Virus record (IMG/VR): IMGVR_UViG_3300027788_000001
Location: 1-32,309 of that record
From: a virus
DNA: 32,309 bases
Direction: 5' to 3' (one strand)
Part shown: positions 1 through 32,309 of the stretch, piece after piece
Layout of the letters: each line of letters starts with the position of its first letter
Position numbering within the stretch: the stretch's first letter is position 1
Notes under the pieces: model-generated
Databases searched by the model: none
Seen by the model: only the letters and a program-made list of their open reading frames with translations
What the model was told of the DNA's origin: nothing
Translations under genes and position numbers: made by a program

Positions 1-127
1 AAAGTAGCACTTCCAGTTGGAAGCTACAAAATGGAAGATGGTCAAGAACTGATTATTGAAGAAGAAGGAATTATTAAATCTATTGGAGAAGCTGTTGAAG
101 AAGCTCCAGAAGAAGCTCCTGCAGAAG
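1..127. repeat. Terminal direct repeat, copy 1 (circle closure)
   Basis: These 127 bases are identical to 32183-32309, and the scaffold-like reading frame runs through the join without interruption. The simplest reading is that the window is a circular or circularly permuted genome of 32,182 bp written once round plus an overlap. A 127-base overlap equals a common assembler k-mer length, so it is probably an assembly overlap and not a physical terminal repeat; this last point is inference. Confidence 0.9.
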
Positions 128-420
128 AAGAAGTTGAAGCAGCTGAAGAAGAAATGGCTTATGCAACTAAAGAAGACTTAGCAGAAGTTAAATCTATGAT
201 TGACGAAATCAAAGCAATGATTGAAAAGAAAGATGAATTATCAGTTGAAGAAACTGTTGAAAATATTGTTGCAGAAGTTAAGGAAGAATTTTCAGAAGTT
301 GAAAAAGTAAACCATAACCCTGAAGCAAAAGCGGATAGAGCTTTAAACCTTTATTCACAAAAACGTGGAACTACTACAATGGATAGAGTTCTTGCAAAAA
401 TATCTAACATTAAAAAATAA
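1..420 (+). CDS. Scaffold-like head protein, 3' part (5' part at 32024-32309)
   Basis: The frame is open from base 1 and continues the gene that starts at 32024. Joined across the circle, the protein is 192 aa. The N-terminal third looks like a small beta domain with repeated Asn-Gly / Asp-Gly turns. The middle is extremely Glu/Ala rich, and the C-terminal part is a predicted coiled coil that ends basic (KISNIKK). It sits between the prohead protease and the major capsid gene, the usual place of a scaffolding or prohead-core protein, and its acidic helical nature fits. The internal ATG at 31 is not needed as a start. The function is inferred from position and composition; no catalytic motif is visible. 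Confidence 0.6.
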   Translation, partial: KVALPVGSYKMEDGQELIIEEEGIIKSIGEAVEEAPEEAPAEEEVEAAEEEMAYATKEDLAEVKSMIDEIKAMIEKKDELSVEETVENIVAEVKEEFSEVEKVNHNPEAKADRALNLYSQKRGTTTMDRVLAKISNIKK

Positions 421-425
421 AAAAA

Positions 426-845
426 ATGTCTACAAAAATTACTACAAGTAATGATGTGTTAAGAGCTCGCTCTAAGCAAATCACTTTAACAGATACTGGA
501 AGCGTTTACGCTAATCAATCTGGTTCAGAATTTAACATTGCCACAGATGCAAAAGTTATTTCGCTTCCTTTAATTTTAGCTGAAAACTTAGGAATGGAAT
601 TTACTTTCAGAAATTCAGGTGCTGATGGAAACAACATTATAACTATTTCTCCTAATGCTGCTGATGCAGTTGTTGGAACTATTGCAAACGCTGCTGCTGA
701 TTCAGTTTCAGGTGGTGTTGCAGGAAAAGATATAATCAACACAAAAGCTACTGCAAACCTAGGAGACTTTATTAAACTAACAGCTTTATCTACTACAAAG
801 TGGGTGATTTCTGCTGGAGTTGGAATCTGGGCTTCTGAAGCATAA
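426..845 (+). CDS. Hypothetical virion protein, decoration candidate
   Basis: 139 aa, starting five bases after the scaffold-like gene behind an A-rich leader. The sequence is rich in Ala, Thr, Ser, Asn and Gly with alternating hydrophobic residues, and looks like an all-beta protein; no Cys, no signal peptide and no membrane segment. The segment FRNSGADGNN resembles beta-strand repeats in phage fibre and decoration proteins. Lying directly before the major capsid gene, it may be a head decoration or stabilisation protein. I do not recognise a named family and the role is a guess from position. Confidence 0.5.
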   Translation: MSTKITTSNDVLRARSKQITLTDTGSVYANQSGSEFNIATDAKVISLPLILAENLGMEFTFRNSGADGNNIITISPNAADAVVGTIANAAADSVSGGVAGKDIINTKATANLGDFIKLTALSTTKWVISAGVGIWASEA

Positions 846-871
846 TAATTAATTAAATAAAATAAAAAACG

Positions 872-1804
872 ATGGCAACTACTAACAATCTAACTACCTC
901 ATACTCAGGACAGTTTGCAGGACAATACATATCCGCAGCTCTTTTAAGTGGGGCAACTTTGGACAACGGTTTAATTACTGTAAAACCAAATATCAAATTT
1001 CAAGAAGTACTAAAAAAGATATCAACTGATGGTCTTGTGAAAAATTCAAGCTGTGACTTTGACCCTACTTCTACTTTAACGCTGACTGAAAGAATTCTTA
1101 AACCAGATTTTCAGCAAGTTAATTTACAATTATGTAAGTCTGATTTTCATTCAGATTGGGAAGCTGAATCTATGGGCTATTCTGCTTTTGATTCTTTACC
1201 TCCTACATTTGCTGATTTTTTAATTGGTCACGTTGCTGCTAAAGTAGCACAAAGAACTGAGCAATCTATTTGGAGTGGTGCTGCTGCAACTAACGGACAG
1301 TTTGGTGGATTTACAGAATTATTAACTGCTGATGCTGATGTAACTGATGTTGCTGCTGTTGGTGGTGGTGTTACTGCTGCAAATGTAATTGCTCAAATTG
1401 GAGCTGTTGTTGATGCTATCGGTTCTTCACTTTACACTTCAGAAGATATGTTTATTTATGTATCTCAAAATGTGGCTCGTGCCTATACAAGAGCTCTTGG
1501 AGGTTTTGGTGCAGCTGGTTTAGGCGGTGCTGGTACAGATAACAAAGGGACTCAATGGTATAACGGTGGTGGACTTATGTTTGATGGCGTAAAAATCGCT
1601 GTTGCAAATGGATTAGCTGACAATACAATGGTAGCTGCTGAAAAAAGCAACTTATACTTTGGCTGTGGCTTACTAAATGACACTCAGGAATGTAAGGTCA
1701 TTGACATGTCTGACATTGATGGAAGTCAGAATGTAAGAGTTGTAATGAGATTTACAGCTGGAGTTAATTACGGAATCGGTTCTGATATCGTACTCTACTC
1801 TTAA
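872..1804 (+). CDS. Major capsid protein
   Basis: 310 aa, of the length and composition of HK97-fold capsid proteins from Bacteroidota phages. An N-terminal helix region is followed by a long alpha/beta domain, with a Gly/Ala-rich stretch near residues 205-225 (GGFGAAGLGGAG) that would form a loop. The C-terminal strand contains VRVVMRFTAG, typical of the end of such capsid proteins. It follows the protease and scaffold-like genes and is followed at once by an intrinsic terminator, so the capsid message can be made as a short, abundant transcript from the promoter at 31980. The start ATG has an A-rich leader. The call rests on position, length and family resemblance. Confidence 0.8.
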   Translation: MATTNNLTTSYSGQFAGQYISAALLSGATLDNGLITVKPNIKFQEVLKKISTDGLVKNSSCDFDPTSTLTLTERILKPDFQQVNLQLCKSDFHSDWEAESMGYSAFDSLPPTFADFLIGHVAAKVAQRTEQSIWSGAAATNGQFGGFTELLTADADVTDVAAVGGGVTAANVIAQIGAVVDAIGSSLYTSEDMFIYVSQNVARAYTRALGGFGAAGLGGAGTDNKGTQWYNGGGLMFDGVKIAVANGLADNTMVAAEKSNLYFGCGLLNDTQECKVIDMSDIDGSQNVRVVMRFTAGVNYGIGSDIVLYS

Positions 1805-1823
1805 TAAATAAATTTTAAATAAT

Positions 1824-1866
1824 CAAAAAGGGTGGGTGAGCCGATGTGCCTACTCACCCTTTTTTA
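1824..1866 (+). terminator. Intrinsic terminator after the capsid gene
   Basis: An arm AAAAAGGGTG pairs with CACCCTTTTT around a loop that can also pair internally, and it is followed by a T run. It would uncouple high capsid expression from the downstream tail-tube gene, which has no late promoter motif in front of it and must depend on read-through. Confidence 0.8.
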
Positions 1867-1881
1867 ATACAAAAAAAAATT

Positions 1882-2472
1882 ATGGCTTGTGACCTAACAA
1901 AAGGGCGAAAAGTCCCCTGTAAAGATGTGGTTGGAGGATTGAAAAATATTTATTTTCTTGATTTTGGAAGTTTAGGTACAGTAACTTTAACAGATGACGA
2001 AATAACTAATTTAACAGGTACTGAAATAGGAGGTACTGCAAATTCTTTAACAGCTTACAAATACGAATTAAAAGGAAATAGTAGCTTTGAACAAGCTATA
2101 ACAAGTTCTCGTGAAAACGGAACTACTTACTTTGAGCAAACTTTAAATTTAACTTTTAAAAAATTGACCAAAGAAGACAATAAAGAAATTAAGCTTTTAG
2201 CTTATGACAGACCTCATATTGCAATTGAGGATTATAATGGAAATGTATTTATGATGGGTACGGAACATGGAGCAGATGTCAATGGCGGAACAATAGTTAC
2301 TGGGGCTGCAATGGCAGACCTCTCCGGCTATACACTTACTTTTGCTGCTTCTGAGTTAGCACCAGCTAATTTTATGGATTCAGATACTAAGGATGTAGAT
2401 TTTCCTTTTAGTGTAACAGATTATGCTGGATTGAGTGGTACTATTACGATTACTGAAGGTACTAATTCATAA
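1882..2472 (+). CDS. Probable major tail (tube) protein
   Basis: 196 aa from the ATG at 1882. A GTG further upstream at 1846 would put the start inside the terminator hairpin and was not used. The protein starts MACDLTKGR, and conserved blocks include YKYELKGNSSFEQ, SSRENGTTYFEQTL and the C-terminal DLSGYTLTFAASE, which I associate with major tail proteins of Flavobacteriia siphophages. The fold is predicted mostly beta. It lies between capsid and portal genes with terminators on both sides, consistent with a highly expressed structural protein. The residues after about 175 may form a small appended beta domain. Family assignment is from memory of the pattern. Confidence 0.6.
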   Translation: MACDLTKGRKVPCKDVVGGLKNIYFLDFGSLGTVTLTDDEITNLTGTEIGGTANSLTAYKYELKGNSSFEQAITSSRENGTTYFEQTLNLTFKKLTKEDNKEIKLLAYDRPHIAIEDYNGNVFMMGTEHGADVNGGTIVTGAAMADLSGYTLTFAASELAPANFMDSDTKDVDFPFSVTDYAGLSGTITITEGTNS

Positions 2473-2491
2473 TTAGTATTTACTAAAGATT

Positions 2492-2518
2492 AAAGGGGGC
2501 TTAATTGCCCCTTTTTTT
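2492..2518 (+). terminator. Intrinsic terminator after the tail-tube gene
   Basis: The stem GGGGC / GCCCC has a six-base loop TTAATT, extended by A/T pairs, and is followed by a run of seven Ts. It stands 14 bases upstream of the late promoter motif at 2532, so the capsid/tail unit ends here and a new unit starts. Confidence 0.85.
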
Positions 2519-2531
2519 ATGCTTTCTATTT

Positions 2532-2565
2532 AACAAAACACAACTTATTTTATTGTATTAATATG
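2532..2565 (+). promoter_or_regulatory. Late promoter motif, site 1
   Basis: AACAAAA (2532-2538), 12 bases, then TATTGTATTAATAT (2551-2564) with the ATG of the next gene at 2563-2565. The same two boxes with the same spacing occur at 5254, 22132, 31187 and 31980. It follows a terminator and precedes the portal operon. Promoter function is inferred. Confidence 0.75.
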
Positions 2566-2919
2566 GTAATACTTCAAAGCTCTACAAATAACCAAACTTT
2601 TAGTTTTATTCCTAGAGAATATACTGCTGGAACTACATATACTATAAAAATGAAAGATGAAAGTTCAAACTCTGAAGCCTTTTCAGCTACAGCTACAACT
2701 TTTACAGCTGTAGATTATTATTATCAGTATAGTGCTGCTTTTGTTTTAAACAATAAAACACTAAAAGAAAATACAATGTACATGTTAGAAATTAAAGACG
2801 GAAATAATGTTGTTTTTAAAGACAAAGTATTTTGCACAAATCAAAATGTAACAACTTACAGCGTGAATAAGAATGCTTATACAAGCAACACAACAGCTAA
2901 TGATTTTATAGTTTTATAA
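2563..2919 (+). CDS. Hypothetical small virion-operon protein
   Basis: 118 aa, the first gene of the portal unit. The sequence looks like an immunoglobulin-like beta sandwich: alternating polar and hydrophobic residues, many Thr/Ser/Asn/Tyr, with the segment TFSFIPREYTAGTTYTI near the start. It has no membrane segment or signal peptide. The start codon is part of the promoter motif, so the mRNA leader would be absent or very short. The stop overlaps the portal start (TAATG), suggesting coupled translation. Similar small genes occur next to portal genes in Flavobacteriia phages, but I know no function. Confidence 0.6.
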   Translation: MVILQSSTNNQTFSFIPREYTAGTTYTIKMKDESSNSEAFSATATTFTAVDYYYQYSAAFVLNNKTLKENTMYMLEIKDGNNVVFKDKVFCTNQNVTTYSVNKNAYTSNTTANDFIVL

Positions 2920-4688
2920 TGGCAAGAAATAACAACAAAAAAGAAGGCGGTCTTCACGTTATCAATTTATCTACTTATAACAGACCTGAAATATCTGAAG
3001 ATAAAAGAAAGGAATGGGTAGCTTATGGAACGGATAATAATTACTACCAATATCTGATTGAGCTTTTTACTAATAGCACAACTAATAACGCTATTATCGG
3101 AGGGGTTTCTTCAATGATATACGGTAAAGGATTAGATGCTTTAGATAGTTCAACAAAGACAGAAGAATATGCTGCAATGCGGTCAATATTTTCTAACGAT
3201 TGTTTAAGAAAGGTTTCTTTAGATTTAAAACTATTAGGAGAAGCAAGTTTTCAAGTTACATATCAAGACAAAAAAGTATATAAAGCAGAACATTTCCCAC
3301 GTCAAACATTACGAGCTGAAAAATGTAATGAAGAAGGAAAAATAGAAGCTTATTACTACCATCCAGATTGGGTAAATATTAAACCATCTGACAAGCCTAA
3401 GAGAATTGCTTCATTTGGATTTGGTAACGGTAAAGAACCTGAAGTTAAAATAGCTAAAAGATACATTTCAGGATATGATTATTATTGTCCTGTGGATTAC
3501 CAAGGGGGTCTTGCTTTTGCTGAACTCGAATCAGAGGTATCTGATTTTTTAATTAATGATGTACAGAATGGGTTCTCCGGAACGAAAATTTTAAATTTTA
3601 ATAACGGAATTCCTGACCAAGATCAACAGTTAAGTATTAAGAACGATGTAATGCGTAAGCTTACAGGGTCAAATGGCGAAAAGGTTATTATAGCATTTAA
3701 CAACAACGCTGAAAGCAAAACTACAATTGATGACGTTCCTTTAAATGACGCTCCTGCTCATTATGAGTACTTGTCTACTGAGTGTTCAAATAAGTTAATG
3801 GTAGCCCATAGAATTACTTCTCCTTTGCTTTTAGGAATAAGAACTGGTAACAACGGACTAGGAAATAACGCTGACGAAATTAAAACAGCATCCCTTCTAT
3901 TTAATAACGTTACTATAAGACCGTATCAAGACCTTTTAATAGACTGTATTGACGATATTCTAGCTTTTAATGGTATATCACTAAAATTATATTTCAAGAC
4001 CTTACAACCGCTTGAATTCATTGATACAGATAATGCAATAACAGACGAAGCAAGAGAAGAAGAAACTGGAGTAAAACTTTCTAAAGAAGAATCTTTTAAC
4101 GATGATGAAGCTTTTGATTTATTGAATGAATTAGGAGAAGAAGAAAACCTTGACGAATGGGAATTGGTAGATGAGCGTGAAGTAGATTATGAACAAGAAG
4201 AAGCATTAGATAAAATGATTGGTTTGGCTTCAACAGGTTCTGCAAGACCAAATGCTAAAAGTAAACAAGATGGAGAATCAGATGGTTTTAATTTTAAAGT
4301 CCGTTATCAATATGCACCTTTAAGAACTTCATCAAATAGCAGGGACTTTTGTGAAAAAATGGTTAGTGCTGCGAAAATATATAGAAAAGAAGATATTTTG
4401 CAAATGGGAGAGCAACCTGTCAATAAAGGATGGGGGCCAAAGGGTAAAACCGCTACCTATTCAATCTGGGAATTCAAAGGTGGTGGAGATTGTCATCATT
4501 TTTGGATGCGTAAGACGTATATGGCTAAAGGAGTTACTCCAGATGCTAAAAACCCAAGAGCAGAAGTAAGTGTAAACAAAGCTAAGAAAAAAGGATTTAA
4601 GCCTGAAAAGAATAAATCAAATGTAGCCAAGCGTCCTGCCGATATGGATTATGACGGTTTTTTACCAACTAATAAAAGATTTCAATAA
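2919..4688 (+). CDS. Portal protein with C-terminal MuF-like domain
   Basis: 589 aa. Residues 1 to about 420 form a phage portal of the type found in Bacteroidota phages: WVAYGTDNNYYQYL near the start, then SMIYGKGLDAL, SPLLLGIRTG and the stem/wing region ending in LYFKTLQPLEF. The portal is the dodecameric ring at the capsid vertex through which DNA passes and to which the tail attaches. After an acidic linker (about 430-470) comes a separate C-terminal domain with SNSRDFCEKM, YRKEDI and GGGDCHHFWMRKTYM; its Cys/His arrangement recalls the C-terminal part of Mu F-type head morphogenesis proteins. That resemblance is inference. It is translationally linked to neighbours on both sides by one- to four-base overlaps. 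Confidence 0.85.
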   Translation: MARNNNKKEGGLHVINLSTYNRPEISEDKRKEWVAYGTDNNYYQYLIELFTNSTTNNAIIGGVSSMIYGKGLDALDSSTKTEEYAAMRSIFSNDCLRKVSLDLKLLGEASFQVTYQDKKVYKAEHFPRQTLRAEKCNEEGKIEAYYYHPDWVNIKPSDKPKRIASFGFGNGKEPEVKIAKRYISGYDYYCPVDYQGGLAFAELESEVSDFLINDVQNGFSGTKILNFNNGIPDQDQQLSIKNDVMRKLTGSNGEKVIIAFNNNAESKTTIDDVPLNDAPAHYEYLSTECSNKLMVAHRITSPLLLGIRTGNNGLGNNADEIKTASLLFNNVTIRPYQDLLIDCIDDILAFNGISLKLYFKTLQPLEFIDTDNAITDEAREEETGVKLSKEESFNDDEAFDLLNELGEEENLDEWELVDEREVDYEQEEALDKMIGLASTGSARPNAKSKQDGESDGFNFKVRYQYAPLRTSSNSRDFCEKMVSAAKIYRKEDILQMGEQPVNKGWGPKGKTATYSIWEFKGGGDCHHFWMRKTYMAKGVTPDAKNPRAEVSVNKAKKKGFKPEKNKSNVAKRPADMDYDGFLPTNKRFQ

Positions 4689-5188
4689 TGGCAGAAGCAT
4701 TATTAATAGGGAGAGCAGACGTAGTAAAATTTACTGCAATGAACGGAAACGTAGATACGGATAAATTCATTCAGTATATTAAAATTTCTCAGGACATTCA
4801 TATACAAAACTACTTAGGAACAGACTTATTTAAAAAGATACAAGCTGATATAATAGCAGGCACTTTAGCAGGAAACTATTTAAGCCTTGTAAACGTACAT
4901 ATAAAGCCTATGCTGATACATTGGGCAATGGTTGAGTACTTACCCTTTGCTGCATATACAATCGCTAACAAAGGCGTATTTAAACACTCTAGTGAAAACG
5001 CTGAAAACGTATCAAAAGAAGAAGTAGATTTTTTGATTGAAAAAGAAAGGGATTTAGCACAATATTATACAGATAGGTTTATTTCTTATATGACTTTTAA
5101 CAATAGTTTATTCCCAGAGTACAGCTCAAATAATAATGACGATATAAACCCTAGTTATGACTCAAACTTTTCTGGATGGGTATTATAA
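4688..5188 (+). CDS. Head-tail connector (DUF6712-like)
   Basis: 166 aa, overlapping the portal stop by one base. Mostly helical, with a conserved core around YLGTDLFKKI and IKPMLIHWAMVEYLPF, and a C-terminal tail rich in Asn, Ser and Tyr. This pattern matches the DUF6712 group of Bacteroidota phage proteins, encoded beside the portal and thought to be head-tail adaptors. The role here follows from position and family resemblance; no motif is diagnostic. Confidence 0.6.
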   Translation: MAEALLIGRADVVKFTAMNGNVDTDKFIQYIKISQDIHIQNYLGTDLFKKIQADIIAGTLAGNYLSLVNVHIKPMLIHWAMVEYLPFAAYTIANKGVFKHSSENAENVSKEEVDFLIEKERDLAQYYTDRFISYMTFNNSLFPEYSSNNNDDINPSYDSNFSGWVL

Positions 5189-5283
5189 AAAAAAGATATA
5201 AGCCAAAGCTTGAAAATGTATATAAGCTAAAAGGATATTTAAAAAGAATAAATAACAAAATTGCTAAAAAAGTATTGTATTAA
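5176..5283 (+). CDS. Small basic protein, 35 aa
   Basis: A 35-residue frame starting inside the end of the connector gene and ending one base before the start codon at 5285. It is very rich in Lys, Tyr and Leu (starts MGIIKKRYKPK), is probably one short amphipathic helix, and its last codons coincide with the promoter motif at 5273-5287. Small basic peptides at this place occur in related phages as I recall them, but the length is too short to be certain that it is translated. Confidence 0.4.
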   Translation: MGIIKKRYKPKLENVYKLKGYLKRINNKIAKKVLY

Positions 5284-5287
5284 TATG
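5254..5287 (+). promoter_or_regulatory. Late promoter motif, site 2
   Basis: AACAAAA (5254-5260), 12 bases, TATTGTATTAATAT (5273-5286), with ATG at 5285-5287. It lies inside the end of the small basic frame and in front of the fibre and lysis genes. Its N12 spacer ends in AAAAAAG like that of site 4. Promoter function is inferred from the five-fold recurrence. Confidence 0.7.
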
Positions 5288-5389
5288 AGTAATAGTATTA
5301 ATTGGGGAGAATCTTATTGTTGTTCTTGGTGGGGAGACATCTCTAATCAGTTTACAATAGATATTGACTCAAAACCTGAAAACTTATGA
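5285..5389 (+). CDS. Small Trp-rich protein, 34 aa
   Basis: 34 residues, starting at the ATG built into late promoter site 2. It contains NWGESYCCSWWGD, which mirrors the NWGSIYPVSWWGN start of the next small protein, so the two look like diverged tandem copies. The stop overlaps the next start (ATGA). A Trp/Gly-rich peptide between connector and fibre genes could be a small virion or tail-tip component, but its function is unknown. Confidence 0.5.
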   Translation: MSNSINWGESYCCSWWGDISNQFTIDIDSKPENL

Positions 5390-5553
5390 ATTGGGGTTCT
5401 ATTTATCCAGTAAGCTGGTGGGGAAATGTAAATGAAGCAAATAGCTGGGGTATAGTTTACCCTTTTGATGCAGATGGTTCTTTACTTACAGTTGATACAA
5501 CATTAATACTAGCAGATACCACACAATATAAAGCAGATGCAACAGAATATTAA
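5386..5553 (+). CDS. Small Trp-rich protein, 55 aa
   Basis: 55 residues, overlapping the previous stop by four bases. The N-terminus MNWGSIYPVSWWGNVNE is a pattern I have seen in small proteins of Flavobacteriia phages near the tail fibre genes. The C-terminal half has two short repeats of an ADTT / ADAT type (LILADTTQYKADATEY), like the start of a fibre beta repeat. It is probably a virion-associated minor protein; the biochemical role is unknown. Confidence 0.55.
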   Translation: MNWGSIYPVSWWGNVNEANSWGIVYPFDADGSLLTVDTTLILADTTQYKADATEY

Positions 5554-5564
5554 AATAAAATAAA

Positions 5565-6368
5565 ATGGCTAAACAAACAGTAAATATTGGAACTACAGCA
5601 AACGATGGTACAGGGGATGAGTTGCGTAATGCCTTTGACAAACTCAATGATAATTTTGATGAAGTCTACGGAAATAACTTTGTCACGGAATTAATGCTCA
5701 ATGATAACATTGTAGGAGCAGCTGAATTGAAAGTAACAGGTAATGGAACTGATGGTCAGATTTTAAAAACTGATGGAGATGGAACTTTTTCTTGGATTGA
5801 TAATGACGAAGGAGACATTACAGCGGTTACTGCTGGGGATGGTTTAACTGGCGGAGGTACTGCTGGAGACGTTACTTTAACTGTTGTAGGTGGGACTGGA
5901 ATAACTGCAAATGCTAACGATATTGCAATAACTTCAGGAGGTGTTGGTGCAACTCAATTAGCATCTAGTGCTGTAACTACTGTAAAAATAAACAATGATG
6001 CTGTCACTCACGACAAACTTTCTGCTCGTTTTACTGCTGAAGTTGCAATATCTGATTTAACGGGTGCAGCTGCTTACGATTGCTCAGCTGGCTCTTCGTT
6101 TAAATTAAGCGGTGATTTAACCGGAGGCGCATACACTATAAATTTAAGTAATTATAAAAAAGGTCAAGTAATAACCATTTACCCGTTAAAAGCTGAAAGC
6201 GTTACCCTTGCTGCAGGAACTGGAACTGGTGTTTTTAATAAGCTTAGTGCTGTTGATTACGATAACACAGTTACTAGTATTTTACAAATTGAATGCGTTG
6301 ATGACCAAGCAGCAAACCCAGTATTTTTCTATTCAGTTGCAACTTTTGCAGCGGATGCTACAATCTAA
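5565..6368 (+). CDS. Tail fibre-like protein
   Basis: 267 aa. The N-terminus VNIGTTANDGTGDELRNAF with NDNFDEVYG is the common opening of phage fibre proteins, probably an attachment and trimerisation helix. The middle (about 65-160) is a Gly/Thr/Asp-rich repeat region (GDGLTGGG, GGTGIT, SSAVTTVKI) typical of elongated beta-helical shafts. The C-terminal part (about 175-267) looks like a compact beta domain. It is expressed in the same direction as the adhesin that follows ten bases later; the two may form one fibre, with this protein as shaft. Confidence 0.7.
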   Translation: MAKQTVNIGTTANDGTGDELRNAFDKLNDNFDEVYGNNFVTELMLNDNIVGAAELKVTGNGTDGQILKTDGDGTFSWIDNDEGDITAVTAGDGLTGGGTAGDVTLTVVGGTGITANANDIAITSGGVGATQLASSAVTTVKINNDAVTHDKLSARFTAEVAISDLTGAAAYDCSAGSSFKLSGDLTGGAYTINLSNYKKGQVITIYPLKAESVTLAAGTGTGVFNKLSAVDYDNTVTSILQIECVDDQAANPVFFYSVATFAADATI

Positions 6369-6378
6369 AAAATAAAAT

Positions 6379-7302
6379 ATGTTAAGTAAAAGATTTTTAT
6401 CTATTGGAAGTGCGGGAGAAGTAACTTTTGCTTCAAATTATTTATTGGTTGCTGGCGGTGCTGGGGGTGGAGGTAGTGTTTATAACGGAAACGGAACTGG
6501 CGGAGGTGGAGCTGGGGGTGCTATAGATTCTACTTCAACGCTAGAAACTGGAGTAAATTATAACATTGTAATTGGAGGCGGTGGTGCTGGTGGTGTCGGA
6601 AATTACTCAACATCTTTCGGTGGAAATGGTTCTAATTCATCTTTTAATAATAATGTTTCATTAACTACAAGTACCGGAGGCGGTGGTGGAGCTGGTTGTT
6701 ATGGTTGTTCAAATCCCGGGCCATCTGGAGTAGATGGAGGGTCTGGTGGAGGTGGCGCCCCTTATAGTGGTCAAGGTGGTAATGGTATCTCAGGGCAAGG
6801 TAAAAACGGGGGTATTGGAAGCACAACATCTTACCTTACTTTTAGAGGTGGAGGAGGAGGTGGAGCTGGTGTGTTTGGTCGTGCCGGAGATTCTAATGGG
6901 AATGGTGGAAATGGACTTTTAACCAGTATAACTGGTACACAAACATACTACGCAGGTGGTGGTGGTGGAGGAACTTATTACGGAACTTCCTATGGAGCTG
7001 GAGGTACAGGAGGTCTTGGTGGTGGAGGTCGAGGAGGCTCTCATCTTAGCAATTTACAAAACCCTGTTGCTGGAACTGATAGCTACGGTGGTGGAGGTGG
7101 CGGAGGAGCTTCAGAGCAATCGTCTACTTTGGGAGCTGGCGGTGGAAGTGGTGTCATAATATTAAGATACCCAGCGGACAGAACATTAGTAATTGTATCA
7201 GGAGCAGCTACTACTGGAACGCAACCAAATACTTTAGTAGCTGGAAACTCAAACTTTAGATATACAAGAATCACAAGTTCTGGAACTATAAAATTTACAT
7301 AA
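6379..7302 (+). CDS. Glycine-rich adhesin (polyglycine tip)
   Basis: 307 aa, with some ten runs of Gly-Gly-Gly separated by short variable loops from about residue 25 to 250, then a beta segment VIILRYPADR and a C-terminal strand-rich end. This is the Gly-rich domain architecture found in phage tail tips. It resembles the polyglycine type II sandwich of T4-like gp38 adhesins, where packed Gly helices display variable loops that bind the receptor; the structural comparison is inference. It lies directly downstream of the shaft-like fibre gene and is the best candidate for the host-range determinant. Near the start LLVAGGAGG marks the first strand. Confidence 0.7.
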   Translation: MLSKRFLSIGSAGEVTFASNYLLVAGGAGGGGSVYNGNGTGGGGAGGAIDSTSTLETGVNYNIVIGGGGAGGVGNYSTSFGGNGSNSSFNNNVSLTTSTGGGGGAGCYGCSNPGPSGVDGGSGGGGAPYSGQGGNGISGQGKNGGIGSTTSYLTFRGGGGGGAGVFGRAGDSNGNGGNGLLTSITGTQTYYAGGGGGGTYYGTSYGAGGTGGLGGGGRGGSHLSNLQNPVAGTDSYGGGGGGGASEQSSTLGAGGGSGVIILRYPADRTLVIVSGAATTGTQPNTLVAGNSNFRYTRITSSGTIKFT

Positions 7303-7308
7303 AAAGAT

Positions 7309-7698
7309 ATGGCACATTACGCATTATTAGATTCAAATAATATAGTTACTAGGGTAATCGTAGGAAATGACGAAAGCGATACTTCAGAGAACTGGGAGTT
7401 GTTTTATGAAAATCTATTTAACCAAACCTGCAAAAGAACTTCTTACAATACAAGCGGAGGTGTTCATTTAGATGGTGGCACTCAATTTAGAAAAAACTAT
7501 GCTGGTATTGGTTATATCTTTGACTCTACAAGAGATGCATTTATTCTTCCTAAACCTTTTTCTAGTTGGACTTTAGACGAAGATACTTGTTGGTGGGAAG
7601 CACCAGTTGCTCATCCTACTGAATTAGAAGACGCAGATGGAAATCCTATTTTATATAGTTGGAATGAAGAAGACCAACAATGGAATGCAATTGAATAA
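7309..7698 (+). CDS. Conserved phage virion-associated protein
   Basis: 129 aa. The pattern MAHYALLDSNNIVTRVIVGND at the N-terminus, FRKNYAGIGYIFDSTRDAFI in the middle and PFSSWTLDED near residue 85 belongs to a small protein widespread in marine phages, notably cyanophages, usually next to fibre genes. The Trp/Tyr-rich C-terminal half (YSWNEEDQQW) fits a compact beta domain. Its function is not known to me; association with the tail fibre is suggested by position. Its stop overlaps the next small gene. Confidence 0.6.
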   Translation: MAHYALLDSNNIVTRVIVGNDESDTSENWELFYENLFNQTCKRTSYNTSGGVHLDGGTQFRKNYAGIGYIFDSTRDAFILPKPFSSWTLDEDTCWWEAPVAHPTELEDADGNPILYSWNEEDQQWNAIE

Positions 7699-7847
7699 TG
7701 ATACAAGATTTGAAGATATATGGATTAAGTCTAGGCTCGCTGTTATTTAGTGGAGTAAGTGATGTAAACCCTTTTTTACAATTTATAGTTTTAATCCTTA
7801 CAATAGTTTATACAGGAATTAACATTTATAAGATAAAAGGCAAATGA
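7698..7847 (+). CDS. Small two-segment membrane protein
   Basis: 49 aa with two hydrophobic stretches (about 8-20, GLSLGSLLFSGV, and 25-43, FLQFIVLILTIVYTGI) and a Lys-rich end KIKGK. Overlaps of one and four bases with its neighbours place it at the head of the lysis cluster. It could be a small holin, antiholin or pinholin; no motif decides. Confidence 0.55.
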   Translation: MIQDLKIYGLSLGSLLFSGVSDVNPFLQFIVLILTIVYTGINIYKIKGK

Positions 7848-8218
7848 AAAAAAAAGATTTAATTCACTACTGCGGAGCTGCTGGTATTTTTATCGTAGTA
7901 ATACTTCTTCTTATGTACCTAGCTAACAACTCAATACCTTTAGAAAACAAAGATATTTTTGTAAGTATCGTGGGAACTCTGACTGCTAGTTTAGCGGTTG
8001 TCATCTATTCCATTCTGGGCAAATCACCTGAAAATGAAGCACAATTACAAGCTAAAGTTGAATCTCAACAAAAGCAGATTGAAATGCTAGTAAAGCAAAA
8101 AGACGAACTAGAACAAATGCTTATTTCACTTCAAAATAGCTTGATTGATAACATGACTATTTTTGGTTCTTCTTTGTTTGATTCACTTAATATAAAAAAC
8201 TTAAAACAAGAGAAATGA
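7844..8218 (+). CDS. Membrane protein with coiled coil, lysis cluster
   Basis: 124 aa. Two predicted membrane segments (about 12-27, GIFIVVILLLMYLA, and 39-58, VSIVGTLTASLAVVIYSIL) are followed by a Gln/Glu/Lys-rich coiled coil (about 65-100). Membrane hairpins with a helical tail of this kind are found among holin-like and spanin-like phage proteins. It is linked by short overlaps to small membrane genes on both sides and lies just upstream of the endolysin, so a lysis role is likely. The exact class is unresolved. Confidence 0.55.
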   Translation: MKKKDLIHYCGAAGIFIVVILLLMYLANNSIPLENKDIFVSIVGTLTASLAVVIYSILGKSPENEAQLQAKVESQQKQIEMLVKQKDELEQMLISLQNSLIDNMTIFGSSLFDSLNIKNLKQEK

Positions 8219-8331
8219 AAAAATACTTTTTAAACAAATGGAATTCATTTAGTGTACAAGGGCAAATGCTTATGGTAATTATAGGTCTTTCTGTTCTTCA
8301 TATTATAATTTCATTAATAAAGTTTGTCTAG
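8215..8331 (+). CDS. Small single-span membrane protein
   Basis: 38 aa, overlapping the previous stop by four bases (ATGA). A basic N-terminus (MKKYFLNKW) precedes one hydrophobic segment (about 17-36, MLMVIIGLSVLHIIISLI). There is no Cys for a lipoprotein signal. It may be a spanin-like or antiholin-like part of the lysis cluster; the assignment is by context only. Confidence 0.5.
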   Translation: MKKYFLNKWNSFSVQGQMLMVIIGLSVLHIIISLIKFV

Positions 8332-8340
8332 TCTTATACA

Positions 8341-8724
8341 ATGAATTTAAAACACTTTAAAAATGAGGAATTTGACGACCGGGATTTGCCGGGTTCTTGG
8401 GTTAATATGGATAGGAACTTCATTAAGTTGTGCGACTTGGCACGCTCCAAATGTGACTTTCCCTGGAAAATTACTAGTGCCTATAGAACACAAGAAACAC
8501 TCGATAGACTTATTAAAGAAGGCTATAAGGCAAGCCCAACTTCGGAACACCTTGACGGAATGGCAATTGATGTTGCCTGTTCCAACGCATCGCAGAGATT
8601 TGACATTATATCACGAGCAATGGAGGTTGGAATTTCAAGAATTGGAATTAGTACCGGCTTTGTCCATCTTGGATATGGAAATTCTAACGGTACAAAAAAT
8701 GCAAATAGAATCTGGACATACTAA
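8341..8724 (+). CDS. Endolysin, M15 family peptidase
   Basis: 127 aa, a compact D-Ala-D-Ala carboxypeptidase-type (M15A) zinc peptidase. The zinc site is visible as SEHLDGMAID (His70, Asp77) and FVHLGYG (His109), and the YRTQETLDRLI helix after ITSAYRT is typical of the family. It cuts the peptide part of peptidoglycan at lysis. There is no signal peptide, so it must depend on the holin(s) encoded beside it for export. The C-terminus is short, with no separate wall-binding domain. The family usually has His-Val-Asp after the last zinc ligand; here it is His-Leu-Gly, a tolerated variation. Confidence 0.85.
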   Translation: MNLKHFKNEEFDDRDLPGSWVNMDRNFIKLCDLARSKCDFPWKITSAYRTQETLDRLIKEGYKASPTSEHLDGMAIDVACSNASQRFDIISRAMEVGISRIGISTGFVHLGYGNSNGTKNANRIWTY

Positions 8725-8768
8725 AACAATGACTGGGGGGTCAACGCTTATTAATCTAAATAAAGATA

Positions 8769-9185
8769 ATGAGTAAAAAGAAATTCAAAGATACTAAGGT
8801 TGGTCAGTTCTTACTTAAAAAGATTCCAGACGTTGTTAGTTCACTTGCGGGTGATACTCCATTAGGTAGCGTTGTTAAAACTCTTATAGGTGGCTCTAAT
8901 ATGTCTGATGCAGATAAAGAAATTGCTTTAAAGAAACTAGACCAAGAAATAAATGAGTTTGAAGGTATTACAAAAAGATGGGTAGCAGACTCTAGAAGTG
9001 GTTCTTGGTTATCAAGCAACGTAAGACCCCTCACATTAGCCTTTTTAACTGTAGCCTTTGTAATTGGCTGGGCTTATCAATTAGAGGGCTTAGACACCGT
9101 TAAAAGCCTTTTACAAATAGTGTTTATGGGCTACTTCGGAAGTAGAGGATTTGAAAAAGTAATGGGTAATAATAAACATCAATAA
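8769..9185 (+). CDS. Holin (3-TM type)
   Basis: 138 aa. The N-terminal half is helical and charged; residues about 80-130 hold WLSSNVRPLTLAFLTVAFVI and LLQIVFMGYFGSRGFEK. These are hallmarks of the three-segment holin family first named for gene transfer agent holins. It would form the inner-membrane holes that let the endolysin reach the cell wall. It follows the endolysin by 44 bases and is followed by the phosphoesterase after one base. The call rests on the conserved RPL and Gly-Ser-Arg-Gly positions. Confidence 0.75.
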   Translation: MSKKKFKDTKVGQFLLKKIPDVVSSLAGDTPLGSVVKTLIGGSNMSDADKEIALKKLDQEINEFEGITKRWVADSRSGSWLSSNVRPLTLAFLTVAFVIGWAYQLEGLDTVKSLLQIVFMGYFGSRGFEKVMGNNKHQ

Positions 9186-9186
9186 T

Positions 9187-9897
9187 ATGTATCAGGAAAG
9201 ACCACGTTTATCAGGTAATAAATTAGCTGCTTACAATCATATAAATAAAGAAGAACGAAGAATTTTAGTGATTGGAGATATACACGCTCCTTTTGAGTTA
9301 GACGGGTACTTTGAATTTTGTAAAGAAACCTATGCAAATTACAACTGTAACCAAGTTATTTTTATTGGAGATATAATTGATAATCATTATAGTTCATTTC
9401 ATTCTACCGACCCTGACGGATTAGGAGGTGCTACAGAATTAGAATATGCTATTGAAGATATACAGAAATGGTCTAAAGAATTTCCTGTTGCTGATGTCCT
9501 TATAGGTAATCATGATAGAATTATTATGCGAAAAGCTTTTGATTCAGCTATACCTAAACAATGGATTAAGTCATATAATGATGTATTAGGTACTAACTGG
9601 AATTGGACAGAAAGAGTTGTTTATAATAACATTCAATTTTGTCATGGTGAAGGTGGAACAGCTAGAACTAAGGCTAAAAATGATATGCAATCTACAGTAC
9701 AAGGTCATATTCATACGCAAGCTTATACCGAATGGATGGTTGGTAGAAACTTTCGTATATTTGGTATGCAGGTTGGTTGTGGTGTTGATGGAGATTCTTA
9801 TGCAGCAGCCTATGCAAAGAACTTTAAGAAGCAAGCAATAGGATGTGGAGTTATTATTGGAGCAGATACTGCTATAAACTGTCTTATGAAATTATAA
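9187..9897 (+). CDS. Calcineurin-like metallophosphoesterase
   Basis: 236 aa, with a complete two-metal phosphoesterase site: GDIHAPF (Asp31, His33), GDIIDNH (Asp62), GNHD (Asn108, His109), His153 in CHGEGG and GHIH (His174, His176). Substrates of this superfamily range from phosphoproteins to nucleotides and DNA ends, and the phage substrate is unknown. The gene is the last one before the attachment region, a common location for host-modifying cargo, although similar enzymes recur in Flavobacteriia phages and may act in replication or lysis control. There is no signal peptide, so it acts in the cytoplasm. Confidence 0.85.
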   Translation: MYQERPRLSGNKLAAYNHINKEERRILVIGDIHAPFELDGYFEFCKETYANYNCNQVIFIGDIIDNHYSSFHSTDPDGLGGATELEYAIEDIQKWSKEFPVADVLIGNHDRIIMRKAFDSAIPKQWIKSYNDVLGTNWNWTERVVYNNIQFCHGEGGTARTKAKNDMQSTVQGHIHTQAYTEWMVGRNFRIFGMQVGCGVDGDSYAAAYAKNFKKQAIGCGVIIGADTAINCLMKL

Positions 9898-9933
9898 AAA
9901 AAAAGCTAACCGACATTGGAGTGTCAATTAGCC
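9895..9933 (-). terminator. Minus-strand hairpin terminator
   Basis: GCTAACCGACA (9905-9915) pairs with TGTCAATTAGC (9922-9932) except for two central mismatches. On the minus strand it is followed by nine or more Ts (the A run at 9896-9904). It would stop leftward transcription entering from the attachment site. On the plus strand the T run is missing. Confidence 0.6.
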
Positions 9934-10066
9934 TTAGAATTGTAAATGAATTTGCGTCCGTTTACTTTGTAAATATACAAAAAAACCTTCCCCATTTAAA
10001 AAGGTCTAGTGTTTTTTTAAAACAATTCTATTATAAATTGCCTTATGAAGCTCTAACTTTTAGCTG

Positions 10067-10090
10067 AACCGTACCCAAAACCGTACCCAA
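10067..10090. repeat. attP arm repeat pair, left
   Basis: Two copies of CCGTACCCA (10069-10077 and 10081-10089) at a 12-base period. The same pair with the same spacing lies on the other side of the core at 10274-10294. Matching pairs on both sides of a tRNA-derived core look like arm-type binding sites for the integrase. Confidence 0.75.
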
Positions 10091-10121
10091 AAAAAGAAAC
10101 CCCTACTGATAGTAAGGGTTT
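10089..10121 (-). terminator. Minus-strand terminator downstream of the tRNA fragment
   Basis: AAACCCCTAC (10097-10106) pairs with GTAAGGGTTT (10112-10121) at nine of ten positions around the loop TGATA. Read on the minus strand it is followed by seven Ts. It lies directly behind the tRNA 3' end carried by the core, in the tRNA's direction of transcription. Confidence 0.65.
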
Positions 10122-10133
10122 TAAAGGTTTTAA

Positions 10134-10152
10134 GCGGTCTGGACGGGACTCG
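10134..10152 (-). other. attP core: tRNA 3'-end fragment (Asp-like)
   Basis: Read on the minus strand, these 19 bases are CGAGTCCCGTCCAGACCGC. That is the end of a T loop, the 3' side of the T stem, the 3' side of an acceptor stem (CCAGACC) and a discriminator G. Tyrosine integrases commonly use tRNA 3' ends as targets, and identity with the host gene restores the tRNA after integration. The acceptor sequence fits my memory of Bacteroidota tRNA-Asp, but the amino acid needs the host genome to confirm. No complete tRNA gene is present. Flanking CCGTACCCA pairs and the adjacent integrase support the attP call. Confidence 0.75.
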
Positions 10153-10207
10153 TACATATATAAAATACTATTTAAAATTATTAAAATTGTTAAGTAAACA
10201 TAAGGTT

Positions 10208-10255
10208 TCTTTTACTTTTTTTTACTTTTTTTTAATTTTTTTACTTTTTTTTATT
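10208..10255. other. Phased T-tracts between core and arm sites
   Basis: Five runs of Ts are interrupted by a single A or AC/AA at 10214, 10224, 10234, 10243 and 10253, a near 10-base period. Helically phased A/T tracts produce intrinsic DNA bending. Position between core and right arm sites suggests a built-in bend for the integration complex. Confidence 0.55.
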
Positions 10256-10263
10256 GTTTTTAA

Positions 10264-10271
10264 TACATTTG
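10264..10271 (+). promoter_or_regulatory. Integrase promoter, -7 box
   Basis: TACATTTG fits the Bacteroidota -7 consensus TAnnTTTG. No good TTTG -33 box is visible at the usual distance; the region there is T-tract. The box ends three bases before the right arm repeats, so integrase bound at the arms could repress its own gene. Confidence 0.4.
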
Positions 10272-10273
10272 TA

Positions 10274-10294
10274 CCGTACCCAAAACCGTACCCA
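10274..10294. repeat. attP arm repeat pair, right
   Basis: CCGTACCCA at 10274-10282 and 10286-10294, the same 12-base period as the left pair. The last base of the second copy is directly before the integrase ATG at 10295. Confidence 0.75.
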
Positions 10295-11479
10295 ATGGGA
10301 TTTTTTATAAAAAGAACAAACGAAATATATTTTCATTATTGGATTAATGGCAATAGAAGCACATACAGTACTAAAATAAAAGTTGATAGGTCTGAATGGG
10401 ATTTAGCTATTCAAAGACCTAAAGCAAGACGTGGAGATATTGGTAAGGCAAATAAGAAAATAACCTTTGAACTTAATGAATACCAAAGGTTTTACGAAAA
10501 GCTAAAGTCAGATTATAAAGAAAGTCTTACAAAAGAAATAGTTAAAAATAAGCTTAACCAGCATTTCCAATTATCACAAATAGTTAAAACACTAACCTAT
10601 TCTGATTACTTTGATATATTTATAGAGCAAAAAAAAGAAAGCCAATCAGTTAAAAAAGATTCCTTACAAAAATACATCAGAATTCATGATGCGGTTTTAA
10701 ATTTAGAAAATAAAGAAAAAACTACTTACCATCTAAGGAGTTTTGATAAAGCTTTTTTTAGTAGGTTTATTAAACATTTAAGAGTAGATAAAGAAATTTC
10801 AGATAATACACTTAAAAGGAAAATAGGATATTTTAAATCGTTTTTTAACTGGTGCATAGAAAATGGATATCAAACAAATACAGCATTTAAGAAAGTATCT
10901 ATTAAAGGAAGGGAAACTTTTCATGTAAGCTTAAAAGATAAAGAAGTAGACACCCTAGTAGAACTTGAACTTGATAAAGATTTAGATTATTATAGAGACC
11001 TTTTTTTAATTGGTGTTTACTCAGGGCAAAGATATTCTGATTACTCAAGGCTTAATAGAAAATTTATAGATGGTAATAACATTGTAATAAGAGCAAAGAA
11101 AACAGGACAATTTTCTTATATACCATTAAATAAAAAACTAAAAAGTTTACTTGATAAATATGATTGGAATTTTAATCTTATAGCAAGTCAAAAGTTTAAT
11201 ATTAAAATTCAAAAAATATGTAAGGTTGCTGGTTTTGATGAAGTTATTCAAGTAGATAAGTTCTACGGCAACAAAAAAGTATCAAAGGATTTACCTAGGT
11301 GGAAACTAATAGGAAGTCATACAGCTCGTAGAACCTTTATAACCCTATCAGCTCAAAGAAACGTACCAAGGTCTTTAGTAATGCAAGCTACAGGCATTAA
11401 AAGCTATAAAACGCTTGAAAATTACACTAGATTAGATGTAGATAAGTTAAACCTAGAAATGTTTAAAGCTTGGGATTAG
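10295..11479 (+). CDS. int: Tyrosine recombinase (phage integrase)
   Basis: 394 aa from the ATG at 10295. A longer frame from 10187 was rejected because its extra 36 residues only translate the T-tracts. Residues 1-100 form an arm-binding domain, about 100-200 a SAM-like core-binding domain, and 215-394 the catalytic domain. Catalytic residues seen are Arg246 (SGQR), Lys268/269 before TG, His342 and Arg345 (SHTARR), and the nucleophile Tyr377 (ENYTR). The usual third-box His (TGH) is Ile368 here (TGIKS). The gene starts immediately after the right arm repeats, and its end overlaps the convergent repressor-like gene by 17 bases. It directs site-specific integration at the tRNA target. Confidence 0.9.
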   Translation: MGFFIKRTNEIYFHYWINGNRSTYSTKIKVDRSEWDLAIQRPKARRGDIGKANKKITFELNEYQRFYEKLKSDYKESLTKEIVKNKLNQHFQLSQIVKTLTYSDYFDIFIEQKKESQSVKKDSLQKYIRIHDAVLNLENKEKTTYHLRSFDKAFFSRFIKHLRVDKEISDNTLKRKIGYFKSFFNWCIENGYQTNTAFKKVSIKGRETFHVSLKDKEVDTLVELELDKDLDYYRDLFLIGVYSGQRYSDYSRLNRKFIDGNNIVIRAKKTGQFSYIPLNKKLKSLLDKYDWNFNLIASQKFNIKIQKICKVAGFDEVIQVDKFYGNKKVSKDLPRWKLIGSHTARRTFITLSAQRNVPRSLVMQATGIKSYKTLENYTRLDVDKLNLEMFKAWD

Positions 11480-12284
11480 CCTTTAATTCATTAATTGCTT
11501 TTGTTGTGTTTTTTTCTAATTCAACTATAATTTTTTCTGCTACTTTATTAGTATCTATACTTATTCTTTCAGTTCTTTGAATGTCTAGTTTTAATATAAA
11601 ATCTATGTGTTCCATTCTAGCATCATTGAATTCTTTAGTTCTTACTTTATGAAAATGTTCAACTTGAATATTAAGATTTTTAAGAAGTTCTTCTGATGCT
11701 ACTTCTAGAGTTTTTATAAGAATACGGTCTGTATTGCTACCAGCTTCTTTTAACGATTTAGCAGTTTCTTTAGGCAAAGTTTCAGTAATTTTTAATAGCG
11801 ATGAAATACCATTATTAACCTTTGTCTCCCATTCATCTAATTTTTTATTTAGTTGGTTGCTCATTTGCAACATTGAATTTTGTATTAACTGATTAGACTG
11901 TGCTTGAAGAACTAAAGCCTTGTCTATTCTAGTAGTAAGCTCATTTAATTGAAAATCATGATTTATCTGACTATTACTAATAGACTCAAAAGAAGCTGTC
12001 TTAGACTTAGCAATAGATAAAGCTGAAGCTGGCTGGTTTTGAATTCCTTTTACAATCATTTCTCCATACCCTAATACTACCCAATCATGATTTAATTGAG
12101 GGAATCTTCTAATTATTTTATCTAAAACTTTTTGACTAGGAGAAACTCCATCTTTTACTATTCTTCCCATTGTATTAGGAGAAGGCATGTCACATTGTTT
12201 GCCGAACTCGTTGATTGTCATGCCTGTTAAGTCTACAAATTCTAAAAGTCTTTTTGACTGAGGCGAAAAATTCACATTATTCAT
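11463..12284 (-). CDS. Repressor-like HTH protein with coiled-coil tail
   Basis: 273 aa on the minus strand, divergent from the early operon, the classic place of a phage repressor. Residues 8-75 form an XRE-type helix-turn-helix unit as in Bacteroidota regulators: LLEFVDLTGMTINEFGKQ, a recognition stretch MPSPNTMGRIV, then LNHDWVVLGYGEMI. The remainder (about 95-265) is almost entirely charged helix with coiled-coil character. No S24/LexA peptidase domain (Ser/Lys dyad) follows, so RecA-stimulated self-cleavage is unlikely. It probably maintains lysogeny by binding the switch region 12285-12444; how it is inactivated cannot be read from the sequence. Confidence 0.75.
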   Translation of the reverse strand: MNNVNFSPQSKRLLEFVDLTGMTINEFGKQCDMPSPNTMGRIVKDGVSPSQKVLDKIIRRFPQLNHDWVVLGYGEMIVKGIQNQPASALSIAKSKTASFESISNSQINHDFQLNELTTRIDKALVLQAQSNQLIQNSMLQMSNQLNKKLDEWETKVNNGISSLLKITETLPKETAKSLKEAGSNTDRILIKTLEVASEELLKNLNIQVEHFHKVRTKEFNDARMEHIDFILKLDIQRTERISIDTNKVAEKIIVELEKNTTKAINELKANPKL

Positions 12285-12444
12285 TTTTAAGTTTTTTATT
12301 AAATTTTTACAATTTTTACAATTTTTTTACTTTTTTATTTGTTTTTGTAAACTTATTGTATATATTTGTTGAAGAAATTATAAACTATTTAACTTGCAAA
12401 ATGCATAAATGTTTACAAAATCATTACTATAAAAATATAATAAA
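12285..12444. promoter_or_regulatory. Lysis-lysogeny switch region with operator-like repeats
   Basis: 160 bases between the repressor-like gene and the early operon. Three direct repeats AATTTTTAC / AATTTTTAC / AATTTTTTTAC (12302-12330) lie next to the repressor start. TTTTGTAAAC (12343-12352) and its exact inverse GTTTACAAAA (12411-12420) flank the early promoter and transcription start. They are plausible operators, not proven. A leftward -7 box of 7/8 fit (TAAGTTTA on the minus strand, 12348-12355) overlaps the first operator half. Confidence 0.55.
12338..12368 (+). promoter_or_regulatory. Early rightward promoter, host type
   Basis: TTTG (12338-12341), 19 bases, TATATTTG (12361-12368) matches the Bacteroidota housekeeping consensus TTTG / TAnnTTTG. 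It would start the early operon about 70 bases upstream of the ATG at 12445. The operator-like TTTTGTAAAC lies in its spacer. Confidence 0.65.
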
Positions 12445-12753
12445 ATGACAGAAAAACAACACAAAGAAGCTATTAATTGTTTAGCGGTTATTAACAATTT
12501 AAAGATTAAATCTACAGTATTAAATAAGACTAAAAACCTTATTAAAATTGAGTACAAACATCAAGTAGTAGACTTGGGTAAATATTCTTTAATACTAAGT
12601 GGAACTCTTGAGCAGTTTCATTCAAAATCATATTCTAAGGATAAAATGTTTTTAGTGATTTCATTGCTTGACAACAATAATCAAGACATGGCTTTTACAC
12701 CTAAACAAATGGACTCATTTAAAAATGTAATAAAAGAAAAAATATTTGCATAA
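12445..12753 (+). CDS. Hypothetical early protein
   Basis: 102 aa, the first gene of the early operon. Mixed alpha/beta with many Lys and Ile; no Cys pairs, HTH or membrane segment is apparent. Being first after the early promoter it may be a regulator or anti-host factor, but I do not recognise the family. Its stop overlaps the start of the next gene by one base (TAATG). Confidence 0.5.
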   Translation: MTEKQHKEAINCLAVINNLKIKSTVLNKTKNLIKIEYKHQVVDLGKYSLILSGTLEQFHSKSYSKDKMFLVISLLDNNNQDMAFTPKQMDSFKNVIKEKIFA

Positions 12754-13037
12754 TGAAAAATGAAATAATAGAAATACAAAATACAGTAGAGGCTTTTGAT
12801 AAAAGAATGATTTCAATGCAGCAACAAATTCAGGATACTATAGATATTATAAAATCTGCTAATACAAGAATTGAAAGCGATAATAGTTTACATACTATTA
12901 GTGAAGTATCAACAATTACAGGACTTTCTTCATACTTTATAAAAAAAGATATTAAGCAAAATAGGCTTAAATCTACTCAAAGAGGAAGTAGAGATTTTGT
13001 AAGAGAAGATGACTTAAACGAATACATAAAAAGTTAA
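12753..13037 (+). CDS. Excisionase-like DNA-binding protein
   Basis: 94 aa. Residues 1-45 form a predicted coiled coil. Residues 47-94 form a MerR/excisionase-type winged helix: HTISEVSTITGLSSYFIKKDI, then a wing RGSRDFVREDDLNEYI. Small proteins of this type act as excisionases or regulators in temperate phages, bending DNA at att sites or switch regions. The early, rightward position fits either an excisionase or a Cro-like role. The N-terminal coiled coil suggests dimerisation. Confidence 0.6.
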   Translation: MKNEIIEIQNTVEAFDKRMISMQQQIQDTIDIIKSANTRIESDNSLHTISEVSTITGLSSYFIKKDIKQNRLKSTQRGSRDFVREDDLNEYIKS

Positions 13038-13039
13038 TC

Positions 13040-13165
13040 ATGGAAGCAATTGAAATAATTAAAAGAGAAGTAAAAAGACTTAAGAGTGAAAATCAATACT
13101 TACAAGAACAGCTCAAATCATACGAGAACTTGGTTACATCATATAAGGAATTTATAAATAAATAA
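13040..13165 (+). CDS. Small coiled-coil protein, 41 aa
   Basis: 41 residues, nearly all one amphipathic charged helix with heptad-like spacing (IIKREVKRLK, YLQEQLKSYE). Gaps of two bases on both sides fit the tight early operon. No function can be assigned; it may pair with the coiled coil of the preceding protein. Confidence 0.45.
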   Translation: MEAIEIIKREVKRLKSENQYLQEQLKSYENLVTSYKEFINK

Positions 13166-13167
13166 AC

Positions 13168-13569
13168 ATGGAAACTAGCAGATTAAAAGAACTAAGCACC
13201 ACATACGATTTAAAGGGAACGGACTTTCATATTCAGAACTATGGAGGTAAACAAATACCCTTCATGAAAAAAAGCGGAATAGATAAAATTCAAGCTATCG
13301 AAAACATTGATATAAATTTTGAACCAATAGAATCTTTATGCATACCAAATGAAAACGTAGCCTTAAAGATAACAGCTAAATGGAATGAAAAGGTTTTTCA
13401 CACAATAGGAGAAGCTAATACAAAAAACAGCAAAGTACCATACTTAGGATGTATGGCAGAAAATAGAGGTCGAGGGCGTGCAATTCTTACTCTATGCGGA
13501 TTTGCTGAAGAAGGTGTCTATTCTGCTGACACCAAATGGGAAGCAGACGAATTAAATAATAGCAAATAA
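13168..13569 (+). CDS. Conserved hypothetical, recombination-module candidate
   Basis: 133 aa. The C-terminal block has a Gly-Glu-Ala turn (HTIGEANTKN), then MAENRGRGRAILTL and GVYSADTKWEADE. I recall a similar pattern (MAEKRAKDRAIL followed by a YSEEEAD-type end) from phage proteins encoded beside recombination and single-strand annealing genes. That points to DNA metabolism, but I cannot assign an activity. It is followed two bases later by another conserved early gene. Confidence 0.5.
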   Translation: METSRLKELSTTYDLKGTDFHIQNYGGKQIPFMKKSGIDKIQAIENIDINFEPIESLCIPNENVALKITAKWNEKVFHTIGEANTKNSKVPYLGCMAENRGRGRAILTLCGFAEEGVYSADTKWEADELNNSK

Positions 13570-13571
13570 TT

Positions 13572-14138
13572 ATGGGAAAAGTAAAAGATTTACTTGGGTC
13601 TGAAATAATCCAAGCGACAAATGAAGCCATTAAAATTATTGAAATGGATGTACAAGAAAAAAGACGTGAAGAAAAAAACTATGAACTCGAAAAAAGAGTT
13701 CGCCAGATGTTAGTCTTTAAAGATAAGATACAAGATGACGTAGCAGAAGGCTGGGTAAGTGCACTAGATGTTACTTTAGTTATAAATAAAATTACAAAAG
13801 TATTAGACAGCCTTACAAGCTCAATAAAAGAGCAAGCTTTTGAAGAAGCACAAAAATTTGGAACATCATTCAATTACAAAGGATTTAAGGTAAGCAGCTC
13901 AGAGGGAAGAAGGTCATTTGATTATAGCGGATGTGAAGGAATTGTAGACCTAGATAAACAAGTTAAGGAAGGTAAAGAGTTTTTAAAGAAATGTAAGATA
14001 GCAGCAGATGCTGGTGGATATTCGGAAGTAGAAATACTAAAAGATGGAACTACTAGAGAAGTGTTTCCTGATGAAAATGGCGAACTAATAGCCTTACCTA
14101 CTATCAAGTATGGCAAGTCATTTATAACAATAAAATAG
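13572..14138 (+). CDS. Hypothetical early protein, helical
   Basis: 188 aa. The N-terminal two thirds are charged helix (EKRREEKNYELEKRVRQML), the rest has FNYKGFKVSSSEGRRSFDYSGC, a motif style seen in phage early proteins near recombination genes, followed by more helix and a C-terminal beta part. Four bases or fewer separate it from its neighbour upstream. Its function is unknown; by position it may work with the preceding protein in replication or recombination. Confidence 0.5.
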   Translation: MGKVKDLLGSEIIQATNEAIKIIEMDVQEKRREEKNYELEKRVRQMLVFKDKIQDDVAEGWVSALDVTLVINKITKVLDSLTSSIKEQAFEEAQKFGTSFNYKGFKVSSSEGRRSFDYSGCEGIVDLDKQVKEGKEFLKKCKIAADAGGYSEVEILKDGTTREVFPDENGELIALPTIKYGKSFITIK

Positions 14139-14150
14139 TTAGTAATTAAC

Positions 14151-14188
14151 TGGGGTCGTGGTCAAGTGGTATTGAATAAATGACCCCA
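14151..14188 (+). ncRNA. Stem-loop, possible tRNA-like remnant
   Basis: TGGGGTC (14151-14157) pairs with GACCCCA (14182-14188). The loop begins GTGGTCAAGTGGTA, which looks like a tRNA D arm, and the closing stem looks like an acceptor stem; anticodon and T arms are absent. It could be a degenerate tRNA-like element or simply a 5' leader hairpin or attenuator for the gene at 14203. No T run follows, so it is not a good terminator. Confidence 0.3.
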
Positions 14189-14202
14189 TTAAATTTAAAA
14201 AA

Positions 14203-14742
14203 ATGGCACAAGCAGCACTAACAGAAACAAAAAAAGTTTTAATGAAAAAAACTTTAGGAGTAGTTAAAGATACTATTACAAAATATTTTGATTTAGATAA
14301 CCTTTTTAAAAAAACTAGAAAAAGAAAATATATAGATGCTAGATTAATGTTTGTAAAATACTCTTATGAAAAAATTATAAATAAGTCTACCGGTAAAAAT
14401 TTATTTAAAAAATCTGAAATAGCCGCTTACATGAATTTAGACCATGCTACTATATTACATTCATTAAAAAAATTTGATAATTTATGTTTTTCAGATTTAG
14501 ATTATAGAAACGAATGGGAAAGTCTTTTAAAAAAAATAGACAAAAAAATTCTTTTAGCACATAAAGAGCTAGAGTTACAAGACATACTTATTAATTATAT
14601 CGAAATAAGTAATTCAGCAACTAAGACTAATCTACTTCAATATATCGTAAAAAGTCAACCTAGTTTAAAAGATATTTTTGAATATAGTTATGGCTTAGAT
14701 TTAATAATTAAAGAAGAAAATGTTAGTTCAACTATAAACTAA
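14203..14742 (+). CDS. DnaA domain IV-like replication protein
   Basis: 179 aa. Residues about 35-95 match the DNA-binding C-terminal domain of DnaA: RKRKYIDARLMFVKYSYEKI, then SEIAAYMNLDHATILHSLKKF, where DHATILH corresponds to the DnaA signature helix that reads DnaA boxes. The ATPase domain is absent. It lies directly upstream of the DUF1376-like replication protein and the iterons, so it may bind the phage origin or capture host DnaA sites. The C-terminal 80 residues are helical and may hold a partner. Family assignment is firm for the DNA-binding part, the role is inferred. Confidence 0.75.
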   Translation: MAQAALTETKKVLMKKTLGVVKDTITKYFDLDNLFKKTRKRKYIDARLMFVKYSYEKIINKSTGKNLFKKSEIAAYMNLDHATILHSLKKFDNLCFSDLDYRNEWESLLKKIDKKILLAHKELELQDILINYIEISNSATKTNLLQYIVKSQPSLKDIFEYSYGLDLIIKEENVSSTIN

Positions 14743-14747
14743 AAACA

Positions 14748-15440
14748 ATGAGCAAAGACCCAGCATTTCTTTTTTATAGTTCTGATTTTTTAACTGGTAC
14801 TATGTTTTTGAGTGATGAACAAGTAGGTAAGTTTATTAGACTCTTATGCGTTCAGCATCAGAAGGGTAGACTATCAGAAAAGCATATGCTAAGCATATGT
14901 AAAGCATATGATTCTGACATCTACGAAATGTTTTTAAAAGATGAAGAAGGATTGTTTTATAACGAACGACTAGAAGCAGAAGCAACCAAGCGTTCAACGT
15001 ACGCTGAGAGCAGAAGAAACAACGCTAAAGGTATTAAATCAAACAATAAACAACCTAAAACATATGCAAAGCATATGCATAAGCATATGGAAGATGAAAA
15101 TGAAAATGAAGATAGAGATATAAATACAGTTATAAATACAGTTGAAATATATCCAACGTTCGAAGATTTCTGGAATCTGTTCGATAAGAAAATTGGAAAC
15201 AAATCAGCAATGGAGAAAAAGTTTGACAACATGCCACAAAAGGTAAAGGAAAGGATAATTGAATATCTGCCTGACTATATCGAATCAACTCCAGATAAAG
15301 CATACAGAAAAAATCCACAAACCTTTCTCAATAATAAATCTTGGGAAGACGAAATAATTATAAAAAAGAATGAAAACAGAAACAATAACAGTACAGACTA
15401 CTCAAGACTTAAATCACTTGTCGAATCTGCAAATTTCTAA
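14748..15440 (+). CDS. Replication initiator-like protein (DUF1376-like)
   Basis: 230 aa. The N-terminus DPAFLFYSSDFLTGTMFLS with EQVGKFIRLLCVQHQKGRL belongs to the DUF1376-like winged-helix domain of phage replication proteins. A hydrophilic linker (about 85-125) follows. The C-terminal domain has FWNLFDKKIG, KERIIEYLPDYI and NPQTFLNNKSW, as in phage O-like/primosomal proteins that recruit the helicase. Six CATATG iterons lie inside the gene at 14880-14910 and 15061-15089, the same arrangement as the lambda origin inside gene O. The 3' end overlaps the next gene by 71 bases. Confidence 0.75.
   Translation: MSKDPAFLFYSSDFLTGTMFLSDEQVGKFIRLLCVQHQKGRLSEKHMLSICKAYDSDIYEMFLKDEEGLFYNERLEAEATKRSTYAESRRNNAKGIKSNNKQPKTYAKHMHKHMEDENENEDRDINTVINTVEIYPTFEDFWNLFDKKIGNKSAMEKKFDNMPQKVKERIIEYLPDYIESTPDKAYRKNPQTFLNNKSWEDEIIIKKNENRNNNSTDYSRLKSLVESANF
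14880..14910. repeat. Iteron cluster 1 (origin candidate)
   Basis: Three copies of AAGCATATG (14880-14888, 14891-14899, 14902-14910), each 11 bases apart, so on one face of the helix. The first is part of the perfect palindrome AGCATATGCT. The copies fall in different reading frames of the host gene, so the repetition is not a protein repeat. Confidence 0.7.
15061..15089. repeat. Iteron cluster 2 (origin candidate)
   Basis: CATATG at 15061, 15072 and 15084; the last two are full AAGCATATG copies (15069-15077, 15081-15089). Spacing is 11 and 12 bases. With cluster 1 this makes six sites within about 210 bases of the replication gene, separated by 150 bases. Confidence 0.7.
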
Positions 15441-15897
15441 TCCTAAAGGAGCAATTTTAAATTCAGGACTTAGAACCGTTGAAGATGTTCTTAAAATCAA
15501 AGGCTTGCCTTCAATAGCTAAGATGGCTTTATTAAACAATAAGATGAAACTTGTAATTATAAACTGGCTTATGGAGGTTAACGAATTTATGAATCTAAAA
15601 AAGGGAATGACTGAGGGTCAAATAGTATTAGCAGCCACAACAATATTAGAAGACTATAATTCTTTAAATACAGCAGATTTAGCTTTGTTCTTTAAAAATT
15701 TAATAAATGGCAAATATGGAAATATGTTTGAATCTTTTAATAATCAAAAGCTTTGTGATGCACTTGATTTATACGTTGAAAGCAGACTTGAATATTCAGT
15801 AAGCAAATCACAATCCAAACACAATAGGTTTACAAGCCAAGAGATACAAGGTACATTTTTAGAAGATAAAAAAAGAGAAAAAAAACGAAGCAATTAA
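15370..15897 (+). CDS. DUF6633-like replication-module protein
   Basis: 175 aa, starting 71 bases inside the previous gene. A helical protein with a conserved middle: EGQIVLAATTILEDY, LNTADLALFFKNLINGKYGNMFESF and LCDALDLYVESR. This resembles DUF6633 proteins of Bacteroidota phages and mobile elements, which lie next to replication initiators. The C-terminus is a Lys/Arg-rich tail (KKREKKRSN). The long overlap with the initiator gene suggests co-expression; a role in replication is inferred from neighbours only. Confidence 0.6.
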   Translation: MKTETITVQTTQDLNHLSNLQISNPKGAILNSGLRTVEDVLKIKGLPSIAKMALLNNKMKLVIINWLMEVNEFMNLKKGMTEGQIVLAATTILEDYNSLNTADLALFFKNLINGKYGNMFESFNNQKLCDALDLYVESRLEYSVSKSQSKHNRFTSQEIQGTFLEDKKREKKRSN

Positions 15898-16022
15898 TGG
15901 CAAAGTTAAAAGAACTAAAACGAGGGCAAAAAATGCCTGCAGACTTTTGGAACTATCAAGTAAATCCGATAGTTGGCTGGAAGTTTACAATAAGCACAAA
16001 GCATAATAAACATAAAAAATGA
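15897..16022 (+). CDS. Small basic protein, 41 aa
   Basis: 41 residues, starting one base into the previous stop and overlapping the next start by four bases. Lys-rich ends (MAKLKELKRGQK, KHNKHKK) flank a Trp-containing core (DFWNYQVNPIVGWKF). No family is recognised; the tight overlaps on both sides make translation plausible. Confidence 0.45.
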   Translation: MAKLKELKRGQKMPADFWNYQVNPIVGWKFTISTKHNKHKK

Positions 16023-16150
16023 GTTTTTACATACAAGATAGAGAATTAGAACCTCCTGAAATATTAGAGAATGAATGTATTTATTGTGGAGACAAAAGCA
16101 AAGATAACTTCTGTTCCAAACAATGTAGAATTGCACACGAAAACGATTAA
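16019..16150 (+). CDS. Small zinc-finger protein, 43 aa
   Basis: 43 residues with an acidic N-terminal half and a Cys-rich end, CIYCGDKSKDNFCSKQCRIAH. The CxxC ... CxxxC-x3-H arrangement is a treble-clef or FCS-like single zinc site. Such mini zinc proteins often bind nucleic acid or proteins. It overlaps the preceding small gene by four bases in the replication operon. Confidence 0.55.
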   Translation: MSFYIQDRELEPPEILENECIYCGDKSKDNFCSKQCRIAHEND

Positions 16151-16174
16151 ACTAAATATATAAAAATAGAAACT

Positions 16175-16546
16175 ATGAACAACAAACCAAACACTTTTAA
16201 CGACTGGACTGTAAGTACTGTCGGACAAACACAAACAATCGGAGCTAAAGGATTCCAAAAGCGTGAGCTAGTAATCACAGACAATGCAGAGAAGTACACA
16301 CAGTTTAGATTAATAGAAGCTATGCAAGACAAATGTATTGACTTAGATGGAATAGCTAAAGGAGACAAAGTAAATGTAGACGTATGGCCTGGAGGAAGAC
16401 AATGGACAAACCCAGAAGGAGTGGTTAAAACATTTAACTCCTACAGACTTGCGAAGATTGAGAAGATAGCTCATGACTGGGATGTAACAACAGCAGGAGC
16501 AGCTATAGATGCAGCGATGCCTAGCGATGATGATTTACCATTTTAA
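16175..16546 (+). CDS. SSB-like protein (DUF3127-like)
   Basis: 123 aa. The body is a predicted OB-type beta barrel (RELVITDNAEKYTQFRLIEA, GDKVNVDVWPGGRQW), as in the DUF3127 family of Bacteroidota, and the chain ends with DDDLPF. That acidic tip with a terminal Phe is the protein-interaction tail of bacterial single-stranded DNA-binding proteins. It probably coats single-stranded DNA during phage replication and recruits host repair and replication proteins. It stands in the replication operon after the initiator genes. Confidence 0.7.
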   Translation: MNNKPNTFNDWTVSTVGQTQTIGAKGFQKRELVITDNAEKYTQFRLIEAMQDKCIDLDGIAKGDKVNVDVWPGGRQWTNPEGVVKTFNSYRLAKIEKIAHDWDVTTAGAAIDAAMPSDDDLPF

Positions 16547-16548
16547 TT

Positions 16549-16998
16549 ATGCAGACAAAAGAAGAAAGAACAGCTTATCAAAAAAAATGGCATGCTGAAA
16601 ACAAAGAGAGACATGTAGCTTATCAAAAAAAATGGAACGCTGAAAACAAAGAGAGACGAGCAGCTTATGATAAAAAATATCGAGCTGAAAACCCAGAGAA
16701 AAAAGTAGCCTCTAATAAAAAATGGCATGCTGAAAACAAAGAGAGACATGTAGCTATTAATAAAAAATGGCGAGCTAAAAACTCAGAGAAAATAGCAGCT
16801 TGTAGTAGAAAAGCAACCAAAAAAAGCAGAGAAAATTTATCTGATTCTTATGTAAGCAAACGTTTTGCTCAACTAAAAAACTCTCCCTATACTGCAAAAG
16901 AGCTAAGGCAATTTCCTGATATTATTGAAACGCTTAGGCTGATTATGAAAATCAAAAGATTATGTATAATTAAAAATAAAGAAAATGAAAACAGTTAA
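16549..16998 (+). CDS. Tandem-repeat basic protein
   Basis: 149 aa. Residues 5-85 are about five tandem units of 16-17 residues of the form YxKKWxAENKER, which predict a long, highly charged helix. The repeats are also conserved at DNA level: a block of almost 40 bases at about 16583 recurs at about 16717. The C-terminal part (about 90-149) is non-repetitive, with LSDSYVSKRFAQL and LRQFPDIIETLRLIMKIKR. I have seen this combination in other phage early proteins, but no activity is known. The repeat number may vary between relatives. Confidence 0.55.
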   Translation: MQTKEERTAYQKKWHAENKERHVAYQKKWNAENKERRAAYDKKYRAENPEKKVASNKKWHAENKERHVAINKKWRAKNSEKIAACSRKATKKSRENLSDSYVSKRFAQLKNSPYTAKELRQFPDIIETLRLIMKIKRLCIIKNKENENS

Positions 16999-17224
16999 AC
17001 CAACTATAATAAAAAAAGTTGAAAATCTTGAAGACGTACACTACAAATTATTAGATGTGTTTCAACAAGTATACGATGGTAAAATGGATTGTAGAAAAGG
17101 TATAGTTCTAGCCAAAGTAACGGAGCAATCAATCAGAGCTTTGTTAGTTCACAAGATGTATGAACAAACAGAAATCAATGCAACGGCTTCAAATGAATTT
17201 AACCTAAAAGTAACAGCAGTATGA
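16985..17224 (+). CDS. Hypothetical early protein, 79 aa
   Basis: 79 aa, overlapping the previous gene by 14 bases and the next by four. Mostly helical, with VHYKLLDVFQQVYDGKMDC and a central segment KGIVLAKVTEQSIRALLVHKM. No motif or family is recognised. Tight packing in the operon supports translation. Confidence 0.5.
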   Translation: MKTVKPTIIKKVENLEDVHYKLLDVFQQVYDGKMDCRKGIVLAKVTEQSIRALLVHKMYEQTEINATASNEFNLKVTAV

Positions 17225-17475
17225 AATACACCTACGAAGACATAAGCAAGATAGTTGCGTTTAAGACTTGGACTGTCAAGAAAAAGGTAGATACTCTTTT
17301 AGAAATTGATGCTGTACTTTACTGCAACTTAGGAATTGATTCTAAAGACTCAGAAAAAAAAAGGGTTAAAGCTATAAGCAGAAAGATATATAGAGCCATT
17401 AGCCTAGTAAGCCCAACTGAAGGATATCTTCTAGAAGCTCACATGAACGAGAAAGATTTAACACAAGCAATTTAG
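17221..17475 (+). CDS. Hypothetical early protein, 84 aa
   Basis: 84 aa, the last gene of the first early operon. The opening YTYEDISKIVAFKTWTVKKKVD looks like a helix-turn-helix candidate, followed by a Lys/Arg-rich helix (KRVKAISRKIYRAI). DNA binding is possible but only suggested by composition. Two terminators follow within 80 bases. Confidence 0.45.
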   Translation: MKYTYEDISKIVAFKTWTVKKKVDTLLEIDAVLYCNLGIDSKDSEKKRVKAISRKIYRAISLVSPTEGYLLEAHMNEKDLTQAI

Positions 17476-17482
17476 ATTGACA

Positions 17483-17505
17483 GCTCGGAAAGACGAGCAT
17501 TTTTT
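17483..17505 (+). terminator. Early-operon terminator 1
   Basis: GCTCG / CGAGC with loop GAAAGA, then ATTTTTT. Five GC-rich pairs and a T run make a compact intrinsic terminator eight bases after the last early gene. Confidence 0.75.
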
Positions 17506-17523
17506 CATTTGGTTTTGATTCGG

Positions 17524-17556
17524 AAAGCCCTTTACTTAATTGTGAGGGGTTTTTTG
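17524..17556 (+). terminator. Early-operon terminator 2
   Basis: AAAGCCCTTTAC pairs with GTGAGGGGTTTT (with G-T pairs) around loop TTAATT, followed by more Ts. It backs up the first terminator and isolates the early operon from the NinG-terminase block. Confidence 0.75.
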
Positions 17557-17588
17557 TTTGTAATTAAGCTTTTACGTTAATAACTTAG
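17557..17588 (+). promoter_or_regulatory. Candidate host-type promoter of the NinG-terminase block
   Basis: TTTG (17557-17560), 20 bases, TAACTTAG (17581-17588; 7/8 fit to TAnnTTTG). It follows the double terminator and precedes NinG by 65 bases. The rest of the 178-base gap holds only a short hairpin (CCGAT / ATCGG) just before the NinG start. Confidence 0.4.
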
Positions 17589-17653
17589 AGTAGTTTATAT
17601 GTTTACTTGTTTTTAATTTAGCTGTACCACTTGACCGATAATAAAAAATCGGG

Positions 17654-18055
17654 ATGGACTATACAAAATATCCAAGCAAAACACTTAGCCAATTAAAGGC
17701 TTCAGCTGTTCGACACTTTCATAAGTTTATAAGAGAACGAGACAAAGACTTGCCTTGCATTTCTTGCGGCAAATTCACCATCCTACAAGCAGGACATTTT
17801 CATTCTGCGGGCAATTATCCTATTACAAGATTTAACGAAGACAATGTCAACGGTCAATGCAAGAAGTGTAATTACTTCTTATCTGGAAATCTAATTCCAT
17901 ATCAACAAGAACTTATAAATCGTATTGGTTTAGACCGAGTTAAAGCACTACAGCAAAAAATATCATTAAGCAAACAAACAGGTTATAAATGGAATAGGTT
18001 TTATCTCATTGAAATAATAGAAACCTACAAGCAAAAGAACAAGCAGTTTAAATGA
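17654..18055 (+). CDS. ninG: NinG-like recombination protein
   Basis: 133 aa, matching the NinG (Rap) family of lambda. The FHKFIRERDKDLPCISCGK block has the first Cys pair (Cys35, Cys38), QAGHFHSAGNYP follows with His48 and His50, then RFNEDNVNGQCKKCN with Cys69 and Cys72. Lambda NinG is a structure-specific DNA junction endonuclease that helps phage recombination. It is the first gene of the second rightward block, overlapping the methyltransferase fusion by four bases. The family call is strong from motif order; activity here is by homology. Confidence 0.8.
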   Translation: MDYTKYPSKTLSQLKASAVRHFHKFIRERDKDLPCISCGKFTILQAGHFHSAGNYPITRFNEDNVNGQCKKCNYFLSGNLIPYQQELINRIGLDRVKALQQKISLSKQTGYKWNRFYLIEIIETYKQKNKQFK

Positions 18056-19266
18056 AAAGACTAGAAAAAATATATAAGCTAAGAAAGCATCCTGAAAATC
18101 CTAGAGTAATCAAAGATGTAAAGTTTCAGCTATTAGTAGACTCAATAAAAGATTTCCCTGAGATGCTTGAGAAACGTCCGCTAGTAGTTAATGAAGACCT
18201 GCAAGTATTAGGGGGCAACATGAGACTAAGAGCAGCTCAAGAAGCAGGGCTTAAAGAAATATGGATAGATGTAGCAGAAGGATGGTCTATTGAAAAGCAA
18301 AACGAATTTATCATAAAAGATAATTCAGGCTTTGGAGAATGGGACTGGGACAAATTAGCTAACTCATGGGATGTAGAAGATTTGAATGATTGGGGTTTAG
18401 ACTTACCGCCAATGTTTGACGAACCCGAACCCGAAGCAACCGAAGACGATTATACAGAGCCTGACAATATGCAAGTCGATGTTGTCTTAGGGGATTTAAT
18501 AGAGATAGGAGAACACCGATTACTTTGTGGAGACAGTACAGACAGCGACCAAGTGGCAAAGCTAATGAATGGAGAAAAGGCGGAAATAGCTTTTACAAGT
18601 CCGCCATATAACGCAGGAAAAACTCCATCAGAAATAAAAAATGGAAAAACATCTAAATATGAAAACGATTCTGACAATAAATCAGACTTGGAATATTTAA
18701 AGCTGCTTTGCGATTCTACAAATAATAGTTTACTATTTAGTCAATATAGTTTTGTAAATATACAAAGCCTATCTGGTAATAAAATACCATTAATTAATTT
18801 TCTTTATAACATAAAAAACCTTTATGCTGACACTATTATTTGGCAAAAACAAACTTCACAACCTGCAATGGCTAAAAATGTATTAAACTCTCAATTTGAA
18901 TATGTACATATTTTCAGTAAAAAAGCTAATAGAGTAATAGGCACAAAAGAATTTAGAGGAACCATACCAAATGTCTTAGATATTAGCAAACAAACACAAA
19001 ACAAGGTTAAAGAACATAATGCTACTTTTCCAATTCACTTTGCAGAATTTTTTGTTACTAACTTTTGTGAAAAATCCATACTTGATTTATTCTTAGGAAG
19101 CGGCACAACTATGGTAGCAGCCCATCAACTTAAAAGAAAATGCTACGGAATGGAACTAGACCCTAAGTATTGTCAAGTAATAATTGACAGAATGCAAAAA
19201 CTAGATTCAAAATTAGAAATTAAGATTAACAATAAGATATATGAAAAAACAGAATACGTTCTTTAA
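18052..19266 (+). CDS. ParB-domain / DNA methyltransferase fusion
   Basis: 404 aa. Residues 1 to about 90 form a ParB/Srx-like domain (HPENPRVIKD, RPLVVNEDLQVLGGNMRLRA); such domains in phage methyltransferases bind or orient DNA. After an acidic linker (about 120-145) comes a beta-class amino-methyltransferase: the catalytic TSPPYN motif (182-187) precedes the S-adenosylmethionine loop DLFLGSGTT (345-353). TSPPY is found in N4-cytosine and some N6-adenine enzymes, so the methylated base is not fixed by the motif. No restriction partner is nearby, so it is an orphan enzyme, plausibly guarding phage DNA from host restriction or marking it for packaging. Confidence 0.85.
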   Translation: MKRLEKIYKLRKHPENPRVIKDVKFQLLVDSIKDFPEMLEKRPLVVNEDLQVLGGNMRLRAAQEAGLKEIWIDVAEGWSIEKQNEFIIKDNSGFGEWDWDKLANSWDVEDLNDWGLDLPPMFDEPEPEATEDDYTEPDNMQVDVVLGDLIEIGEHRLLCGDSTDSDQVAKLMNGEKAEIAFTSPPYNAGKTPSEIKNGKTSKYENDSDNKSDLEYLKLLCDSTNNSLLFSQYSFVNIQSLSGNKIPLINFLYNIKNLYADTIIWQKQTSQPAMAKNVLNSQFEYVHIFSKKANRVIGTKEFRGTIPNVLDISKQTQNKVKEHNATFPIHFAEFFVTNFCEKSILDLFLGSGTTMVAAHQLKRKCYGMELDPKYCQVIIDRMQKLDSKLEIKINNKIYEKTEYVL

Positions 19267-19337
19267 TTACCGCCTCCTCAGTCAAGGCAAACTAATAACA
19301 GCAGTTTTATCTGTTTCTGCTAAAAAAATTAAACGTA

Positions 19338-19478
19338 ATGGATAATGATTGGGAGTTGACACTTGGATTTTATCCTGGAATCTTATTTGGCTTTAGACAT
19401 TACGAACAAAAGAACTGTACAGATTATGTGCTTTACTTACCGCTTATAGATTTATGCTTAACAATATACAATGAATAA
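19338..19478 (+). CDS. Conserved small phage protein, 46 aa
   Basis: 46 residues with LGFYPGILFGFRHYE and DYVLYLPLIDLCLTIYNE. I recall this Tyr/Leu-rich pattern from small genes near the terminase genes of Flavobacteriia phages. It has no membrane-spanning length of uninterrupted hydrophobic residues. Its role is unknown. It overlaps the next small gene by eight bases. Confidence 0.55.
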   Translation: MDNDWELTLGFYPGILFGFRHYEQKNCTDYVLYLPLIDLCLTIYNE

Positions 19479-19638
19479 AACGCAAAAGGTTAAAACAATA
19501 AAGTACTACAAAACCGTATTAGAATACACGAAAAATAAAAATCATAGAGAATATATAATACAAATGATTGACTGCTTAATAAATGAAAGTAAGCAACCTC
19601 ATGAATCATTATGTTTTAAAGTTGAAAGAATAAATTAA
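19471..19638 (+). CDS. Small basic helical protein, 55 aa
   Basis: 55 residues starting inside the previous gene. Lys-rich helix with two Cys (MIDCLINESKQ, ESLCFKVERIN). No family is recognised. Overlap upstream and a 13-base gap to the terminase small subunit support it as a real operon member. The 71 bases between the methyltransferase stop and 19338 show no further gene. Confidence 0.45.
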   Translation: MNKTQKVKTIKYYKTVLEYTKNKNHREYIIQMIDCLINESKQPHESLCFKVERIN

Positions 19639-19651
19639 CAATGATTATACA

Positions 19652-20014
19652 ATGGCAAAAGAAGACAATCTAAAGAGCTGGGAAAAAGGAGTTTCAGGTA
19701 ATCCAAAGGGTAGACCAAAGGGAGCATTAGGCAGAGCAAATATCGTTAAGAAATGGATGGAAGCTGCGAAAGATGTTAAGAACCCTATAAACGGTCTTAC
19801 AGAGCATTTAAGCCAAGAAGATATGCTAACCCTTGCAATGATAAGTAAAGGGCTTAAAGGAGACGTAGCAGCCTATAGGGCTTTAATGGATTCTCTTTAC
19901 GGTGCAGTAAAACAAACAATGGAATTAAGCCAAGCAGAACAACCAATATTTAAACAACTGGATATAGATGTTATTGAGTACGACAGCCCAGAAGAAGATA
20001 GCGAAACTACGTAG
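19652..20014 (+). CDS. Terminase small subunit-like (DUF5681-like)
   Basis: 120 aa. The N-terminus SWEKGVSGNPKGRPKGALGR is the KGRPKG-type opening of DUF5681 proteins found before large terminase genes, and the rest is helical with an acidic tail (YDSPEEDSETT). The small subunit binds phage DNA to start packaging. The gene overlaps the large subunit by 47 bases, which supports the pairing. The usual small-subunit HTH is not obvious. Confidence 0.65.
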   Translation: MAKEDNLKSWEKGVSGNPKGRPKGALGRANIVKKWMEAAKDVKNPINGLTEHLSQEDMLTLAMISKGLKGDVAAYRALMDSLYGAVKQTMELSQAEQPIFKQLDIDVIEYDSPEEDSETT

Positions 20015-21122
20015 ACGCATTAGAATCGTTCAGGGTGGCACTTCATCATCTAAAACGTTCTCTATATTGCCTTTGCTGATTAACTACGCTACAACGCATC
20101 CTAATAGCGAAATAAGCATTGTATCTGAATCAGTACCGCATTTAAAACGTGGTGTTATTCGAGACTTTAAAAAGATAATGCAATGGACTAACAACTGGAA
20201 AGATGAACAGTACAACCGTTCAGCAATGACCTATAATTTTTTTAATAATTCTTTTATTGAATTTTTTAGTTGTGATAACCCATCTAAATTAAGGGGTAGT
20301 AGAAGGCATATATTATTTATAAACGAATGTAATAATGTTGACTTTGAATCTTATCAGCAGTTAGCTATTCGTACTTCAAAATTTATCTATTTAGATTTTA
20401 ATCCAACAGGAGAATTCTGGGTTAATACAGAACTAGAAGGAGCAAAAGACACGCAAAAAGTAATCCTTACTTATTTAGATAATGAAGCTGCACCTAAAGC
20501 AGCTGTTCAAGAAATACTAAAGGCTAAAGCTAAAGCAGATTTAGGCAATAAGTTTTGGCTCAATTGGTATAATGTTTATGGTCGTGGTTTGCAGGGAAAA
20601 CTATCTGGTGCAATTTATGAGAACTGGGAACTTGGAAAGTTTCAAACCATAGGTAGAACTGTACTAGGTCAAGACTTTGGATTTAGTAACGACCCTTCTA
20701 CCCTACTTAAAACTAACATAGATAAAAAAAATAAGATTATCTACGTTCAAGAATGTTTCTATCTAACCAAACTAACAGCATCACAGTTAGGAGAGTTAAA
20801 CGCAAAGCACGCTGGCAGGGATTTAATTGTAGCTGACTCAGCAGACCCCAGATTAATAGATTCCCTTAAACAATCATGTAACATAGTCCCTGCAATTAAA
20901 GGTCAAGGTTCAATCGTATATGGTATTGCAATGATTCAAGACTATAAACTAATCATTGACCCTGAAAGCAAAAACCTAATTAATGAACTTAAAAACTACG
21001 TCTGGCTAGAAAAGAAAAGCCAAACACCCATAGCAAAATTTGACCATTTATTAGACGGATTAAGATATTCAGTATCGTATCAATTATCTAATCCAAATTC
21101 AGGAGAGTATCATATCTGGTAA
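19968..21122 (+). CDS. terL: Terminase large subunit
   Basis: 384 aa, the ATP-driven packaging motor with nuclease. Walker A-like QGGTSSSKT at 22-30, Walker B ILFINE at 115-120, a coupling region near residues 142-147 (LDFNPT), and nuclease acidic residues in GQDFGFS (Asp236), VADSADPR (Asp290) and the C-terminal KFDHLLDGLRYS (Asp359, Asp363). This is the typical PBSX/T4-like two-domain enzyme, slightly short at 384 aa but with all motifs. It cuts concatemeric DNA and pumps it through the portal; the circular, permuted sequence is compatible with headful packaging, which is inference. The start is inside the small subunit gene. Confidence 0.9.
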   Translation: MLLSTTAQKKIAKLRRRIRIVQGGTSSSKTFSILPLLINYATTHPNSEISIVSESVPHLKRGVIRDFKKIMQWTNNWKDEQYNRSAMTYNFFNNSFIEFFSCDNPSKLRGSRRHILFINECNNVDFESYQQLAIRTSKFIYLDFNPTGEFWVNTELEGAKDTQKVILTYLDNEAAPKAAVQEILKAKAKADLGNKFWLNWYNVYGRGLQGKLSGAIYENWELGKFQTIGRTVLGQDFGFSNDPSTLLKTNIDKKNKIIYVQECFYLTKLTASQLGELNAKHAGRDLIVADSADPRLIDSLKQSCNIVPAIKGQGSIVYGIAMIQDYKLIIDPESKNLINELKNYVWLEKKSQTPIAKFDHLLDGLRYSVSYQLSNPNSGEYHIW

Positions 21123-21132
21123 AAGAATTAAA

Positions 21133-21687
21133 ATGAAAGAAACAAATAAATTAGACTGGTTGAAGGTTATTTATAAAGACCATAAAGAATGGATAAATAT
21201 TGTTAAAGGTTTTGGCGAGAATGTATTTGCCGAAGACATTGTAATGGAAACTTATATTCGTATTTCTAAGTATGCAACTCCTGAAAACATAATACAAAAT
21301 AATAAAGCACATAGAGGCTATATGTATATTTCTCTGAGGTCTGTTTACTATCAGTATTATAATGTTAAAAAAAGAATAGACATAGTAAATATTGATGACT
21401 ACAAAGGTCTTCTTCAATTGCCAAACCAAACAAATTTAGAAGAACAAGAAGCTTTTCATTCTGTTTGTTTATTGATAGATGAAATAGCAGAAGATTGGTC
21501 ATGGTATGACCGAAAACTTTTTAAGGTCTATAGAGATAGTGGGCTGTCTATTCGTAAGATAGCAGCAGGAACTAAGATAAGTTGGGTTAGTGTATTTAAT
21601 ACAATAAAGAATTGTAAACAAGATGTAGAACAAAAGATAGGGGAAACCTATAAAAATTATAAAAACCGAGATTATGACAAAATTTAA
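21133..21687 (+). CDS. ECF-like sigma-70 family sigma factor
   Basis: 184 aa. Region 2 (about 8-75) has FAEDIVMETYIRISKY, the equivalent of the DxVQExFLRL helix that contacts core polymerase and melts the -10 region. Region 4 (about 125-165) has YDRKLFKVYRDSGLSIRKIA and a helix-turn-helix TKISWVSVFNTIKNC for the -35 element. The linker between them lacks region 3, as in ECF sigma factors. It lies at the end of the middle block, just upstream of the late tail operon, and its own gene has no late motif. It is the prime candidate to read the five AACAAAA / TATTGTATTA motifs; ECF -35 elements often contain AAC. Direct proof is lacking. Confidence 0.75.
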   Translation: MKETNKLDWLKVIYKDHKEWINIVKGFGENVFAEDIVMETYIRISKYATPENIIQNNKAHRGYMYISLRSVYYQYYNVKKRIDIVNIDDYKGLLQLPNQTNLEEQEAFHSVCLLIDEIAEDWSWYDRKLFKVYRDSGLSIRKIAAGTKISWVSVFNTIKNCKQDVEQKIGETYKNYKNRDYDKI

Positions 21688-22084
21688 AGGAGACAAAAGA
21701 AGTAAGGCTTACAAAGAGTGGAAGAAGAACCACGCTGAAGCAAGTAAAGGTTTAGGAGACCAAATAGAAAAGTTTACAAAAGCTACTGGTATAAGAAAGT
21801 TTGTAAAGTTTGTTGCTGGAGACGATTGTGGGTGCAGCGAACGTAAAAATAAATTAAATGCCTTATTTCCTTCTTATAAACCGAACTGCCTTACAGAAAA
21901 TGAGTACAACTATTTAAGTGAAAGGATTGGTAAACTAAAACAAGTAACAGGAGAAGAACAAAAGGCTTTATTGAATATCTATAATAGGGTTTTTAATGAC
22001 CGTAAAGTATTAACTGGATGTAATACGTGTTTCTTAAATGGGGTCTGGAAAAAACTTGAAATGATTTATAAGGAATATAAATAA
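21674..22084 (+). CDS. Conserved phage protein with Cys clusters
   Basis: 136 aa, overlapping the sigma gene by 14 bases. The order is a basic N-terminus, GLGDQIEKFTKATGI, a Cys cluster DDCGCSERKNKLNALFPSY, and a second CNTCFLNGVW, so four Cys (plus one in PNC) could bind one zinc. I recall this protein as common in Flavobacteriia phages right after the sigma-like gene. The linkage suggests it may act with the sigma factor or as a regulator, which is speculation. An intrinsic terminator follows at once. Confidence 0.6.
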   Translation: MTKFKGDKRSKAYKEWKKNHAEASKGLGDQIEKFTKATGIRKFVKFVAGDDCGCSERKNKLNALFPSYKPNCLTENEYNYLSERIGKLKQVTGEEQKALLNIYNRVFNDRKVLTGCNTCFLNGVWKKLEMIYKEYK

Positions 22085-22093
22085 CACTAGAAG

Positions 22094-22130
22094 AAAGGGA
22101 GCTATTATAAATGTAGCTCTTTTTCATTTT
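22094..22130 (+). terminator. Terminator between middle and late blocks
   Basis: GAGCTA (22099-22104) pairs with TAGCTC (22114-22119), extended by G-T and A-T pairs, then TTTTTCATTTT. It ends one base before the late motif at 22132, so middle transcription stops exactly where late transcription would begin. Confidence 0.8.
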
Positions 22131-22131
22131 A

Positions 22132-22165
22132 TACAAAAACTAATTTTTTTTATTGTATTAGTATG
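22132..22165 (+). promoter_or_regulatory. Late promoter motif, site 3
   Basis: TACAAAA (22132-22138, one mismatch to AACAAAA), 12 bases, TATTGTATTAGTAT (22151-22164) with ATG at 22163-22165. It heads the tail operon 22163-30384 and follows a terminator. Confidence 0.75.
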
Positions 22166-22825
22166 GATGTAGAAATTTTAATACCGAGCTGTTTATCTGA
22201 AGTAACATTGGAGCAGTACCAAAAGTTTACAAAGTTAAATACAGATGAAAACCAAGACAGCAGTTTTTTAATGCATAAGACTGTTGAGATATTCTGCAAC
22301 CTTAATTTACAAGATATAGCTAAAGTGAAGTTTACTTATATTCAAGAAATCCTTAACGATATAAACAACCTCTTTGAAAAGAAGCAAGACTTAATTCCAA
22401 CCTTTACTCATAGAGGTATTAAGTTTGGATTGATACCTGTGCTTGATGATATGACACTTGGAGAATATGTAGACCTAGACGAAAACTTTACAGACTGGGA
22501 TAATATGCATAAGGCTATGGCAGTTCTTTATAGACCTGTTACATTAAATAAAGGGGATAGATATCAGATAGAAGATTACAATGGTTTAGACAATGCTGAA
22601 ACAATGAAGCAAATGCCATTGAATGTTGTAATGGGATGTATGTTTTTTTTTTGGAATTTAAACGAAGAGTTACTGAAAACTACCCTGAATTATTTGAGTC
22701 AGGAAATACCGAAGCAGCTAACTACGGAGCAGCTACAAACTTTGGTAAAAAGTGGGGGTGGTATCAATCAATCTATGGACTCGCTAAAGGAGATGTTAGA
22801 CGGTTTGAAGATATCACTAAATTAA
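22163..22825 (+). CDS. Tail assembly chaperone-like protein
   Basis: 220 aa, first gene of the tail operon, with its start fused to late motif site 3. Conserved blocks are LEQYQKFTKLN, FLMHKTVEIFCNL, IPVLDDMTLGEYVDLD, MHKAMAVLYRPV and PLNVVMGCMFFFWNL. Related Flavobacteriia phage proteins occupy the chaperone position. At codons 161-163 the frame runs through ten Ts (22643-22652), from which a -1 slip would enter the overlapping frame ending at 22905 and yield a 247-residue fusion. Two products, short and extended, are typical for chaperones such as lambda G/GT. The role is inferred from position and this architecture. Confidence 0.65.
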   Translation: MDVEILIPSCLSEVTLEQYQKFTKLNTDENQDSSFLMHKTVEIFCNLNLQDIAKVKFTYIQEILNDINNLFEKKQDLIPTFTHRGIKFGLIPVLDDMTLGEYVDLDENFTDWDNMHKAMAVLYRPVTLNKGDRYQIEDYNGLDNAETMKQMPLNVVMGCMFFFWNLNEELLKTTLNYLSQEIPKQLTTEQLQTLVKSGGGINQSMDSLKEMLDGLKISLN

Positions 22826-22905
22826 ACTTTCACGAGTGCTTAATGTATTTAGCATTTGAAAAAGAGAAGAACGAATTAGAAGCAAAATTAATAAAGAATA
22901 GATGA
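22636..22905 (+). CDS. -1 frame extension of the tail chaperone
   Basis: Up to 89 aa in the frame one base behind the preceding gene, overlapping it over 190 bases. The sequence is protein-like throughout, with NFGKKWGWYQSIYGLAKGDV and NFHECLMYLAFEKEKNELE. It can be made as the C-terminal part of a frameshift fusion entering at the T10 run, leaving 84 residues of this frame, or from its own ATG at 22636. The stop overlaps the next gene by four bases. It resembles the T part of GT-type tail chaperones, which binds the tape measure protein. Confidence 0.6.
   Translation: MYVFFLEFKRRVTENYPELFESGNTEAANYGAATNFGKKWGWYQSIYGLAKGDVRRFEDITKLNFHECLMYLAFEKEKNELEAKLIKNR
22643..22652 (+). other. T10 slippery run, probable -1 frameshift site
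   Basis: Ten consecutive Ts read as TTT TTT TTT T in the chaperone frame. Slipping back one base keeps all codon-anticodon pairs and joins codon 163 to the -1 frame. No clear downstream pseudoknot was worked out. Confidence 0.55.
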
Positions 22906-23357
22906 CAGGATTTTATAACGTAACAAAAAAGATAAAGGATGCATTAGCTGCAGAGCCTTTTGTAAATACGGTTTCTTTTGGCTCATTAGATGACATTGAT
23001 TTAAATAAGCAAACTATATTTCCTTTGTCTCATATCATAGTTAACAATTGTAATGTAGGCTCTAATACAATGACTTTTAATATTAGCATTCTAGCTATGG
23101 ATATAGTAGATGAAAGTAAAGACGAAGTAACTGACATATTCGTGGGTAATGATAACGAACAAGACGTTTTAAATACGCAGTTAGAAGTCCTTAATCGGGT
23201 TTTAGCACTACTACAAAGGGGAGATTTATATACTGACTTATTCCAAGTTGAAGGAGCTGTAGGATGTGAACCTTTTGTAGACCGCTTCGAGAATAAATTA
23301 GCAGGATGGGCTGCAACTTTTGACGTAATAGTACAAAATGATATGACCGTATGTTAA
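22902..23357 (+). CDS. Tail completion/terminator-like protein
   Basis: 151 aa. Conserved pieces are VNTVSFGSLDDIDLNKQTIF, PLSHIIVNN, SILAMDIVDESKDE, NTQLEVLNRVLALLQRGDLY and RFENKLAGWAATFDVIVQND. The alternating strands and the place between the chaperone and the gp10-like protein suggest a tail terminator that caps the tube, although the order in this phage is unusual. Family recognition is from pattern memory and the exact role is inferred. Confidence 0.55.
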   Translation: MTGFYNVTKKIKDALAAEPFVNTVSFGSLDDIDLNKQTIFPLSHIIVNNCNVGSNTMTFNISILAMDIVDESKDEVTDIFVGNDNEQDVLNTQLEVLNRVLALLQRGDLYTDLFQVEGAVGCEPFVDRFENKLAGWAATFDVIVQNDMTVC

Positions 23358-23917
23358 CCAATACTGAATTAGCGTTATTAAAATTTAAGAGGTTTGTTGC
23401 ACAACAAGCAAGAACCAGACTATCTAAGCTTAAAATGAATGACTCTAAAGGGCTTTATAAAAAGCTTGACGGTGTTTTAAAAGTTAACCCTAAAAGAATC
23501 TCTTTAAGTTGGGATTTGGGTTATGGTACATTTCAAGATTTAGGGGTTAAAGGTAAAGACCCTAGCAAAGTTTCGCCAAACGCAAAGATAACAGGACAGC
23601 AAGCACCCAACTCTCCTTACAGATTTGGTACAGGTTCAGCACGAGGTAAATGGGGTCAGTTTGTAGCAAGTCTAGAAAAATGGGCAAAAAGAAAGAACGT
23701 AAGATTTAGAGACGAAAAAGGAAAATATGTAAAAGGTAATTATAAGTCTCTGGCTTATGTAATAGCAAACAATATTTATGCTAGAGGTATTAAGCCTAGT
23801 TTATTTTTTACTAAACCATTTGAACAAGGATTTAAAAAGCTACCTGATGAAGTTTTAGAAGCATACGGATTAGATGTAGAAGACTATTTGAAATATACAA
23901 TTAAAGCAGAAAAATAA
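23351..23917 (+). CDS. HK97 gp10-like neck/tail completion protein
   Basis: 188 aa, overlapping the previous gene by seven bases and the next by one. A basic, mixed alpha/beta protein with YGTFQDLGVKGKDPS, YRFGTGSARGKW, a helix LEKWAKRKNVRFRDEKGKY, AYVIANNIYARGIKPSLFFT and a C-terminal helix. The GVKG ... SLFFTKPF pattern is that of gp10-like neck proteins, which join head and tail. The assignment is moderate; it lies near another completion-type gene. Confidence 0.6.
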   Translation: MLTNTELALLKFKRFVAQQARTRLSKLKMNDSKGLYKKLDGVLKVNPKRISLSWDLGYGTFQDLGVKGKDPSKVSPNAKITGQQAPNSPYRFGTGSARGKWGQFVASLEKWAKRKNVRFRDEKGKYVKGNYKSLAYVIANNIYARGIKPSLFFTKPFEQGFKKLPDEVLEAYGLDVEDYLKYTIKAEK

Positions 23918-25416
23918 TGAGTACAAAAATAAACATAAGAAGCCCCTTCTTTTTAAGCCTAACAGAACCAACTCAAACGTTTGGTATATTTGATTGTAAT
24001 ACTGCTCTACTTTCAAATTTTGCAGTAAGAAGTTCTGGTTTTATAGACAACCCTTTACCATCAAAAGGAGTTATAATAGACCAGAGCGTTTTTAGTTTCC
24101 CAGCAAATAGTGGCTCTTCAACTATCCCTAGAAGCGTTACTTATACAATAGTAATTCCTGCTAATTATACAAATTCATCAGATTCTACTATTGATTGTGT
24201 TCAAACATTTAACCAACCTTTTCAAACTGCACAAGAAAATCCAAGTGATAATAATACTTGTCCTACAGTAAACACACAGCCTTCAAATCTTTCAGGAATT
24301 ACTGCTGGTGCTGCTCAAGTAATAGATGTAGATACTTTATTTACAGCAGGGTCTGAAGCTATTGGAACTTATAACGTAAAAAGAATAAGCGGAAGTAGCT
24401 CTATAACTGCTGTGATTTCAGGCACAGGAACTAATGTTATCTGTACAATTGAATCAAGTACTGCTTGCGTTACTGGACAATTTCTTTTTCAAGCTATAAA
24501 TACTTCTGGAAGTTGCGAAGCTTTAACTAATGCTTTTTCGTTTAGTACAGCAGGATGCCAAGCCTTTGATTGTGATGACCCTGATTTTATTGCTGATAGT
24601 GGTAAAATATACCAAGATGGTTCAGTAAAGAAATCTGTTTATCAGCTTGGCGGTCTTAGCTTAAACAAACTCCTTTATGGTTCAACAGACATCTCAACTA
24701 GTTTAACTGTAGGAGCAAATAATACAGGTTCTGATAGAACTATTGTATTAACATATAGATTTAATATTCCATTAGGATATACTAATTCAGGAACATTTGA
24801 TTGTAATATTCCCTACACACAAAAAGCAGTTGAAACTCTTTTACCTTTTGCCTGTGCAGATGCTGATATTACAGCCCCTTTTATTTCTGACCAAGGTTCT
24901 ATTCAAAACCCTACAGACAAAGTCGGGCTAGGGACTTATGTTTCACATTCTCCGGCTGGCTTTCAAACCGTTACAACACCAACACCTAGAACTATATATT
25001 TTACAGTAACTGCACCATCAAGCGGATTTAGCAACAATGGCGTTACTATACCACCTTGTCCAGTTCCAGTTTTACAGCCTGCACTTATTCCAGTAGTTGG
25101 AACTACAGGGCTTTATTTAAGTAGGGGATTTGCTAGTGTAGATGATATATGTAAACTACAAAGACCGGGAGTATTTTTTGAAACATATATTGAAGCAAAA
25201 ACAACAGCGTCATCATTTACTCAAGCTCAAGGAAGTTTTTCTCAAATAATTACTGTAGGTGGTTCTGTCTTGCAAGGTAATGGACAAATATTTGTTATAA
25301 CTCCAACATTACAAAAAGTAGACGGAACTGTAATATTTTCTTTTTTAAAGATAGAAGGCGGAGTAGTTCAAGCTACAGGAAAACATATCTGTACTTATGA
25401 TGGAGGGTTTGTATAA
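23917..25416 (+). CDS. Tail/baseplate structural protein, multidomain beta
   Basis: 499 aa, entirely beta-like and rich in Ser/Thr/Asn, starting MSTKINIRSPFFLSL, a start style seen in Flavobacteriia tail proteins. Two or three similar blocks seem to repeat: SVTYTIVIPANYTNS near residue 75 and VLTYRFNIPLGYTNSG near 277 look like one domain used twice. Several Cys occur in CDxP or CxxP contexts, unusual for a cytoplasmically assembled virion protein. It is followed by two more baseplate-like genes and the tape measure. The function is a tail tip or side structure by position. Confidence 0.5.
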   Translation: MSTKINIRSPFFLSLTEPTQTFGIFDCNTALLSNFAVRSSGFIDNPLPSKGVIIDQSVFSFPANSGSSTIPRSVTYTIVIPANYTNSSDSTIDCVQTFNQPFQTAQENPSDNNTCPTVNTQPSNLSGITAGAAQVIDVDTLFTAGSEAIGTYNVKRISGSSSITAVISGTGTNVICTIESSTACVTGQFLFQAINTSGSCEALTNAFSFSTAGCQAFDCDDPDFIADSGKIYQDGSVKKSVYQLGGLSLNKLLYGSTDISTSLTVGANNTGSDRTIVLTYRFNIPLGYTNSGTFDCNIPYTQKAVETLLPFACADADITAPFISDQGSIQNPTDKVGLGTYVSHSPAGFQTVTTPTPRTIYFTVTAPSSGFSNNGVTIPPCPVPVLQPALIPVVGTTGLYLSRGFASVDDICKLQRPGVFFETYIEAKTTASSFTQAQGSFSQIITVGGSVLQGNGQIFVITPTLQKVDGTVIFSFLKIEGGVVQATGKHICTYDGGFV

Positions 25417-25431
25417 TTTAATTAAAAAAAA

Positions 25432-26421
25432 ATGGCTTTAGAAAAAATAGATTTAAAATTATATGTTTACCCTGGAACTTCGGGAAACTTTACGAGTTCA
25501 GATTTAAAATATGAAATAAGCAAGAGCAGAATATCTTCCCAAGATAATATTGTTTTAGAAATTGGGGAGCTTGTTAAAGATTACCTTACCAGTTCTTTCA
25601 ACAATGATTATGTATGTTCTACTAAATGGGTTTCTGCGGTTGTTCAATATTACGATTCAGAAACAGGGGTACTATTTGAATCAAACGGAACGCAAACTTT
25701 TACTTATCTAGCCTTTGATGGTTATGGCGATTTCCAAGAAGAAATAAACCCTGCTTTAAGTACTGACTTATTACAGAATAGTTTGAATATGTATCTACCT
25801 GAAGATACTGCAGGAAAACTTCCAATATTTGCTGAAGGTGTTGGTAAGGTTATAATAGATTCTACTACAACACAAATAACTGACAGCGGAAACAGCAACC
25901 AAAAGATTCAATATTTAACAATACCTGCAAATACAAACACAGTTAAGGTTTATGCTACTAATGATTCTACACTTTTAAAGACTGTAACAGTTAACAATGT
26001 ATGCGAACCTAAATTTACACCCTATAAAGTAAGCTTTATAAACAAGTTAGGAGCGTATCAAGATATATACTTCTTTAAAAAGACTACAGAAAGGTTTAAT
26101 GTAACAGATGAAACATACAAAAGAAACATAATAAACACGTCAACCTTAACTTATGGAACTAATGATGGTCAAAAACAACGCTATAACGTAAACGGTTCTA
26201 CTAAAATTACTTTAAATACTGGTTATGTAAAGGAAGATTTCAATAGTGCATTAGAAGAACTGTTCTTATCAGAGAACGCTTGGATAAGATGGGAGGGCAA
26301 AACACTACCTGTTATAATTTCAAGCAAGGATATGACCCTTAAAACAGTTTTAAATGACAAGTTAATAGATTATACAGTAGGATTTGAGTTTGCCTTTAAC
26401 AAGATAAACAATGTTCGATAA
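25432..26421 (+). CDS. Distal tail/baseplate protein candidate
   Basis: 329 aa, mainly beta. It starts ALEKIDLKLYVYPGTSG and contains LEIGELVKDYL, FINKLGAYQDIYFFKK and a C-terminal VGFEFAFNKIN. The middle (about 190-210) has a short CEP motif. Its end overlaps the next gene by one base. Placement upstream of the large hub-like protein and the tape measure suggests a distal tail or baseplate ring component. I recognise it only as a conserved Bacteroidota phage tail protein. Confidence 0.5.
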   Translation: MALEKIDLKLYVYPGTSGNFTSSDLKYEISKSRISSQDNIVLEIGELVKDYLTSSFNNDYVCSTKWVSAVVQYYDSETGVLFESNGTQTFTYLAFDGYGDFQEEINPALSTDLLQNSLNMYLPEDTAGKLPIFAEGVGKVIIDSTTTQITDSGNSNQKIQYLTIPANTNTVKVYATNDSTLLKTVTVNNVCEPKFTPYKVSFINKLGAYQDIYFFKKTTERFNVTDETYKRNIINTSTLTYGTNDGQKQRYNVNGSTKITLNTGYVKEDFNSALEELFLSENAWIRWEGKTLPVIISSKDMTLKTVLNDKLIDYTVGFEFAFNKINNVR

Positions 26422-28550
26422 TGATTTCATTACAATTATATATAGAAGGAGAGCAAGTAGAACTACACGACAATGAAAGTGTAATACTTAAACAAAGTTT
26501 AAAAGATGTACAAGACATACAAAAAGTCTTTACAGATTATTCAAGAACTTTTAACGTTCCTGCTTCTAGAGTAAATAACAAGCTGTTTAAACATTTCTAT
26601 AATTTTAACATACAGGGGTTTGATGCAAGAAGCAAAAAGCCTGCAACTTTAGAACTTAATTACGCCCCATTTAAAGTTGGGAATATTAAGCTTGAAGGTG
26701 TTCAGATGAAAGATAATAAACCTGTAAATTATAGGATTACTTTCTTTGGAAATATGACTTCCTTAAAAGACATTTTTAAAGATGACGAATTAAGTTTATT
26801 ATCTGCACTTTCAGGGTCTAATGCTTTTAACTTTACAGCAGCAGAAGTTTCAACATTACTTCAAGACGGAAAGAGTTTAACTATAGCTGGAGAAGTAATT
26901 CCACAAGGATTAGTTGCTCCATTAATAACTCATACTGATAGACTGTATTATAATGCATCACAAAACACAGCAGGAACTTTTAACTTACATTATGGGTCTG
27001 CTTCAAAAGGGGTTCTTTATAATCAACTTAAACCAGCCATAAGTATTTACGTTTTACTTAGAGCGATTGAAGAAAATTACAACATTAAATTTAGTAATGA
27101 TTTTATAAAAAGTACAAATGAAGACATAACTAAATTATATATGTGGCTTCATAGAAAAAAAGGAAGTGTATTAAGTGATGATTTTCAAAATAGCATTTAT
27201 GTTACAAATTATACTAATATAAGAACTGGAATTTTTGGCGGCGAATTTGCATCTGGTGGATTTAGGAACAGAACTGTTGACAATGGGGTTAATAGGTTTA
27301 TAGAAATAAAAGTTACAACAGCTTCTTCAGTCAAATATCAAGTTATTTTAAGAGAAGGAAACAATGTTCCTCACAGTTCAGAGCAAACAGGAAACTCTAC
27401 TCCTATATCTTTCAATGATAACTTTGAACTTTTTAGCCAACCACAAGGAGGGTCTGAATTTTTTACACTTCAAATAATTACTACAGATGCTGCTATTTTT
27501 GACTTTGAATTTTTTGTAAGAGATGTTGCAGAAAACAGAAGCGGTACGTCTTCAGCACAAGCTCAAATAACAACAACTACTGATTTTTATTTTAACATCT
27601 TAAATGAATTGCCAAAAATTAAAGTGATGGACTTGTTGACCGGTGTCTTCAAGATGTTCAATTTAGTTTCTTATTTTGAAGATGATGTAATTAAGGTTTT
27701 ACCATTAGATGATTTCTATGCAAGTAGCACATCAACTTATGACATTACTAAGTATTTAGACAAAGGAACTTCTGAAGTAAATACCGTACTCCCTTTTAGT
27801 TTAATCAATTTTAAATATCAAGAAGCAAAAACATTATTAGCTTATAATCACAACAAGAATTTTAATATTGAATGGGGTAATTTATCATATGAGAATTCTG
27901 GTATTTCAGAAGGTATCACATACAATGTTCAGCTTCCTTTTGAAAACTTAAAATTTGAAAGGTTGCTTCCTTCTTCAATTCAATGGGGTTTTTCTGTTGA
28001 TTCAAACTTAGAGCCATATATAGGAAAGCCCTTTATCTTTTATGCAGATAAGATTGAAAATGCAGAGCCAATATCTTTTCTATCTGTTGCAGGAGGTACA
28101 GCAGCTTCAGTTCCTAAATACTTTGTTCCTTCAAATTCAGTAAAAGTAAAAGAAGATTCTAATACAATAAACTTTGGAGCTGAACAAAGCGAATGGCTTG
28201 CAACTAATTTTGATAAGTCCTTATACAAAACTCACTATGATACATTTATTAAGGGTGCTTTTAGTCAATCAAGAAGGTTAAGCAAATTTCAAGCATACGT
28301 TCCTATGTCTGTCATTTCAAATTTAAAACTTGAAGACAAGATAATTGTGTTTAGCAATTTATATAAAATAAACACACTAACAACAAACTTTGCTACTGGG
28401 CTTTCCTCTTTTGAGTTGATTAATGAAACTATTGATTTCACATCTACAGCAAACCAAAACAGTTCTGATGAAGCTAGAACTATTGATACCTCTAGTGTTA
28501 CAGCAGACTCTACCTTAGTAAGAGCTGACAATGCAATACAAAGAATATAA
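26421..28550 (+). CDS. Large baseplate hub/tail-associated protein
   Basis: 709 aa. The N-terminus ISLQLYIEGEQVELHDNESV with QDIQKVFTDYSRTFNVPAS and FDARSKKPATLEL is conserved in tail proteins of Bacteroidota siphophages. A middle region (about 190-380) is beta rich and may be a carbohydrate-binding insertion. The part from about 395 (FYFNILNELPKIKVMDLLTG) resembles hub-type domains. Its size and place directly before the tape measure suggest a tail hub or Tal-like protein that contacts the cell surface and may open the envelope; no lytic motif is seen. Confidence 0.6.
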   Translation: MISLQLYIEGEQVELHDNESVILKQSLKDVQDIQKVFTDYSRTFNVPASRVNNKLFKHFYNFNIQGFDARSKKPATLELNYAPFKVGNIKLEGVQMKDNKPVNYRITFFGNMTSLKDIFKDDELSLLSALSGSNAFNFTAAEVSTLLQDGKSLTIAGEVIPQGLVAPLITHTDRLYYNASQNTAGTFNLHYGSASKGVLYNQLKPAISIYVLLRAIEENYNIKFSNDFIKSTNEDITKLYMWLHRKKGSVLSDDFQNSIYVTNYTNIRTGIFGGEFASGGFRNRTVDNGVNRFIEIKVTTASSVKYQVILREGNNVPHSSEQTGNSTPISFNDNFELFSQPQGGSEFFTLQIITTDAAIFDFEFFVRDVAENRSGTSSAQAQITTTTDFYFNILNELPKIKVMDLLTGVFKMFNLVSYFEDDVIKVLPLDDFYASSTSTYDITKYLDKGTSEVNTVLPFSLINFKYQEAKTLLAYNHNKNFNIEWGNLSYENSGISEGITYNVQLPFENLKFERLLPSSIQWGFSVDSNLEPYIGKPFIFYADKIENAEPISFLSVAGGTAASVPKYFVPSNSVKVKEDSNTINFGAEQSEWLATNFDKSLYKTHYDTFIKGAFSQSRRLSKFQAYVPMSVISNLKLEDKIIVFSNLYKINTLTTNFATGLSSFELINETIDFTSTANQNSSDEARTIDTSSVTADSTLVRADNAIQRI

Positions 28551-28552
28551 CT

Positions 28553-28699
28553 ATGATAGAAAATATATTACAAATGCTAGAGATAGCAAAACGAGAAAAG
28601 AAAATAGGAGAGTTAACTCATATAGCATTGGGCAAACATAAGTTACCAGACACTTTTAAAGAAGGATTTAAAATGCTAAAACTAGAATTATGGCAGTAA
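28553..28699 (+). CDS. Small conserved protein before the tape measure, 48 aa
   Basis: 48 residues, helical and amphipathic (IENILQMLEIAKREKKIGEL, LPDTFKEGFKMLKLELW). It begins two bases after the hub gene and overlaps the tape measure start by ten bases, so it is well embedded. It may be a tape-measure partner; the function is unknown. Confidence 0.5.
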   Translation: MIENILQMLEIAKREKKIGELTHIALGKHKLPDTFKEGFKMLKLELWQ

Positions 28700-30384
28700 A
28701 GAAAACTATTGAAATAGAAGCTAATGTAGGAAAAGCTGAAAAAGACCTAAAGGGTTTAGAAAAAGGTTTACAAAAAGTAGATAAGGGGGTTGAAAATATT
28801 GGCGATTCATCTAAAGAAACCCAAAAAGAAATGGGGTCTTTCGGTACTGCTATAGATAAAGTTACTGGAGGGGGTGTTACTGGTTTTAAAAATATGGTTA
28901 AAGCTGTTAGAGCAGGAACTTTTAGCTTTAAAGCATTAGGGAAAGCAATTTTTTTAACTGGTTTAGGTGCTTTAGTTATAACTATTGCTGCTTTAGTCAA
29001 GAACTTTGGGAATAGTGAAGAAGGTGCTAACAAGCTAAGTAAGATGTTATCTCAAATAGGGGTAATTGCAGGGAATGTAACCGACATATTATACAACTTA
29101 AGCCAAAGTGTTTTTGCCTTATTTACTGAAGGTTTTGATGCGGCTGCTGTTTCATTTAAAAAGGCTACTGACCAAATGGCAAACTTTGTAGAGGAAACTA
29201 AAAGAGAGGTTGCAATACAGGGGGTCTTGGCAGACAAACAGGCAGAGCTAATTAAAATAGAAAGACAATTAACAGTAGAACGAGCTGAAGCAAACAAGAA
29301 AAGAGCAGATTTATTAGACAAATCAGCAAACAAAGAGAAATTTACAGCAAAGCAAAGGATAGAATTTTTAGAAGAAGCCGCAGCAATAGACGAAGAGATA
29401 ACAAATAAAGAAATTTCAGCCGCTCAAGTTAGACTTGAAATAAAACAAGAAGAAAATAAAGCATCTGAAAGTGGAACAGAAGACCTTGTTGCTGAAGCAA
29501 CATTAAAAGCGGAATTAATTAACCTAGATACTGCTAGATTAATGAAAGCTAAAACTGTAACTGCTCAAATTGTAGGAGCAAAAAGAGAAGAAGCAGCAAG
29601 GCTAAAAGCAATTAGAGATACTGAAGCTGCTGAAATTCTTGAAGCACAAAAAATAGTAAACGAAAAAGAAAAAGCTGATAAAATATTAGCTGCTGAAGAA
29701 AAGAAAAAAGCTGCAGAAGCTGACTTACTTTATTGGGAAGGAGAAGCAGACAAAAAAGCTGCTGAAGATGCACAAAAAGAAAAAGACAGATTACAAGGAA
29801 TTGCTGACCACGAACTAGAGTTAAAGCAAAAAGAAGAAATAAGACAAGCTACATTATCAAACTTAGATACTATAATATCTGTAGCAGGAGCTGAATCAAA
29901 AATAGGCAGGGCATTATTTATAGCTAAACAAGCAATGTTAATTAAAGAACAAATTGCAGCAGCTAAAGCTACATTAAATGCAATTGCTTTAAAGGCTGCA
30001 GAAGCTGGAGTAGATGCTTCAGCTGGTTTTATGAAGACTGCTGCAAAAGGTTTTCCTGGTAACGTTCCTTTATTAATTGCTTTTGGTGCTCAAGTTGCTG
30101 GAATATTTGGCTCTATTAAGTCTGCTGTAAATGCTGCAAAAGGTAGTGCTTCAAAAATGGGTGGTTCTGGTGGTGGTGGTTCTGTATCTTCACCTAGATT
30201 ATCTGTATCTGCTGCATCTGCTCCCCCTGCATTTAACGTTGTAGGAGCGTCTGAAACAAATCAGTTGGCACAATCTATAGGGCAAGACGAGAAACAACCC
30301 TTAAAAGCCTTTGTAGTGTCTAACGATGTAACTGATGCACAAGCTTTAGATAGAAACATAGTAGAGAATGCATCAATAGGTTAA
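28690..30384 (+). CDS. Tape measure protein
   Basis: 564 aa. An N-terminal coiled-coil part (KAEKDLKGLEKGLQKVDKG) is followed by hydrophobic segments (about 88-105, AIFLTGLGALVITIAALV), a long charged Glu/Lys/Ala helix (about 150-395), a second hydrophobic region (about 440-480) and a Gly/Ser-rich linker (GGSGGGGS) before the C-terminus. This is the usual tape measure layout. At roughly 0.15 nm per residue, 564 residues imply a tail of about 85 nm, which supports a short siphovirus tail. The gene is the last of the tail operon, followed by oppositely oriented small genes. Confidence 0.8.
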   Translation: MAVKKTIEIEANVGKAEKDLKGLEKGLQKVDKGVENIGDSSKETQKEMGSFGTAIDKVTGGGVTGFKNMVKAVRAGTFSFKALGKAIFLTGLGALVITIAALVKNFGNSEEGANKLSKMLSQIGVIAGNVTDILYNLSQSVFALFTEGFDAAAVSFKKATDQMANFVEETKREVAIQGVLADKQAELIKIERQLTVERAEANKKRADLLDKSANKEKFTAKQRIEFLEEAAAIDEEITNKEISAAQVRLEIKQEENKASESGTEDLVAEATLKAELINLDTARLMKAKTVTAQIVGAKREEAARLKAIRDTEAAEILEAQKIVNEKEKADKILAAEEKKKAAEADLLYWEGEADKKAAEDAQKEKDRLQGIADHELELKQKEEIRQATLSNLDTIISVAGAESKIGRALFIAKQAMLIKEQIAAAKATLNAIALKAAEAGVDASAGFMKTAAKGFPGNVPLLIAFGAQVAGIFGSIKSAVNAAKGSASKMGGSGGGGSVSSPRLSVSAASAPPAFNVVGASETNQLAQSIGQDEKQPLKAFVVSNDVTDAQALDRNIVENASIG

Positions 30385-30392
30385 ATAAAAGG

Positions 30393-30527
30393 CTAAGATT
30401 TAGGTACTAATTTTTTTAATTCCGTTTCAACTAAATTATTAAAGCTTCGGTTTTCAGTTTTAGCCTTTTGTTTTAAAGACTTTAATAGTTCTGAGTCTAA
30501 TTTAAAAGTATAAGATTCTTTAGGCAT
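30393..30527 (-). CDS. Ribbon-helix-helix-like small protein, 44 aa
   Basis: 44 residues. A first strand YTFKLDSELLKSLKQKAK and a second helix SFNNLVETELKKLV give the CopG/Arc-like ribbon-helix-helix pattern. Such proteins bind operator DNA as dimers, and many are antitoxins, but no toxin is evident beside it. It is the last gene of the leftward cassette, and its start overlaps the zinc-ribbon gene by eight bases. Confidence 0.6.
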   Translation of the reverse strand: MPKESYTFKLDSELLKSLKQKAKTENRSFNNLVETELKKLVPKS

Positions 30528-30681
30528 AAGTAAATTCTTTTTTATTAATTATTTCTTTACAAGTTCCACAAGTTATAGCAGACCAACTAAAATGGTAAAC
30601 TCTAGTTTTGCCTAAACATTTTGGGCAAGTAATTTCTTTTCCTTTTTGTCCTGCTCTAGTATATCTATTAACTTGTTTCAT
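30520..30681 (-). CDS. Zinc-ribbon-like small protein, 53 aa
   Basis: 53 residues. ITCPKCLGKT (CxxC) and ITCGTCKEI (CxxC) separated by 15 residues form a small zinc ribbon, with a basic N-terminus MKQVNRYTRAGQKGK. It may bind nucleic acid or modulate a partner. Its start overlaps the end of the 74-residue gene by 14 bases, and its end overlaps the ribbon-helix-helix gene. Not previously recognised by me. Confidence 0.6.
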   Translation of the reverse strand: MKQVNRYTRAGQKGKEITCPKCLGKTRVYHFSWSAITCGTCKEIINKKEFTYA

Positions 30682-30892
30682 AGGAATTTTTTAATCTATT
30701 TAATCTTTCGTTTTCATGTTCTCCTTCAATAGTATAATCTCCCACTACACTACAAATTAATTCATAGTGTAAATCTGAAGCTCCATCTAATTCTAAATCA
30801 AACTCTAAAAAAGTATCATGTACTTCTTTTTGTAAAGATGGCTTTAAATCTCTCATTTCATTTCTATACTCGTGATTCCAAAAATAATTCAT
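30668..30892 (-). CDS. Hypothetical acidic protein, 74 aa
   Basis: 74 residues, acidic and helical (LKPSLQKEVHDTFLEFDLEL, DLHYELICSVVGDYTIEGEH) with a C-terminal KNSYETS. No family is recognised. It is in the leftward cassette directly downstream, in minus-strand sense, of the intergenic hairpin at 30908-30940. Confidence 0.5.
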   Translation of the reverse strand: MNYFWNHEYRNEMRDLKPSLQKEVHDTFLEFDLELDGASDLHYELICSVVGDYTIEGEHENERLNRLKNSYETS

Positions 30893-30907
30893 ATTGTTTG
30901 TTTTTAA

Positions 30908-30940
30908 AGGGGGTTGTTAACCCCCTGTTTTTTTTATTTT
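30908..30940 (+). terminator. Strong plus-strand terminator
   Basis: AGGGGGTT (30908-30915) pairs with AACCCCCT around loop GTT, followed by GTTTTTTTTATTTT. In plus sense it stops tape measure read-through before the late motif at 31187. In minus sense the T run is poor, so the leftward cassette may pass it. Confidence 0.75.
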
Positions 30941-31122
30941 GAAAATTCTAACTCTAAATCGTCCCACGCTCTATTTAATGCGTGTATTTGTGTCTTAATC
31001 TGACCGTTAGAGTTATTAGCTCTATCGTGTCTGCTACCGAATGGCATATCTAAGTTATGCTCTAAGATGTTGATTTTTTCTTCGATGTTTTTCATTAATT
31101 GGTTAATTTGTAATGCTTCCAT
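30934..31122 (-). CDS. Hypothetical helical protein, 62 aa
   Basis: 62 residues, first gene of the leftward cassette. Helical with QINQLMKNIEEKINILEHNL and a C-terminal ALNRAWDDLELEFSK. No Cys, no HTH and no membrane segment is visible. It starts 26 bases downstream of a host-type promoter candidate. The function is unknown. Confidence 0.5.
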   Translation of the reverse strand: MEALQINQLMKNIEEKINILEHNLDMPFGSRHDRANNSNGQIKTQIHALNRAWDDLELEFSK

Positions 31123-31148
31123 GATAATATTTGTTTTTAATTATACAT

Positions 31149-31180
31149 CTAAGATACATCTTTTTTTATTAACCACCAAG
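31149..31180 (-). promoter_or_regulatory. Leftward promoter candidate of the cassette
   Basis: On the minus strand, CTTG (31180-31177), 20 bases, TATCTTAG (31156-31149; 7/8 fit to TAnnTTTG). Same spacing and the same TAnCTTAG box as the candidate at 17557. It lies back to back with the late motif at 31187. Confidence 0.45.
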
Positions 31181-31186
31181 AAAAAT

Positions 31187-31220
31187 AACAAAAACACTAA
31201 AAAAGTATTGTATTAATATG
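31187..31220 (+). promoter_or_regulatory. Late promoter motif, site 4
   Basis: AACAAAA (31187-31193), 12 bases, TATTGTATTAATAT (31206-31219) with the protease ATG at 31218-31220. It stands 247 bases after the strong terminator at 30908-30940. Its N12 spacer ends AAAAAAG as in site 2. Confidence 0.75.
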
Positions 31221-31826
31221 GACATAATAGAATTATTTATAGATGAAGAAGATGAAGTTTCTGGAATAGAGGCTGTGTCATTAGTTGAATCAGGTGCAAT
31301 TGAAAGCGACTTTATTGCATTGAAGAACCAAGAGTTCAAGTTTGCAGAAGTAAACAAAGAGAAGCGTATTCTTATGGGCGCAGCGCTAATCCCCAATAGA
31401 CCAATTTATCGAAAGACCGAAGACAACGAGTATTATATATATTTCAGTAAATCAACAGTTAGGAAAGCTTCAGAGTTATTTTTTATAAGAGGCAATCAAA
31501 ACAATTCTACACTAGAACACAACGTTCCACTAACTGGCTTAACAGCTGTTGAAAGTTGGATAGTAGAAGATGAAAAAGACAAAAGCAGATTCTATGATTT
31601 AGATGTACCTATTGGAACTTGGATGCTTTCAATGAAAGTTTTAAACGATGATGTATGGAATGACTGGATTTTAACAGGAAAAGTGAAAGGATTTTCTATT
31701 GAAGGCTACTTCGCTGACAAATTAGAGAGAGCTAACGAGCCTGTAAAACAATCTGCAGAAATTGATGAAGAAGCTTCAGCTGAACAATTACTATCTAAAT
31801 TAAAAGACCTTTTTAAAAATGGATAA
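31218..31826 (+). CDS. Prohead protease, XkdF-like
   Basis: 202 aa, starting at the ATG fused to late motif site 4; the family-typical opening (MDIIELFIDEEDEVSGIEA) begins at once, which supports this start. The core follows XkdF-type serine proteases: NRPIYR at 60-65, YFSKSTVRKASELFF, LEHNVPL with His101, TAVESWIVEDEKDKS with Glu113, GTWMLSMKV and GFSIEGYF with Ser160. His101 and Ser160 are the likely catalytic pair. It would trim the capsid and scaffold during head maturation. It precedes the scaffold-like and capsid genes. Confidence 0.8.
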   Translation: MDIIELFIDEEDEVSGIEAVSLVESGAIESDFIALKNQEFKFAEVNKEKRILMGAALIPNRPIYRKTEDNEYYIYFSKSTVRKASELFFIRGNQNNSTLEHNVPLTGLTAVESWIVEDEKDKSRFYDLDVPIGTWMLSMKVLNDDVWNDWILTGKVKGFSIEGYFADKLERANEPVKQSAEIDEEASAEQLLSKLKDLFKNG

Positions 31827-31968
31827 CGATTCAAATAATAAATATGCACCAAGCCCTAAGAATGACAAAAGAGGTTGTCTTTGTAAAGATGGGAAAAAAT
31901 ATTCTAGAAAATGCTGTGATGGTAGCTTTCAAGCACAAGGAATAGGAAACATTACCAAGATAAATTAA
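31819..31968 (+). CDS. Small Cys-rich protein, 49 aa
   Basis: 49 residues overlapping the protease stop by eight bases. Cys-rich centre RGCLCKDGKKYSRKCC (CxC ... CC) and a C-terminal GSFQAQGIGNIT. I recall short phage proteins with this CLC ... CC-GIG pattern, always between head protease and scaffold-like genes. Four Cys in a 14-residue span may bind a metal; the role is unknown. Confidence 0.6.
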   Translation: MDNDSNNKYAPSPKNDKRGCLCKDGKKYSRKCCDGSFQAQGIGNITKIN

Positions 31969-31979
31969 AACGAAAATAC

Positions 31980-32013
31980 AACAAAACAATTCTTTGTTTA
32001 TTGTATTAATATA
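31980..32013 (+). promoter_or_regulatory. Late promoter motif, site 5
   Basis: AACAAAA (31980-31986), 12 bases, TATTGTATTAATAT (31999-32012), followed by A, not G, so no fused start codon. The scaffold-like ATG is ten bases further at 32024. It drives the scaffold/capsid unit that ends at the terminator 1824-1866. Confidence 0.75.
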
Positions 32014-32023
32014 AACCACACAC

Positions 32024-32309
32024 ATGAACGCAATAAATATGTTAAACAAAGTAAAAGAAGTTCTTGGGGTTGAATTATCCGAAGAAATTAAATTAGCTCA
32101 AGCTACATTAGAAAACGGGACTATCATTGAAGCAGAAGAATTTGCTGAAGGTAAAGAAGTTTTTATTGTAACTGAAGAGGACAAAGTAGCACTTCCAGTT
32201 GGAAGCTACAAAATGGAAGATGGTCAAGAACTGATTATTGAAGAAGAAGGAATTATTAAATCTATTGGAGAAGCTGTTGAAGAAGCTCCAGAAGAAGCTC
32301 CTGCAGAAG
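32024..32309 (+). CDS. Scaffold-like head protein, 5' part (continues at 1)
   Basis: First 95 codons of the 192-residue protein completed at 1-420. The opening MNAINMLNKVKEVLGVELSE is helical, followed by a small beta domain (ENGTIIEAEEFAEGKEVFIV) with a Gly-rich turn LPVGSYKMEDG. A second ATG at 32039 is possible, but the first has ten bases of leader after late motif site 5 and keeps the helix intact. A scaffolding or core role is inferred. Confidence 0.6.
   Translation, partial: MNAINMLNKVKEVLGVELSEEIKLAQATLENGTIIEAEEFAEGKEVFIVTEEDKVALPVGSYKMEDGQELIIEEEGIIKSIGEAVEEAPEEAPAE
32183..32309. repeat. Terminal direct repeat, copy 2 (circle closure)
   Basis: Second copy of the 127-base sequence found at 1-127. 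It lies inside the scaffold-like gene beginning at 32024, which continues at the window start. Confidence 0.9.

Follow-up and report, generated by a model that had tools for sequence, protein, structure and literature searches.

The 184-residue protein encoded at 21133–21687 (+ strand, ATG start) is a divergent two-domain ECF-type sigma factor, which very probably directs the host RNA polymerase to five late promoters in the same genome, from which the late mRNAs would be transcribed without leaders. The window (the whole 32,309-base stretch analysed) carries a 127-base exact terminal repeat, and is therefore apparently one complete circularised phage genome. A tyrosine integrase (10187–11479) is followed by replication and middle genes and then by terL (19968–21122), directly ahead of the sigma ORF; a Cys-rich 136-aa gene (21674–22084, + strand) overlaps the end of the sigma gene, and the head and tail genes lie downstream of it. 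The sigma gene thus sits where the original prediction placed it, after terL and ahead of the first late site (22132). The larger proposal made there, that the predicted sigma and a late motif form a self-contained late switch, is supported by the co-occurrence of the two and by sigma and motif changing together between lineages.

The presence of ECF-type sigma regions 2 and 4 in this frame, proposed from the sequence at the outset, was borne out by NCBIfam profiles, homologues, and AF2/Foldseek comparisons, all of which agree. Matches to TIGR02985 (E = 3e-5) and TIGR02937 (E = 6e-4) cover residues ~27–168, corresponding to regions 2 and 4, and a search of Pfam returned only UPF0122, at 0.02, and no sigma family. 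Homologues in related phages score better (down to 2.9e-14 for TIGR02985 and 5.6e-11 for TIGR02937). The window sigma falls far below the curated cut-offs of both profiles (19.5 versus 42.9 bits for TIGR02937; 24.3 versus 126.4 bits for TIGR02985), and the best relative, G004, nearly attains that of TIGR02937 (42.3 versus 42.9 bits); such cut-offs serve naming rather than structure, and by profile the window protein is a divergent ECF member. An AlphaFold (AF2) model built from a 20-sequence alignment (mean pLDDT 74, pTM 0.41) comprises two helical domains, with low inter-domain confidence. Foldseek comparison of this model with the PDB placed ECF sigmas at the top (6dv9 sigma-L, 4.6e-5; 6jbq sigma-E, 7e-4; also sigma-H), and the best 30 matches are, going by their descriptions, all sigma factors or complexes containing one. 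As in the ECF architecture, region 2 is joined to region 4 by a linker, with no region 1.1 or 3 (profile residues 29–165; AF2). Profile coverage and the alignment place region 2, the expected –10 reader, at approximately residues 29–84 (21217–21384, + strand), while AF2 helices and the alignment place region 4, the expected –35 reader, at approximately residues 119–166 (21487–21630, + strand), with a putative recognition helix at ~I149–K162 (AF2 helices 140–147 and 151–169, and the alignment). A scan for the sigma retrieved at least 556 relatives (stretches), and bacterial genomes scanned with the alignment gave 3 weak proteobacterial matches.

Five copies of the motif WACAAAA-N12-TATTGTA are present in the window, all on the + (late) strand (2532, 5254, 22132, 31187 and 31980), compared with 0 copies in 100 shuffles. 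Each copy heads a late gene block, with no further copy anywhere in the window. At four of the five sites, the ORF that follows begins with the ATG located 31 bases past the first base of the motif; the original prediction had missed this inclusion of the start codon in the site. The predicted late promoters with fused start codons lie at 22132–22165 (TACAAAA-N12-TATTGTATTAGTATG, gene 22163), 31187–31220 (gene 31218, for which ortholog sites were also seen), 2532–2565 (gene 2563), and 5254–5287, where the fused codon (5285) opens a 34-aa ORF heading the tail operon. At the remaining predicted promoter (31980–32026), the start codon lies 13 nt further on (32024), in a gene that crosses the circle junction. 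The first late site, at 22132, has a –35 of TACAAAA type rather than AACAAAA type in nearly all alpha relatives (the window's class, described below), as if this one promoter had been kept distinct.

The distance of 16 bases between AACAAAA and GTAT, on which the proposed promoter geometry had been built, is correct; GTAT itself is unlikely to be the –10 element, because transcription starting ~12 nt past it would begin beyond the fused ATG and leave it untranscribed. Judging from position, TATTGT, spanning –12 to –7 relative to the ATG, probably serves as the –10 box. A gap of 16 bases separates it from the AAC of the –35 box, so that the four AACAAAA sites read AAC-N16-TATTGT, a feature of ECF promoters, and class-specific boxes occur at matching positions in relatives: the position homologous to TATTGT is occupied by CGATAT in gamma phages and by CGTTAA in most sites of the cultured phage P12024S, again at –12 to –7. 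Given TATTGT at this distance and an ATG within the site, we infer that the late mRNAs are leaderless. The predicted absence of leaders contrasts with the hosts, where leaderless mRNAs are rare, accounting for 5.5% in Flavobacterium psychrophilum (PMC9723704), and where leaders longer than 10 nt are found on 87% of F. johnsoniae mRNAs (PMC6847099).

An exact-motif scan of IMG/VR yielded 96 sites in 89 stretches, or 59 distinct copies with flank. Each of the 59 is followed closely by an ORF start, and in 56 the ATG is fused at an identical position; most of the IMG/VR sites stand ahead of homologues of a small, recurring set of late genes. The expected co-occurrence was found, in that the sigma is present in 14/14 of the motif-bearing records of ≥25 kb that were searched, and it is encoded by 33/34 near-complete relatives. 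The exception (G042, 24.6 kb) breaks off within the interval that holds the sigma in its relatives, with ~5 kb missing. We therefore rejected it as a motif-bearing phage without the sigma, and the other sigma-less short records are fragments. Taken alone, such co-occurrence is weak evidence, because all of the records are related phages.

Stronger evidence is provided by co-divergence, evaluated from class counts, identities, and trees after comparing the regions that precede four to five orthologous late genes across sigma classes. Alpha phages, the window type, combine the region 4 helix ISWVS.. with the motif [A/T]ACAAA..TATTGTA; beta (G004) combines ISSK.. with ACACTTT..TTGTACATA; gamma (G005/G006) combines ISYYS.. 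with CAAAAT..CGATATA; delta (G056–G058) combines ISLIS.. with ACAATTT..TATTA and a leader, the ATG being ~9–14 nt beyond the expected start; and zeta, represented by P12024S gp33, has AACAAA..CGTTA. Delta is thus not leaderless, and its motif is weak in de novo alignment. For epsilon (G051), with helix ISSSS.., the motif ACAAAA..TTAATTA is tentative, being drawn from one near-complete genome and partly aligned by eye, and a scan with this pattern gave two late sites together with two unexplained ones. The class-by-motif counts are near-diagonal for alpha, beta, gamma, delta, and zeta, with 4.00 alpha motifs per alpha genome, 4.00 gamma motifs per gamma genome, 3.00 for beta (one near-complete genome), and 6.00 for zeta; beta, gamma, epsilon, and zeta each have an alpha motif count of 0. 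When late upstream regions were aligned de novo, genome by genome, the boxes emerged above shuffles in most genomes; the class motif was not clear for G025, for G057, or for parts of G056/G058. G063, whose sigma falls inside the alpha tree, carries TATTATA at 4/4 sites together with an altered region 2.

The contrast between the sigma and its neighbours is pronounced. The TerL of G005 (gamma) is 77% identical to that of alpha G019, yet the sigmas share 38%; against alpha G062, the G005 MCP is 81% and the gene-25432 product 91% identical; and for G004 (beta) versus G035, TerL identity is 79% and sigma identity 41%. In trees, the beta and gamma TerL are nested inside the alpha phages (support 100/97), and the gamma MCP is sister to that of alpha G062 (support 100/100). 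The beta and gamma sigmas are nevertheless ~40% identical to any alpha sigma and are accompanied by promoters of their own class; the position of individual sigma rows is uncertain owing to long branches, but this identity contrast is unaffected. With TerL and MCP 77–81% identical and the sigma at ~40%, the motif tracks the sigma, not the neighbouring genes. Our broader reading, which we hold to be reasonably likely, is of a large family of small marine Bacteroidota phages with its own ECF sigma and leaderless late operons transcribed from start-codon-fused promoters, in which the sigma–promoter pair has been re-coded several times (TATTGT, CGATAT, CGTTAA, TGTACA, and others) while structural genes were freely exchanged. 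If so, these phages would hold a natural set of orthogonal sigma–promoter pairs, and the re-coding may form a barrier to productive recombination between phage lineages.

Co-divergence also bears on whether the motif could instead be a promoter that the host reads with its primary sigma or with an ECF sigma of its own, leaving another role to the phage protein. The AT-richness and promoter-like spacing of the motif would suit such an origin, as would the resemblance of the CGT-box ECF motif of F. psychrophilum (PMC9723704) to the zeta CGTTAA. However, a change in the phage's own sigma is matched by a change of motif at all sites of that phage, among phages with closely related structural genes, and none of the 201 regions examined upstream of late genes contains the host sigma-A consensus (TAnnTTTG with a –33 box). 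On this count we rejected host sigma-A promoters as an account of the late sites, and we regard a host reader of either kind as improbable.

It is similarly doubtful that another conserved phage protein, either the Cys-rich product of 21674 or the DnaA-C-like product of 14203, reads the motif or is needed together with the sigma. Both genes are about as widely conserved as the sigma (33/34 and 32/34 near-complete relatives, respectively), and 21674, which is conserved next to the sigma gene, overlaps it, but a pair of boxes placed –31 and –12 relative to the start is sigma geometry. Moreover, P12024S gp35, an apparent 21674 homologue, is preceded by a late-type site of its own and lies apart from the sigma, with gp34 between them, so that gp35 looks like a target. 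The Cys-rich protein could possibly be a partner, co-factor, or anti-sigma. A third reading, in which the conserved block is an A-rich, Kozak-like translation signal and not a promoter, would explain why the ATG is usually fused and agrees with the Kozak-like rule known in Flavobacterium (PMC6847099), which the A at –3 ahead of the ATG fits, but it was rejected as a sole explanation and is very improbable, as a second box lies at a fixed distance 31 nt upstream, the block persists at sites whose ATG lies another 13 nt away (window 31980, G041), the two delta boxes hold their spacing while the ATG shifts downstream, and the block varies by lineage.

In the transcription scheme that we favour, the phage sigma would be made from an early/middle transcript started by host sigma-A, and would then bind the host core RNA polymerase and direct it to the five late promoters. 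Region 4 would read the –35 box AACAAA(A) at approximately –31 and region 2 the –10 box TATTGT at –12 to –7, and the A of the embedded ATG, or a base beside it, would be the transcription start. The presumed order in time, from host sigma-A to phage sigma to late operons, is matched by a host-type promoter (TTG-N19-TATATTTG, 12339–12368, + strand, by the consensus of PMC9723704) upstream of the early operon and by the lack of any such promoter at late regions. In the epsilon phage, a host-type promoter stands directly ahead of the sigma gene. In P12024S (L334:5123-5412 and 2750-3031), late sites and leftward genes are arranged back to back; the DNA upstream of those genes contains host-like TATATTTG/TGTATATTTG boxes, so that promoters of the host and phage types overlap there, one on each strand.

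That a phage ECF sigma can drive phage promoters is not new, being known from phiEco32 and 7-11 (PMC4331800, PMC7881722), where the sigma likewise shifts the host polymerase from host-type early promoters to middle/late phage promoters. The window shows the corresponding sequence features, a late motif only at late genes and the host-type promoter at 12339 for the early operon. Several features differ: the large podophages phiEco32 and 7-11 infect Enterobacteria (77 kb in their relative SU10), whereas the genomes here are ~30 kb with presumed Bacteroidota hosts; the former possess an anti-sigma/host shut-off protein, while no anti-sigma candidate was identified in the phages studied here; and start codons fused to promoters and several co-diverged specificities set the latter apart. 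No homology to the phiEco32 sigma emerged from a tblastn search with the window sigma, which covered 50,697 phage records and returned nothing at E ≤ 0.01, a result that rules out close homology only. Bacteroidota host ECF sigmas (TIGR02985) share the two-domain architecture; the window protein scores 24 bits on their profile against the 126-bit cut-off, and the F. psychrophilum SM6 promoter class differs in driving host genes, with an anti-sigma/ECF pair among its targets.

A cultured counterpart is the Nonlabens/Persicivirga phage P12024S/L (Inhavirus), the link to which was found through capsid and tail proteins only. Its gp33, placed just before terL, aligns with the window sigma family (hhalign E = 1e-9) and is an ECF sigma by NCBIfam (5.7e-8); its record reads "hypothetical protein containing Sigma-70 region 2" and gives no promoter or late role. 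The late genes of P12024S carry fused AACAAA-N14-CGTTAA-N6-ATG sites, five of which match the pattern exactly, and so differ from the window in the –10 box. Having its own version of sigma and motif, this phage opens a test now.

Little has been written on how Bacteroidota phages control their late genes, and full-text searches of open-licence papers found no account of it, nor any description of this sigma family in Bacteroidota phages, of promoter–start codon fusion, or of repeated joint change of sigma and promoter. One gene-plus-motif pair would predict where late transcription occurs in many uncultured phages, given the number of sigma relatives (≥556). As promoters of the same genes have changed to match the sigma in several lineages, the question of which sigma residues set specificity becomes directly testable. 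Bacteroidota promoters are atypical, and the sigma–promoter pair could provide an orthogonal expression system for this phylum.

Further features of the window concern its replication and lifestyle. The DnaA-C-terminal-like protein, encoded at 14203–14742, is possibly a replication initiator. The integrase and a divergently transcribed ORF (11463–12284) suggest a temperate phage; their homologues occur in only 3/34 near-complete genomes, and the sigma switch is not tied to lysogeny. Finally, a 149-aa ORF at 16549–16998 consists of ~15-residue repeats, with a 45-base tandem repeat at 16515–16812, and is present in few relatives.
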